Shown: positions 1 to 40,105 of the stretch, in pieces | Layout of the letters: every line of letters begins with the position of its first letter | How positions within the stretch are numbered: the stretch's first letter is position 1 | Origin: an uncultured Candidatus Saccharibacteria bacterium | Lineage (GTDB): Bacteria; Patescibacteriota; Saccharimonadia; Saccharimonadales; Saccharimonadaceae | Reading direction: 5' to 3' | Assembly: GCA_947425085.1 (NCBI GenBank) | Contig: CANDYV010000004.1 | Location: forward strand, 1-40,105 | DNA length: 40,105 nucleotides | Position numbers and translations under genes: made by a program | Notes under the pieces: model-generated | Databases searched by the model: none | What the model saw: only the letters and a program-made list of their open reading frames with translations | Told to the model about the DNA's origin: nothing

Positions 1-777
1 AACAAAAAGTATATCGTCATGTCGAACGAAGGCAGCGCCAACGAAGCCACCGTCCACGGGACCAAAATCAATCACCAGTATTCCAAAACTTACGAGTTCG
101 AAAACGATTTTAATAACTACGTTAACAAATATTTAAGCCCCGAAATCCATTACTTCAGCCTTCTACGTCCGCTCACCGAATTTCAAATCGGCATGATTTT
201 CGCGCTCGACGAAAACCTCAAAAAATACCACAAAATCTTCAAAAGTTGCAACGTCGGTAGCAAAGATTCGACCTGGAATTGGTGCGGCGAATGCCCAAAA
301 TGCCTTTTCGTATATATTATACTTAGCGCCTTTCTCGACACCGACGAACTTATTGACATTTTCGGTCGCGATCTTTACGAAAATCAAAATCTCCTCCCGA
401 CCTTCATCGAACTTCTCGGCTACGCTGACCGCAAACCCTTCGAATGCGTCGGCACTTACGAAGAATGTCGCCTCGCCGTTTCTCTTGCCATCCAAAAAAC
501 TGAAGGAAACACTCGGCAACCCGAAACCGCCAAAAACCCTCTCCCATATCTTCTCCAATACTATAAAGATCATTATCCACTCACTTTTACCTTAAGCTGC
601 GGCTACGCCGAAAATACGCCCAACAGGGAAAATACAGCCAGCGATCTTTCCGGTTCCGAAATTATCACCGCTTACAACTCCGAAAATAACTTACCACCCG
701 CCTTTGCACAAATTATTAAGCAAGCCCTCGCTAAATACAAATCTATCGACATCCCGACCAAAGGAGACCTAAAATAA
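1..777 (+). CDS. murL: MurL-like UDP-MurNAc-L-Ala-L-Glu epimerase, 5'-truncated by the window edge
   Basis: The frame is open upstream of the listed Met (NKKYIVMSNEGSANE...). Motifs INHQYSKTYEFE, YFSLLRPLTEFQI and SCN...WCGECPKCLFVY fit my recollection of the MurL family; directly upstream of murD. Confidence 0.7.
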   Translation, partial: NKKYIVMSNEGSANEATVHGTKINHQYSKTYEFENDFNNYVNKYLSPEIHYFSLLRPLTEFQIGMIFALDENLKKYHKIFKSCNVGSKDSTWNWCGECPKCLFVYIILSAFLDTDELIDIFGRDLYENQNLLPTFIELLGYADRKPFECVGTYEECRLAVSLAIQKTEGNTRQPETAKNPLPYLLQYYKDHYPLTFTLSCGYAENTPNRENTASDLSGSEIITAYNSENNLPPAFAQIIKQALAKYKSIDIPTKGDLK

Positions 778-2228
778 TGCCCGCCCCGTCCATCGTCCAA
801 CAAATCATCTCCAAACTGGAAGACAAGAATCTTCTCATCCTTGGCTTTGGCCTAGAAGGACAATCAACCTATCGTTTCATTCGCCGACACCTCCCGAATC
901 AACACATTACCATCGCCGACCAAAACGAATTAAAAGCCAACCCCCTCCTCACAGAAGACCAAAACCTCACTCTCATCTCCGGACCGAACTACCTCAATCA
1001 TCTCGAATATTACGACTTAATCCTCAAATCCCCCGGCATCAGTTTCAAAAATGTCGACTATTCAAATTTCCAAGACAAAATCACTTCCGAGCTCGAACTT
1101 ATCCTCGAAGTAAACCGCGAAAACATCATCGGCATCACCGGCACCAAAGGCAAAAGCACCACCTCCAGTCTCGTCTACGCCATCCTTCAAGCGAATCATC
1201 ATGACTCGCGCCTCCTCGGCAATATTGGCACCCCGATTTTTGACGAAATCGAACACATCTCTCCTGAGACCCTGCTCGTCCTCGAAATGTCAAGTCATCA
1301 ACTTGAATTCATCAAAACTTCGCCTCACATCGGCGCCATCCTCAACTTGTTCGAAGACCATCTCGACGCCGCCGGCAGCGTCGAACACTACCATTGGTCA
1401 AAACTCAACCTTTTCCGTCACATGACCAAAAACGATCTTGCAATATATTGCGCCGACAACCCCGCTCTTCAGCAGCACATGCTGAATGACAACTTCCGCG
1501 CCCAACTTATCAGCATTAGTACAGACTCAGAAATCGCCGCCAATGTTGAACTACGAAACGGACAAGTCTATTGCCACGAAACTCCGCTTTACGATATTGC
1601 GAACGACCGCCATCTCCTCGGCCAGCATAACCTCGAAAACATTATGGTTGCGCTCACTATTACGCACTTCCTCGGACTCGATCCTAAAACCAGTCAGACC
1701 GCCGTCAACAATTTCCAACCCCTCGAACACCGCCTCGAAAAAGTCGCCACCGTCGACAATATAACTTATTACAACGACGTCATCGCCACTATCCCCGCCG
1801 CCACCATCAACGCCGTCAAAAGCCTCGGCAATGTCGACACGCTAATTTTCGGAGGTCTCGACCGCGGCATCGATTACACGGATTTCATTGATTTCCTCGA
1901 GTCTTCCAACATTAATCATTTTATCTGCATGCCTTCAACCGGTCATTCTATTGGCCAACAACTCGACTCGCAAAAAACGCATTTCGTCGACACACTAGAA
2001 GAAGCTGTCGCCCTCGCTTCCAAAATCACCGCAAAGAATTCTACCTGTCTCCTCTCTCCCGCCGCCGCTAGTTATGAATTTTACAAAAACTTCCAAGAAA
2101 AGGGCCGCGCCTACAAACAACTTATTCACCAGCTCGCCAGCGGAAAACAACTTACCAACCAAAAACAACTTACCGACAGAACCGAAAATACAGCGCCAAA
2201 CGCCACCTCGAAAGGTCAGTATGCCTAG
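777..2228 (+). CDS. murD: UDP-N-acetylmuramoyl-L-alanine--glutamate ligase (MurD/MurD2-like)
   Basis: Mur ligase P-loop GITGTKGKSTTSSL, NLFEDHLD and LEHRLE motifs; 483 aa. Confidence 0.88.
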   Translation: MPAPSIVQQIISKLEDKNLLILGFGLEGQSTYRFIRRHLPNQHITIADQNELKANPLLTEDQNLTLISGPNYLNHLEYYDLILKSPGISFKNVDYSNFQDKITSELELILEVNRENIIGITGTKGKSTTSSLVYAILQANHHDSRLLGNIGTPIFDEIEHISPETLLVLEMSSHQLEFIKTSPHIGAILNLFEDHLDAAGSVEHYHWSKLNLFRHMTKNDLAIYCADNPALQQHMLNDNFRAQLISISTDSEIAANVELRNGQVYCHETPLYDIANDRHLLGQHNLENIMVALTITHFLGLDPKTSQTAVNNFQPLEHRLEKVATVDNITYYNDVIATIPAATINAVKSLGNVDTLIFGGLDRGIDYTDFIDFLESSNINHFICMPSTGHSIGQQLDSQKTHFVDTLEEAVALASKITAKNSTCLLSPAAASYEFYKNFQEKGRAYKQLIHQLASGKQLTNQKQLTDRTENTAPNATSKGQYA

Positions 2229-3303
2229 CCCACTCCAAAATCGCCTTGAAAGTCTCCAGCAAGAACTCGATAACTCTTGGCACAGACTTAAGCTCGACGA
2301 AAAGCTCGCCGAGATCGAAAAACTCGAAGCCGAAGTTGCCGAGCCAGAAATTTGGCTAAGTCCCACTCATGCCCGCACTCAAAACGAAAAACTCGCCCGC
2401 TTGAGCGACGAAACGCAACCTTGGAAACTTCTCAAAGTTCAGCTGAGCGACTTGAATGAACTTATCTCCCTTGACGACCCCGACTTAAACTCAGAGCTCG
2501 AAGAACAACTCGAAGTCCTCGAAAACAACTTATCTGAACTCAAAAAACTTCTCCGCTTCACCGGAAAGTATGACCAAAACAACGCCATTCTCCGCATCAC
2601 TTCCGGCGTCGGCGGCACCGAAGCTATGGACTGGGCTAGCATGCTCGAACGTATGTATCTGCGCTGGGCCGAACGCAAAAACTTCAAAGTCACTTGTCTC
2701 GAACGCTCCGCCGGCGAAGAGGCCGGCATCAAAACCGCCGTCTATGAAATCTCTGGCGCCAATGCCTACGGACTTCTAAAAAGTGAACACGGTGTTCATC
2801 GCCTCGTCAGACTTTCGCCTTTCAATGCCGACAGCCTTCGACAGACTTCCTTTGCTCTCGTCGAAATCCTACCAATTATCGAAAATAACGATGAGCTAAA
2901 AATCGACGACAAAGACCTGCGAATCGACGTCTATCATTCCGGCGGACACGGCGGCCAAAGCGTCAACACAACCAACTCCGCCGTCCGCATTACCCATCTC
3001 CCGACCGGCACCGTCGTTGCCATCCAGAATGAACGTTCCCAACTCCAGAACAAAGAAAAGGCCATGGAGATTCTCCGCGGGAAACTCCTCCAAATGCAGC
3101 AAGAACAACACGCCGAAAGCATCGACAAGCTCCGTGCCGGCGAATCCGCTAAATGGGGTCAGCAAATTCGCAATTACGTCCTCCAACCCTACAAGCTCGT
3201 CAAAGACACTCGCACCAAACACGAGAACAAAGACCCCGACGCCGTACTTGACGGCAAATTCGATGACTTCATCGACGCTTACTTAGAGCAAGTTTCCGCC
3301 TAG
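2221..3303 (+). CDS. prfB: Peptide chain release factor 2
   Basis: GGQ motif in SGGHGGQSVNTTNSAVR and SPF tripeptide in RLSPFNADSLRQTSFA; continuous frame from ATG 2221. Confidence 0.93.
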   Translation: MPSPLQNRLESLQQELDNSWHRLKLDEKLAEIEKLEAEVAEPEIWLSPTHARTQNEKLARLSDETQPWKLLKVQLSDLNELISLDDPDLNSELEEQLEVLENNLSELKKLLRFTGKYDQNNAILRITSGVGGTEAMDWASMLERMYLRWAERKNFKVTCLERSAGEEAGIKTAVYEISGANAYGLLKSEHGVHRLVRLSPFNADSLRQTSFALVEILPIIENNDELKIDDKDLRIDVYHSGGHGGQSVNTTNSAVRITHLPTGTVVAIQNERSQLQNKEKAMEILRGKLLQMQQEQHAESIDKLRAGESAKWGQQIRNYVLQPYKLVKDTRTKHENKDPDAVLDGKFDDFIDAYLEQVSA

Positions 3304-3358
3304 AACTTATAAGCACAAACGTCTTGCCGCTCGATAATTCTTGTGGTATTATAATAGT

Positions 3359-4537
3359 ATGATCTTGCTCGACCGCGTAACGAAGACCTACCCAGGCGAC
3401 GAGGAACCGGCGCTCGATAATATTTCTCTCCACATCGAGCCGCATGAGTTCGTTTTTTTGGTCGGCAAATCCGGTGCTGGTAAATCTACTTTGATTAAAA
3501 TGATCACAAAGGAAGAGCAGCCCGACTCTGGCAAAATCGTCATCGGCGGCATCGACCTCGACTACGTTCGCCGTCGCCATATTCCGCACTATCGCCGTCG
3601 CCTCGGTGTTGTTTTTCAAGATTATAAACTGCTCCCGACTCGCACCGTTTTCGAGAACGTCGCTTTTGCCCTCGAAATTGCCGGCATGAGCAACCGCGAA
3701 ATCAACAAAACCGTCCCAAAAGTCCTCGATCTCGTCGGTCTCGAAAACAAAGCCAACAAATTCCCAACCACTCTCTCCGGTGGGGAACGTCAGCGCGTTA
3801 GTATTGCTCGCTCTGTTGCGCGCCAACCAAAAATCCTCATTGCCGACGAGCCGACCGGCAATCTCGACAAGCTCACTCGCCAAGAAATCATCGAGCTTCT
3901 TCAAAAAATCAACGATTTCGGCACAACCCTCCTCGTGACTACGCATGACGAGAATATCGTCAACGACCTCGGCAAGCGCGTCGTCACCTTAAAGGCTGGT
4001 CGCATTGTCGACGATCAAAAATACCACGGCGTTTATCGCCTCGATAGCGCGCCCGAACCAGAAGTCACTCCCGAGCCAGAGCAGCCGCTTATTATCAGCC
4101 AGCAGCCAATCATCCAGCGCGTCGCCTCGCTGAATAGCAAGCCAAACCGACCCAGAAACAACCAGCGCCTCACTTCCTCCTTACAATACACCATGAAAAT
4201 CGATCACAAAACTAATCAGCCCACTGTTGCATCTAGCTCCAAAACTTCTCCCAGACCCGTTAATAGCCCCGCTAAAGCTCAAAAGAACCAAAGCAAACCA
4301 GTTCCAACCCAGGTCAAACCCGAACCAGTCCCGCAAAAACCAGCCACCCCGCCCAAAAAATATGCCCGCGACTCCGCCAATCAATGGTATACCGCTAGCA
4401 AACCCCTCAAAGCTGCGCCAAAGCTCAGCAATCTCAGTCTCGGTCAAACCGTCAAGTTAAAACCCGCCCCCAGCATCAAACAAGCCGTCGCGAGCCGCAA
4501 GAACTTGCCCAAAAATAAACAAAAACGCGTAATCTAA
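3359..4537 (+). CDS. ftsE: Cell division ATP-binding protein FtsE with a long Pro/Lys-rich C-terminal extension
   Basis: Walker A GKSGAGKSTL, signature LSGGERQRVSIAR, Walker B ILIADEPTGNLD; followed by ftsX. Confidence 0.92.
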   Translation: MILLDRVTKTYPGDEEPALDNISLHIEPHEFVFLVGKSGAGKSTLIKMITKEEQPDSGKIVIGGIDLDYVRRRHIPHYRRRLGVVFQDYKLLPTRTVFENVAFALEIAGMSNREINKTVPKVLDLVGLENKANKFPTTLSGGERQRVSIARSVARQPKILIADEPTGNLDKLTRQEIIELLQKINDFGTTLLVTTHDENIVNDLGKRVVTLKAGRIVDDQKYHGVYRLDSAPEPEVTPEPEQPLIISQQPIIQRVASLNSKPNRPRNNQRLTSSLQYTMKIDHKTNQPTVASSSKTSPRPVNSPAKAQKNQSKPVPTQVKPEPVPQKPATPPKKYARDSANQWYTASKPLKAAPKLSNLSLGQTVKLKPAPSIKQAVASRKNLPKNKQKRVI

Positions 4538-4555
4538 GCCTAAAAGGTCGAAAAC

Positions 4556-5593
4556 ATGTCGAAAGAACCTACAAACAAGCCAAAACCAAGCAAAGTTGTT
4601 CGCGAGAAGCAAAAAGAGCATCTCAAAACTCTCGTCGAAAACAGTAGCGTCAGTCGCGTCCGCAACACTAGCCGCATCGTTAAATATGGTGCCGCTAGTT
4701 TCACTCGCAACATCTGGCTTTCCATCGCAGCAACTCTCGTCATGACCGTCACGCTAGTCATCCTCCTGGTCACCATCGGAGCCAGTCTTATCCTGACCTC
4801 CACCGCCGAAACTATGCAACAAAAAATCGACATCACCGTCTTCTTTCAGCCTGGCACCGACCCGGAAATCCTCGCTACCATGGCCGACGAAATGCGTACC
4901 GACAGCAACGTCAGCAGTGTCGACATCGCCAGTTCCCAAGACGAATTCGACGCCCTAATCGAAGAGAACAAAGACAACGCTGACCTTCTCGCCGCTTTCC
5001 AGGATGAAACTATGTATCAGACTATGCTTAGCACCATGCCAGCCACCATGCGCATTAAAGTTTATAATGCGAATGATTTAAGTAGTATCCGCAACATCGT
5101 CGAAACCAACGAACTTTTCCAAGCCAACCTTAGCAAAGACAAAGAACCAACTTACGACGCGAACCAAGCCGAAATCCAAACCATCAACTCCTGGGCTACC
5201 ATCGCCAAAAACGGCGGTCTCATTCTCGGCGCCATCTTCATCGTCATCTCTGTCCTCGTCATTTTCAACACAATCCGCATGGCAATTTTCTCCCGCCGCG
5301 AAGAAATCTACATGATGAAACTCGTCGGCGCCGACACTAGCTTCATCCGTGGCCCCTTCCTCATTGAAGCCCAAATCAGCGGCATCATTTCCGGACTTCT
5401 CGCTAGCACGCTTGCCTACATCGGCTTTCGTTTTATCGCGCCCAACCTCGCTTCATACGGCATCGATATTAGCCTCGTTTCTGACCTCATGGGAACCAGC
5501 AAACTTGTTCTCGTCTATCTCGGCGTCGTTGGCGTTGGCATCCTTATCGGCACCGTCTCCGCCCGCCTCGCTATGCAAAAGTACCTCAAGTAG
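4556..5593 (+). CDS. ftsX: Cell division permease FtsX
   Basis: Four-TM FtsX-like layout (NIWLSIAATLVMTVTLVILL; C-terminal EEIYMMKLVGADTSFIRGPFLIEA); directly after ftsE. Confidence 0.92.
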   Translation: MSKEPTNKPKPSKVVREKQKEHLKTLVENSSVSRVRNTSRIVKYGAASFTRNIWLSIAATLVMTVTLVILLVTIGASLILTSTAETMQQKIDITVFFQPGTDPEILATMADEMRTDSNVSSVDIASSQDEFDALIEENKDNADLLAAFQDETMYQTMLSTMPATMRIKVYNANDLSSIRNIVETNELFQANLSKDKEPTYDANQAEIQTINSWATIAKNGGLILGAIFIVISVLVIFNTIRMAIFSRREEIYMMKLVGADTSFIRGPFLIEAQISGIISGLLASTLAYIGFRFIAPNLASYGIDISLVSDLMGTSKLVLVYLGVVGVGILIGTVSARLAMQKYLK

Positions 5594-5636
5594 AAAACAG
5601 CTTTACTTTTTAGCGTAAGCATGATATATATTAACT

Positions 5637-6812
5637 ATGACTATTCACAAAAACTCCCAAAAAAGTCGAAAACATAAAACTGTTGGTCTACGCAAAGTTA
5701 TTGCTATCGTCGCAGTAGTTTCTGCAATTTTAATTAGTGAATCTTTTATTTTTGAAACTAGCGAAGAGGTTCAGGCCTACCCTGCCGGTTGCGTCACTCA
5801 AGCTTGCCGTGAAGCATCCGACCGCGCCACCGCTTCCGCGAATCGCGCCCGCGAGCTCGCCGCTAACGCTCAGACCTTGGAGAACGAAGTCAATCGTCTA
5901 AACGCCGAAATCGCCATGCTTGAAGATGAAATCGCCATGAACCAGGCCATCGCGAACGATCTCCAAGCCCAAATCATCTTGAACGAAGCCAAGCTCAACC
6001 TCCAGCAATCCGCCCTCGCAAAACTCCTCGTCGATATGCACTTTGACGAAGAACCTGACGCTATTTTAGTTCTCGCTAGTAGCAACTCACTCGGCGACCT
6101 CGCCGAACGCCAAACCCGCCAGACCAACGCCAAAACCCAAGTCACCACTTCCGCTGAAGCTATCAAAACCCTCAAAGAAGAACTCGAAGGCCAAAAGTCT
6201 AGCGTCGATGCTCTAATCGCGAGCGCCGAAGCCACACGTACCGAGATTTCTAATCGCCGCAACGAGCAGCAAGCGCTCATTGCTCGCTACGAAAACGATT
6301 CCGCCGCCTACGAACGCGACGCTGCCGCCGCTCGCGAAACCATGCAAAAAGAAATTGCTGCCGAAATCGCCAAATACAACAATGGCGGCGTCGTCGGCGA
6401 AGGCTACAACTCTTACCCCTGGGCGCATCGCTGCCCCCAAGACAATGTCGGATACATCGTCGTCGGCGGCTATGTCTGCCAATGCACCAGCTACGCCGGT
6501 TGGAAAGCACAGGAATACTTCGGTATCTATATCTCATCTTGGGGCGACGCTAAAAGCTGGGGCTACAGCGCTCAGCGCGCCGGCTACGTCGTGAACGATA
6601 CTCCCGCTCCGCACACTATCGCATATAGCACATCCGGTATTTACGGACATGTTATGTGGGTTGAAAGTATCAACGCCAACGGCACTATTAACCTCACCGA
6701 ATATAATAACAGCGCCAGCTCAAAGAGCCATCTCCCTGGTGACTTCGGCGCCCGCTACAACGTCAACCCTGCCCTCTACCGCTACATCCACCTCGACCAA
6801 CGACTCTGGTAA
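5637..6812 (+). CDS. Secreted coiled-coil CHAP-domain peptidoglycan hydrolase (PcsB-like)
   Basis: N-terminal TM/signal, long coiled coil, C-terminal CHAP region with CQCTSYAGWKAQEYFG and YGHVMWVESINANGTINLTEYN; adjacent to ftsEX. Confidence 0.85.
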   Translation: MTIHKNSQKSRKHKTVGLRKVIAIVAVVSAILISESFIFETSEEVQAYPAGCVTQACREASDRATASANRARELAANAQTLENEVNRLNAEIAMLEDEIAMNQAIANDLQAQIILNEAKLNLQQSALAKLLVDMHFDEEPDAILVLASSNSLGDLAERQTRQTNAKTQVTTSAEAIKTLKEELEGQKSSVDALIASAEATRTEISNRRNEQQALIARYENDSAAYERDAAAARETMQKEIAAEIAKYNNGGVVGEGYNSYPWAHRCPQDNVGYIVVGGYVCQCTSYAGWKAQEYFGIYISSWGDAKSWGYSAQRAGYVVNDTPAPHTIAYSTSGIYGHVMWVESINANGTINLTEYNNSASSKSHLPGDFGARYNVNPALYRYIHLDQRLW

Positions 6813-6830
6813 CCTTCACATAGCCTCGAT

Positions 6831-6861
6831 AAAAAGTGTTGTAATTTTTACAACACTTTTT
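6831..6861 (+). terminator. Intrinsic terminator after the CHAP hydrolase
   Basis: AAAAAGTGTTGTAA-TTT-TTACAACACTTTTT perfect stem. Confidence 0.85.
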
Positions 6862-6904
6862 CTATACACCAAAATTATCCTGAAAACGTAGTATAATAAT
6901 ATAT

Positions 6905-8098
6905 ATGTCTAAAAAATGGGAAGAACGACAAGTTAGCCTCGGCGGCGCAATCATCACCGGCGCAGTCACCTTAATCATCGGGCTCTTTATCGGCATCAAT
7001 TGGAATAATATCTCCTCAACTTTCTTACCTTGTCTCGGCGTCAAAACGACAACTGCAAACGACTGGTCCGCTCTGGACGAAGTCTACTCAACCCTCGTCC
7101 AAAATTATGACGGCGAGGTCAGCAAAGAAGAAATCATTGAAGGTGCGAAAAAGGGAATTGCCGCCGCCGTAGGCGACGTTTATACCGCCTACATGACGCC
7201 GGAAGAAGCTAAAGAATACGAAGCCTCTCTCCATGGCGACGTCGGCGCCGGCATCGGTATCGAAATGGCGCTCCGCGACGGCTACGTCCGTGTCCTCCGC
7301 ACCCTTCCCGACAACCCCGCCGGCAAAGCTGGCATAAAAGCTGGCGACATCATCTATAAGATTGACGGCGAAGAAGTCTACGCCGAAGGCTCCGATGTGA
7401 TTGCCTCGAAGCTACGTGGAGCCGCCGGAACTACGGTCAAACTTACTGTCGTCCGCGATGGCGAAGAAAAATCCTTTGAGCTTACTCGCGAGACTATCAA
7501 CAATGTCTCCGCCTACGCCACTTACGACGGCTCGACCGCCATCATTACCGTCACTCGTTTCGATAGCAACACCGGCACTCTTGTCCAGAAGATTGTAGCT
7601 GACGAATTCCCGAAACATAATGTCAAGAAAGTCATCCTCGATCTCCGCAACAACGGCGGCGGATATGTCTCCGCTGCGAAAGACCTTCTCTCCCTCTGGG
7701 TTGACGGAGACGTCGTCCTCGTTCAAAAAACGAATGGTATCACCCACGACACGACTTACGCCAACCGCGGCCAGGCGAAACTCGCCGACATCCCGACCGT
7801 CGTCCTCGTCAACGGCAGCACCGCTTCCGCCTCCGAAATTGTCGCCGGCGCGCTCAAAGATTACAAAAAAGCCACTATTCTCGGCGAAACCACCTTCGGC
7901 AAAGGCGTCGTCCAAACTCTCTTCGACCTCTCGAAAGGCAGCCTCCTCAAAGTCACTACCGCCCGCTGGTACACCCCGAACGGCTCCAGCATTAACGGCG
8001 AAGGCATCACCCCAGACGTCGAAGTTGAACTAACTTACGATGATACCAACATGGGTCGCGACCCCCAGCTCGACGCCGCCAAGAAACTCGAATTGTGA
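6905..8098 (+). CDS. S41-family C-terminal processing protease with PDZ domain
   Basis: PDZ region (GIEMALRDGYVRVLRTLPDNPAGKAGIKAGDIIYKIDG), catalytic VNGSTASASEIVAGALKDYKKATILGETTFGKGVVQ. Confidence 0.92.
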   Translation: MSKKWEERQVSLGGAIITGAVTLIIGLFIGINWNNISSTFLPCLGVKTTTANDWSALDEVYSTLVQNYDGEVSKEEIIEGAKKGIAAAVGDVYTAYMTPEEAKEYEASLHGDVGAGIGIEMALRDGYVRVLRTLPDNPAGKAGIKAGDIIYKIDGEEVYAEGSDVIASKLRGAAGTTVKLTVVRDGEEKSFELTRETINNVSAYATYDGSTAIITVTRFDSNTGTLVQKIVADEFPKHNVKKVILDLRNNGGGYVSAAKDLLSLWVDGDVVLVQKTNGITHDTTYANRGQAKLADIPTVVLVNGSTASASEIVAGALKDYKKATILGETTFGKGVVQTLFDLSKGSLLKVTTARWYTPNGSSINGEGITPDVEVELTYDDTNMGRDPQLDAAKKLEL

Positions 8099-8206
8099 TA
8101 TAATAAAAATATGAACTGCGCGAAGTATCTATACAAAAGATTTTAATCTTTTGGTGATACGAGCCGCAGCATAATTCCATTATATCTATGATATAATGGA
8201 ATTATG
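8099..8206 (+). promoter_or_regulatory. Riboswitch-like element, copy 1: promoter, three-stem domain and start-codon hairpin upstream of glutaredoxin
   Basis: TATAAT 8099-8104. Stems CTGCG 8116-8120/CGCAG 8165-8169, GTATC 8125-8129/GATAC 8156-8160, CAAAAGAT 8134-8141/ATCTTTTG 8146-8153. Hairpin CATAATTCCATTATAT-CTATG-ATATAATGGAATTATG 8170-8206. Confidence 0.75.
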
Positions 8207-8470
8207 ATCAAAGTATACACCACCAAAACTTGTATTTATTGCCACGCCCTTATGGACTGGCTGGAGCAACAGGGAATTAAATACCAGGAAATTGACGCAA
8301 CCACCATGCCTGGCATCACCGCCGTTCCTGTCACCGAAATTAACGGCGAACGCATCATCGGTTTCGATCGCGCCGCCATTAAACGCGCGCTCGCCGAAGC
8401 TAACGCGGAAACCGAGGATGCCGACGACGAAAGTACTAACAGCCAGGACCAAGAAGGCGCCGCAGCCTAA
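8204..8470 (+). CDS. Glutaredoxin-like thioredoxin-fold protein
   Basis: MIKVYTTKTCIYCHALMDWLEQQGIKYQEIDAT with CxxC redox site and TAVPVTEINGERIIGFD. Confidence 0.88.
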   Translation: MIKVYTTKTCIYCHALMDWLEQQGIKYQEIDATTMPGITAVPVTEINGERIIGFDRAAIKRALAEANAETEDADDESTNSQDQEGAAA

Positions 8471-8485
8471 CTAAAACTTATTCCG

Positions 8486-9232
8486 ATGTCCGACAAAGAC
8501 CCGTCATCTTCCGCAAAGCCCAGCATTATCCTGCTCCATGGCTTCCGTGGCTCGCCACTTGGCCTAAAAGAAGTCGCTCGCATCATCCGCGAGGCCGGCT
8601 ATGAAGTTTTTGTACCACCAATCCCGCCCTTCAGCGGCGCCACGCTCCCCGAATACACGCCCGAAGCCTATGTTTCATATCTTCATGGTTTTATTGATTC
8701 GCACGAAATCCACCAACCCATCCTCATCGGCCACTCTATGGGATCTATCGTCGCAGCCGCCGTCGCTCATACCGAACCGGACTTAATCCACGAGAAGCTA
8801 ATCCTCCTTTCACCAATCTCCGCTCGCACCACCCGGCTCGTGGCTCCGCTCGTCCCGCTCTCGGCCGGCCTACCCCGCCTAGTCACCGACTACGTCACCA
8901 CCCGCTTTCTCTTCGTCCCACACGACCACAAACTCTTCAAAGAAGCTCTCAAAATCACCAATCAATGTAGCGGCGACCAAGTCCCGCGCGCCCGCGAGGT
9001 CTATGCCTCCGCGAAGTTTTCTGCTCAATATTCCGTCGCCGACTTCCCGTTCGAGAAAGACACTCTTTTTCTTGCCGGCGAATCTGATCGCATCGTCAAC
9101 AAAAGTAATACTGAGACTCTCGCCAAAGAAATTGGCGCCGAACTCGAATTCATCCCCGGCTCCGGCCACCTCCATAATTACGAAAAACCCCAAGAAACCG
9201 CCGAAGCCATCCTCCGTTTCCTTGAAAAATAA
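8486..9232 (+). CDS. Alpha/beta hydrolase
   Basis: IILLHGFRGSP oxyanion region, nucleophile elbow GHSMGS, C-terminal SGHLHNYEKPQE. Confidence 0.82.
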   Translation: MSDKDPSSSAKPSIILLHGFRGSPLGLKEVARIIREAGYEVFVPPIPPFSGATLPEYTPEAYVSYLHGFIDSHEIHQPILIGHSMGSIVAAAVAHTEPDLIHEKLILLSPISARTTRLVAPLVPLSAGLPRLVTDYVTTRFLFVPHDHKLFKEALKITNQCSGDQVPRAREVYASAKFSAQYSVADFPFEKDTLFLAGESDRIVNKSNTETLAKEIGAELEFIPGSGHLHNYEKPQETAEAILRFLEK

Positions 9233-9255
9233 CCCCACATCACCATCTCCTCGCA

Positions 9256-9283
9256 AAAAGTCTTCCACTTCTGGAAGACTTTT
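9256..9283 (+). terminator. Intrinsic terminator after the alpha/beta hydrolase
   Basis: AAAAGTCTTCCA-CTTC-TGGAAGACTTTT perfect 12-bp stem. Confidence 0.85.
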
Positions 9284-9301
9284 CTTGCATCATTTTCACC
9301 T

Positions 9302-9499
9302 CTCCGCCCCAGCCGCCGCCCCGCCAAATAAGTTATTTCTGATAAGTTAAGTTGTTTCGAAAAACTCACCGAACAACTTGTTGGGAACTTATCATATTAA
9401 GTTAATACCGCGATATCTATTTATTGTAAAAAGGAATAAGTATGTGCTATATCGACGCATATATGTACCTATTTGGCGGTTGCGGAGGCTGGGGCGGAG
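9302..9499. repeat. Inverted-repeat-bounded element 3' of FISUMP gene 1 (copy 1)
   Basis: Left arm CTCCGCCCCAGCCGCCGCCCCGCCAAATA; right arm TATTTGGCGGTTGCGGAGGCTGGGGCGGAG. Core AAAAAGGAATAAGTATGTGCTATATCG is shared with the copy at ~37962-38136. Confidence 0.8.
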
Positions 9500-9521
9500 A
9501 ATAATTTGAATGGTCGTCTTC

Positions 9522-10994
9522 CTATCTAGCGACGCAACGGACAGAAGAGCCCAAGTTGCGCGACGTGGTAGCAGCCGCATCAATATTGGTACTATCGTGG
9601 AAATATAGCTCCGAACTAGCATTGGCATTTACGCCCGTAGACGACCAATATCGGCCATTATTCCCAGCATTCACAAAATAATTAGTTGTTTGGTTGACGT
9701 AACCACCTTTTACAAAATAATACGGTGATGAAACTAATTTTACTACACTAGTTCCAACATTAGCAGCCGTAATTAAGGATCGAAAGGCGCCCGAAGTTCC
9801 TCCGGTTGGCAAGGTCCACCCTTTCGGACAAATGGAGCTAGTGGCTTGACCGAAAGACACACTCCCGCCAGTCCCAGCCGCTGCTGCATTCCATTGATAA
9901 TGATTTCCTAATATATAATGTGCGTTCACATCCCCATTAGCCGAAGTCGGCGTGTTATACGACGTAAATTGGGCACTACAGTTAGCTGCGCTACTATTTC
10001 CAGCACTACAAGAACTCGTGGAAGTCGGATTTGTAATCCTATAGTTTCCTAAATTCCAAGAACGCTGACCAGCGCTATCAGCCAAAATAGTAGAGCTAGA
10101 CGCAGTTGTTGCGGTGCTATACTCCGGAACCCAATTCGCAGTAACATCAGAATCGCTCGGAGTCAAAGCAGTTGAGGTAGAAAGGTCAAGATCTAAGTTC
10201 TGCGTCATCCAGCACTTTCCATCTGCCAACTTGCCGACCCAATAATACTTTCCGTCACGCGTATCACGAAGTTGCGCCTGGTCGCCATCAGCAACCTGCG
10301 AACAAATTGAACTTGTCATACCTTGCATAGTCGTAGTAAAATCAGCAAGCGTCATCTGTCTCGGGCTACTAACGACCGACACTACCACCTTATTTTCATA
10401 GATATCGGCCGGCTTATCATTCCCAACATGCGCCGCAAAGCTTAAAGTATATACGTCGCCATCTGACTTAATGTTAGTAGACGCATTTTCATCAATAACG
10501 TCACCCAAGCTATTGATTGGTATAGCCTGAAAGGTAGTACCCGGAGTTAAACCTTTAGTGACATTATATCCCCAGGAGTTAAGTGGCATGTCATTATAAG
10601 CAACTGGCGCAGCAATCGAATTGATAGTGGCTCCCGAAGAACGACCCGTTAATGTCGACTTGTTACTCCCGAAGTAAATAGTATAACCTCCAGAGTTTTC
10701 AATACTGATATAAGCCTGGACATAATATTGAGCAAAAGCGCCGTTAGGCGATGCAGGCGTAAGCGACGTAGAACCGGTAGCCTTTGTAAAACCAATATCA
10801 ACAGACGACTTAATCTCGGCTTGTGCCATCGGCTCGCTTTCATTCTCCGCCTGAACATCTGTCTCCTCCCCTGAACCGTCTAGCGCATTAGCCCTGCTTC
10901 CTAATGGGGGATTAACTAGCAAGAATGCCAGTAGCAACAAACTTATGCAGGTCGCGCTCCCAACAATATTAACTTTTCTTTGACCTTTTAGCAT
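9522..10994 (-). CDS. Secreted FISUMP-domain surface protein 1
   Basis: Signal-like N-terminus (MLKGQRKVNIVGSATCISLLLLAFLLV) and FISUMP core RDTRDGKYYWVGKLADGKCWMTQNLDLDL. Start at ATG 10994 with RBS AAGGAGGG. Confidence 0.85.
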   Translation of the reverse strand: MLKGQRKVNIVGSATCISLLLLAFLLVNPPLGSRANALDGSGEETDVQAENESEPMAQAEIKSSVDIGFTKATGSTSLTPASPNGAFAQYYVQAYISIENSGGYTIYFGSNKSTLTGRSSGATINSIAAPVAYNDMPLNSWGYNVTKGLTPGTTFQAIPINSLGDVIDENASTNIKSDGDVYTLSFAAHVGNDKPADIYENKVVVSVVSSPRQMTLADFTTTMQGMTSSICSQVADGDQAQLRDTRDGKYYWVGKLADGKCWMTQNLDLDLSTSTALTPSDSDVTANWVPEYSTATTASSSTILADSAGQRSWNLGNYRITNPTSTSSCSAGNSSAANCSAQFTSYNTPTSANGDVNAHYILGNHYQWNAAAAGTGGSVSFGQATSSICPKGWTLPTGGTSGAFRSLITAANVGTSVVKLVSSPYYFVKGGYVNQTTNYFVNAGNNGRYWSSTGVNANASSELYFHDSTNIDAAATTSRNLGSSVRCVAR

Positions 10995-11217
10995 CACGGC
11001 CCTCCTTTTGATTGGTTTATGAACGCCCGAACGAAGCAGTCTAATATACAAAAAGACGCCGCAAGGGCGTTCAACAAACTAATCTGCAAGTATTAGAAAC
11101 AAACAGTAAGTCTGAACCTTACGGCGTCATTTCACTAGTTGTTTCTAATTTTTGCACTTGTCCCATAAAAAGACACTTGCAGTTTTGATAATTAATTTGT
11201 TGAACACTTTCATTATA
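10995..11217 (-). promoter_or_regulatory. Structured 5' leader and promoter of FISUMP gene 1
   Basis: Minus-strand TATAAT (11212-11217); leader shares conserved blocks and paired segments with the leader of FISUMP gene 2. Confidence 0.75.
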
Positions 11218-11338
11218 TCACAACTTCACAAAACACAAGCCAAAAAACATTGCAAAATCCAAAACCATCAGTCGCCGCAAGCCAAAAACACCACAACACT
11301 AATAAAACATCACCAACTCTCAACAATGATACGCAAAT

Positions 11339-12628
11339 CTAGCGCCGGAACCACTTTCGCTTTTTCTGGATTTTCTTGCCCTTCAGCGTAATCGCTTCTT
11401 CATAAATTTCCTCGAACCGCTTCAGAGTTCGATTAAGATCATGTTTTTTAGAAATCTCCAAACTTTTCTCGCCGTATTTCTGTTGCAAATCCGCATCCTT
11501 CAAAATCGAAACCATCGCATCCGTCATTCCGACTAGATCGCCTGGCTTACAGAGCACTCCGTTTTTCTTATTCTGACAAAGTTCAGAAACCGCTCCTGCG
11601 TCGACCGCTACTAGCGGCAATCCAGTCGCCGCCGCCTCAATAAGAACAATCCCTTGCGTCTCCGTCTCGCTCGCCGTCGCAAACATCGTCGCCCCACGAT
11701 AAATCTCCGTCACATCCGGCGGCATAATTCGACCAGGGAACTTTACCTTGTCAGAAATCCCCAGCGCCTGCGCGAGATCAATCAAATGTCGCCGATCTGT
11801 CCCATCTCCCACGATTACCAGCTCAGCCTCCGGCACTTCTTCCACCACCCCGGCGAACGCCGTCACCACGTTTCCGAGACTTTTTTCCGGATCCACCCGC
11901 CCGACATATAGCACCCGCAACTTTCCCGGCTCCAACCGAAACTTCTTTAGAACTTTCGCCGATGCTTTTCCCGGCGTAAACTTCGAAAGATCCACCCCGT
12001 TCGAAAGCGGCTCGACCGTCACATCAAACCTCCGTCGATTCTTCGGCACGAGATCCTCAATCGCCATTTCCGTCGGCATCGTCGCATACTCCGAGTGCTT
12101 CAAAAAACTCGCCATATAAGTCCGGAGCATCGCGTCGACCGGTTTTTTAATCGGCTTCAAAAGTTTCACCTGGCTCGTAATGTTATCCGGATACGCATGT
12201 CCAGTCGAAACCATCGGCACATCATATTTCTTCGCATACCTCCGCGCCGCGATCGCAATCATCTCCGCCGTCTGATTATGAATCACGTCCGGCTGAAACT
12301 TATTCAGCGCCTTCTTCAGCGCCGGATACGGATCGACCGTAATCCAAAGTCCATGCCGATACGCCAGTCGCGGCATCTTCACCTTCAAAATCTTCTTGCC
12401 TTCCGGCACCGCATTGATCTGGTCCGGATAAAACGGAAACCGGATCGAGCGCAAATACACCGTCGTCACGCCATCACGCTTCGTCCGGTGCGGCTTCCCC
12501 GTAAAGCTCGGACAAATCACCATCACTTCGTGTCCATGTTTCGCCAAGCCTTTTGCTAGATTATGCGCAAAAACCGCCACCCCGTTCGACATCGGGTAAT
12601 AAAGATCAGATGTAATCGCAATTCTCAT
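11339..12628 (-). CDS. GT4-family glycosyltransferase
   Basis: MRIAITSDLYYPMSNGVAVFAHNLAKGLAKHGHEV, VLYVGRVDPEKS, SETETQGIVLIEAAATGLPLVA. Confidence 0.88.
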   Translation of the reverse strand: MRIAITSDLYYPMSNGVAVFAHNLAKGLAKHGHEVMVICPSFTGKPHRTKRDGVTTVYLRSIRFPFYPDQINAVPEGKKILKVKMPRLAYRHGLWITVDPYPALKKALNKFQPDVIHNQTAEMIAIAARRYAKKYDVPMVSTGHAYPDNITSQVKLLKPIKKPVDAMLRTYMASFLKHSEYATMPTEMAIEDLVPKNRRRFDVTVEPLSNGVDLSKFTPGKASAKVLKKFRLEPGKLRVLYVGRVDPEKSLGNVVTAFAGVVEEVPEAELVIVGDGTDRRHLIDLAQALGISDKVKFPGRIMPPDVTEIYRGATMFATASETETQGIVLIEAAATGLPLVAVDAGAVSELCQNKKNGVLCKPGDLVGMTDAMVSILKDADLQQKYGEKSLEISKKHDLNRTLKRFEEIYEEAITLKGKKIQKKRKWFRR

Positions 12629-12647
12629 GATATGTTATAATTATACT

Positions 12648-13061
12648 ATGTCAAAGAAAAAAACTCCAGCCTCCGTCACCGTCAATCGCCGCGCCCGTTT
12701 CGACTACCAACTCGGCGATGAGTTATCCTGCGGCATGCTTCTTTCTGGCCCCGAAGTTCGCCTTATTCGCGACCACCATGTTCAGCTCAAAGGTTCATTC
12801 GTCACTCTAAAAGACGACGAACTCTGGCTCAACAACTTAACCCTCGGCGCCGACACCGCGCGTAATATCAAACTCCTCGTCACGAAACGCCAGCTCGCCG
12901 AGCTTTCCCGCGCAAAACAAGACGGCTACCAGCTCGTCCCCGTGAAACTTCTCGGCGGCAGTCGCTATATCAAGCTCGTCATCGCCACCGGCAAAGGTAA
13001 GAAAAAATACGACAAACGCGAAACCATAAAAAAGCGAGATCTCGAACGTGGAAGATACTAA
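12648..13061 (+). CDS. smpB: SsrA-binding protein
   Basis: VNRRARFDYQLGDELSCGMLLSGPEVRLIRDHHVQLKGSFV and KGKKKYDKRETIKKRD. Confidence 0.93.
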   Translation: MSKKKTPASVTVNRRARFDYQLGDELSCGMLLSGPEVRLIRDHHVQLKGSFVTLKDDELWLNNLTLGADTARNIKLLVTKRQLAELSRAKQDGYQLVPVKLLGGSRYIKLVIATGKGKKKYDKRETIKKRDLERGRY

Positions 13062-13908
13062 TTCAAATCCAACCAGCACCGCCCCCAGCACAAACGCAAC
13101 CAAGCAACATATCAAAATCTATTCTTGGAACGTCAACGGCCTCCGCGCCGGGCTGAAAAAGGGAACTTTCCTTGATTTCATGAGTTCCGAACAACCAGAC
13201 ATCATCTGCCTCCAAGAAACCAAGGCTAAGCAGGGCCAAGCCGAAGTCGACCTTCCTGAATATCTCGAAATCTGGAATAGCGCCGAGCGCCCCGGCTATT
13301 CCGGCACCGCCGTTTTCACTAAAATCCAGCCGCAAAACGTCTTTGATACTTTCGTTCCCGAAGTCGAAACCGCCTATCCCTGGGCCGATGACAAACACGG
13401 CAACCCGCTGACCGAGGGTCGCCTCCAGACTATCGAGTTTCCGAACTTTTACCTCGTCAATACTTACGTTCCGAACAGCAAACGCGACCTCTCCCGCTTG
13501 AAACTCCGCGAACAAATCTGGGACCCCGCCCTCCTTCAACACTTAAAAGCCCTTGAGCGCGCCAAGCCCGTCATTATTTGCGGCGATTTCAATGTCGCCA
13601 ACACCCCGCTCGACCTCGCCCGCCCGAAAGACAACGAGCATAACGCTGGATTCACCGAAGAAGAACGCCAGGGAATTAAAAATCTCCTCTCCGCCGGCTT
13701 CATCGACACCTTCCGCTATTTCAATCCCACCCTCCAGCGTTACACTTGGTGGTCACATTGGGCAAAAGCCCGCGAGCGCAACATCGGCTGGCGCATTGAC
13801 TATTTCCTCGTTTCCGAAAGCCTCGTCCCTCATCTCGAATCCGCCAACATCCACGACCATTTCCTCGGCTCTGATCATTGCCCCATTTCCATTGAACTAA
13901 CTTTCTAA
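13048..13908 (+). CDS. xth: Exodeoxyribonuclease III-family endonuclease
   Basis: IYSWNVNGLRAGLKKG, DIICLQETKA, GDFNVANTPLDLARP, GSDHCPISIEL; GTG start overlapping smpB. Confidence 0.92.
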   Translation: MEDTNSNPTSTAPSTNATKQHIKIYSWNVNGLRAGLKKGTFLDFMSSEQPDIICLQETKAKQGQAEVDLPEYLEIWNSAERPGYSGTAVFTKIQPQNVFDTFVPEVETAYPWADDKHGNPLTEGRLQTIEFPNFYLVNTYVPNSKRDLSRLKLREQIWDPALLQHLKALERAKPVIICGDFNVANTPLDLARPKDNEHNAGFTEEERQGIKNLLSAGFIDTFRYFNPTLQRYTWWSHWAKARERNIGWRIDYFLVSESLVPHLESANIHDHFLGSDHCPISIELTF

Positions 13909-13913
13909 AACTT

Positions 13914-14747
13914 ATGGCTTTCGCAAAACTCGACAACAACTTATCTTACTGGCAAAAACAAGTTAAGCCGCTTTTTCCCGACCTCGCTTGGAACATCCCC
14001 GAGCAAAAAACCGGCCAAATTACCGTCATCGGCGGCAACAGCCAAAGTTTCCATTCCGTAATTCGCCTCGCCGAGTTTCTCGACCACAACTTTCCGCTTC
14101 GCGAAGTCTCAATTTTCCTCCCCGACGCTCTCCGCGGTCAACTCCCGCCCCTTCCGAACATCACTTTCGCTCCCTCGACCGAAAGCGGCTCTTTTGCTAA
14201 GTCTTTCAACCTGCGCTCCAGCGTAAAAACCGGAGACTTCACCCTCCTCGCCGGCGACCTCTCCAAGAACTCCGCGACCGCCATCGCCCTCAGCGACGCC
14301 ATCACCAGCCTTATCGCCAATAATCAAGACGACACCCCGCTAAAACCCCTTCTCCTCACCCGCGATTCCGTCGATCTTCTCGCCGAAAGCGCCGCCGAAC
14401 TCCTGAAACATCCGCGCCTTTTCCTCGTCGCTTCCATGGCGCAGCTCCAAAAAGTCTTCCGCGCCGTCTATTATCCCCGCATGATCATGCTCTCGCAGCC
14501 CCTCCTTCCGGTCGTCGAAACCCTCCACAAGTTCACCCTCTCCTATCCCGCCACCATCGTCACTTTCCATCAAAACCAAATCATCGTCGCAAATTCCGGC
14601 GACGTCACTACCACCCCCATCGAAAACACCCGCTACACTCCGCTCTCACTCTGGTCCGGCCAGCTCGCCGGCAAAATCGCCGCCCTCAACTTATATAACC
14701 CGAACCAGCCCCTAAAAGCCACGACCGCCGCCATCCTCTTCGACTAA
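13914..14747 (+). CDS. Ribokinase-like/ADP-dependent NAD(P)H-hydrate dehydratase-like protein (tentative)
   Basis: GQITVIGGNSQSFHSVIRLAE resembles the YjeF C-terminal fold; weak motif support. Confidence 0.4.
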   Translation: MAFAKLDNNLSYWQKQVKPLFPDLAWNIPEQKTGQITVIGGNSQSFHSVIRLAEFLDHNFPLREVSIFLPDALRGQLPPLPNITFAPSTESGSFAKSFNLRSSVKTGDFTLLAGDLSKNSATAIALSDAITSLIANNQDDTPLKPLLLTRDSVDLLAESAAELLKHPRLFLVASMAQLQKVFRAVYYPRMIMLSQPLLPVVETLHKFTLSYPATIVTFHQNQIIVANSGDVTTTPIENTRYTPLSLWSGQLAGKIAALNLYNPNQPLKATTAAILFD

Positions 14748-14781
14748 AACGCTACATATTGAACGACCTACCTTACAGAGG

Positions 14782-14815
14782 ATTGACTTTTCAACAAATC
14801 TGTGATATAATGGAA
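14782..14815 (+). promoter_or_regulatory. Sigma70-like promoter of the 14856 gene
   Basis: TTGACT, about 17 nt, TATAAT; a ~40-nt leader with GGGAGGG RBS follows. Confidence 0.75.
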
Positions 14816-14855
14816 GTATCGGCATTTCAAATCTTAGAAATGGGAGGGATTTTCT

Positions 14856-15434
14856 ATGCGAAAATATCATCTTGCCGACGCATTGACCGCCTTAGAAATC
14901 ATCATGGCGGCCACTATTACCGGAATGATCATCTTTGGAGGCTCGGCTGACGTCGTCATCTGGCTCTTTGCCGCTGGCGAACTCTGCGACGCCTTCGACG
15001 GCATCTGCGCTCGCCGCTGGCCTTATCCGGACGACGGAAAGTTCCGCTGGTGGCGCATCCCGAGGACTGTGCGGCTCATCGAGCATGTTTCCGACATTTT
15101 CCTGCTTGTCGCCTGCGCCTTCTTCCTTATCGTGCGCACGAACATTGTCATCGGCGTCCTTACTATCGTCGGCGGCGTCATCATCGCGGCCATCTGCTTC
15201 TTAATTGAAGTCGAGATCCAGACCGACGATTTCTACCTCCTCCAGCCCAAACGCACCGAAGAAGTCATCCTCTGGCGCCGCAAAGTCTATCTGGTCGGCA
15301 TCACCCTTGGCGTCGCCTTCCTGATTTTCTCCACCAGCTGGAACTTCTGGATCAAACTCGGTTGCTGCCTCATCGGTATTGTCATCGGCCTCTACCTCAT
15401 CAAGAAAAAGGCAGATCGCCTCAACAACCGCTAA
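14856..15434 (+). CDS. Multi-TM protein, possible CDP-alcohol phosphatidyltransferase family
   Basis: DAFDGICARRWP...VSDIF resembles a degenerate DGxxAR...D motif; several hydrophobic helices. Confidence 0.5.
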   Translation: MRKYHLADALTALEIIMAATITGMIIFGGSADVVIWLFAAGELCDAFDGICARRWPYPDDGKFRWWRIPRTVRLIEHVSDIFLLVACAFFLIVRTNIVIGVLTIVGGVIIAAICFLIEVEIQTDDFYLLQPKRTEEVILWRRKVYLVGITLGVAFLIFSTSWNFWIKLGCCLIGIVIGLYLIKKKADRLNNR

Positions 15435-15545
15435 CCCTCGCAGCACTCCGCCCCCCAGAAAACACCCGCCTCTGCCAGAGCCAAAAATCATTCCCAACAC
15501 AACGGTCGCCCACACTCCGGACGACCGCTTTTCATACGGCAAATC

Positions 15546-16760
15546 TTATGCCTTCCGCAATTTTATTGCCGTTTTATATGCCTCGATTAACTTCTTAATC
15601 TGCACTTCCTGCAAAACTTCTTTCCGGTGCGCCAGCATCACTTCACTCATCTCTTCGACTCGCTCCGCCGGCATGTTTTCGAGCGTAATCGCCATCGCTG
15701 CCGCTTCTGGACCGCCCGCCAACACATAACTCCCCTGCGGCACAACTTCGCCCATCACCGGATCACAGAAAAACACCGGCAACCCCGTCGCCTCCGCCTC
15801 CAGCAACGTCATCCCCTGCGTATCAAAATTATACGACGCCATAATTCCAAGATGTGCCTCCGACATCCGCGCGATAATCTTCGGCCGTTTCACCGCCCCG
15901 AAAAACTTCACTTTCAAATTATGTTTCTCGGCATACTTTTTCGCCTTTTTCAGCATATTTCCATTGCCATAAATATACACGAGATACGGCCTCTTCAGCA
16001 TCGCGAGCGCCTGCAAAAACGGCATAATACGCTTTTCCTCCGACACTCGCGAGTTCCAAATCATTTTCAAAACATCCCCGTCCACCATCTTGCGCTTCTT
16101 AAACTTCTCATCAACAAGGCTCCTCGGAATCCCGTTCGACACCGCAAAGACCGGCTTCGTCACGCCATAATGTTCCAACTTCCGCGCAAAATGTTCCGAC
16201 GGCGACAAAACCACATCCGCCGCCTCCGCCTGGTTCACCATCAACTCCCACATTTTCGCCCGCGCAATCGTCGGCGCCTGGAACTTATCTCGCTTCACGC
16301 GAATCGTATGTGGCAAATATCTACCATGCATAAAACATAGAACTTTCGCCACCAAAGTCTTCCACGGATGCGAAACATTAATCGCAATCGCCATATCTTC
16401 GCGCCCATGCATCGTCTGTACTAGCGGAACCCGGAACCGCCGAGCTAGTCTCACTCCCGCCAAGCTACAACTCGCCTCATAATGCACATGCACGACGTCA
16501 AACTCACCGAACTCCGGGAACTTTTCCAAGACAAACTTCTCGACCACCCCCGGTCGTTTCGACAAGACCGCCCCGTTCACCCGTAACCATTTATGGCTCG
16601 GCACCGTCACAACGTTTTTCTCTCGCGAATCAAACCCCGGGCAAAAAACCGTCACCTCATGACCTTTGTTTTCTAGCTCATCCTTCTGCGCCTTCACCGA
16701 CGACGCAATCCCGCCATCACCCCACGGCGCATAAATATCCGTAAAAATCGCAATCCGCAT
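15546..16760 (-). CDS. GT4-family glycosyltransferase
   Basis: MRIAIFTDIYAPWGDGGIASSVKAQKDELENKGHEV and FDTQGMTLLEAEATGLPVFFCD. Confidence 0.87.
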   Translation of the reverse strand: MRIAIFTDIYAPWGDGGIASSVKAQKDELENKGHEVTVFCPGFDSREKNVVTVPSHKWLRVNGAVLSKRPGVVEKFVLEKFPEFGEFDVVHVHYEASCSLAGVRLARRFRVPLVQTMHGREDMAIAINVSHPWKTLVAKVLCFMHGRYLPHTIRVKRDKFQAPTIARAKMWELMVNQAEAADVVLSPSEHFARKLEHYGVTKPVFAVSNGIPRSLVDEKFKKRKMVDGDVLKMIWNSRVSEEKRIMPFLQALAMLKRPYLVYIYGNGNMLKKAKKYAEKHNLKVKFFGAVKRPKIIARMSEAHLGIMASYNFDTQGMTLLEAEATGLPVFFCDPVMGEVVPQGSYVLAGGPEAAAMAITLENMPAERVEEMSEVMLAHRKEVLQEVQIKKLIEAYKTAIKLRKA

Positions 16761-16860
16761 TTTTCGAACCCACTTAACTTATAACTTATTTACTATATAT
16801 TATATACCACTTTCGTCTTTTCTTGATAACTTTCGTGCTTATCCATGCTATACTGGGGTC

Positions 16861-17916
16861 ATGAATACTCACACAACTTCCCAAGGTATAACAACTTATC
16901 GCACCGCCGAGAGCGTCTCGCCCGGTCATCCCGACAAACTCTGCGACCAGATTTCTGACGCCGTACTCGACGCCTATTTCGCGGAAGATCCGAAATCTCG
17001 CGTCGCCGTCGAAGTTTGCGGCGGGCATGGCCAAGTCTTCGTCACCGGCGAAGTCACCTCGACCGCGAAAAATGTCGACATAGAGAAAATCGTCCATCGT
17101 CTCGCTGGCGACGACATGAAAGTCATGTCGAATCTCGTCAAACAAAGTCCCGAAATCGCCCAAGGCGTCGACACCGGCGGCGCTGGCGACCAGGGAATCA
17201 TGATCGGCTACGCCTGCGACGAGACCCCCGAGCTACTACCCCGCGAAGTCGTCCTCTCTCGCCGCCTCAACCAATATATCTACGAAAAACATCCTTACGA
17301 CGGCAAAACCCAAGTCACCTTAAAACTCCAAGATGACGGGACTTACGAGCTCGACTCCGTCGTCGCCAGTTTCCAAAATGTCTCCCGTGCCGAGCTTGAC
17401 AAACTCGTTCGCGAATTCATCAAAAACGAAAAACTTCCCGGCGATCCAGAACTACATTTGAACCCTGCTGGCGATTGGAACCAAGGCGGTTTCGAAGCCG
17501 ACACCGGACTCACCGGCCGCAAACTTATCGTCGACAATTACGGTCCGCGCATCCCCATTGGTGGCGGCGCTTTCTCCGGCAAAGATCCGTCCAAAGTCGA
17601 CCGCTCCGCCGCCTACATGGCGCGCCGCATTGCCGTCGATTATCTTCGCGCTAGAGGAGCTCATGAAGTCTTCGTCCGCCTCGCCTACGCTATCGGCCAC
17701 GACCAGCCGCTCGAGCGCACCGTCATCGTCGATGGCGTCGCCGAACAAATCCCACTCATCGACAATCCAAAACCCTCTGACAACGAAAACGGCATTATCA
17801 CCGGCTACAATCTCACTCCGCGCGGCATCATCGAATACCTCGACTTGCTCCGCCCGATCTACGAACCCTCCGCCCGTTACGGCCATTTCGGCGAAGGTTT
17901 CGACTGGGATAAATAA
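16861..17916 (+). CDS. metK: S-adenosylmethionine synthetase
   Basis: ESVSPGHPDKLCDQISDAVLDA, GAGDQGIMIGYA, GGGAFSGKDPSKVDRSAAYMAR. Confidence 0.95.
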   Translation: MNTHTTSQGITTYRTAESVSPGHPDKLCDQISDAVLDAYFAEDPKSRVAVEVCGGHGQVFVTGEVTSTAKNVDIEKIVHRLAGDDMKVMSNLVKQSPEIAQGVDTGGAGDQGIMIGYACDETPELLPREVVLSRRLNQYIYEKHPYDGKTQVTLKLQDDGTYELDSVVASFQNVSRAELDKLVREFIKNEKLPGDPELHLNPAGDWNQGGFEADTGLTGRKLIVDNYGPRIPIGGGAFSGKDPSKVDRSAAYMARRIAVDYLRARGAHEVFVRLAYAIGHDQPLERTVIVDGVAEQIPLIDNPKPSDNENGIITGYNLTPRGIIEYLDLLRPIYEPSARYGHFGEGFDWDK

Positions 17917-17930
17917 CTAATACTATAACG

Positions 17931-18521
17931 CTACTTGCGACGCGTCTTCTTCAGGGCGCGTCGTTTTGCTTTCCGCTGTTTTCTCGGCGCATAGGCTTCA
18001 TAGCCATACTGCCCTGTAATCGGATCCTTGAACAAGAAATTATTATGTAGAGGAAATCTCGTCAATAATAAATACGCCGCAATCACAATCACGCTCACGA
18101 CAATACTAATTATCGCCCCAATCGCGCCAACCGGCTGAGTATTCAATATCGCCACAAATAGTAAAGTACTCAAAAACGCCGCCACGACAAACGAGCTAAT
18201 ATCCACCGGCAATATTGGTCGCTTCGTAAAGCTCGTATAACCATAGAAAATTATCGGAATCACCACAATCGGCACCAGAAACGACATACTCCTCGCCACC
18301 CAATAATTCGGATTACCGCCCAACCACCAAATGTCCACCAATGTACAGACAAAAATTGCCGACAAGGCCAGCTTAATATGTTCCCAAGTGCTCTCATTTA
18401 CCGCCGAAAATACCGCCACGAACTTATTCTTTCCGCTCCACTCATAAGTAAAATGTAGCAAAGAACCGACCAGCGTAATCGCCAATGTCTCACATATTAA
18501 TATTATCGTCGTTTGATCCAT
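17931..18521 (-). CDS. Multi-TM membrane protein (DUF6512-like)
   Basis: AVNESTWEHIKLALSAIF with several TM segments; basic C-terminus. Confidence 0.55.
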   Translation of the reverse strand: MDQTTIILICETLAITLVGSLLHFTYEWSGKNKFVAVFSAVNESTWEHIKLALSAIFVCTLVDIWWLGGNPNYWVARSMSFLVPIVVIPIIFYGYTSFTKRPILPVDISSFVVAAFLSTLLFVAILNTQPVGAIGAIISIVVSVIVIAAYLLLTRFPLHNNFLFKDPITGQYGYEAYAPRKQRKAKRRALKKTRRK

Positions 18522-18812
18522 TTAATGCCTTTTCTATTTTTACGCTTTTTATTTACTTAACTTTTCTTAATTATAACATTTCACATCACATAATAAACTT
18601 TTCGATCCAAAAATCTTAAAAATTATCGAAAAAAGTCGAAAAAACACTCCGAAAAAATTTTTTATTTATTTTTCACGGTACTTTGTCAAGTTTTTCGACC
18701 CAAGATTTTTTGTGTTTTTTAATTATTTTTCGTAATTTATTTTTAATTTTTATAAAAATCCTTTCAAATTCCAACAAAATCTTGCGAAATTCAAAAATCA
18801 CCCAAAAAGTTC

Positions 18813-18863
18813 TTGACATTCTTACCGCCTCAAAATATCATTGTATTAGAAATATAATACAAT
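18813..18863 (+). promoter_or_regulatory. Promoter and palindromic operator of the GntR/ABC operon
   Basis: TTGACA (18813-18818), 17 nt, TATCAT (18836-18841); perfect inverted repeat ATTGTATTA-GAAATA-TAATACAAT (18840-18863). Confidence 0.7.
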
Positions 18864-18882
18864 ATCACAAGGCTAGGATTCC

Positions 18883-19242
18883 ATGGATTTTCACTTCGAT
18901 AATAAACACCCAATCTACCTCCAGCTTCTCGAGCAGCTCGAGCTATACATCGCTTCTGGCCAGCTCACCCCTGGAGAAAGATTGCCTTCCGTGCGCGATT
19001 TCGCCCTCAAAGCCCAGGCCAACCCCAACACTATCCAACGCACGCTCGCTGAGCTTGAAGCGCTCGGGTTAATTTTTACGGAACGCACCAACGGTAAATT
19101 CGTCACCACCGACCAAAAACTACTCAAAAAATATCGTGAACAATTCGCCGCTGACAAAACCCAAAAATATATCCAAGACATGCACAGTTTAGGATTTGAA
19201 AACCAAGAAATTATCAATTATATAACCAAGAAAGGAGTTTAA
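18883..19242 (+). CDS. GntR-family (YtrA-type) regulator
   Basis: HPIYLQLLEQLELYIASGQLTPGERLPSVRDFALKAQANPNTIQRTLAELE; 119 aa, wHTH only. Confidence 0.9.
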   Translation: MDFHFDNKHPIYLQLLEQLELYIASGQLTPGERLPSVRDFALKAQANPNTIQRTLAELEALGLIFTERTNGKFVTTDQKLLKKYREQFAADKTQKYIQDMHSLGFENQEIINYITKKGV

Positions 19243-19244
19243 AA

Positions 19245-20009
19245 ATGAAAAATCCCACCAAAAATTCGATAAAATCGCCCCGCAAATCCACGCAAGCATC
19301 ACTTGTCGTTTGTAAAAACTTATCAAAAAGTTTCGGGCGCCAAGAAGTCTTGCGAAATATCAATCTAGAAATCCCTCGTGGCAAAATCATCGGTTTGCTT
19401 GGCCAAAACGGCGCCGGCAAATCCACATTCATCAAGCTCTTAAACGATTTACTCACGCCGACTAGCGGCAGCATCCTCATCAACGGTTCGCCAATCGGCC
19501 CAGAAAGCAAACGCATTATCGCCTATCTTCCAGAACGCACATATCTCGACAAAACCTTGCTTATTCGCGACGCTCTTCAATACTTTTCCGAGTTTTACGA
19601 TAACTTCAACATCGATAAAGCGAAGAAGCTCCTTCAAGAACTCAACCTAGCTGAAGACATGCAAATCAACAAAATGAGCAAAGGCATGCAAGAAAAACTC
19701 CAGCTCATCCTCGTCATGAGTCGTGACGCCGAACTCTATATTCTCGACGAACCGCTCGGCGGCGTCGATCCTGCCACGCGTGATTACATCCTGAACACCA
19801 TCCTCACCAATTTCAAAGAAGGCGCCAGCGTCCTTATTTCCACGCACCTCATCGCCGACATTGAACGCATCCTCGACGAAGTCATTTTCGTCAACCAGGG
19901 AGAAATTACCCTTACCGAAAGCGCCGATTCTCTTTGCGCCAAACACGACGCTTCAATCGACGAAATCTTCCGCCAAACTTTCAAAAACCAAACTCACGCA
20001 TCATTATAG
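19245..20009 (+). CDS. ABC transporter ATP-binding protein
   Basis: GLLGQNGAGKSTFIKLL, MSKGMQEKLQLIL, LYILDEPLGGVDPATRD. Confidence 0.92.
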   Translation: MKNPTKNSIKSPRKSTQASLVVCKNLSKSFGRQEVLRNINLEIPRGKIIGLLGQNGAGKSTFIKLLNDLLTPTSGSILINGSPIGPESKRIIAYLPERTYLDKTLLIRDALQYFSEFYDNFNIDKAKKLLQELNLAEDMQINKMSKGMQEKLQLILVMSRDAELYILDEPLGGVDPATRDYILNTILTNFKEGASVLISTHLIADIERILDEVIFVNQGEITLTESADSLCAKHDASIDEIFRQTFKNQTHASL

Positions 20010-20019
20010 AAAGGAAATT

Positions 20020-20856
20020 ATGCTCGCCAAACTTATTAAATACGACTTAAAATATCTTCTCAAAAGTGTTGCACTTTTCGGAGGCTTACTCTTAATCTGT
20101 GCCATCCTTTTCAACATTACCGGCTACCACGAAATCATCGAACCTGGCAACGACGCATGGCTCGGATACAATAGACCCTCCATGATTATCTTTCTCCATA
20201 CCATTTTCTATAACGCTATCTTCGTTGTTGTCATCTGGCTCATCCTAAACTCCATCATGCGCATTTGGCACCGCTATCGCGCCAGTTTCTTTCTCGACGA
20301 ATCCTACCTCACTCACACTTTGCCAATCAAACGCTCAACGCTCTGGCTCGCCAAATTTCTCAGCACTGTCATTACGCTTCTTTCCGTCCTTGCGGCCATT
20401 GCTTTTAGCTTTGCCGTTTTAAGTCTTTCGCCAAACGGTAAAGATCTCATTGCCAGCTTCGGCATTTTCCCCCACAAACCAAACCCGTTCTACATCGTTT
20501 CCTACATCATCACATTCTTCACCCAACTCCTTTGTGCTACTATGTGCGGCCTCCTCGGCATCACGCTCGGCAACCGCGTTCAAAATCATCGTCTCCGCAA
20601 AAGTATCTTTTTCGGCACCGCTTTTTACATACTTTGCGGACTCACCCTAATTTGGGGCTTGCTCCTTCTCAACTTCATCCCAGACTTCCGCGCTATGATT
20701 GTCGACTTGGACGTCAATCTCTCCACTCCGTATGCCTTCGATCCAATCCTCATGATTAAGCTCCTTTCTATCGTCTTTATCATTTATTCCGCTCTCATCG
20801 CTACTATCTATTTCTCGAACCGCGCCTTACTTCAAAAAGGTATCGACGTCGACTAG
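20020..20856 (+). CDS. ABC transporter permease
   Basis: MLAKLIKYDLKYLLKSVALFGGLLL start, multi-TM; directly after the ATPase. Confidence 0.8.
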   Translation: MLAKLIKYDLKYLLKSVALFGGLLLICAILFNITGYHEIIEPGNDAWLGYNRPSMIIFLHTIFYNAIFVVVIWLILNSIMRIWHRYRASFFLDESYLTHTLPIKRSTLWLAKFLSTVITLLSVLAAIAFSFAVLSLSPNGKDLIASFGIFPHKPNPFYIVSYIITFFTQLLCATMCGLLGITLGNRVQNHRLRKSIFFGTAFYILCGLTLIWGLLLLNFIPDFRAMIVDLDVNLSTPYAFDPILMIKLLSIVFIIYSALIATIYFSNRALLQKGIDVD

Positions 20857-20950
20857 TCACCTTCCCAGAAATCTCGACTAACTATCCCACAACAACCACA
20901 CAACCCATCAAAACTAAAATCAATCATCCTAACCATGCTATAATTCAATT

Positions 20951-21001
20951 ATGACCCCCCCCCAGACGCATTTTCGAACAACCTTCTCCGCCATAACCTG
21001 A
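20951..21001 (+). CDS. Putative short leaderless ORF starting with a C9 tract (MTPPQTHFRTTFSAIT)
   Basis: TGC-TATAAT-tcaatt-ATG matches the start architecture of other genes here; a 1-nt tract change would extend it to 40 aa. Confidence 0.4.
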   Translation: MTPPQTHFRTTFSAIT

Positions 21002-21068
21002 ACTTTTTCGTAACCCAAACATACGCCAAAAACTTCAATTTTAACTTATCTAATCCAGAAAGGGAATT

Positions 21069-22070
21069 ATGACAGGACTCGTCCTTGATCAAGTTTCAAA
21101 AACCTTCGCCGGCAAGAAAGTCGTCGACAAAGTCTCCCTGAAACTCGACAAACCTGGCGTCTACGGTCTCCTCGGGACCAACGGCGCCGGCAAAACCACC
21201 ACTATTCGCATGCTCCTCGGCATCATCAACAAAGATAGCGGCGAAATCACTTGGAACGGCCAAGCCGTCAATCGCAAAGACGTTAATTTCGGCTATCTCC
21301 CCGAAGAACGTGGCGTCTACCCTAAAACCAAAATCCTCGACCAACTTATCTATTTCGCCGAGCTTAAAGGCATGAACAAAGTCGACGCCGAAAAATCAAT
21401 CCGTAAATGGGCGAAGCGTCTCAAAGTCGAAGAATATCTCGAAATGCCCGCCGAAAAACTTTCCAAAGGCAACCAGCAAAAAATCCAATTCATGACCGCC
21501 ATCATCCACGATCCAGACCTCGTCGTACTCGATGAGCCATTCAGCGGCCTCGACCCCGTCAACACCACCATCCTCAAAGACATTATTATCAACCTCGTCA
21601 AAGCCGGCAAATACGTCATCATGTCTGCCCACCAAATGGCAACCATTGAAGAATTCTGTAGCGATATCCTCATCCTCAATAAAGGCAAAACCGTCCTCCA
21701 AGGCAATCTTAAAGATATTAAAGCCGCCTACCCCGCCAACCGCGTCGAAATTGACGTCGATGAAGATATTAACAAATACATCAGCCCAGCTAAATTGACA
21801 ATCTTGAACGAGAAGAATCACCAATATACCTTGCGAATTTCAAACGAAGCCGAAGCCGAAAACCTTCTCAAACAACTCGTCGAAAATCACATCAAAATCA
21901 ACCGTTTTGAAATCTTGAAGCCAACCCTGAACGACATTTTTATCGAGAAAGTCGGCGCTACGAGCGAAGCAAACATCGCCACGCCAAACACTCTAGATGA
22001 AGCGGACGCCATTCAAAACGACGCCGCGGATAACCAAACCGTAGAAGAAACAGGAGCTGAAAATGAATAA
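21069..22070 (+). CDS. NatA-like ABC transporter ATP-binding protein
   Basis: GLLGTNGAGKTTTIRMLLG, LSKGNQQKIQFMTA, LVVLDEPFSGLDPVN. Confidence 0.92.
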   Translation: MTGLVLDQVSKTFAGKKVVDKVSLKLDKPGVYGLLGTNGAGKTTTIRMLLGIINKDSGEITWNGQAVNRKDVNFGYLPEERGVYPKTKILDQLIYFAELKGMNKVDAEKSIRKWAKRLKVEEYLEMPAEKLSKGNQQKIQFMTAIIHDPDLVVLDEPFSGLDPVNTTILKDIIINLVKAGKYVIMSAHQMATIEEFCSDILILNKGKTVLQGNLKDIKAAYPANRVEIDVDEDINKYISPAKLTILNEKNHQYTLRISNEAEAENLLKQLVENHIKINRFEILKPTLNDIFIEKVGATSEANIATPNTLDEADAIQNDAADNQTVEETGAENE

Positions 22071-23292
22071 TTTTAAAGATATTTGGACCGTCGCAAAGTT
22101 CACCATGAAAGACATGGTGAGCCGCAAATCCTTCCGCATTTCTACCATAATTATACTAGTGCTCATAGTTATCGGGTTTAACATCCCTAATTTCATCAAC
22201 AGCATCAATGGTGGCGATTTTAGTGAAACAATTTTAATCTCTGACCCAGAAAATGTTTTCGACGACCAGCTCGAAACTCTCAACACGCTCGACCCTAACT
22301 ATAAATACGAACCCACGGATGACAGTTTTGACGAAATCAAATCTAAACTTGAGTCCGGCGACGCCAGCTCTGCTATTACTATCGACAAAACTTCTGACAA
22401 CGTCAAGATTACCTACATTACCGAAAATACCGCGATGCTAAACGGTTTTCCAACCGGTCTCATGGACGCTCTAAGCGCGCTCTATACTAACATCCAAATC
22501 CAAAAACTGGGCCTCACCGAGCAACAACTTGCTAGCTTAGTGCCAAACTTTGAGTTTGAGCTCCGCCAAACCGAAGACCAAACCATCGGCGGCAACATCG
22601 GCGTCATGTTAATCCTATCATGTATCCTCTTCTTCGCCATTTACTTCTGCGCCTTCCAGGTTTCCAGCTCCATCACGACCGAAAAAACTTCCAAGATCAT
22701 GGAAACTCTCGTCACCTCCACCAGTCCCCGTACTATCATCCTCGGCAAAACTATCGGTATCGGTCTCGTCGGCCTCGGACAAGTTTTGCTTTTTGCAATT
22801 ACCGCAATCATCTGCGCAAAACTCTGTCTCGACCAAGAAATCTTAAACGCTTTGCTCGACCTCTCGAACTTTACGCCTTATCTCGCTATCATTACTATCG
22901 TCTACTTTATCCTCGGCTATTTTGCCTACGCCTTGCTCTACGCATTGACCGGCTCCACCGTCAGCAAACCTGAAGACATCCAATCCGCCAACACTCCTGT
23001 CGTCATTTTAACCATGGTCGGCTTCTACCTCTCCTACTTCACCCTCACCAACCCGACCGGCGATCTTAATATTTTTGCCTCGCTTCTCCCGATTTCTTCG
23101 CCTTTCTGCATGCCGCTTCGCGTAATGATGGGACTCGCGAACGGCTGGGACGTCGCGCTGTCAATCGCCATTCTCCTTATTTTCTGCTTCATTGTTGCTC
23201 ACATCGCTATCAAGGTCTACTCCAACGCCATCCTAAATTACGGTTCCAGAATGACAATCAAAGATATCATCCGCACCTACAAACAAAAGTAA
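22063..23292 (+). CDS. NatB-like ABC-2 permease
   Basis: Multi-TM; ITTEKTSKIMETLVTSTSPRTIILGKTIGIGLVGLGQV typical of ABC-2 permeases. Confidence 0.88.
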   Translation: MNNFKDIWTVAKFTMKDMVSRKSFRISTIIILVLIVIGFNIPNFINSINGGDFSETILISDPENVFDDQLETLNTLDPNYKYEPTDDSFDEIKSKLESGDASSAITIDKTSDNVKITYITENTAMLNGFPTGLMDALSALYTNIQIQKLGLTEQQLASLVPNFEFELRQTEDQTIGGNIGVMLILSCILFFAIYFCAFQVSSSITTEKTSKIMETLVTSTSPRTIILGKTIGIGLVGLGQVLLFAITAIICAKLCLDQEILNALLDLSNFTPYLAIITIVYFILGYFAYALLYALTGSTVSKPEDIQSANTPVVILTMVGFYLSYFTLTNPTGDLNIFASLLPISSPFCMPLRVMMGLANGWDVALSIAILLIFCFIVAHIAIKVYSNAILNYGSRMTIKDIIRTYKQK

Positions 23293-23299
23293 AGAATGA

Positions 23300-23330
23300 A
23301 AAAAGTGGAGTCCTCAAAGCTCCACTTTTT
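23300..23330 (+). terminator. Intrinsic terminator after the NatB-like gene
   Basis: AAAAAGTGGAG-tcctcaaag-CTCCACTTTTT. Confidence 0.85.
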
Positions 23331-23346
23331 GCTGTATAATATACTC

Positions 23347-23604
23347 ATGAACGAACTTATTATTCATGGCATTTATCGGCATTACAAAGGCGATTATTAT
23401 ATCGTTGAAAGCGTTGCGCATCACAGCGAAACCGGCGAAGAATTAGTCATCTATCGCGGACTCTACGAAAACGGCCATATGTACTGCGCTCGCCCAAAGG
23501 ACATGTTCTTGAGCGAAATCGATCCCGCCAAAATCCCCGCCGACCAACCCAAGCAAAAATATCGCTTTGAGCTTCAGGATATCAAAAGCGTCGCCAAACA
23601 CTAA
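23347..23604 (+). CDS. DUF1653-domain protein
   Basis: GIYRHYKGDYYIVESVAHHSETGEELVIYRGLYENGHMYCARPKDMF. Confidence 0.85.
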   Translation: MNELIIHGIYRHYKGDYYIVESVAHHSETGEELVIYRGLYENGHMYCARPKDMFLSEIDPAKIPADQPKQKYRFELQDIKSVAKH

Positions 23605-23622
23605 CCAACTACATCCGCGGAA

Positions 23623-25119
23623 ATGTCGCAGAAATACTATGCCGCTATCGACCTAAAATCCTTCTATGCTTCTGTCGAGTGCAACGAACGCGGCCTAGAT
23701 CCGCTCACTACAAATCTTGTTGTCGCCGACAGCTCGCGCACCGAGAAAACTATTTGTCTTGCGGTCTCGCCCTCGCTCAAATCCTACGGCCTTCCTGGAC
23801 GTGCCCGACTTTTTCAAGTTATCGAAAAAGTTCGCGAAATCAACGCCGAACGCCTCAAACGCGCACCGCTCGGCGTCTTTCTCGGACAATCTTCCGACAA
23901 TAACCTCCTCCAACAAAACCCAAACCTCGCCCTCGATTATATTGTCGCAACCCCGCGCATGAAATATTACCTCGACTACAGCTCGCGCATCTACGATGTC
24001 TATCTTCGACATCTCGCGCCAGAAGATCTTTACGCCTACTCAATCGACGAAATCTTCTGCGATATCACAAGCTACCTAAGACTCAATCGCCTCACGCCTT
24101 CCGAATTCGTTACCAGAATCGTTAAGGACATCTACGACGAAACCGGCATCACCGCCACCGCCGGTATCGGCACGAACCTCTTTCTCGCCAAAGTCGCCAT
24201 GGATATTCTGGCCAAACACGCCAAGCCAAACCAGGCTGGCGCTCGCATCGCTGAACTTAACGGACAAAGTTTCCGTGAACAACTCTGGGCGCACGAGCCA
24301 ATCACCGACTTCTGGCGCGTCGGACGCGGCTACGCCAAACGCCTCGCCGCCCACAACATTTTCACCATGGGCGACATTGCTCGCTGCTCATTAGAAAATG
24401 AAAAACTCCTCTACGATTTATTTGGCGTCAACGCCGAAATACTTATCGACCATGCCTGGGGTTACGAAGATGTCGAAATCGCCGAGGCCAAAAATTATCA
24501 TTCCGAAACCAAAAGTCTTAGCTCTGGCCAAGTTCTTTCTTGCCCCTACTCTTTCACCGACGCAGAAGTTATCGTCCGCGAAATGGCCGAAAGTCTATCG
24601 CTCGAACTTGTTCAGAAAGGCTATATCACCGACCATTTAGTTTTGCATATCGACTACGACAAAGATAGCCTCACCCCCACATTACAATCCGAGCCAATCG
24701 CCGAAGACCGCTACGGTCGTCGCGTTCCGAAGCCAGCCCACGGAACTTATCGTTTACCTCTACGGACTTCTTCTACTCGCCTCATCACTAATGGTTTTCT
24801 CGAACTCTATCACCAATACGTCAATCCAAATTTTCACATCCGCAAAGTCACCGTCGTTGCCGATGAATTAGTAGACGAAAACACACCATCTGACCGCCCC
24901 GAGACCAATCTCCAACTCGACTTTTTCACAAACTATGCCGAACTTGAACACAAGAAACAGCTTGAGTTAAAACGCCTCCATGACGAAAAACAAGTCCAAA
25001 AAGCCATCCTTGACATTCGCGAACGTTACGGTAAAAATGCTATTCTTCGCGGCACAAACTTCGAACCTAGCGCTACCGGCCGCAAGCGCCATCACCAAAT
25101 CGGAGGACACCGCGCATGA
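23623..25119 (+). CDS. Y-family DNA polymerase (UmuC/ImpB-like)
   Basis: YYAAIDLKSFYASVECNERGLDPLTTNLVVAD, YSIDEIFCDIT, TATAGIGTNLFLAKVAMDI. Confidence 0.92.
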   Translation: MSQKYYAAIDLKSFYASVECNERGLDPLTTNLVVADSSRTEKTICLAVSPSLKSYGLPGRARLFQVIEKVREINAERLKRAPLGVFLGQSSDNNLLQQNPNLALDYIVATPRMKYYLDYSSRIYDVYLRHLAPEDLYAYSIDEIFCDITSYLRLNRLTPSEFVTRIVKDIYDETGITATAGIGTNLFLAKVAMDILAKHAKPNQAGARIAELNGQSFREQLWAHEPITDFWRVGRGYAKRLAAHNIFTMGDIARCSLENEKLLYDLFGVNAEILIDHAWGYEDVEIAEAKNYHSETKSLSSGQVLSCPYSFTDAEVIVREMAESLSLELVQKGYITDHLVLHIDYDKDSLTPTLQSEPIAEDRYGRRVPKPAHGTYRLPLRTSSTRLITNGFLELYHQYVNPNFHIRKVTVVADELVDENTPSDRPETNLQLDFFTNYAELEHKKQLELKRLHDEKQVQKAILDIRERYGKNAILRGTNFEPSATGRKRHHQIGGHRA

Positions 25120-25307
25120 TTTCGCCCAACCATACTCCAAGAAGCCTAGATGATTATTCCGATATAATTAACCTTCCTCGCCCAATATCAAAAACTCGTC
25201 CACGCATGGACAGAAACTCGCGCGCCGCTCAATTTGCCCCCTACGCCGCTCTCGTCGGGCATCGCGACATTATTGCACAAAAAGAAGAAAACGCCCTTGA
25301 CAGTTGA
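25116..25307 (+). CDS. Small polymerase-associated protein (YolD-like)
   Basis: DIINLPRPISKTRPRMDRNSRAAQFAPYAALVGH; such small proteins accompany ImpB-type polymerases in Firmicutes. Overlaps the polymerase stop. Confidence 0.75.
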   Translation: MISPNHTPRSLDDYSDIINLPRPISKTRPRMDRNSRAAQFAPYAALVGHRDIIAQKEENALDS

Positions 25308-25347
25308 GCCACCATTCAACTATACTAATAGTTGAACACCCGTTCAA
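25298..25347 (+). promoter_or_regulatory. Promoter with overlapping ArsR/SmtB-type inverted repeats
   Basis: TTGACA (25298-25303), 17 nt, TATACT (25321-25326). Inverted repeats TTCAACTA-tactaa-TAGTTGAA (25315-25336) and TTGAAC-ACCC-GTTCAA (25332-25347). Confidence 0.75.
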
Positions 25348-25389
25348 TGATCTTGATATCGGGCGAAGAACAACTAACTAGGATAACTT

Positions 25390-25761
25390 ATGACCGAACC
25401 CAAATTAACTTGCGATTGCGATGCAATTCATCAAGACGCCGTCGCTCGCGCTCTCAAAAACCGCCCCGAAAGCGGGGAACTAGACCGCTTATCTAGCCTT
25501 TTTAAAATCCTGGGAGACCGGACGCGCATTGCAATCCTCCAAACTCTTGACCAGAATGAAATGTGCGTTTGCGACCTCGCAAACGTCCTCGACATGACAA
25601 AGTCTTCCATTTCGCACCAGCTCGCAGTCCTGCGCGACGCACATATTATCAAAAGTCGCCGCGCCGGCAAAGAAGTTTATTATTCAATGGAAGACGACCA
25701 CGTCACAAAGCTCTACGAGCTCGGCCTCGTCCACATCAAACATCTAGAAAATCAGGAGTAA
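25390..25761 (+). CDS. ArsR/SmtB-family metalloregulator
   Basis: LFKILGDRTRIAILQTLDQNEMCVCDLANVLDMTKSSISHQLAVLRDAHIIKSRRAGKEVYYSM; CVC metal-box-like motif. Confidence 0.92.
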   Translation: MTEPKLTCDCDAIHQDAVARALKNRPESGELDRLSSLFKILGDRTRIAILQTLDQNEMCVCDLANVLDMTKSSISHQLAVLRDAHIIKSRRAGKEVYYSMEDDHVTKLYELGLVHIKHLENQE

Positions 25762-25765
25762 AATC

Positions 25766-27814
25766 ATGCGTTACAAATATACTATTCATAATCTAGACTG
25801 CGCAAACTGTGCCCGCGAAGTCGAAGAAACTCTCGCAAAAGACCCGCGCCTCGATCACGTCAGCGTCAACTTCAATACCTCCAAAGTCTCCTTCGACTCC
25901 GAAACCAAAGTCGCGCTTGACGAACTCAACCGTCTCGTCCAAAAAGCCGAGCCGGAAGCCTATCTCACCGACAGCGCTTCCGTCGATGATGTTCCAGCGA
26001 AGCCTCTCCAACAAACCATTATTCTCGTCATCGCCCTAGCCATCGGCACTATTTCCTATTTCGCTCCGCTCCCGACTGCCGTCAAGATTCTCGGCTACAT
26101 CGTCGCCTACAGTATTTTGTTATATCGCACGGCCAGGAACGCCATCAAACTTCTTTTCAAAAGTCATACCTTAAACGAGAACGCGCTCATCACCATCTCC
26201 TGCATTGGCGCACTCTGTATTGGCGAAATACTTGAAGGTATGATGGTTATCGCGCTTTACACTATTGGCAAAATCTTAGAGGCCAAGGCATTAGATAACT
26301 CACGCCGCGGAGTCCAGGAACTCCTCGACCTCAAACAACCTTACGCCAACCTACTAAACCCAAAGACCAAACAAATCCAAAAAATCTCCGTCGATGACAT
26401 TAAAATTGGCGACTGCTTAGTCATCAAGAAAGGCGAAAAAATCCCCGTCGACGGCGTCATCATTAAGGGCGAAACTACTCTAGATCTCTCCGCCCTTACC
26501 GGCGAAAGTCTCCCCGTAAAAGTCGCCGAAAATTCCAGTATTCTTTCCGGCTCCGTCAATACCGGCAATGTCATTCACCTTCGCGTCGAAAAAACTTTCG
26601 CAAGCTCTACCGTCGCCAAAATCCTTGAGCTACTCGAAGACGCCACCGACAAGAAAGCCAAAACCGAAACCATCGTCGCCAAAATCAGCAAAGTCTATAC
26701 TCCAATCATCATCCTACTTTCGCTCCTCACAATCTTTCTACTTCCAACTATCTTTCACCTTTCGTTCTCCGATGCAGTTTATCGCAGCCTCACTTTTCTT
26801 GTCATCTCTTGCCCTTGTGCAATCGCCATTTCCGTCCCTCTCTCTTATTTCACCGGGATCGGCACCGCCAGCAGACACGGCATCCTCATAAAAGGCAGCA
26901 ACTATCTCGACAACCTCAGCTCCGCAAAAAACATCATCTTCGATAAAACTGGCACCTTAACTAGCGGAAAGTTTTCCGTCACCAACATCGAGGTCTTTGA
27001 TAATACCTATTCAAAAGACGAAATTATCGATTTACTTGTCGCCGGCGAAACACTTTCGGGGCATCCTATCGCCAGCTCCATACTTAAGCTCCGGCCTAAA
27101 CACGCCAAACTTCCGAAAGTCAAAAACTTCCAGGAAATTACCGGACAAGGCATCACCTATACCGTCAAAAATCAACACATTTCCGTCGGCAATTCACTAC
27201 TTTGCCCTTGTCAAGAAAACGCCCTACTACACGTTCATATCAACAATCAACACGTCGCTTCAGTCACTATTTCCGACAGTATCAAGCCTTCCGCAGCCGA
27301 AACCATCCAAGCCCTAGAAAAGCGCAATCTAACAACTTACATGTTCACCGGCGACAAAAACTCCGTCGCAAAATCTATTGGGCGCGAACTCGGAATCGAC
27401 CATATCTACGCCGAAATGCTACCGACCAATAAGTTTCATCGCTTCGAGGCTATCGCGAAGAACGCTCCAACTATTTTCGTTGGCGACGGAATCAACGATG
27501 CACCGGTGCTCCGTCGCGCAGACATCGGTATCGCCATGGGTGCAGCTGGTTCTGAATCCGCCATTGAGGCAGCCGACGTCGTAATTATGAATGACGACCT
27601 CGCCAAGATCCCTTATCTACTCAAACTCTCCGATTTCACGAAGCATATCATTTACCAAAATCTCATCTTCGCCATCACGGTTAAAATCCTCATTCTCATC
27701 GCCAGCCTCTTTGGCCTCGCTAATATGTGGTTCGCGGTCTTCGCCGATACCGGCGTCACGCTTCTCACCATTCTCAATACCCTCCGTATCCTTCGCAAAA
27801 CATACACAAACTAA
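25766..27814 (+). CDS. Cd/Zn/Pb-type P1B ATPase with N-terminal HMA domain
   Basis: NLDCANCAREVEE, SCPCA, DKTGTLTSGKF, GDGINDAPVL. Confidence 0.93.
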   Translation: MRYKYTIHNLDCANCAREVEETLAKDPRLDHVSVNFNTSKVSFDSETKVALDELNRLVQKAEPEAYLTDSASVDDVPAKPLQQTIILVIALAIGTISYFAPLPTAVKILGYIVAYSILLYRTARNAIKLLFKSHTLNENALITISCIGALCIGEILEGMMVIALYTIGKILEAKALDNSRRGVQELLDLKQPYANLLNPKTKQIQKISVDDIKIGDCLVIKKGEKIPVDGVIIKGETTLDLSALTGESLPVKVAENSSILSGSVNTGNVIHLRVEKTFASSTVAKILELLEDATDKKAKTETIVAKISKVYTPIIILLSLLTIFLLPTIFHLSFSDAVYRSLTFLVISCPCAIAISVPLSYFTGIGTASRHGILIKGSNYLDNLSSAKNIIFDKTGTLTSGKFSVTNIEVFDNTYSKDEIIDLLVAGETLSGHPIASSILKLRPKHAKLPKVKNFQEITGQGITYTVKNQHISVGNSLLCPCQENALLHVHINNQHVASVTISDSIKPSAAETIQALEKRNLTTYMFTGDKNSVAKSIGRELGIDHIYAEMLPTNKFHRFEAIAKNAPTIFVGDGINDAPVLRRADIGIAMGAAGSESAIEAADVVIMNDDLAKIPYLLKLSDFTKHIIYQNLIFAITVKILILIASLFGLANMWFAVFADTGVTLLTILNTLRILRKTYTN

Positions 27815-27899
27815 TTTCTTCCTCCATAATTCTCACTACACATTTTTATATTCCGTAGTATAATAAGCATAAGAACTATATTAAAGAGGAGAAGTTATC

Positions 27900-28661
27900 G
27901 TGGCAGAAACACGTAAAACTACTAAACCAAAAACCAAACCAGCCAAAAAGCCTGCGACCAAGCCAACCAGCAAGCCGTCCGTCAAACCAAAAGAAGTCAA
28001 AGAAGTAAAGACCACTACTACTTCCAAACCAAGCACCTCTAAGCCTGCTACCACCGCCGGCAAAACTGGCGCCAGCAAAGGCATCCTCATCGCTATCATC
28101 GTCATCGCGATCATTGCCGTCGTTGCAGGCGTAGTCGTCTGTGTCATCAATGGCTGCATGAAAAATGACGAAACCGTCATGATCGAGAACGGCAAAGGCG
28201 ACAAAGTCGAATCTAAATATGTTTCGCTAGAAGGTTACAAGTATCGCGTCCTCGTCCCGACCAGCTTCAAAACCTTGAGCGCCGAAGAAATCGCCAAAGA
28301 TTACGGCACTAGCGAAGCTCCCGAGCTCGTCTACGCCAACGAAGAGAACACCGTCAATGTTGCTTTCAGCAAACCAAATAACTCTTTGAAGAATGACGAA
28401 ATCGAAGAATACCTCAATGCTATGAAAACCATTCTCGGTACCAGCATGGACGTCATCAGCGCCAACATGGTCGAGAAAGATGGCCACAACATCGGTATCC
28501 TCAAGATTGTCAGCGAACTCGAAGACGAGAAAATCTACAACCAAATGGCTTTCTTCTCATACGACGACAAGCTCGCTATTGTCACCTTCAACTGCCGCGA
28601 CAACGTCCGCAATGAATGGGAAAAAGTCGGTGATTCTATCATCGATTCCATCAAGTTCTAA
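27900..28661 (+). CDS. Single-TM protein with Lys/Pro/Thr-rich N-terminus
   Basis: KTTKPKTKPAKKPATKPTSK tail, TM GILIAIIVIAIIAVVAGVVVCVI, C-terminal extracytoplasmic domain; GTG start. Confidence 0.7.
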   Translation: MAETRKTTKPKTKPAKKPATKPTSKPSVKPKEVKEVKTTTTSKPSTSKPATTAGKTGASKGILIAIIVIAIIAVVAGVVVCVINGCMKNDETVMIENGKGDKVESKYVSLEGYKYRVLVPTSFKTLSAEEIAKDYGTSEAPELVYANEENTVNVAFSKPNNSLKNDEIEEYLNAMKTILGTSMDVISANMVEKDGHNIGILKIVSELEDEKIYNQMAFFSYDDKLAIVTFNCRDNVRNEWEKVGDSIIDSIKF

Positions 28662-28680
28662 GCCAATCAACTAGAACAAC

Positions 28681-28711
28681 AAAAACTCCCGACCTAAAAT
28701 CGGGAGTTTTT
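28681..28711 (+). terminator. Intrinsic terminator
   Basis: AAAAACTCCCGA-CCTAAAA-TCGGGAGTTTTT. Confidence 0.9.
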
Positions 28712-28732
28712 CTAAGGTATTCGAAGTCGTAA

Positions 28733-28822
28733 CCAGATTTTTCTAGATTGGTATTTTCTTCTTGCACAGCGCATCTATCCGATGAGTAAGCAAGAAAAAA
28801 ATGCCAAGATAGGAGAATCTGG
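28733..28822. repeat. Long imperfect hairpin next to tRNA-Leu
   Basis: Arms 28733-28765 and 28790-28822, 33 nt each with few mismatches; 24-nt loop. Confidence 0.7.
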
Positions 28823-28829
28823 CACGACG

Positions 28830-28916
28830 TGGTGGGCGGGGAGGGAATCGAACCCTCACTCCCTTGCGAGAACCAGATTTTGAGTCTAGCGCGTCTACCA
28901 ATTCCGCCACTCGCCC
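28830..28916 (-). tRNA. tRNA-Leu (CAA), CCA apparently encoded
   Basis: Minus strand GGGCGAGTGGCGGAATTGGTAGACGCGCTAGACTCAAAATCTGG...GAGGGTTCGATTCCCTCCCCGCCCACCA; long variable arm. Confidence 0.93.
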
Positions 28917-29054
28917 ATAATAAAACTAAAAAGTTCTGAACATCACTTATTATAGCACAAAATCTCCCGCAAAGGAAGCCCTAAAAGCCATAAAAATCCA
29001 TCAAGTATGCTATAATGACGAGCAGCGAACGAAAAACATGCTATAATAGTATAT

Positions 29055-30512
29055 ATGGATTTCAATAACGGTGGGCCCTCTTCTAATTCCAATCGGCATA
29101 AAACCGCTGCCGAAATTGCCCGCGAAAAAGTTCTCGCGGTTTATTCGTCAACTGTCAAAAGCCTCAAAAAACTTTCGCCAGATTCCAAAAACTCCCCCGA
29201 CCAAGACCAATATCTCACCCCTCCAGCTCCCGGCGCTATTTATTCTACTCCCGAAACCAACAACACCCCCGAAGCCCCAGCTGTCTCCGAGCCAGACCCT
29301 TCGGCCTACCCAATTCAAAACATCCCCGCCCAAAACTACCCTTCAACCTACGCCGTCGGAGACTATGACCAGCCAAGTTCCGCCGCTCCCTACTCCGAGC
29401 AAAGCGACTACTACCAACATGGAAACTACAACCAAGAAAACTACTATCAGCAAAACTCGTATGATTCTGGTTATACAGACTACGATAATAATTACAACAG
29501 TTATAACAACCAGCCCGATTATAATCAATACGATCAAGCTGCCACATCCGACGTTCCGACTCATAATTCCGCCGGCTACGACTACACCGACGAGACTAGC
29601 TCGCTAAAAGATGCGCCAATCAACCAAACTGCCGTTGCCGACGAATGGCAACAATATCACTCCGCCTGGCAAAATTACTATCAAAATTATTACAGCGAAT
29701 ACTACGCCAAAGCTGCCCAAAACTATCTCGCTACCGAAAAGCTCAAAAACGAACGCGTTGCTAGCGGCGCCGCCCGTAAACACCGCCATACGAAACGCCT
29801 TATTCCGATTTTTATCCTCATTGCCGTCATTCTTGGCACACTTTTCCTTCAATACAACCGCCTCATCTTCGCTCCTATCATGGCCTACGTTTCGCCGAAC
29901 ACCGAATCTGCTCCCACCAACATCGAAGCGGTCGACCCGACCGTATCTGGCGCCGTCACCGCCGACCCACGTCTTATTATTCCTAAACTTAATATCGACG
30001 TCCCGGTCGCTTTCAACATCCATTACAACGATACTTTCGAGGCCATGAACCACGGCGTCGCCCAATTCATGATCCCTGGCGCCAGCGCCCTTCCTGGGCA
30101 AATTGGCAATCTTGTCATCTCGGGTCATTCCGCCGGCGACATTTACAGCAGTAACCCTTATAAGTTCATTTTCTCCGGTCTTGAACGCCTCGAAGCCGGC
30201 GACCTCATCTATATCAACTACGAATCAAAACGCTATACCTACCAGATGACCGGAAGCGAAGTTGTCGAACCGACCGACGTCGCCGCGCTCGTCTACGACA
30301 CCAACAAACCTATCCTCACCCTCATCACCTGCACCCCGCTCGGTACCTCCCGCTATCGCTTACTCGTCATCGCCGAGCAAATCAGCCCAAGCTACGAAGG
30401 CGGCGAAACCCAAGAAACCCCCGACGCTGCTGATAGTGATTCAAATATCTCCATGCCCTCCAACGAACCCTCCTTCTTCGAAAATATCTGGAGCGGCCTC
30501 TTCGGGAACTAA
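29055..30512 (+). CDS. Sortase with a long Q/N/Y-rich N-terminal region
   Basis: TM IPIFILIAVILGTLFLQY; sortase domain with GHSAGD and TLITCTPLGTSRYRLLVIAEQ. Confidence 0.9.
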   Translation: MDFNNGGPSSNSNRHKTAAEIAREKVLAVYSSTVKSLKKLSPDSKNSPDQDQYLTPPAPGAIYSTPETNNTPEAPAVSEPDPSAYPIQNIPAQNYPSTYAVGDYDQPSSAAPYSEQSDYYQHGNYNQENYYQQNSYDSGYTDYDNNYNSYNNQPDYNQYDQAATSDVPTHNSAGYDYTDETSSLKDAPINQTAVADEWQQYHSAWQNYYQNYYSEYYAKAAQNYLATEKLKNERVASGAARKHRHTKRLIPIFILIAVILGTLFLQYNRLIFAPIMAYVSPNTESAPTNIEAVDPTVSGAVTADPRLIIPKLNIDVPVAFNIHYNDTFEAMNHGVAQFMIPGASALPGQIGNLVISGHSAGDIYSSNPYKFIFSGLERLEAGDLIYINYESKRYTYQMTGSEVVEPTDVAALVYDTNKPILTLITCTPLGTSRYRLLVIAEQISPSYEGGETQETPDAADSDSNISMPSNEPSFFENIWSGLFGN

Positions 30513-30583
30513 CCACAAAGAAACTAACCACAAAGAAGCTAACCGCAAGAGACTAATCACGCGGGGAATTAATTATATAGAAA

Positions 30584-32158
30584 CTAGTCGCGAATCTTTT
30601 CTCGTACTAGTTTGATGCCGGTTTTATCTTCCGACAAATAATACATCCATTTATTATTCGACGCAATCATTACCGGCCGAGCCATCGGCGTCAACTTATC
30701 TTCACTCGCCTGAGAACCAGCCTTCACACTCTCTGACAAATTCCGTCGGTTCGTGCCATCAAAATCCCATACCAATATTTCACCGTTGCTCACCGCATAC
30801 ATCATGCTACCGTCCAGCCAATTCAAACCCGCCGTCGGCGCCTCATATTCATACAAATCGCCCATATCAAGATCAATCACCATATATTTAACGCCAGCCC
30901 GCGCCACCAAATATTCATTTCCCGTGCTCACTTCCAGACTTTCTGGTATCGTACTAAATACATTATCCTCCGCAAGTGTCTTTAATCCGGAAAGATCCGC
31001 GCCCTTTTCGTCATAGGAGGGCAAATCACCATATAGAATCGTCGGCTTATCTCCAACTACATAACACATATAATCTTCATCAAAATATCTCGCCAACGCA
31101 ATCTGCGTCTTCTCGCCAGGTTTCACTTTCGCAAGAAGCGTCCCGTCTTTTTCGTCATTTCGATAAACCCCAATCGCCCTATATTTTTCTTCGCCACCCT
31201 GCGCCGTAAGCTCCGTCGTTGAATAAATCACATTCGTACCATTACTGTCAAAATCTTGAATATTGCCCAACAAAACTCGCGACATTGTCTTCTCGGAAAC
31301 ATTAATCCGTCGAAGCTGATGATTCTCCAACGCAAAAAGTTGATTCGCTGCATTATCAATCATCTCAATCCGGTCAAAACTCATCCCAAACGTCTTTGTC
31401 AAATTCAGACTATTCGCTACGTCCCGCAAGTTGACTAACACCCATTCCGTCTTCCCATCGTAAGACACTTTCGCTAGAACTCTATTCTCATCCTTGCTCC
31501 AAGTCAAGCTCATAATTTCACCCTCGAAATGATATTTCGGAGTTGTACTTTGCGCATCAATCCCCACCTTCGCCTTCGTCTCGGCCTTTTCCTCAACCAT
31601 CCCTGGCAAAATCCCCGACAAATCCAGCAGAGTCGTCTTCACTTCATCGCCTTTAACTTCCAATAGCTTCCAAGTCGCCGCACCTTTTTCGGCATATATA
31701 ATATAGTTGCGACTTTGCGACGGCTGATAAAACTCCAGCCCCGCCTTCTCATCTTTCGTCTTATCACTTAGATTCATTACCGCCTCCGCCACACGATTCT
31801 GCAAGAACAATCGCGGATAGTGCAAACGCACCAAAACCCCCGGATACATTTTTACCGTCTTCTCCCAAGTATCATAATTCTCGCGCGACAACTTCAGAGT
31901 ATGTTCTCCCGCCGACATCGTCTTGCTCAAATTCGTCCGCGAAAACAGCGTGCCCCCATCAAGCTCCACCGTCGCCCCCGTCGGCAAACTATGAATCTGC
32001 ATCAATCCAGATTGCTCAATCCCACCATTGCTCGAAATAAAAAATCCCATCGCCGCCAAAGTCGCAACAACGACAATCACCAGCACCGACAAAACCATAC
32101 CGGCCTCCGCAATCAAAACTCGAATAAATTGTTTCTTTTTCTTTTCTTCGTAATCCAT
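30584..32158 (-). CDS. PEGA-domain membrane protein
   Basis: N-terminal TM then IHSLPTGATVELDGGTLFSRTNLSKTMSAGEHTLKLSRENYDTW. Confidence 0.8.
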   Translation of the reverse strand: MDYEEKKKKQFIRVLIAEAGMVLSVLVIVVVATLAAMGFFISSNGGIEQSGLMQIHSLPTGATVELDGGTLFSRTNLSKTMSAGEHTLKLSRENYDTWEKTVKMYPGVLVRLHYPRLFLQNRVAEAVMNLSDKTKDEKAGLEFYQPSQSRNYIIYAEKGAATWKLLEVKGDEVKTTLLDLSGILPGMVEEKAETKAKVGIDAQSTTPKYHFEGEIMSLTWSKDENRVLAKVSYDGKTEWVLVNLRDVANSLNLTKTFGMSFDRIEMIDNAANQLFALENHQLRRINVSEKTMSRVLLGNIQDFDSNGTNVIYSTTELTAQGGEEKYRAIGVYRNDEKDGTLLAKVKPGEKTQIALARYFDEDYMCYVVGDKPTILYGDLPSYDEKGADLSGLKTLAEDNVFSTIPESLEVSTGNEYLVARAGVKYMVIDLDMGDLYEYEAPTAGLNWLDGSMMYAVSNGEILVWDFDGTNRRNLSESVKAGSQASEDKLTPMARPVMIASNNKWMYYLSEDKTGIKLVREKIRD

Positions 32159-32265
32159 ATCTACCTACATATTATAACATACTTTTTGTCATAATTTTGC
32201 TCTTGCTTTTTCATAGTGCTTGAAGTTATAATAGTAATAAGCAAAAACACGATGAGGAGTTATTA

Positions 32266-33990
32266 ATGAGTAAAATACAACTTGAGTCTGGTCCTGCCAG
32301 TTCTGCGACTCATCGTCTTACTCAACCATCGTCTACCCTTAACCGCCGCTACGTTACTCGCCCGACCAACCTAGCAATCGAAGAAGCCGCAAAATCTATC
32401 CCAGAGAGCACTTCCGAGTCTAGCGCTCCTTCGCGCCTCGTAAATCTTCGCGTTCATAGTGCCGATTTACTTGCCGCCGCGAGAGCCGAAGCTGAAGCGC
32501 CAAAAACCGAAGAGCCCGTCATTCATACTGTCGTCGAATTAGGCGGCTCACCCGAGCCAGAACCTTATCAAGCCGCACCCGCCGAAAGCGAATTCAGCCT
32601 CACCGCAGACCCTACCCCCAGCAGTTATAGCGACCAGGCCTATGTCTCCGTCGACCAGATGGTTCCCGAAACCGATTCCTTCGCCGAACCTACCCCCGTC
32701 GTCGAAACCATGGTCGCGACAATCACATCCTACACCGACACCGATACGAGCCTAGCACCAGCCCCCGAACAATATTCTCAATCCTTCACTCCCGCGGTTA
32801 TCGACAACACTCCAGCTCCTGCCCCGACCCCTGCTATCGACCCGCGTGACCTCGCTATGAATATTGCTGCCGACTATGCCGCCGCCAGCATGAGCGCAGC
32901 CGTCGCCGAGCCAGCCTCAGAGCTTTCCGTCGATACCTATGTCGGCCTCGACGCCACTTCTACCGACTCTATTGACGCCATCGCTCGCGCTGCTTCCGAT
33001 GCTATTGCGTCTATCCGCACCGCTACCGAACCAGAAGAAATTTCCGAGCAAATCGCTTCGCTCCAAGCCTTCGCCGAGAACATCCGCGCTAACTCCTCTA
33101 TGCCAGAAATGGCCGAGCTCAGCAATACTATCGACAAGTTCATTAGCGTCGCCATGAAATCGACCAAGGTCAAAGAAACCGCCAGCAAAAAAGTCTCCCT
33201 CAGCTCAAAAGCCAATCGTGCCGCCGACAAAGTTGCTAAAAGTTCTGCAAAAGTCATTAACCGCGCAAAACCGACTACAGCCGCCAAACCAGCCACAAAA
33301 CTCGTAAAAAGCACCGCAAAAAAACCTGTCGCCGCTCGCCCCGTTGCCTCGCGTCCAATCGTCAAAAAATCCACCGCTCGCCCGGTAACTCGTCCAACTT
33401 CGCGCACCGCTACTCGTCCTACTGCGACCTCTCTCGACCAAGACCAAGCCCTTCGTCGCGCCCTTCGTTCCGTCGCCGCCATGGATGACGAACCAGACGC
33501 CCGCCCAGTCAAATCTCCAGTTCGCCGCAAAGGGAACGTCAAACGCTTCGCACTTGCTTTCGTTTGCGCCGTGTTATGCGTCGGCGCCGTCACTTATTTC
33601 GTTGGCACGAACATTCCCGACATCTCCGTCCGCGTCGCCGCCATGCAGACCGGCGTCGAAGCCTCTTATCCTTCCTATATCCCGCGCGATTACTCCTTGA
33701 AAGACATCAGCTCCGAAAGCGGCAAAATCACTATTACTTTTGAAGGTCCCGACAACGCTTCCTTCACCTTAACCGAAGAAAAATCCTCCTGGGATAGCAC
33801 CACTCTCCTCCGTAACTACGTCGAACCGACCTGGAAAGATAACTACACCAGCACACACGAGCAGGGAATCACAATTTACGTCTCCGGCTCTAATGCGGCC
33901 TGGGTGAATGGCGGCGTCCTCTACAAAATCAACTCCGTGAGCGCCAGCCTCACCAACAAACAGCTCCGCAACATCGTTACCTCCATGTAA
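32266..33990 (+). CDS. Low-complexity single-TM protein with a basic Ala/Lys/Arg/Thr/Pro linker
   Basis: TM RFALAFVCAVLCVGAVTYFVG; preceding KSTAKKPVAARPVASRPIVKKSTARPVTRPTSRTATRPT. Confidence 0.7.
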   Translation: MSKIQLESGPASSATHRLTQPSSTLNRRYVTRPTNLAIEEAAKSIPESTSESSAPSRLVNLRVHSADLLAAARAEAEAPKTEEPVIHTVVELGGSPEPEPYQAAPAESEFSLTADPTPSSYSDQAYVSVDQMVPETDSFAEPTPVVETMVATITSYTDTDTSLAPAPEQYSQSFTPAVIDNTPAPAPTPAIDPRDLAMNIAADYAAASMSAAVAEPASELSVDTYVGLDATSTDSIDAIARAASDAIASIRTATEPEEISEQIASLQAFAENIRANSSMPEMAELSNTIDKFISVAMKSTKVKETASKKVSLSSKANRAADKVAKSSAKVINRAKPTTAAKPATKLVKSTAKKPVAARPVASRPIVKKSTARPVTRPTSRTATRPTATSLDQDQALRRALRSVAAMDDEPDARPVKSPVRRKGNVKRFALAFVCAVLCVGAVTYFVGTNIPDISVRVAAMQTGVEASYPSYIPRDYSLKDISSESGKITITFEGPDNASFTLTEEKSSWDSTTLLRNYVEPTWKDNYTSTHEQGITIYVSGSNAAWVNGGVLYKINSVSASLTNKQLRNIVTSM

Positions 33991-34000
33991 TCCGCAATCT

Positions 34001-34109
34001 TATAATATATATAATGAGGCATACGAAATGTCTATACAAGGGAGTTTACTCTCTTGGTGACATGAGTTATGCCATATTCTTATTATAACTATGTTATAAT
34101 AAGAATATG
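34001..34109 (+). promoter_or_regulatory. Riboswitch-like element, copy 2: promoter, three-stem domain and start-codon hairpin upstream of gltX
   Basis: TATAAT 34001-34006. Stems GGCATA 34018-34023/TATGCC 34068-34073, ATGTC 34028-34032/GACAT 34059-34063, CAAGGGAG 34037-34044/CTCTCTTG 34049-34056. Hairpin CATATTCTTATTATAA-CTATG-TTATAATAAGAATATG 34073-34109. Confidence 0.75.
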
Positions 34110-35558
34110 AAAACACGATTTGCTCCCAGCCCGACTGGCTATATTCATATTGGAAACGTCCGTAGTGCGATTTACCCTTATCTTTTAGCGCGCCAGCAAG
34201 ACGGTACTTTTATCCTCCGCATCGAGGATACTGACCAAGCTCGTTTCGTCGAAGGAGCAACTGAACTTATCGAAGACACTTTGAAATGGCTCGGTCTCGA
34301 ATGGGATGAAGGCCCCGTTGTTGGCGGCCCCGCCGAACCATACTTCCAATCCCAGCGCGCCAACATCTATCGCGCTTGGGGCGAAAAACTCATCGCAAAA
34401 GGCCGCGCCTACGCCGACCCGACCGACTCCGAAACCATCCAAAAATATCGCGACGAATGTAACGCAAAGAAAGTCCCATATCTCTACCGTAATTTCCGCC
34501 CCGAAAATCCGCCCGAATGGAAGCCAGGCATCCCGCTCCGTTTCAAAGCTGACCCGAAGCCTCGCAAGTGGCACGACGAAGTCATGGGCGACCTCGAAGC
34601 TGGCCCCGAAGTCCAAGACGACATCATCCTCATCAAAGCCGACGGTATGCCGACCTACAACTTCGCTCACATCGTTGATGATGCCGAAATGGGCGTCACC
34701 CACGTCATGCGCGGCGTCGAGTATCTTTCCAGCACCCCGAACTACCTCGCCCTCTACGAAGCACTCGACCTTAAAGTCCCGAAGCTCGTTTCTCTTCCGC
34801 ACATCCTTGCCCCGACCGGCAACAAGAAACTCGGCAAGCGCGACGGCGCTAAATCCGCCACCGAATATCGTGCCGACGGCGTCCTTCCCGAAGCCATGCT
34901 AAACTATCTCGCCTGCCTCGGCTGGAACGACGGCACCGAACAGGAAATCTACACAAAGGACGAACTTATCAAAAACTTCTCCCTCGACAAGATTCAGAAC
35001 TCCGGCGCCCGCTACGACGAGACTAAGCTCCTCTGGATGAACGGCCAATGGATTCGCCGCATTGCCGACGAACAGGGAATTGACGCCCTCTACGCTCGCA
35101 CGATTACTGGCGATGGCTTCTGGCCTGAGTCCGCCGCGCCTTACGACGATGAATATAAGAAAAAAGTCCTCGCTATTATTTACGACCGCCTCAAAACTCT
35201 CGCCGACCTCCGCGACATGACGACTTATTTCTTCGAAAATCCAACCGTCGACCTCGAAATGATCACCGGCAATAAGTTCCTCAAAAAGTTCTCCGAAGAT
35301 GAACTTTCCGATATGCTCATGCTAACTTCTCGCAAACTCGAGGCCATCCAGGATTGGAATGCTGATAATCTTCAGACTGCCCTGAACGAATTGCTTGAAG
35401 AAACCGGCAAAAAGCCCGCCGAACTTTTCTCCGTCATCCGTATCGCACTTTCTTTCGCGCCCTTCAGCCCCGCCCTTCACCTCACCATGAACGTCCTCGG
35501 CAAAAATCTCACCCTCTCCCGCCTCCAGACCGCCGCTACCGCCCTCGAGAATGACTAG
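34107..35558 (+). CDS. gltX: Glutamyl-tRNA synthetase
   Basis: RFAPSPTGYIHIGNVRSAIYPYLLA, ILRIEDTDQARFVEGA, LGKRDGAKSATEYRADG. Confidence 0.95.
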   Translation: MKTRFAPSPTGYIHIGNVRSAIYPYLLARQQDGTFILRIEDTDQARFVEGATELIEDTLKWLGLEWDEGPVVGGPAEPYFQSQRANIYRAWGEKLIAKGRAYADPTDSETIQKYRDECNAKKVPYLYRNFRPENPPEWKPGIPLRFKADPKPRKWHDEVMGDLEAGPEVQDDIILIKADGMPTYNFAHIVDDAEMGVTHVMRGVEYLSSTPNYLALYEALDLKVPKLVSLPHILAPTGNKKLGKRDGAKSATEYRADGVLPEAMLNYLACLGWNDGTEQEIYTKDELIKNFSLDKIQNSGARYDETKLLWMNGQWIRRIADEQGIDALYARTITGDGFWPESAAPYDDEYKKKVLAIIYDRLKTLADLRDMTTYFFENPTVDLEMITGNKFLKKFSEDELSDMLMLTSRKLEAIQDWNADNLQTALNELLEETGKKPAELFSVIRIALSFAPFSPALHLTMNVLGKNLTLSRLQTAATALEND

Positions 35559-35612
35559 CCCTGCTGACGCACCCCTTGAACGCCAGCCGCATAATAACCA
35601 AAGGAGCATCAC

Positions 35613-36800
35613 ATGCCAAAAAACAAAAATCCTAACCCTTCCGACTCGACCCACAAAAAATCCAAGAAGCCACTCATTATCGCCATAGTTGCCGTTCTCA
35701 TCCTTTGCGCCGCCGGCACCGCCAGCTACTTCCTCTTCTTCCGCGACGACGCTCCCCTAAAATCCAACAGTTCGCTCAATATCGGGCTCAAAGACCCTGA
35801 TCCAATCTACAGCAACCTCACCGGTCTAGAAATCACCGACGAGAGCCTCAACGCTAGCCCGACATTTTGCGTCCAAATCCCGAATGGCAGCACCGACGGT
35901 GCCCGCCCCCAGGTCGGACTTACTCAGGCCGGCGTTGTTTTTGAAGCAATCGCCGAGACAGGCATCACCCGTTTCGCCGCCGTCTTCCAAAACCCGACCT
36001 CTAGCGCTATCGGCCCCGTCCGCTCGCTCCGCCCCTATTATCTCGACTGGGACACCCCATTCGACTGCACCGTCACCCACGCCGGCGGCTCCGACGAAGC
36101 TCTCGCCGCCATCCGCCAAGGCGGTCAACGCAACCTCGACGAGGACTACTCCTACATGTGGCGCGAAGAGGGAACCGGCCGCCTCTGGAACAATCTCTTC
36201 ACCTCTCCCGCCAATCTCCTCCAGTTCAACTCCGACCACGGTTACGCCTCCTCCAATCCTCAAACTTTCCCCCGCCTCACCCCGAGCGAAGCCGCCGACA
36301 TCGCCCATAAAAACGCCTATCCCGAATGCCCCGAAGACTCCGAATGTGATATCGCCCCACTCGTGAATAACATCTATATTAACTTCGGCAACTGGGTCAA
36401 CTACAACACCGTCTACACCTACAACCCCGAATCCAACACCTACGCCCGCAGCTATCAAAGCGGCGACGCCCACCTCGTCTATGAATGTTCCGCCAATCTC
36501 GCCGAACCCAACACTGTCACCGAATGCGGCGAGCTGAAACAAATCGCCCCGAGCGCCGTCGTCGCCATGATGGTCCAGGAGCACACCATGGCTGACGGAT
36601 ATCACGAAAACATCACGACCATCGGCTCTGGCAAAGCCTACATTTTCCAAAATGGCGAAGCCATCGAAGGCACCTGGTCAAAATCCTCCCAGAATAGCCA
36701 AATCGTCTTCAAAGACACCTCCGGCGAAATCGTCAAGTTCACCCCCGGTCAACTCTGGATCGCCGCCGTCCCTCAGTTCGGCAGCGTCAGCTGGGAATAA
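35613..36800 (+). CDS. DUF3048-domain membrane-anchored protein (YerB-like)
   Basis: N-terminal TM; RPQVGLTQAGVVFEAIAETGITRFAAVFQNP and GPVRSLRPYYLDW. Confidence 0.85.
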   Translation: MPKNKNPNPSDSTHKKSKKPLIIAIVAVLILCAAGTASYFLFFRDDAPLKSNSSLNIGLKDPDPIYSNLTGLEITDESLNASPTFCVQIPNGSTDGARPQVGLTQAGVVFEAIAETGITRFAAVFQNPTSSAIGPVRSLRPYYLDWDTPFDCTVTHAGGSDEALAAIRQGGQRNLDEDYSYMWREEGTGRLWNNLFTSPANLLQFNSDHGYASSNPQTFPRLTPSEAADIAHKNAYPECPEDSECDIAPLVNNIYINFGNWVNYNTVYTYNPESNTYARSYQSGDAHLVYECSANLAEPNTVTECGELKQIAPSAVVAMMVQEHTMADGYHENITTIGSGKAYIFQNGEAIEGTWSKSSQNSQIVFKDTSGEIVKFTPGQLWIAAVPQFGSVSWE

Positions 36801-36950
36801 CCCTTCAAAACTCAATCATACAAGCCCCAAAAATTGCGTTTCTTCAATTTTTATAACAAAAGTATTGTCTAGCGAGGATAGCGAACAGAGAGAAAACTAC
36901 GTTTTCTCTCTTGAGCGGCGCAACTAGTCTAAGCATTTTGTGTCAAAACG

Positions 36951-36980
36951 CTTGACAAAAATGTTAGTCTGTGATAGAAT
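36951..36980 (+). promoter_or_regulatory. Consensus promoter with extended -10
   Basis: TTGACA, 17 nt, TGA-TAGAAT ending at 36980; 6 nt before an ATG. Confidence 0.75.
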
Positions 36981-36986
36981 AGACAC

Positions 36987-37028
36987 ATGAAGGCTCCTAG
37001 CCTAGCAAATTACGGAATTAGCGTTTGA
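36987..37028 (+). CDS. Putative 13-aa leader peptide MKAPSLANYGISV
   Basis: Leaderless spacing (TAGAAT-agacac-ATG), stop TGA 37026-37028, followed by a structured leader. Confidence 0.4.
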   Translation: MKAPSLANYGISV

Positions 37029-37147
37029 GAGAATATTGGCAAAAGTTCTCGCGGCTAAGCTTGGCTGTCCGTTACGACCGCCAGCCTTAGCTGCGAGTAT
37101 CTCGCAGCGATATTCTATAGCCGACAGGCTTTAAACGAGGTGAGAGT

Positions 37148-37878
37148 ATGAATACTCTTGAGGAACTCAAACAGAACAGTATCCACATCATCCCCGGCAC
37201 CATCGCGTGCTGGCCGCAGCACGACCAGGAAGAAGAAATCCACCCCGAGGAAATGCTTTCGAAGTTCAATGGCCGCGTCTACGCGGCGAACAACTCAACG
37301 ATCGCCTTCATCCTCGACCAGGAGTTCTTCGTCACACCCTACACCCGTGCAACTATGCGCATCCTGCGGGACGCTGGCTACACCGAGGCCAGCTTCTACG
37401 TTCCTTTCAGCAACTGGGATTACCCCAAGTACGCCGCCGAAAGATGGCTCGAGCTCCGCCGCTGGGCGCAGCAAACCTATCTGGAAGACTATAACCGCGA
37501 CGCCAACGAATGGTCCGACAAACATGGCTTTAGCGCTATCAGCGACGAAGCCATAGCCAAAACCATTTGCGTCCCCACGACCGGCCTCCCCTTTCATAGC
37601 CCCAGGGGCTATGACGACAAATACTATGGCACATGTCAGGGTTATTGCCTGGATTGCAGTGCCGTCATGGTAATTGGCACGTTCTGCCGCAACAACGGCG
37701 TCTCGTCGCCTTCGTCTACCGTGACGGAATGACCTATCTGGCCAGAGGTTACAAAATCATCTCTGACCTGACAGCTGCCGGTTACAAGGAAAGTAGTTTC
37801 TTCGTACCGCTTTCCAACGGCGAAACTATCACCGACCCCAGCCTCGCCGCCCAGTGGGAAAGCCTCAAACACAAATAA
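37148..37878 (+). pseudogene. Duplicated-domain protein of unknown function, interrupted by a frameshift near 37699
   Basis: Frame 1 spans 37148-37732; frame 2 (37633-37878) continues with RLVAFVYRDGMTYLARGYKIISDLTAAGYKESSFFVPLSNG, similar to IAFILDQEFFVTPYTRATMRILRDAGYTEASFYVPFSNW in the first half. Confidence 0.6.
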
Positions 37879-37961
37879 TTCCACCCCAGCCCCGGTTCAA
37901 TATGCGTTACGCATTGCGAGCCGGGGCGCTCGCTTTTCGCTCTACCCGTCTCACGCATCTT

Positions 37962-38136
37962 TCCGCCCCAGCCGCCGCCCCGCCAAATAAGTTCATAAAT
38001 CCGTTGGGTGGATTTATAAGTCCTTACGATATCGATTTTATTGTAAAAAAGGAATGAGTATGTGCTATATCGTTTCCTGCGTCATGATTCGCAGGCAGGT
38101 TGACTTATTTTGGCGGTTGCGGAGGCTGGAGCGGAG
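37962..38136. repeat. Inverted-repeat-bounded element 3' of FISUMP gene 2 (copy 2)
   Basis: TCCGCCCCAGCCGCCGCCCCGCCAAATAAG ... CTTATTTTGGCGGTTGCGGAGGCTGGAGCGGAG; core AAAAAAGGAATGAGTATGTGCTATATCG. Confidence 0.8.
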
Positions 38137-38242
38137 AAAACCTAGAAATTCCAGAAACCTTCAAGCTCTATCACCATTGTAGAGTTTTATTTTTCTCCAC
38201 CCCTGTTAGCCAATCCCCAAACTCTACAACCGTTGTAGAGTT

Positions 38243-39733
38243 TTACCGGGCGATACAACGGACAGACATACCATAATTCCTAGCATATGTATCGCCTAAC
38301 GGAGTAATAGTGGATGCACCGTTAAACGTCAAGTAATACGCAGTCGTACTGCTCGAAGCTTTCGGAGTAGAAGACCAGTAATATCCTTGGTCGCCAGCAC
38401 GAGCAAATAGCCAGCTGTTATTAGGTTCGACTTTACCACCCCTCACAAAATAATACGGAGAACTAGTTAATACGGCGACATTAGCACCCACAGAACCAGA
38501 GTTTATAAGTCCCTGCAAGCTACCGATACTCGTATCATTCGCTGTTGGCAATCTCCACCCCTTCGGGCAGATTGAATCGCTCGCCTGTCCAGAATAAATC
38601 TCACCACCAGTTCCAGCCGTCGCCGCATTCCAGGAGTAATGATTGCCCAAAATATAATGCGCATTAATATCCGCATTAGCGCTAGTAGGCGTCAAATATG
38701 CAGTAAATTGACTGGTGCAATTCGCTGCGCTATTTTTAGGGTATCCACAATCATTCGCTGTCGTCGGATTAGTGATTCGATAATTTCCCAAGTTCCAAGA
38801 ACGCGCCTGCATCCGGTCGTTCGTGATCGTCGAGCTAGTCGCACTCGTTGCTGTTGTATACCCAGGTGTCCAATTCGCAGTAACGTCTGAATCGCTCGGC
38901 GTCAACGCCTTCGATGTCGACAAATCAAGGTCTAAGTTCTGCGTCATCCAACATTTACCATCCGTCAATTTACCAACCCAATAGTATTTTCCATCGCGCG
39001 CGTCTTTCAGCTGCGCCGTATCGCCGCTTTTCGACGCCGCACAAACCGCCGTTGTCATGTCTTGCATGTTTGCCAACGACGTGAGACCAACTATCTCCAA
39101 CGGCGAAGACACCACACTCATCGTCACCGAATTCCGATAAGTTCCGGCCGGTTTATCTGCACCGATATTCGCCGCAAAGCTCAAAGCATAAGTCGTCGTC
39201 TCACTCGGGATACTTGTCGAAGCATTCGTATAAAGCGTTTCGCCCCGTCCCGCCGTCGAAATCGCCTTATATTGCGCATCATCCGCCACGGTATCCGTAT
39301 TTCGCGCCCAAGCATAGCCCCAGGTATTCGTCGTCATCTCGCCGTACTTCTTCGTTCCAGAAATCGGCGCAATCGTCTCCGTCCCGCCAACTCGCGTCAA
39401 ATTCGCACTACTACTCCCAACATAAACACTATATCCTCCCGAATTCTCCACGCTCACCGTCGCTTTCACTAACAATTTCGCCGACGCACCGGCCGTTGCT
39501 GACGGCGCCATCGATGCCGAGCCCTCCGTCGGACTAAAAGCAATATTCACCGTCGAAATTGTCGTCGCTTGCGGAGAAACTAAATCATCATAATTTTCAC
39601 TATTCTCAATAACTTCTTCCAGCGCACTCGCCCTACCTCCAATAAGTGGATTGACTAATAGAAATGCTAGTAGCAATAAACTTATACAGCTCGCACTCCC
39701 GGCGACATTAACTTTTCTTTGACCTCTTCGCAT
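38243..39733 (-). CDS. Secreted FISUMP-domain surface protein 2
   Basis: Paralog of gene 1: RGQRKVNVAGSASCISLLLLAFLLVNP and KDARDGKYYWVGKLTDGKCWMTQNLDLDL. RBS AAGGAGGG; ATG at 39733. Confidence 0.85.
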   Translation of the reverse strand: MRRGQRKVNVAGSASCISLLLLAFLLVNPLIGGRASALEEVIENSENYDDLVSPQATTISTVNIAFSPTEGSASMAPSATAGASAKLLVKATVSVENSGGYSVYVGSSSANLTRVGGTETIAPISGTKKYGEMTTNTWGYAWARNTDTVADDAQYKAISTAGRGETLYTNASTSIPSETTTYALSFAANIGADKPAGTYRNSVTMSVVSSPLEIVGLTSLANMQDMTTAVCAASKSGDTAQLKDARDGKYYWVGKLTDGKCWMTQNLDLDLSTSKALTPSDSDVTANWTPGYTTATSATSSTITNDRMQARSWNLGNYRITNPTTANDCGYPKNSAANCTSQFTAYLTPTSANADINAHYILGNHYSWNAATAGTGGEIYSGQASDSICPKGWRLPTANDTSIGSLQGLINSGSVGANVAVLTSSPYYFVRGGKVEPNNSWLFARAGDQGYYWSSTPKASSSTTAYYLTFNGASTITPLGDTYARNYGMSVRCIAR

Positions 39734-39952
39734 CACGGCCCTCCTTAAATTGGTTTACGAACACCCGAACGCCGCCACTCCATATAAAAATGACACCGCA
39801 AGGGTGTTCGACAAACTAACCTGTAAGCGAAACGCAATTAACGGATAGCCTGAACCTTACGGTGCCATGTTTTTCGTCAATTACGAATCGCTACTGTATA
39901 TAAAAATATACGCTTACTTTAATGGTTTAATTTGTCGAACACTTTCATTATA
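39734..39952 (-). promoter_or_regulatory. Structured 5' leader and promoter of FISUMP gene 2
   Basis: Minus-strand TATAAT (39947-39952) followed by GAAAGTGTTCGACAAATTAA and blocks shared with leader 1. Confidence 0.75.
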
Positions 39953-40050
39953 ACACACTTTCTAGCCACAAGCACAAAAATCACTAAAGCACGCCGCTCA
40001 ACCTCAAAATCCAACAAAAAATCGCCTATCGGCGCTGATACGAACCCTCA

Positions 40051-40105
40051 TGGTGATTCCGGCGGGAGTCGAACCCGCGATTTTCTGGATGAGAACCAGA
40101 CGTCC
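40051..40105 (-). tRNA. tRNA-Glu (CTC), 5' part cut off by the window end
   Basis: Minus strand GGACGTCTGGTTCTCATCCAGAAAATCGCGGGTTCGACTCCCGCCGGAATCACCA. Confidence 0.85.

Follow-up and report, generated by a model that had tools for sequence, protein, structure and literature searches.

Two copies of one hairpin module were found in the window (the whole stretch of DNA analysed, 40,105 bp, equal to all of contig C4 of genome G000, which comprises 717 kb in 45 contigs), at 8115-8170 before the glutaredoxin-like gene grx and at 34018-34073 before the glutamyl-tRNA synthetase gene gltX, respectively. They belong to a small and previously uncatalogued hairpin family, whose members seem to be jumping-gene-like inserts that bring a replacement promoter, and unlike an ordinary metabolite-sensing RNA switch. 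A non-autonomous mobile hairpin repeat of MITE/REP type, supplying such a promoter, is put forward as the best explanation, with about an even chance of being right.

The modules and their putative palindromic promoters

The architecture described in the earlier note (TATAAT, 11 nt, P1, CGAA/GAGY, P2, TATA/GT, P3, TTTA loop) was present in both copies, and the exact motif CTATACAA-N-TTGGTGA occurred window-wide at just these two places (chance expectation 0.00). The MFE folds equalled the proposed structure for both copies, with z = -4.6 and -6.2 for the modules only and z = -9.4 and -8.5 when the following hairpin was included. As had been supposed, no named class was recognized: the Rfam gathering score was reached by no family at either window copy, relaxed Rfam scans gave nothing relevant, and a search with Rfam covariance models over 13 loci with copies gave no match above the gathering score. 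The features at the two sites are as follows.

6905-8098: ORF of an S41 peptidase upstream of the grx copy; its stop codon overlaps the left -10 box
8099..8104, + strand: -10 box TGTGATATAAT of the left (putatively old) promoter before the grx copy, from sequence
8111..8113, + strand: putative old start codon ATG of grx and left copy of the flanking triplet, from position and empty-site comparison
8114..8206, + strand: inserted unit at grx, i.e. module plus palindromic promoter ending in the new ATG, 93 bp TG-to-TG
8115..8170, + strand: P1-P2-P3 hairpin module at grx with loops CGAA/GAGC and TATA/GT, from the covariance models R1/R2/R3 (77-82 bits) and the fold
8170..8206, + strand: perfect 17-bp inverted repeat at grx, loop TAT
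8192-8197, + strand: -10 box of TATGATATAAT, which lies in the loop and 3' arm at grx; ATG of grx at 8204-8206
8204..8470, + strand: glutaredoxin-like gene grx (Pfam PF00462, 36.3 bits)
34001..34006, + strand: -10 box of the left promoter before the gltX copy, from sequence
34014..34016, + strand: left ATG at gltX, putative old start codon, judged from the analogous grx and tig sites, from sequence and geometry
34017..34109, + strand: inserted unit at gltX, 93 bp TG-to-TG
34018..34073, + strand: P1-P2-P3 hairpin module at gltX, from R1-R3 (71-83 bits) and the fold
34073..34109, + strand: perfect 17-bp inverted repeat at gltX, loop TAT
34095-34100, + strand: -10 box of TATGTTATAAT, which lies in the loop and 3' arm at gltX; ATG of gltX at 34107-34109
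34107..35558, + strand: gltX, glutamyl-tRNA synthetase (Pfam PF00749, PF19269)

The perfect 17-bp inverted repeat with a 3-nt loop that abuts each window module, and whose last three letters are the start codon, was overlooked in the earlier note. In both copies TATG(A/T)TATAAT is located in the loop and 3' arm, six nt before the ATG. The window contained two perfect 17-bp/3-nt palindromes, both at the modules, and a mean of 0.0 palindromes with arms of at least 12 was obtained from 40 Markov-1 sequences of the window's length. Other inverted repeats of the window, at 38163-38243 (25 nt, 80%) and 11085-11156 (23 nt, 83%), are unrelated to the module. A similar layout, with an extended -10 and then ATG within about 6-8 nt, was seen at genes of module-free relatives, and the motif at grx and gltX is read as a predicted leaderless promoter, the genes themselves looking leaderless. 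Since the extended -10 and the ATG are located in the palindrome 3' of the module, the module is predicted to lie upstream of the transcription start and outside the leaderless mRNA. The assignment of the module to a 5' leader of grx or gltX is not supported by this predicted arrangement, and in genomes G254 and G384 the element abuts a -35 box.

Distribution and fold of the family

Of 199 family genomes, 44 contained the loose pattern TATACAA-N-TTGGTGA, but mostly no more often than expected by chance, as similar numbers of control hits showed, and covariance models were therefore used instead. The two-sequence model (R1), proposed earlier as a check, yielded more copies in genomes G273, G262 and G254. 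A model of nine sequences (R2) added G384, so that copies were recorded in 5 of 174 genus genomes, with 13 copies in the four genomes beyond G000. With a model of 15 sequences (R3), the same five carriers were obtained among 394 family genomes; they hold 15 full copies, and a further copy is truncated by the end of a G384 contig. Weak copies may be missed in these counts, as 32 (R2 scan) and 14 (R3 scan) first-look candidates were scored per genome. The full copies numbered two (G000), three (G273), one (G262), three (G254) and six (G384). Weak R1 matches in G106, G171, G285 and G250 were discarded, as were weak R2 matches (E 0.001-0.007) in G239, G001, G352, G376 and G380; the G239 match was P3 alone, and the other four were without palindrome and promoter and stood behind tRNA or repeat sequences. 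At loci L107 (G380) and L109 (G001), at about 1440-1600, a 58-nt hairpin follows a tRNA gene 3' end and is itself followed by a repeat of the same tRNA 3' end, like an integration scar.

When the genome contigs of 84,980 species were scanned for the pattern, nine stretches were obtained, three of which were real and were located on Saccharibacteria contigs equal to those of G273 and G262. Viral contigs gave zero hits, and no match was obtained in phages with the grx copy as query or in plasmids with the gltX copy as query. Among open-licence PMC papers, none was found that describes such an element in Saccharibacteria or Patescibacteria.

The structured element with covarying stems claimed in the earlier note is borne out by the further homologs, which keep the fold with compensating stem changes. 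In the 15-copy model alignment, 92.9% of cells were paired versus 77.8% in shuffles, double-change cells numbered 47 versus 14.9 in shuffles (slid controls at most 9), and both-sided changes occurred in 13 of 18 pairs, these values being read with the caveat that the copies were found with models of this structure and the alignment was fitted to the same structure. A nine-sequence MAFFT alignment gave 96.9% paired and 37 versus 12.2 double-change cells. Six of the 13 copies beyond the window were also folded singly and gave the same two stem-loops, with z from -3.0 to -8.7. Wobble pairs were counted as G-U 9 versus A-C 2 in the nine better copies and as G-T 12 versus A-C 11 over 14 distinct rows; by the latter count, the strand is not decided by wobble pairs.

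The promoter motif was located 3' of the module in 15 of 15 copies, and the orientation of the module towards the promoter was likewise constant (15/15). Two forms were distinguished. In the ATG form (six copies: grx and gltX of G000; gltX, valS and tig of G273; gltX of G262), the palindrome is perfect over 16-18 pairs and its last letters are the ATG of the gene. In the TTG form (nine copies, three in G254 and six in G384), its end is the TTG of TTGAC, a -35 box with a -10-like box behind it, and most of these palindromes are shorter or imperfect. At gltX of G254, the palindrome and the last part of the module remain and nothing more. The gltX palindromes of four genomes differ in their spacer letters, yet all are perfect, which may result from selection, palindrome correction or copying at insertion. 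When the palindromic-promoter pattern was sought without regard to the module, it was found in 10 of 174 genus genomes, six of them non-carriers; in G349 and G258 it was directly before tig, and the other four look coincidental. At these two loci (L169 of G349 and L170 of G258, about 1480-1530), the palindromic promoter is directly before the tig start codon without a module and with a different hairpin upstream; this may be an alternative solution, or the two phenomena may be related.

The downstream genes differ between genomes, those identified being gltX (targeted in three genomes), grx, valS and tig (trigger factor), and no common metabolite was found among the genes behind the copies. 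Six ORFs downstream of TTG-type copies gave one weak family match. Behind the copy at L106 (G384 C7) lies an ORF that matches the CdiA_C domain weakly (27.3 bits, with a cut-off of 26.6).

Empty sites and possible mobility

The position of the unit was read from comparison with empty sites in relatives, by which it is located directly behind the old start codon or a TTG. The tig site is empty in G000, the sister of G273, with upstream stop, one promoter and ATG; in G273 it is filled, with the same upstream gene end, promoter and ATG, then the unit, a second promoter and ATG. Empty gltX sites were found in G279, G272, G275 and G285, and an empty grx site in G273. Compared with the latter, the left grx promoter agrees at 18 of 21 nt and the right copy at 13 of 21, and by its position the left promoter is probably the ancestral one. 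At tig of G273, the spacer TAGAGA of the right promoter resembles the G279 empty site, which makes it uncertain which promoter copy at tig is the original. The TG-to-TG length was 83-95 bp in 14 of 15 copies, the exception being G384C62 without a left TG. The flanking triplets were equal on the left and right in 13 of 15 copies (ATG/ATG 6, TTG/TTG 7) and differed in G254C8 and G384C62; a triplet on both sides might also arise because the left triplet pairs with an arm of the palindrome.

In a tree built from the trigger-factor sequences of 10 genomes, with weak support at most forks, the carriers are not grouped as one clade: their distribution needs 4 changes, no improvement on shuffled labels. 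Two G384 copies, from different loci with different surroundings, share 99% identity over 128 bp; as their promoter half is common to many G384 loci, a segmental or other duplication is possible. Many loci of this genome (L145-L152, L155) have promoter type TTGACTTTTTACCCAATCTGTGNTACAATGATAG and a conserved leader starting TATAAGCAC. Y1 (HUH) transposase genes were present in three of five carriers versus 0 of 12 tested non-carriers (hypergeometric 0.015), a small post hoc count that is confounded since two of the three Y1-positive carriers have genomes of at least 1.1 Mb. The Y1 gene of G273 is without stops, that of G384 has an in-frame stop, and G262 has two fragments. No module was found beside the Y1 genes of the three carriers in 12,960 bases (best full-length match E = 4); a single P3-like stem alone was present in L180 (E = 0.0024). 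Upstream of the tnpA start at L179 (G273), an inverted repeat GTATCTGGCAT / ATGCCAGATAC extends over the start of the IS200-like transposase gene and could hide its start codon.

With the precise empty sites, the triplet duplications and the recent duplicate, the element looks like an inserted repeat, and the mobile-repeat reading draws from the sequence its structure, covariation, empty sites, two-sided triplet, copy-number variation and fixed orientation. Transposition would be the cause. The unit would be made up of the 56-nt hairpin, with its two conserved internal loops, and of a second stem-loop, the palindrome, whose sequence varies. It would be inserted directly 3' of (A/T)TG, which is a leaderless start codon or the TTG within a -35 box, and this triplet would then flank it on both sides. 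The folded hairpin would be recognized by a single-strand-specific enzyme. The right palindrome would re-create the displaced part (extended -10 and ATG, or the TTG of the -35), and the gene would thus still be expressed from the new promoter, presumably with leaderless translation, the old promoter being stranded upstream. A target-copying version is quite improbable: the 3' end of P1, joined behind (A/T)TG, would prime fold-back synthesis with the neighbouring promoter as template, by which an inverted copy of it would be written, followed by a direct one, and each insertion would carry a custom palindromic duplicate of the displaced promoter. If this were true, the host gene would never be silenced by the insertion.

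Known systems, rival readings and significance

IS200/IS605 ends carry subterminal hairpins that are recognized as single-stranded DNA, and these elements insert 3' of a short target without known target duplication. The unit is like such ends and their miniature derivatives in its two hairpins and its position 3' of a short target; unlike them, its palindrome sequence varies per site, and no transposase with ends of this type was found. MITE-like repeats (Correia/NEMIS, ERIC, RUP, RPE) are described as intergenic, non-coding and stem-loop forming sequences of less than 200 bp with filled and empty sites, some with putative promoters and affecting neighbouring transcripts (PMC2229807). The present element is similarly short and non-coding and occurs at unrelated loci with filled and empty orthologous sites (tig, gltX, grx). 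It differs in the flanking triplet (A/T)TG instead of TA, in having two different stem-loops with no unit-spanning terminal inverted repeat seen, in few copies, in the fixed orientation to the promoter and in a second palindrome that contains or abuts the promoter. REP sequences are imperfect palindromes with conserved mismatches behind a short conserved sequence, recognized as single-stranded DNA by a Y1 enzyme (PMC8266576). The likeness to REP with TnpA-REP (RAYT) lies in an imperfect hairpin behind a short sequence and possibly in the Y1 genes of three of the five carriers. The differences are the longer module (56 nt) with two internal loops, no GTAG and a left flank (A/T)TG in 13 of 15 copies, one to six full copies per carrier versus hundreds, and no module beside any Y1 gene found. 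With riboswitches and leader RNAs, conserved internal loops and covarying stems are shared; unlike them, the module is upstream of a predicted leaderless start, has unrelated targets and has no Rfam match.

The main rival, possible though doubtful, is a cis-regulatory RNA (riboswitch, protein-binding leader or attenuator), in which a transcript of the left promoter would start just before P1, the module would sense a ligand or protein, and the AUG-burying 17-bp hairpin would be the expression platform. The covariation (92.9% versus 77.8% paired, 47 versus 14.9 double-change cells), the left TATAAT in five of six ATG-type copies, the targets gltX (three genomes), valS, tig and grx, and the wobbles of the nine better copies (G-U 9 versus A-C 2) agree with it, whereas by the wobbles over all 14 distinct rows (G-T 12 versus A-C 11) neither strand is favoured. 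The gltX comparison of G000 and G273 bears on it too: 91 of 208 four-fold sites differ (44%) and 117 are identical, and in the module 21 of 38 stem positions and 16 of 18 non-stem positions are identical with pairing kept. The stems thus appear to have diverged at about the neutral rate with loops conserved, which is compatible with a regulatory role. If there was one shared insertion, stems drifting neutrally under pairing constraint with loops held would point to selection or to the element still being in use. The same numbers would be expected if the two genomes had received separate insertions from different source copies. The location of the promoter motif downstream of the module in all 15 copies argues against this rival, as do the nine TTG-type copies, which are without a clear left promoter and have the palindrome far from start codons; mutually exclusive pairing with P1 is not evident, and a terminator-like hairpin is located between the upstream gene and the module in G384C28 and G254C8. 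From the unrelated target genes, the lack of a common metabolite and the features of an inserted repeat, the riboswitch claim of the earlier note does not follow; of its interpretation, the conserved covarying element with homologs and no Rfam family stands, and the riboswitch and the 5' leader are not supported.

If the hairpin and palindrome instead acted as cruciforms or single-stranded DNA folds bound by a regulator or RNA polymerase, which is unlikely, the placement of all 15 copies immediately before the promoter or over it, the strand symmetry of wobbles over all copies and the perfect AT-rich palindromes over the -10 in six copies would be accounted for; the internal loops differ on their two sides, so that there is no simple symmetric operator, and carriage by 5 of 174 genus genomes is unusual for a general regulator. 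A guide-type RNA, with P1-P3 as 5' scaffold and the first palindrome arm as a guide of ~17 nt to the promoter for a Cas12/TnpB-like repressor, is very improbable. The 5' arm is perfectly complementary to the promoter in 6 of 6 ATG-type copies despite spacer differences among gltX orthologs, and A follows TG at the target in 15 of 15, but the arms of G384 copies are short or imperfect and the A is partly due to TTGAC and common second codons. A short leaderless upstream ORF (e.g. MNCAKYLYKRF) as leader peptide, suggested by an ATG at the same place and a frame open through CTA TAC in the six ATG-type copies, was rejected as scarcely credible: all six use the codons CTA and TAC with no synonymous change, the constant geometry is by itself enough to fix the frame, and an ATG at this place is missing from the nine TTG-type copies. 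The mobile repeat accounts for the patchy presence, the different downstream genes per genome, the non-clade carriers, the empty sites, the matching triplets and the near-constant unit length, and is consistent with the 99% G384 pair and the Y1 genes (3/5 versus 0/12). It is weakened by palindrome arms that vary from copy to copy, unlike a fixed transposon end, by stem changes at gltX that are compensated in situ between the sister genomes, which a selected function would predict, by copy numbers (1-6 full) far below those typical of REP, by an orientation to promoters that is never reversed, and by the lack of a module adjoining Y1 genes, and the 99% pair may be a segmental duplication.

The genomes of Saccharibacteria are tiny, and few regulatory or mobile systems have been described in them. 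If a repeat enters at start codons and -35 boxes of core genes (gltX, valS, tig) and regenerates the promoter, this would be a new way for a mobile element to stay harmless, and promoter turnover would have a natural source in it. Should the structural constraint at gltX be due to regulation, the family would represent a new class of cis-regulatory element in the phylum.

Follow-up and report, generated by a model that had tools for sequence, protein, structure and literature searches.

Perfect hairpins on the start codons of glutaredoxin and gltX genes in Saccharibacteria are probably the right ends of a miniature structured mobile element

We analysed a 40,105-nt stretch of DNA from an uncultured Saccharibacteria bacterium (the window), in which two perfect hairpins end on the start codons of a glutaredoxin-like gene (grx) and of gltX. 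Each hairpin is the 3' end of a 93-nt unit, and the ~55 nt before the hairpin form a second conserved fold. We consider it more likely than not that the hairpin forms the right end of a mobile element that is miniature (~93 nt), structured and non-coding. If this is right, the element spares its target gene, its end re-creating the triplet on which it lands, and its ATG form brings a promoter inside a perfect hairpin. It would also show how insertions at the essential gltX and valS can be tolerated in a tiny genome in which leaderless genes abound, and would offer a natural test, in Saccharibacteria, of an AUG sealed in a long transcript against an AUG open in a leaderless one.

The two hairpins had been described in a sequence-only reading of this DNA, and the coordinates and sequences given there match the letters of the contig. 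That reading had assigned them a 16-bp stem and a 5-nt loop. Both are indeed perfect hairpins, but the C and G of 'CTATG' pair as well, so the stem is 17 bp and the loop is a 3-nt TAT; an inverted-repeat search returned, for both, arms of 17 bp with 100% complementarity and 3 nt between them. It had also correctly noted that the loops are identical while the stems differ yet stay perfectly paired, and that the last three nucleotides are the start ATG (Table 1). The window contains no other perfect inverted repeats of ≥15 bp with a loop of 3–8. When the 40-kb window was simulated 100 times with a first-order Markov chain, which kept its dinucleotide content on average, no inverted repeats of ≥16 bp appeared; nor did any in 50 simulated 40-kb sequences of local AT-rich composition. 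Both hairpins are far beyond chance. An intrinsic terminator (a G+C-rich hairpin followed by a U run) was rejected, as at both loci the stem is A+T-rich and is followed by coding sequence.

The 3' arms read TATGATATAAT-GGAATT-ATG and TATGTTATAAT-AAGAAT-ATG, and both contain the TGnTATAAT-N6-ATG arrangement that had been proposed as a leaderless promoter. In the 717-kb G000 assembly, TATAAT-N6-ATG has 80 matches and its reversed pattern 7. The 3' arm therefore resembles the usual leaderless promoter of this organism, and both genes have the -10 about 6 nt before the start codon that marks leaderless genes. The upstream TATAATs had likewise been placed correctly, at 8099 (grx) and 34001-34006 (gltX). 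Each of them also precedes an ATG (8111-8113 and 34014-34016), a feature that the earlier description lacked.

When the two loci were aligned, similarity began at the upstream promoter and continued through the 55 nt to the hairpin, and the length from P1 to the ATG was equal in both window copies (92 nt). The structure was derived by folding these copies. The predicted fold common to both has three helices; C-GAA/GA-G-Y and TATA/GT form its internal loops, and a further loop is TTTA. The z-score of the fold at grx was -9.4 when the hairpin was included and -4.4 for the module by itself; for the whole unit at gltX it was -8.2. Between the window copies, 14 of 36 pairs changed on both sides with 0 broken, against 6.9 in shuffles, and 9 pairs within the module showed such two-sided changes. 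The gltX orthologues of G000 and G064 differ by 9 two-sided changes (2 in the stem and 7 in the module). Across 10 copies, 26 of the 36 pairs covary. The A9 pair counts lean to the structure because A9 was fitted to a model; A4 and A10 were not fitted. In the module, G-U pairs outnumber A-C pairs (11 vs 2), so the gene strand is the folding one, either as RNA or as single-stranded DNA. Module and hairpin are predicted to fold side by side, and only C34073 (gltX) is able to pair in both. Rfam gave no match at the gathering level, and the best hit of a permissive search of the grx region was a chance match (E 1.8).

Table 1. Features of the window at the grx and gltX loci; folded features are predicted
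Feature	Position	Strand	Details
Left flank at grx	8094..8113	+	TGTGATATAAT-N6-ATG, presumably the gene's own leaderless promoter and first start codon; extends over the stop of an S41-peptidase gene lying upstream; relatives without the insert have one such promoter immediately before grx
Inserted 93-nt element at grx	8114..8206	+	Recurs at 34017-34109 and in other genomes; missing in relatives
Conserved folded module at grx	8116..8169	+	Fold z, covariation
grx module P1	8116-8120/8165-8169		Then pair C8121-G8163
grx module first internal loop			GAA/GA, bulged C8164
grx module P2	8125-8129/8156-8160		Then internal loop TATA/GT
grx module P3	8134-8141/8146-8153		Tetraloop 8142-8145
Perfect 17-bp hairpin at grx	8170..8206	+	Loop 8187-8189
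Extended -10 in grx 3' arm	TG 8189-8190, TATAAT 8192-8197, N6, ATG 8204-8206	+	
Glutaredoxin-like gene (grx), 88 aa	8204..8470	+	PF00462, E 6.3e-9
Left flank at gltX	34001..34016	+	TATAAT 34001-34006, N7, ATG 34014-34016; relatives without the insert have one leaderless promoter and ATG here
Inserted 93-nt element at gltX	34017..34109	+	
Conserved folded module at gltX	34019..34072	+	Helices as at grx, all pairs kept
Perfect 17-bp hairpin at gltX	34073..34109	+	Loop 34090-34092, TATAAT 34095-34100, ATG 34107-34109
gltX, glutamyl-tRNA synthetase, 483 aa	34107..35558	+	PF00749, E 2.3e-79

We searched 174 genomes of the genus with a covariance model of the unit and detected it in five: G000, the genome of the window (2 copies), G064 (3), G023 (1), G013 (4) and G196 (6). 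In G196, the first model had detected one copy, and a second model brought the number to six. As far as found, the element is confined to one Saccharibacteria genus; the order-wide search scored at most 10 candidates per genome in an even draw, and members may have been missed. A degenerate pattern scan of 84,980 species recovered the full unit of this type (class I) only in Saccharibacteria, besides chance matches. Matches in Campylobacterales and Sporosarcina were judged by eye to be without P2 pairing and the hairpin. Two R1 matches were also rejected: that in G012 looks like a divergent promoter, and that in G026 is weak and without the module. In a first pattern scan of viral contigs, matches outside the host genome resembled, by eye, conserved phage sequence. 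Carriage by phages was rejected as well, since the two viral matches to a refined pattern were judged by eye to be chance. Most of the genomes are draft assemblies; the ones that the pattern scan names were assembled from metagenomes, and G000 has a completeness of 75%. Literature searches on leaderless promoters or structured RNAs in Saccharibacteria and Patescibacteria yielded nothing on this unit.

The unit precedes grx and gltX in G000, gltX, valS and tig in G064, and gltX in G023 (gene names rest on Pfam). The layout seen at grx, with the hairpin ending on ATG, recurs with perfect stems at valS, tig and the other gltX genes. At gltX of G013, the hairpin is intact and the 5' half of the module is missing. 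A sister form occurs in three G013 copies and in G196, where the final triplet of the hairpin is, instead of ATG, the TTG that opens a TTGAC -35 box. The upstream promoter is weak or missing in some copies (TATAAG at G064 gltX, none at G013 gltX). A class II variant, which has another module, occurs at tig in G018 and G177 in the same layout as class I, and once before a TTGACA box (L209, G061). Several TTG copies (L236, L238 and L239 in G196, L088 and L093 in G013) share a promoter past the hairpin, TTGACTTTT(T/A)..CAATCTGTG.TACAAT. In some of them a start, GATAGTATAAGC, is shared as well, and some seem to stand ahead of long stretches in which no gene is obvious.

Comparison with relatives shows that the unit was inserted and at which position, with empty sites at three loci: gltX, grx and a 69-aa gene downstream of G013 copy 3. 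At gltX, the empty sites of G073, G066, G063, G120 and G005 have one leaderless promoter and an ATG, and the filled sites of G000, G064 and G023 read promoter-ATG-unit-ATG. At grx, the unit is found in G000 only, and its closest relative here, G064, has just TGTGCTATAATAAGAAC-ATG. At the 69-aa gene, the TTGAC(A/G) box of relatives is intact; in G013 copy 3, the unit interrupts the native TTGACA box precisely behind TTG and restores it with its own terminal TTG. In most copies, the triplet on the left equals the last three bases of the unit (ATG/ATG or TTG/TTG), a rule from which L236 and G013 copy 2 deviate on the left side. Every copy read has A as the first base of its right flank (ATG^A or TTG^A). 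Apart from the triplet, left flanks are no more like the right arm of their own copy than mismatched pairs are, and on this ground we rejected a long target-site duplication.

Two of the G196 copies, located on separate contigs amid unrelated sequence, are identical over ~125 nt bar single-base gaps. In a gltX tree, G000 and G064, both carriers, are sisters beside the non-carrier G073, and G023 and G013 fall among non-carriers. These positions require several gains or losses of the unit. Counter-points to mobility are that no mobilising enzyme is tied to the unit and that the occupation of gltX in four species fits vertical inheritance with losses too.

The sequence-only reading had interpreted the loci as dual-promoter switches, with an upstream promoter as one of the pair. 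A promoter-like site is present upstream, but it is poor or absent in some copies, and since the orthologues without the unit show insertion behind a native ATG, it is most simply the old promoter of the gene. The same orthologues leave the claim that the arrangement evolved as a switch unsupported.

In the model that we propose, the left part of the element would be a stem with the two conserved internal loops, and the right part would be a palindrome. The triplet immediately left of the insertion, either ATG or TTG from a -35 box, would recur as the final three bases of this palindrome, so that the target triplet stays intact beside the downstream sequence. Insertion would strand the native promoter and start codon upstream. 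The palindrome of the ATG form would supply the extended -10, and leaderless transcripts of the gene would start within the element. In RNA made from the old promoter, the AUG would be sealed and little product would result, whereas the AUG of the leaderless RNA would be free, and expression should shift to the internal promoter. In silico, the probability that the AUG is unpaired was 0.001-0.008 (grx) and 0.02-0.52 (gltX) in read-through RNA, and 0.84-0.95 (grx) and 0.74-0.87 (gltX) in leaderless RNA. These values agree with the earlier proposal that long RNA hides the ATG and leaderless RNA frees it, and a dual-promoter effect at the ATG forms is plausible. However, hiding the ATG cannot be the general function because the sister form lies before a -35 box, outside the mRNA. 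We infer that the gene is expressed from the internal promoter, that the read-through RNA stays silent and that the element is still mobile. The mobile-element reading leaves unexplained how the palindrome comes to fit its own gene in each copy.

In its layout, the unit is reminiscent of the single-strand transposition of IS200/IS605 elements, with its guide/target logic. IS200/IS605 elements insert 3' of a short target that recurs at their right end, and have complementary bases at the hairpin foot (PMC6006769). Most copies of the unit likewise lie 3' of a short target identical to its last bases. With both the ends of IS200/IS605 and of their non-autonomous derivatives and REP/RAYT elements (PMC6006769, PMC3733652) the unit shares small, strand-specific folded ends, complementary 'guide' bases at the hairpin foot, and several species-specific copies per genome, although its copies are few. 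It differs from these systems in that its guide and target at the right end are joined in a single unbroken 17-bp stem, no guide lies between the left target and the left stem, no Y1 transposase is linked, and a plausible promoter and start codon are included. REPs have GTAG/GTGG or CGTC at the hairpin foot, none of which was seen in class I copies; the separate class II motif does contain GTAG.

Y1 transposases were found in three of the five carriers and in 5 of 169 other genomes (p 6e-4), with the tendency of carriers to have large genomes as a confounder. None was found in G000 (75% complete) or G013, none of the 8 Y1 loci examined had a class I unit, and the ends of an intact IS200-like tnpA of G064 carry other hairpins. 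We rejected a Y1 transposase as the carrier of the unit: it co-occurs, but its ends differ and no unit lies alongside. Given the genome-size confounding, the transposase's own ends and the lack of a unit beside any, we did not assign the unit to IS200/IS605. MITEs and similar repeats can bring promoters to neighbouring genes. Like the unit, MITEs are short, non-coding, promoter-bearing, multicopy and patchy. Unlike them, the unit has no inverted repeat joining both ends; its palindrome sits at one end and differs in each copy, and the terminal inverted repeats and, beyond the ATG/TTG triplet, the target duplication that define MITEs were not found.

An alternative that we regard as possible but unlikely is a cis-regulatory RNA, which adds a sensor to the dual-promoter switch proposed earlier: in the leader from the upstream promoter, the 55-nt fold would sense a ligand or protein and the hairpin would seal the AUG, and the internal leaderless promoter would be constitutive. 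Riboswitch-like leaders that sequester a start codon do have a structured 5' module followed by a hairpin over that codon, as the unit has. Its conserved unpaired loops and variable stems resemble an aptamer, the G-U excess in the module indicates that the gene strand folds, the AUG is sealed in the long RNA and open in the leaderless one in silico, stems are perfect at every class I ATG-type locus, and the layout is constant at gltX, valS, tig and grx. However, module and hairpin are adjacent rather than mutually exclusive, so there is no visible route by which a ligand would open the hairpin. Unlike such leaders, the unit matches nothing in Rfam, its module and hairpin have no alternative pairing, and it has a sister form upstream of a promoter; the mutually exclusive pairings of aptamer and expression platform that define riboswitches were not found. 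The upstream promoter is degenerate or absent in some copies, the TTG forms lie outside the mRNA, the target genes have no pathway in common, and deletion of the 5' arm in silico left the gltX AUG closed. We also gave no weight to a conserved leader peptide (MNCAKYLYKRF-like) from the upstream ATG because its frame follows conserved RNA letters and ends at differing points.

The stems of class I ATG-type copies are fully paired in 7 of 7 cases, and those of the class II ATG-type copies (G018/G177) are 15/17 paired. TTG-type stems range from perfect to imperfect, and the G196 copies are imperfect. The gltX genes of G000 and G064 have diverged by 42% at fourfold sites, yet both stems are perfect. 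These comparisons suggest upkeep at each locus, beyond what an inert relic would need, which leaves two candidate explanations, locus-level selection and template switching of the DNA. Selection at each locus is what would maintain a mobile cassette that inserts behind start codons and installs a dual-promoter switch, made of a sensing fold, a sealing palindrome fitted to the gene and a leaderless promoter; we hold this combined reading to be quite unlikely. Hairpins can be both created and preserved by template switching (PMC8794818), and E. coli undergoes quasipalindrome mutations (PMC7202029). We judge it very unlikely that such correction, not selection on RNA pairing, keeps the stems perfect and that the hairpin has no function of its own. 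Imperfect pairs are rarer in the hairpin (3/157) than in the module (17/190; p 0.005), which leans towards a DNA explanation, in a comparison of related copies and small numbers that precedes the finding of the imperfect-stemmed G196 copies. Those imperfect G196 stems count against template switching, which also leaves the conserved module, the exact site after ATG or TTG and the patchy spread unexplained.

It is highly improbable that the palindrome is a bidirectional leaderless promoter or operator, with the 5' arm as a second promoter firing left: the minus strand of this arm does read TATAAT-N6-ATG, and facing TATAATs with a shared extended -10 are common between divergent genes of the genus, but no minus-strand frame is conserved (in copies read by eye, stops come within ~10 codons, for example MLRLVSPKD and a stop at grx), and divergent promoters are unpaired through their 6-nt spacers, where class I ATG-type copies are always paired. 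As a separate observation, facing leaderless genes share a palindromic extended -10 (ATTATAnCA..TGnTATAAT) in 118 of 118 genomes searched, far above a reversed-pattern control.

The class II family, a second structured repeat family (GTAGGAG..GAGTRAA-stem-TTTTGAG.CGACG), was detected in 21 of the 174 genus genomes by a strict pattern, of whose matches a few are chance (loci L194-L218, e.g. L196:1440-1600, L204, L205 and L212), and had no Rfam match. Many of its copies form a predicted ~120-nt multibranch fold directly 3' of a same-strand tRNA gene (Tyr, Gln, Val, Ser, Leu or Glu). At ~1480-1580 of L214 (G196), a class II module lies at the very start of a broken Y1 transposase gene. Elsewhere in the window, at 38163-38243, the inverted repeats AAACTCTACAAC/GTTGTAGAGTTT lie directly past the stop of the minus-strand ORF 38243..39736 and are possibly a terminator, separate from the hairpin element.

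Follow-up and report, generated by a model that had tools for sequence, protein, structure and literature searches.

Recurrent structured elements behind FISUMP genes of a Saccharibacteria bacterium: candidate 3'-UTR antisense RNAs for the start site of a hypermutated paralog

An imperfect inverted repeat stands directly behind a FISUMP (PF09603) gene in a 40,105-nucleotide stretch of an uncultured Candidatus Saccharibacteria genome (contig CANDYV010000004.1; hereafter the window), which raises the question of whether the repeat is a mobile element or a functional RNA and, in the latter case, what it acts on. An initial annotation, made from the letters of the window, had described GC-rich arms around a conserved core with pairing ends and had suggested a multi-branched RNA or MITE-like element. 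The arms proved to be 95% complementary between 9301-9319 and 9482-9500 and 92% complementary between 9321-9333 and 9467-9479, and the core is bounded by CGATAT and ATATCG at 9411-9416 and 9449-9454. Both described sub-hairpins, GATAAGTT/AACTTATC at 9341-9348/9386-9393 and AAGTTGTT/AACAACTT at 9349-9356/9372-9379, were recovered, as was the second copy with its ATAAATCC/GGATTTAT pair. The described position 3' of FISUMP gene 1 also stood, with the qualification that the minus strand gives the best reading, the element then standing as that gene's 3' UTR. The features of the window are collected in Table 1.

Table 1. Positions in the window of the element, its parts and the adjoining FISUMP genes
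Feature	Position	Strand	Remark
3' element copy 1	9301..9500	-	putative multi-branched RNA in 3' UTR of FISUMP gene 1
Outer helix P1, 5' strand (RNA sense)	9467..9500	-	pair count
Outer helix P1, 3' strand (RNA sense)	9301..9333	-	pair count
P2 variable hairpin	9341..9393	-	pairing kept across differing copies
P3 helix CGATAT/ATATCG	9411..9454	-	closes the conserved loop
Antisense loop CAUACUUAUUCCUUUUUAC, copy 1	9426..9444	-	complementary to 5807-5826 on G000 contig 31, where the DGR-target FISUMP gene has its RBS and start codon
FISUMP gene 1 (PF09603)	9522..10994	-	ends ...SVRCVAR (stop); diverged paralog, not a live DGR variable repeat
Structured 5' leader, FISUMP gene 1	10995..11205	-	terminator/anti-terminator-like strands; -10 box about 11211-11220
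3' element copy 2	37960..38138	-	
Antisense loop CAUACUCAUUCCUUUUUUAC, copy 2	38043..38062	-	
FISUMP gene 2 (PF09603, over its cut-off)	38243..39736	-	ends ...SVRCIAR (stop)
Structured 5' leader, FISUMP gene 2	39737..39945	-	approximate end

The search for further copies that the annotation had called for returned 15 in the same genome (G000; 717 kb in 45 contigs, 75% complete), together with a single arm truncated where a contig ends, and 18 in a sister genome (G190, the public MAG CANAUU01 from an uncultured member of the Saccharibacteria), the latter found and aligned by a covariance model. E-values of the covariance-model search reached down to 9.8e-38. The copies measure about 150-330 nt, and in G000 the arms and core are nearly constant and two inner segments vary freely. 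Across 174 genomes of the genus, the covariance model placed the element in G000 and G190 only, besides one marginal match in G172 (E = 0.04) where no FISUMP gene was shown. An early pattern search, which used a species-specific core on genome and viral contigs, gave no match, and a later search with the complement of the conserved loop described below returned the G190 records (CANAUU01) and six unrelated single matches. No Rfam family matched the element at E ≤ 5, and the literature searched, mostly outside subscription journals, held no description of such an element. A weak Rfam match to STnc230 falls on a neighbouring terminator outside the element; the terminator-like hairpin of the convergent gene lies at 9256-9283 (AAAAGTCTTCCA/TGGAAGACTTTT), and similar hairpins adjoin several other copies.

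The association with FISUMP genes was stronger than the annotation had suspected. All 13 complete element-bearing genes of G000 encode the FISUMP domain (copies on C28 and C32, at contig ends, are left out of this count), the element beginning 6 to about 133 bp past the stop codon, and all 15 G190 copies with a readable upstream gene likewise follow FISUMP genes, so that the two species together show no exception among 28 readable copies. The orientation relative to the upstream gene was constant in all of them, and in G000 the encoded proteins end in an RC[VI]AR-like motif. In four FISUMP genes an extra hairpin, AACTCTACAACGGTTGTAGAGTT, stands directly past the stop codon and before the element (L034 9791-9815, L038, L042 8470-8494, and the window at about 38215-38242 on the minus strand).

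On the FISUMP-sense strand, the copies share one fold that consists of the outer helix P1 (25 pairs, interrupted by two internal loops of fixed position), the variable hairpin P2 (whose loop reads ACCCAAC in most copies of G000), the short helix P3, which encloses an open conserved loop, and an optional hairpin P4. As annotated, the sub-hairpins vary between copies and stay paired, P2 differing in sequence with its helix retained. A structure test on 14 copies found 96.3% of cells paired and 8 two-sided pair changes, whereas shuffles gave 4.6 such changes and slid controls 0-2. Paired substitutions also separate the species at the inner end of P1 (CG to TA in 7 rows, GC to AT in 8 rows, and AU in most G000 rows versus GC in 18/18 G190 rows). 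Changes compatible with G.U pairing, counted over both species, fell on 66 cells of the FISUMP-sense strand versus 23 of the other, and the outer 13 pairs favoured the sense strand by 18:5. In folding models, the loop was unpaired with a value of 0.49-0.93 on the sense strand (mostly about 0.8) and 0.19-0.75 on the antisense strand. A terminator or T-run directly 3' of the stem was present in 4 of 29 copies, which does not give the element the makeup of an intrinsic terminator. The compensatory changes, the strand bias of G.U pairs and the fixed internal loops support the RNA half of the annotated alternative, namely a multi-branched RNA on the FISUMP-sense strand.

The conserved core is real as well, and the annotation, confined to the window, could not see that it is antisense to the RBS and start codon of another gene. 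The loop, CACAUACYUAUUCCUUUUUUAC, is nearly invariant across copies and hardly changed between G000 and G190, and its stretch 5'-CAUACYUAUUCCUUUUUUAC-3' is complementary to 5'-GUAAAAGAGGAAUAGGUAUG-3' at the start of a further FISUMP gene. The predicted pairing spans 20 contiguous bases with 1-2 G.U over the Shine-Dalgarno sequence and start codon, is interrupted by a bulge or mismatch in a few copies, and is lengthened beyond the start codon by a UAGC/GCUA helix. When both whole genomes were searched for the 18-nt loop complement at up to 2 mismatches, the matches comprised the elements and a single extra site per genome, the FISUMP Shine-Dalgarno/start codon in each case (C31:5809-5826 in G000, C5:23602-23619 in G190); three G190 pattern matches (C1, C53, C82) were confirmed as elements by the covariance model. 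The remaining 172 genomes of the genus contained a single match to the pattern at ≤ 1 mismatch. The loop-target duplex was predicted at -29.5 kcal/mol in G000 and -32.2 kcal/mol with the G190 loop, compared to -18.1 and -20.3 kcal/mol, respectively, for the runner-up among 675 start sites, and none of 250 shuffled loops matched the real duplex energy. Net of the opening costs for both partners, the energy was -16 to -25 kcal/mol in 22 copies. These predictions indicate a complementarity to the start site that goes beyond chance. RNAcofold returned no loop-target interaction, which was to be expected, since cofolding cannot model pairing by a loop that a helix encloses; sterically, fitting a 20-bp duplex into a closed loop of some 30 nt is tight, and the A/U-rich P3 would have to open to admit it. 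The target start site is identical in G000 and G190, so loop-target covariation cannot be shown, and loop and target are so alike in the only two species available that the loop may descend from a copied RBS.

In both genomes, the gene that carries this start site adjoins one for a reverse transcriptase (PF00078, motif GRGIVIGNLTSQ, YVDD). Compared with the template repeats, the target FISUMP gene differs at 42% of template A positions versus 8% of the others, which is the mark of mutagenesis by a diversity-generating retroelement (DGR) and identifies the target as a live variable repeat; the locus thus combines a reverse transcriptase gene, a template repeat and an A-biased variable repeat. 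The target gene runs off its contig in both genomes, its 3' end lying outside the assembly. In the 13 element-bearing paralogs, 30-59% of non-A positions depart from the templates, and these genes are not live targets; the element thus goes with the non-mutating FISUMP members, and its loop with the one that mutates. What DGRs diversify in Patescibacteria are putative contact proteins, and in the literature searched we found no report on expression control of the DGR-hypermutated gene.

Taken from the sequences, the element is probably a 3'-UTR antisense RNA, through which the mRNAs of FISUMP paralogs, or sRNAs processed from those mRNAs, would repress translation of the hypermutated paralog. 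The long GC-rich helix may serve as a platform for the variable hairpin and for the short helix that displays the open pyrimidine-rich loop. We infer that the elements are transcribed with their genes and pair in the cell: transcription of a paralog would yield a 3' UTR, as whole mRNA or cut sRNA, that covers the Shine-Dalgarno sequence and start codon of the DGR-target mRNA, and translation of the DGR-target FISUMP would then be blocked. The purpose might be to prevent joint expression of the hypermutated paralog and the archived ones. More tentatively, a family of surface-protein mRNAs could double as antisense RNAs that silence its own DGR-diversified member, an RNA-level exclusion between a stable receptor archive and a hypermutated receptor; such an arrangement, if true, would be a many-to-one RNA circuit joining a receptor repertoire to a hypermutation system.

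The nearest described mechanism, by analogy, appears to be that of the icaR mRNA of Staphylococcus aureus, whose 3' UTR carries a C/U-rich motif that pairs with the Shine-Dalgarno region and blocks translation (PMC3868564). Both cases have a bacterial 3' UTR with a C/U-rich antisense to a Shine-Dalgarno region, the pairing here being predicted, and the present element likewise lies downstream of the stop codon in sense. In icaR, however, a 7-nt motif acts on its own 5' UTR, whereas here a 20-nt loop, set inside a dedicated multi-branched RNA and borne by about 15-18 paralogous mRNAs, would be aimed at another gene. RNAIII and 3'-UTR-derived sRNAs also expose pyrimidine-rich loops or tails antisense to Shine-Dalgarno sites of surface-protein mRNAs, and typically one locus serves many targets. 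The FISUMP elements share the pyrimidine-rich loop antisense to the Shine-Dalgarno sequence of a surface-protein mRNA, but with the numbers reversed, many loci facing one target.

The foremost alternative is an RNA that acts on its own mRNA only, through stability, 3'-end formation or protein binding, with the start-site match left over from shared ancestry. RNA structure and 3'-UTR position fit it, and the loop also matches, over a short stretch, the Shine-Dalgarno sequence AAAAGGA that is common among FISUMP genes (duplex -14.7). This explanation nevertheless leaves unaccounted for why the conserved loop coincides almost exactly with a 20-nt antisense stretch centred on the Shine-Dalgarno sequence and AUG and why no other site in the whole genome matches its complement, and few copies are followed by a T-run or terminator; we regard it as unlikely. 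Another candidate is an enlarged DGR-target hairpin or cruciform, which would direct mutagenic homing to the variable repeat before it, given that the element stands just 3' of C-type-lectin variable-region homologs and that in DGRs the variable repeat is followed on its 3' side by a hairpin/cruciform (PMC3240598). In the BPP-1 type, this is a DNA structure with a GC-rich stem of 7-10 bp and a 4-nt GRNA loop behind live variable repeats (PMC3240598). The likeness is one of position only, both being inverted repeats that stand 3' to the variable region of a C-type lectin: the present element is about 150-330 nt long, differs in stem, loop size and loop sequence, has a strand bias that favours RNA, and follows genes that are not live variable repeats, only the one on C31 fitting that description, which makes a homing function very improbable.

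We give as little credence to a 3'-flanking homology repeat for gene conversion among the dispersed FISUMP genes, for which the Sma/Cla repeat of pilin genes offers the comparison. The element does follow every readable dispersed family member and its arms are strongly conserved, but the variable helices retain pairing and not identity, and the most conserved part is a single-stranded loop whose antisense target is unique. The MITE-like half of the annotated alternative is the least credible, since the terminal inverted repeats and many copies that recommend it are outweighed by the absence of a target-site duplication (0-2 nt in 29 copies), constant orientation, compensatory evolution, and no free-standing copy, all 28 readable ones lying behind FISUMP genes. 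An integron-like cassette was rejected, as the 5' boundary of the units has no common sequence beyond promoter and leader. An antisense promoter or a small ORF on the plus strand (TGTGCTATAT, MCYI) was not favoured either, the frame past the ATG being unconserved and the ATG lost in one copy.

Several observations accompany these loci. G000 contains at least 8 dispersed template-repeat genes (C36:428-616, C40:3004-3195, C16:9195-9380, C1:81006-81185, C1:83597-83782, C32:6176-6358, C20:338-526 and C6:7404-7601), with one reverse transcriptase found, and each repeat sits within a conserved non-coding stretch (TATAAT, GGAGATCG ... template repeat ... CGATCTCC). In G190 about eight template units form a tandem array (C63:1-5619, L218; C68, L219). 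Template units vary by 15% at A positions versus 7% elsewhere, as if they were targets too. Adjoining the reverse transcriptase gene, and also found in G190, are genes for an NYN-domain protein (PF01936; L058:2207-2755, minus strand) and for a protein of 304 aa that matched nothing in Pfam or PADLOC (L058:4489-5400, minus strand), the latter possibly a DGR accessory protein. In G020, another species of the genus, three FISUMP genes are followed by a sequence-unrelated multi-hairpin 3' element (L112, L118, L119) that shares roughly AAAAACCGGGTGGCTAAAC; its match to the Shine-Dalgarno sequence of the DGR target there, judged by eye, is 7 bp, too short to count.

At their other end, 12 FISUMP genes of G000 carry a structured leader of about 190-250 nt behind an extended -10 promoter. 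The leader copy of the window had no Rfam match at E ≤ 5, and from its sequence this undescribed leader resembles an attenuator or riboswitch. Its closing helix is long and variable in sequence, and the 3' strand can pair either with its own 5' strand or with a second copy just before the Shine-Dalgarno sequence; a conserved GGCACCG-type segment pairs with CGGTGCC followed by a T-run.

Follow-up and report, generated by a model that had tools for sequence, protein, structure and literature searches.

The window, the whole stretch of 40,105 nucleotides analysed here, is contig C4 of the 717-kb, 45-contig genome of an uncultured Candidatus Saccharibacteria bacterium. Its minus strand carries two genes for FISUMP-domain surface proteins. 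The first (9522..10997, starting at GTG 10997 or ATG 10994) encodes a secreted protein that matches TIGR02145 (E 8.3e-15), and its match to Pfam Fib_succ_major (E 2e-6) lies under that model's cut-off. The second (38243..39736) matches Fib_succ_major at E 1.2e-10. An earlier note, made from the sequence of the window, described a structured leader of about 210 nt shared by these two genes, with three helices and a possible pseudoknot. The sequence elements that it listed are all present on the minus strand, at 11217-10995 for copy 1 and 39952-39731 for copy 2, and the pairings (A with B, P2, P3, and the loop with a downstream segment) are found in both copies, with the changes that it described. 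The span does contain a structured RNA, but its 5' end is a promoter -10 box, TATAAT (11217-11212), and not RNA.

Copy 1 can be read along the minus strand as follows. The extended -10 box (TGTGATATAAT, 11212..11217), recognised by its sequence and by TANNNT spacing among 101 matches, precedes the 5' strand of P1, or A arm (GTTCAACAAATTAA, 11192..11205), which is supported by covariation in 16 copies and in 96 distinct leaders. The P2 5' strand (CTGCAAGT, 11175..11182; sequence and 16-copy covariation) is followed by a conserved U-run (11167..11171); over 99 leaders, this run has at least five T in 51, with a mean longest run of 4.4 against 3.3 after shuffling. The two strands of P3 (TTAGAAACAA, 11139..11148, and TTGTTTCTAA, 11093..11102) are identified by sequence, folding and cis-pairing energy. 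Between them lies the P3-loop segment GACGCCGTAAGG (11117..11128), which covariation marks as the 5' strand of the pseudoknot, the putative antiterminator. The P2 3' strand (ACTTGCAG, 11084..11091), with the same support as its partner, leads into the P1 3' strand, or B arm (TTAGTTTGTTGAAC, 11069..11082), which is assigned by own-arm pairing and covariation and whose C11069 pairs with G11205.

Next comes a predicted intrinsic terminator, ACGCC-CTTGC-GGCGT and then C-TTTTT (11050..11070), the evidence for which is its sequence, a T-run in all relatives and dual covariation; its 3' arm and loop (11066-11055, minus strand) double as the 3' strand of the pseudoknot. Complementarity energies define element C (GGGCGTTCATAAACC, 11014..11028), a complement of the B arm and the terminator 5' arm, and a Shine-Dalgarno sequence, AGGAGGG (11000..11006), lies within AAAGGAGGGCYGTGATG just ahead of the gene. 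Copy 2 has its -10 box at 39947..39952, by sequence, and its RNA, from G+1 through the terminator U-tract, at 39786..39940, by sequence and copy comparison. This includes the pseudoknot segment GGCACCGTAAGG (39866-39855) and the terminator (39807-39786), and element C, GGGTGTTCGTAAACC, follows at 39752..39766, again by complementarity energies. The predicted fold of copy 1, at -54.7 kcal/mol, is far more stable than those of 200 dinucleotide-shuffled sequences (z = -5.8).

Where does the RNA begin? In 86 of 101 matches (85%), T(-1)G(+1) has a TANNNT hexamer exactly 5 nt before it, and most of the others are off by one or two nt. The covariance model R1 with which leaders were sought was built without the promoter, so this fixed spacing is independent support for the leader. 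G(+1) is invariant in P1 (96/96). Given the fixed -10 spacing and the invariant G, the first nucleotide of the RNA is probably the first nucleotide of P1, and the most likely transcription start of copy 1 is G11205 on the minus strand.

The leader is not limited to the two genes that the earlier note described; 16 genes of the window genome bear one. These diverged leaders were located by DNA similarity and by the AAAGGAGGGCYGTGATG start region, which occurs at 15 sites and as one variant on contig C15 (a reversed control pattern has 0 sites). Their arms differ almost everywhere. The order of parts is shared by all 16: -10 box, A arm, P2, U-run, P3, P2', B arm, terminator, element C, ribosome site and secreted protein, and the P3 loop has a G[GA]C[AG]CCGYAAGG-like sequence. 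The leaders are not the product of a recent duplication.

Pairing is retained in spite of this divergence. In the 16 copies, the 32 pairs tested (P1 12, P2 7, pseudoknot 13) are 96.9% paired, compared with 68.9% after shuffling and less than 47% when the columns are slid by 1-3, and two-sided changes are seen at 22 pairs. Every A arm prefers its own B arm (16/16; mean -23.9 kcal/mol for own and -8.2 kcal/mol for other arms). The earlier note had held that its reading would fail if conservation were confined to recent duplicates and covariation were lacking in a larger alignment. That is clearly not the case: in 96 distinct leaders, drawn from many genomes, 98.3% of the P1 cells are paired, a figure that falls to 57.0% if entire 3' strands are exchanged between sequences, and P1 contains 465 two-sided compensatory cells. 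The pseudoknot is 94.7% paired in the same leaders, against 86.9% when swapped (maximum of 500 swaps, 88.6%), and the interior P2/P3 strands pair at -25.8 kcal/mol in cis and -12.6 kcal/mol when swapped. Swap controls leave shared ancestry in these comparisons; however, P1 positions show up to six pair types each, with four to six at most positions, and the P1 covariation is therefore not due to ancestry alone. RNAalifold, run without a hint on a MAFFT alignment of the single-copy group, picks the pseudoknot helix only, with 13 pairs that include A's against the U-tract. P1-P3 are missing from this result because their variable arms are misaligned in that alignment, and they were tested on anchored columns instead.

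It is close to certain that the leader RNA is real and has this structure. Could the leader instead be a repeat acting at the DNA level, such as a recombination or inversion site? It does have many copies and inverted repeats, and assemblies often end shortly downstream of it. This explanation is strongly disfavoured, to the point of being barely credible, by the pairing retained though the arms differ in almost every copy, by the fixed promoter and terminator, and by the strand-specific order of the parts.

The pseudoknot proposed in the earlier note exists and covaries; what was overlooked is that its downstream strand also serves as one arm, the 3' one, of a terminator hairpin. It spans the loop and 3' arm of the predicted terminator together with the first U, and since it is common to both structures, hairpin and pseudoknot are mutually exclusive. 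A T-run follows the terminator stem in 99/99 leaders, and the computed pseudoknot is stronger than the hairpin in all 99 (mean -21.6 vs -7.0 kcal/mol). All three strands vary together. At the outer terminator pair, the triple formed by P3 loop, 3' arm and 5' arm reads G,T,A in 37/99 leaders, G,C,G in 30/99 and A,T,A in 10/99, and G,C,A in 18, where the terminator pair alone is lost. Two loci from other families, L247 (GGGCAAC/GACAACC/GGTTGTC) and L248 (GGGCGAC/GACGACC/GGTCGTC), differ by one transition repeated in all three strands.

Two hallmarks of an attenuator are therefore found together: a terminator-like hairpin with a U-tract between promoter and start codon, and a conserved alternative pairing that excludes this hairpin, through the shared 3' arm and with joint covariation. 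With 5-6 pairs and a mean of -7 kcal/mol, the stem of the terminator is short, and about 20% of leaders lack its outer pair; the terminator could be weak, or unused as a terminator. A hairpin that would mask the P3 loop locally gains only slightly over shuffled upstream sequence (-5.3 vs -3.75 kcal/mol). At L063 and L129, a second terminator-like hairpin (GACACCG...CGGTGTC) with a T-run lies directly after the first, giving tandem terminators.

How widely is the leader distributed? The earlier note had suggested a covariance model search and an Rfam scan; the former located the leader in many further genomes, and in the latter no family matched it. At E up to 0.1, R1 matches 35 of 60 same-genus genomes, some of them marginally, with 40 matches in G055, 23 in G040 and 18 in G022. 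At E up to 0.01 it matches 37 of 121 family genomes and 27 of 147 class genomes. A second model, R2, made from 20 single-copy sequences, finds the leader in 50 of 294 class genomes (Saccharimonadia) at E up to 1e-4 and in 15 of 379 phylum genomes, three of these being weak matches outside the class. Among them, L244 combines a perfect P1 of 15 bp with, on inspection by eye, a pseudoknot of 11 bp and a -10 box that keeps the usual spacing. All of these counts are lower bounds, with rough E-values and strict filtering of the large searches. The leader is mostly single-copy across Saccharimonadia and weak beyond. When 84,980 genomes were scanned for an exact pattern, 89 stretches were returned, of which 82 are labelled Saccharibacteria. 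The same pattern had no match in viral contigs, and a viral origin was rejected. Three contigs of rabbit gut MAGs, labelled Oscillospiraceae, Bacilli and Clostridia (L165, L198, L203), carry the leader together with Saccharibacteria-like surface genes; from a reading of their genes, they are probably misbinned.

In Rfam 15, the window yields two tRNAs only at the gathering threshold and no match to the leader. The best E-value for the leader in E-value mode is about 1, far under gathering scores, and the leader region of ten single-copy loci is likewise without a match. The literature that was searched does not describe the leader. No reverse transcriptase is evident among the neighbour genes that were read.

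Which genes lie behind the leader? The FISUMP domain TIGR02145 occurs in 37 of the 44 proteins encoded behind leaders of the multicopy clade, and Listeria-Bacteroides repeats occur in four. The description of the leader as a large regulatory RNA of surface-protein genes thus holds, with regulation argued from anatomy and conservation. Six downstream proteins of this clade weakly match NF058581 (CPR Pam pilus pilin C-terminal), and some may be pilin-like. Outside the clade, the downstream genes encode mostly membrane or secreted proteins; DUF4352, TM2-like, OmpA-like, YgjV-like and DNA-methylase proteins are among them. A hydrophobic segment occurs in the first 60 residues of 27/45 single-copy-type ORFs, compared with 7/32 window genes (Fisher p 0.001); if segments at any position are counted, significance is lost (p 0.06). 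The leader lies 5' of a DNA methylase gene at L131 (by Pfam) and L138 (by reading), and L129 and L245 look similar by reading, with methylase-like and restriction-like ORFs.

These genes also bear on whether the leader is a stand-alone small RNA that acts in trans, with the terminator as its normal 3' end, the pseudoknot as part of the mature fold, and the downstream genes as incidental or read-through targets. The strong promoter, the compact fold of about 130-160 nt, the U-tract end, the single copy in most genera and the differing downstream genes are all consistent with such an RNA. Nevertheless, it is improbable. In 45 of the 48 loci outside the multicopy set, a co-oriented ORF begins within 130 nt of the leader (median 40 nt), 39 of these 45 ORFs have a Shine-Dalgarno-like motif, and in at least one of the three exceptions (L249) the next ORF, by reading, is a very short membrane-protein-like one. 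Moreover, a single domain is common to most downstream proteins of the multicopy clade, and the pseudoknot is incompatible with the hairpin that the small RNA would need for its 3' end.

FISUMP genes are present in all 37 genus genomes tested. They do not need the leader: R1 is without a match in species that have 54-57 FISUMP matches. The inspected FISUMP genes without a leader, for example in the sister species G053 and G004, begin just after the -10 box. They share the protein domain and the -10 box with the leader genes but have a very short 5' UTR, and the RNA of 150-200 nt is absent. The leader thus appears to be an added, regulatory module, present in some lineages only. In many cases the contig ends a few hundred bases or less from the leader and truncates the downstream gene (e.g., G012:C11:247-398 and G040:C3:231-380). 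Near-identical or strain-variable 5' parts of FISUMP coding regions probably break these assemblies, a possible sign of gene conversion or antigenic-type variation.

In the multicopy clade, element C lies 3' of the terminator and just 5' of the ribosome site, and is complementary to the P1 3' strand and the terminator. Its pairing partner differs between clades. In the window genome it reads GGGYGTTC...AAACC, partly mimicking the A arm, and pairs with its own B arm at -20.7 kcal/mol and with those of others at -14.6 kcal/mol. Against the B arm and terminator together, the values are -30.3 kcal/mol for its own C, -22.5 for the C of other genes and -16.3 when shuffled, and C pairs best with its own leader (permutation p <1/5000). 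By contrast, C in G055 and several other species is a second copy of the P3-loop segment (e.g., AAAATGGCACCGCAAG) and is not gene-specific (in G055, own -27.2, others -26.9, shuffled -14.0 kcal/mol). Outside the multicopy clade, C is weak (single-copy leaders -19.7 vs -14.9 kcal/mol). Because it is located after the terminator, C cannot stop the first termination event; its position suggests a role after read-through, as a latch or insulator.

Element C invites two other explanations. The first is a translational switch, in which P1 and pseudoknot pairing compete with pairing of C to the B arm and terminator to set access to the ribosome site, termination being minor. In favour of such a switch, C of the window genome stops a few nt short of the conserved AAAGGAGGG, and its pairing is specific for the B arm of its own leader. 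It is nonetheless unlikely, given that C is about 20-40 nt from the ribosome site in other clades, that no conserved pairing to the Shine-Dalgarno sequence itself was seen and that the U-tract is kept in every leader. The second is that the terminated leader, once set free, acts in trans via C to silence the message of its own gene or those of paralogues, so that surface paralogues repress each other and expression is exclusive. Copy numbers reach 40, and the C of G055 is a near-universal complement of that genome's terminators, which would make cross-talk possible. The preference of C for its own leader in the window genome favours action in cis, however, and the core is largely paired intramolecularly; silencing in trans is very improbable.

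The preferred reading, with a probability of roughly 0.6, is that the leader represents a new family of cis-acting transcription attenuators, with the P3-loop pseudoknot as the antiterminator. This reading rests on comparison: the helices, the pseudoknot, the hairpin and U-tract, their overlap, the complementarity of C within the multicopy clade and the gene association. Transcription would start at the first nucleotide of P1, and P1 (the 5' end with the B arm), P2 and P3 would fold as the RNA is made. If the emerging 3' strand paired with the adjacent 5' arm, a short G+C hairpin followed by the U-tract would form and transcription would end. If it paired with the P3-loop segment (GGCACCGYAAGG), a pseudoknot of 12-15 bp would remove the hairpin and cover the start of the U-tract, allowing read-through. 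A factor or ligand bound to the P2/P3 core might alter access to the P3 loop and so set the ratio of termination to read-through. In the multicopy clade, C would pair after read-through with the B arm and/or the terminator and displace the A arm or the P3 loop; this pairing would lock the message, such that the terminator could not re-form and the ribosome site would be kept apart from the leader. Actual termination, the direction of the response, the signal and the function of C are parts of this scheme that we infer. The diversity of downstream genes outside the genus suggests no metabolite. In the single-copy group, the pseudoknot is bordered by some nucleotides that are conserved and unpaired, and the genes suggest no ligand. 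The earlier note had overlooked the conflict between terminator and antiterminator, the constant position of the promoter, the complementary element further downstream, the number of copies, and the relatives beyond the genus, which are single-copy and stand before other genes.

The control of the switch between host-attached and free states in Patescibacteria has been called completely unknown (PMC11665869). A leader before up to 40 surface-protein genes offers a concrete, testable handle on surface-gene control in Saccharibacteria parasites. With it comes an RNA family, widely covarying and absent from Rfam, whose putative antiterminator takes the form of a long-range pseudoknot; in one clade, a third strand, sited after the terminator, would compete as well. 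A more tentative idea, possible but with the odds against it, is that this one RNA module ties the surface proteome of Saccharibacteria, with FISUMP and other surface genes numbering as many as 40 in a genome of under 1 Mb, to a single shared signal. The P1/P2/P3 stems would be private to each gene, the almost identical antiterminator core would be readable by one factor or ligand, and the third strand of the multicopy clade would serve as a latch. If this were true, the module would be the main known gene-control device of host-dependent Saccharibacteria.

How does the leader compare with known systems? LOOT RNA (RF03000) is also a folded RNA of Saccharibacteria-related genomes, but the leader differs from it in consensus and fold. 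RF03000 has no match in the leader region, and the same search finds LOOT elsewhere in L115, so that identity of the two was rejected. A single-copy leader and its DUF4352 gene are located about 1.1 kb upstream of this LOOT RNA (L115:2744-2861, 74 bits), which precedes a small membrane protein gene. Attenuators of the trp leader-peptide and T-box types form mutually exclusive antiterminator and terminator structures with a common strand, as the leader is predicted to do. In contrast to these, the leader contains a Shine-Dalgarno sequence and ATG in 9 of 99 cases only, which led to rejection of leader-peptide attenuation as the general mode, and it has no T-box match. In the ZTP/pfl, fluoride/crcB and preQ1 riboswitches that act on transcription, a pseudoknot competes with a terminator hairpin directly 5' of the gene, and the leader resembles them in this arrangement. 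It differs in having no Rfam match, no association with metabolic genes and many copies per genome, and in its architecture: a P1 that starts from the first nucleotide of the transcript, a P2/P3 core, and a pseudoknot of 12-15 bp that takes in the complete 3' arm and the beginning of the U-tract.

What the first reader, a model, noticed from the sequence alone, without database searches (positions are those of the whole stretch)
39734..39952. FISUMP leader 2: mutually exclusive pairings next to the RBS
Middle segment B (GTCGAACACCC) can pair with the 5' segment (GTGTTCGAC) or the 3' segment C (GGGTGTTCG) just before the AAGGAGG RBS. In leader 1 the same choice is kept by B GAACGCCC and C GGGCGTTC, an A-U to G-C compensation in the B/C helix. 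Competing helices near an RBS are typical of expression platforms.
Basis: partly seen in the sequence, partly recalled or inferred. Interest (0 to 1): 0.75.

Follow-up and report, generated by a model that had tools for sequence, protein, structure and literature searches.

The report
New folding RNA switch before surface-protein genes
The stretch of RNA just ahead of a surface-protein gene in a tiny gut Saccharibacterium belongs to a previously undescribed, strongly conserved folding RNA that sits in front of dozens of such genes per genome and looks built to switch them on or off, probably by deciding whether transcription stops early.

Summary
The leader (window 39952-39731, minus strand) is one of about 11 copies in this genome and of 134 non-redundant copies I collected from related Saccharibacteria. 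P1 and P3 vary freely in sequence but keep pairing; the pseudoknot covaries. A short terminator-like hairpin uses the P1 end and PK3, so it excludes the P1+pseudoknot fold. No Rfam family matches. Copies here precede FISUMP surface proteins (roughly 30 copies in one genome); diverged homologues occur in 32 of 151 sampled Saccharibacteria genera before other, mostly envelope, genes. Shine-Dalgarno sequestration is not supported; transcription attenuation fits better. Polarity and ligand are unknown. This is a new orphan riboswitch/attenuator candidate.

The parts
39947..39952 (-). -10 box TATAAT (extended, TGt-TATAAT); RNA start expected at about 39942-39940
   Evidence: Sequence. In most related leaders the -10 hexamer starts 10-12 nt before the first P1 nucleotide.
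39924..39942 (-).
   Evidence: Pairs with 39821-39804; fold; covariation.
39911..39917 (-). P1b 5' strand GTAAGCG (partner CGCTTAC 39829-39823)
   Evidence: Sequence; covariation of the P1b position, own 29.4 vs swapped 16.4 (a narrower test is weaker, 22.5 vs 14.6).
39893..39912 (-). P2, variable short hairpin with U-rich loop (approximate limits)
   Evidence: Fold; U-rich loop visible in alignments A1 and A3.
39875..39885 (-). P3 5' strand CGTAATTGACG (partner CGTTAATTGCG 39843-39833)
   Evidence: Fold; own 29.2 vs swapped 14.4 over 133 leaders.
39855..39866 (-). PK5: P3-loop strand GGCACCGTAAGG of the pseudoknot
   Evidence: Complementary to 39803-39792; pair table; covarying variants.
39804..39821 (-).
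39792..39803 (-). PK3: switching strand CCTTGCGGTGTC
   Evidence: Pairs with PK5, with the terminator 5' arm, or with C.
39786..39807 (-). Terminator-like hairpin ACACC-CTTGC-GGTGT-CA-TTTTT (39807-39793, U-tract 39790-39786)
   Evidence: Hairpin with at least CACC:GGTG in 129/133 leaders; textbook GACACC-UUGC-GGUGUC + U5 in distant homologues.
39758..39766 (-). C: GGGTGTTCG, re-pairs with B 39810-39802
   Evidence: Sequence; C helix present in 94/122 leaders.
39740..39746 (-). Shine-Dalgarno AAGGAGG; start codon ATG 39733-39731
   Evidence: Sequence.
38243..39733 (-). FISUMP-domain secreted surface protein, regulated gene (about 496 aa)
   Evidence: PF09603 1.2e-10, TIGR02145 2.6e-14.
10993..11217 (-). 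Leader 1, second copy in the window: -10 11217-11212, PK5 11128-11117, PK3 11066-11055, U5 11054-11050, C 11028-11021
   Evidence: covariance-model hit 9.4e-10.
9522..11051 (-). FISUMP-domain gene behind leader 1 (true start near 10995)
   Evidence: TIGR02145 9.8e-15.

Best explanation
This is a member of a new class of structured cis-regulatory leader RNA of Saccharibacteria. The transcript begins with the P1 5' strand. P1, P1b, P2 and P3 form an aptamer-like domain whose P3 loop reaches back to the strand following P1, making a pseudoknot. That fold uses both arms needed by a short GC-rich hairpin that is directly followed by five U's. I infer that it is a transcription attenuator: when the domain is folded (P1 + pseudoknot) the terminator hairpin cannot form and RNA polymerase reads into the surface-protein gene; when the domain is not stabilised, the terminator forms. 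After read-through, C captures the switching strand and leaves the ribosome site free. Shown by sequence and comparison: the fold, the pseudoknot, the mutual exclusion, the association with FISUMP genes. Inferred: that termination really occurs, the polarity, and that an unknown signal sets the choice.
For: Covariation of P1 (98.5% of cells paired over P1 and pseudoknot, 230 two-sided changes, 0/500 shuffles), P3 and P1b. Pseudoknot: paired in 133/134 leaders with compensations such as CATCGTGG:CCATGATG, CCTAGCGG:CGTTAGG, ACTCGTGG:CCATGAGA and a matched one-base insertion on both strands in L310. G-U outnumbers A-C (P1 179:26, P3 199:59), so the selected molecule is RNA of the coding strand. 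Hairpin + U-tract in 129/133 and in distant homologues at a median of -9.4 kcal/mol, where most start codons lie 14-70 nt after the model end. Extended -10 promoter abuts P1. Nine copies in the own genome were found by BLAST without asking for a U-tract; those read in full carry it. Shine-Dalgarno sequestration not seen.
Against: The hairpin in FISUMP leaders is only 4-5 bp (median -7.5 kcal/mol) with five U's, a weak terminator by E. coli standards. The 12-bp pseudoknot helix also abuts the U-tract and could itself promote termination, so polarity could be reversed. Leaders were collected mainly with a motif that contains the U-tract, so its conservation is partly imposed by the search. No transcript data.
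Confidence: 0.6

Rival explanations
1. Same switch, opposite polarity: the pseudoknot helix (with its upstream A-tract and the U-tract) is the terminating structure, and opening of P1/P3 or capture of PK3 by other strands relieves it.
For: PK5 is preceded by A's (A at 117/133, 113/133, 86/133 at the three places facing the U-tract) so PK5:PK3 looks like a bidirectional terminator stem; RNAalifold picks this helix in the distant homologues.
Against: About 50 nt and the P1 3' strand lie between the two strands; the simple hairpin is also conserved and needs no partner.
Confidence: 0.2
2. Translation-level control: B:C and its alternatives change access of the ribosome to the start site.
For: C lies just upstream of the Shine-Dalgarno and B:C covaries in leaders 1 and 2 and is common (94/122).
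Against: Modelled Shine-Dalgarno accessibility is not lower when PK3 is free (0.50 vs 0.45; shuffled strand 0.40).
Confidence: 0.08
3. The leader is mainly a source of a terminated small RNA (about 150 nt) that acts in trans on the many paralogous leaders, whose PK5, PK3 and C strands are interchangeable.
For: Partners from other leaders pair with PK3 and C almost as well as the own ones (29.6 vs 31.1; 31.3 vs 33.4).
Against: High cross-complementarity follows simply from the conserved sequence; cis pairing is intramolecular and should win; start codons follow closely.
Confidence: 0.06
4. A DNA-level element: repeats that promote recombination or integration of FISUMP cassettes.
For: Many copies, a second palindromic repeat at the 3' ends, tRNA genes just upstream of 12/130 leaders.
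Against: P1 and P3 keep pairing while their sequence drifts; G-U is preferred over A-C; promoter and start-codon spacing are fixed.
Confidence: 0.04

Closest known systems
Transcription-terminating riboswitches with a pseudoknot aptamer (fluoride/crcB, ZTP/pfl, preQ1); from general knowledge
   Same: Leader RNA; pseudoknot strand shared with or overlapping an intrinsic terminator; decision made during transcription.
   Different: No Rfam match to any of 4227 families; ligand unknown; controls surface proteins; tens of copies per genome; P1 pairs the very 5' end of the transcript.
T-box leader RNAs (RF00230)
   Same: PK5/C contain a stretch like the T-box core UGGNACCGCG (exact in L306), facing a U-tract terminator.
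   Different: No T-box hit even at E<=10; the motif varies in step with PK3 rather than keeping the tRNA-binding UGG (31 of 133 have C in place of U).
c-di-GMP riboswitches upstream of adhesin and pilin genes; from general knowledge
   Same: Structured leaders controlling surface or adhesion genes in multiple copies per genome.
   Different: No covariance-model similarity; different helix layout.

Membership tests
Riboswitch / attenuator (functional kind) | Conserved structured 5' leader with covarying helices | tested here: met
Riboswitch / attenuator (functional kind) | Two mutually exclusive folds, one containing a terminator or masking the RBS | tested here: met
   Terminator-like hairpin overlaps P1 and PK3; RBS masking not seen. 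Actual termination not testable here.
Riboswitch / attenuator (functional kind) | Specific ligand or trans-acting signal | not testable with these tools
   No ligand evidence.
Any Rfam 15 family | Covariance-model score above the gathering threshold | tested here: not met
   Only tRNAs found; nothing relevant at E<=10.
T-box (RF00230) | Stem I with specifier loop and T-box bulge UGGN pairing with tRNA NCCA | tested here: not met
   No hit at E<=10; the U of UGG is not conserved.
Intrinsic terminator | GC-rich hairpin followed by a U-tract | tested here: met
   129/133 with CACC:GGTG and U5; 6-bp stem in most distant homologues.
FISUMP (PF09603/TIGR02145), regulated genes | Profile match of the downstream protein | tested here: met
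   Both window genes over the TIGR02145 cut-off; 36/48 downstream proteins match PF09603.

The most novel reading that the evidence does not exclude
A new riboswitch or attenuator class, found across Saccharibacteria and amplified to about 30 or more copies per genome in one gut genus, that sets which surface proteins of an obligate epibiont are made, in response to a single signal tied to the host-attached or free state. The pseudoknot is kept imperfect so that later-transcribed strands can replace it.
Probability: 0.3. Interest if true: 0.88.

Novelty: new variant of a known kind. Interest (0 to 1): 0.72.

Why it matters
Almost nothing is known about how Patescibacteria regulate genes: a 2024 review mentions riboswitches only as a tool to be imported (PMC11665869). 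Here is a native, covariation-supported regulatory RNA that marks a surface-protein repertoire and occurs in genera across the class, so ligand and mechanism become directly testable, and it may offer an inducible control element for genetically tractable Saccharibacteria.

Tried and rejected
RBS sequestration by the switching strand: tested over 98 leaders, not supported. Known Rfam families and T-box: no match. Literature on Saccharibacteria or Patescibacteria riboswitches, on RNA motifs there, and on FISUMP: nothing on this RNA. A phage or plasmid origin: none in phage or plasmid records; one viral-labelled contig holds a copy very like a G022 leader with a secreted-protein ORF behind it. 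A diversity-generating retroelement link: an RT with an IGNLTSQ motif lies on contig C31 near a FISUMP gene, but no A-biased repeats were found in the sampled loci. FISUMP genes in genomes lacking the motif mostly have short ordinary leaders. Genome-wide FASTA was not available. The pattern counts count some opposite-strand matches (C or PK5 read backwards); the leader sets were therefore filtered by P1 score, and a few of the 134 (L111, L137, L143) still look spurious on inspection.

Full report
WHERE IT IS. The window is contig C4 of a 717-kb, 45-contig Saccharibacteria genome (named relatives are 'Candidatus Saccharibacteria' MAGs, largely from ruminant gut). Two genes on the minus strand, 39733-38243 and about 10995-9522, encode secreted proteins with the FISUMP domain (PF09603/TIGR02145). 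The finding concerns the leader of the first.

THE OBSERVATION. A (39942-39934), B (39812-39802) and C (39766-39758) are as described, and leader 1 keeps both pairings through the reported A-U to G-C exchange. Both leaders fold far better than shuffled sequence (z -6.2 and -5.9). The A:B pairing is the base of a larger domain: P1 is about 18 bp long and starts at the expected first transcribed nucleotides.

RELATED LEADERS. BLAST found nine matches in the own genome but only short ones in relatives. Reading them exposed a conserved 3' motif CCCTTGCGGTGCCATTTTT and a P3-loop motif GGCACCGTAAGG. A genus-wide pattern search found the 3' motif in 49 of 174 genomes with no matches to the reversed control pattern in the listed genomes, and one scan of named genomes gave further loci. 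Filtering by an independent criterion, the P1 score, left 134 non-redundant leaders, well separated from opposite-strand and chance matches. A handful of these still look spurious. A covariance model built from 50 of them (R1) finds the RNA in 71 of 174 genomes of the genus and both window leaders. One genome (G062) has about 33 distinct sites when the exact matches and the model hits are merged.

STRUCTURE. P1: own partners score 39.1, partners from other leaders 20.6; 15 of 17 pairs have two-sided changes. P3: 29.2 vs 14.4. P1b: 29.4 vs 16.4 in a wide test, weaker in a narrow one. Pseudoknot PK5:PK3: found in 133 of 134 leaders, with compensated variants in divergent genomes and a matched insertion in L310. 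All 133 pseudoknots contain at least one non-Watson-Crick pair, usually U-G at the eighth pair, although the perfect strand GGCACCGCAAGG is used by several C elements. I read this as a hint that the pseudoknot is meant to be replaceable, but where C covers the same 12 nt it scores better than PK5 in only 14 of 54 cases, so this remains a suggestion. G-U far exceeds A-C in the helices: the RNA of the coding strand is what selection sees.

TERMINATOR-LIKE HAIRPIN. The P1 3' end and PK3 can instead form CACC-loop-GGUG followed by a U-tract (129/133). In leaders 1 and 2 the two arms differ together (ACGCC/GGCGT and ACACC/GGTGT). Energies in the window leaders put P1 and the hairpin state within 0.4-2.4 kcal/mol of each other for the RNA ending at the U-tract, and P1+pseudoknot about 12-14 kcal/mol lower before any pseudoknot penalty. 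So the domain fold competes with, and on paper beats, the hairpin.

C ELEMENT. A strand complementary to B/PK3 lies further on, mostly 27-88 nt after the start of PK3, in 94 of 122 leaders. In the window genome it pairs mainly with the P1 end, in others with PK3 and the U-tract (about 20 bp in L040, by eye). Since it follows the U-tract it cannot prevent termination there; it can only act after read-through. Modelled Shine-Dalgarno accessibility does not fall when PK3 is free, so RBS masking is not supported.

GENES. Of 119 leaders with a scored downstream ORF, 104 have a strongly hydrophobic N-terminal stretch. 48 complete proteins share a FISUMP-like consensus and 36 of them match PF09603. 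FISUMP genes occur in 170 of 174 genomes of the genus, so the RNA marks a subset of a near-universal family; sampled FISUMP genes in genomes without the motif mostly have short leaders. L206 shows a natural deletion of the P1-P3 domain that keeps the -10 box, the 3' half of the hairpin, the U-tract and C.

WIDER CLASS. R1 also hit other genera. Those loci (L292-L299) show the same layout with a stronger terminator GACACC-UUGC-GGUGUC-GUUUUU. A model from them (R2) finds 61 of 392 class genomes in 32 of 151 genera and almost nothing elsewhere in the phylum: one weak hit, G779. There the start codon follows the model end by 14-70 nt in most cases and the genes are mixed: OmpA-domain proteins, DUF4352 proteins, small membrane proteins, an NHL-repeat protein, DNA methylases, a gene before an Hsp70. 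L323 is a link: an R2-type leader before a FISUMP gene. P1 (31.7 vs 20.3) and PK (25.8 vs 23.1; shuffled 15.0) are again supported. The C element is weak there (18.0 vs 14.8 shuffled). Homology of the two groups rests on R1 scores near 46-49 bits and the shared layout; I consider it likely, not proven.

INTERPRETATION. Shown by comparison: a real structured leader RNA with a pseudoknot and mutually exclusive pairings, associated with FISUMP genes. Inferred: transcription attenuation with an antiterminating domain (about 0.6 including the unknowns), polarity (roughly 3:1 in favour of folded = ON), and an unknown ligand. It is not in Rfam 15 and I found no paper on it in the held library, which lacks most subscription journals and preprints.

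Noticed in passing
window 37968-38132 (second copy about 9297-9510): A ~165-nt palindromic, strongly folding repeat (z -7.1) just behind the FISUMP stop codon, at roughly 15-17 loci in the genome, many at 3' ends of FISUMP genes. Could be a mobile element end, a terminator or a second RNA.
   Followed up: partly
window 40054-40105 and loci L010, L029, L040, L055, L081, L094, L095, L132, L151, L152, L173, L184: A tRNA gene on the same strand ends 64-166 nt upstream of 12 of 130 leaders, where I estimate about one by chance; the window leader also has a tRNA (cut by the window end) upstream. Suggests insertion of leader-gene cassettes next to tRNA genes; some cases are probably orthologous.
   Followed up: partly
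L287 (contig C31) about 2838-4515, minus strand: A reverse transcriptase with IGNLTSQ and YVDD motifs near a FISUMP gene; possibly a diversity-generating retroelement.
   Followed up: partly
L206 (G078), about 100 nt before the FISUMP start: Leader with the P1-P3 domain deleted but -10 box, terminator half, U-tract and C retained: a natural domain-less variant.
   Followed up: no
L101, L130, L142: True leaders with secreted-protein ORFs behind them on contigs labelled Clostridia/Oscillospiraceae (rabbit MAGs); probably mis-binned Saccharibacteria contigs.
   Followed up: no
L305, L308, L309: In other genera the RNA class precedes or neighbours N6/N4 DNA methylase-like genes (Pfam match tested for L305 and L308), i.e. 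likely restriction-modification loci.
   Followed up: partly
L312, L321, L322, L325, L329: A recurrent family of ~75-105-aa membrane proteins (KDRKTYKILT...INRxYxG, resembling TM2-domain proteins by eye; L312 and L325 gave no Pfam match, the others were not scanned) directly follows the RNA in several genera.
   Followed up: no
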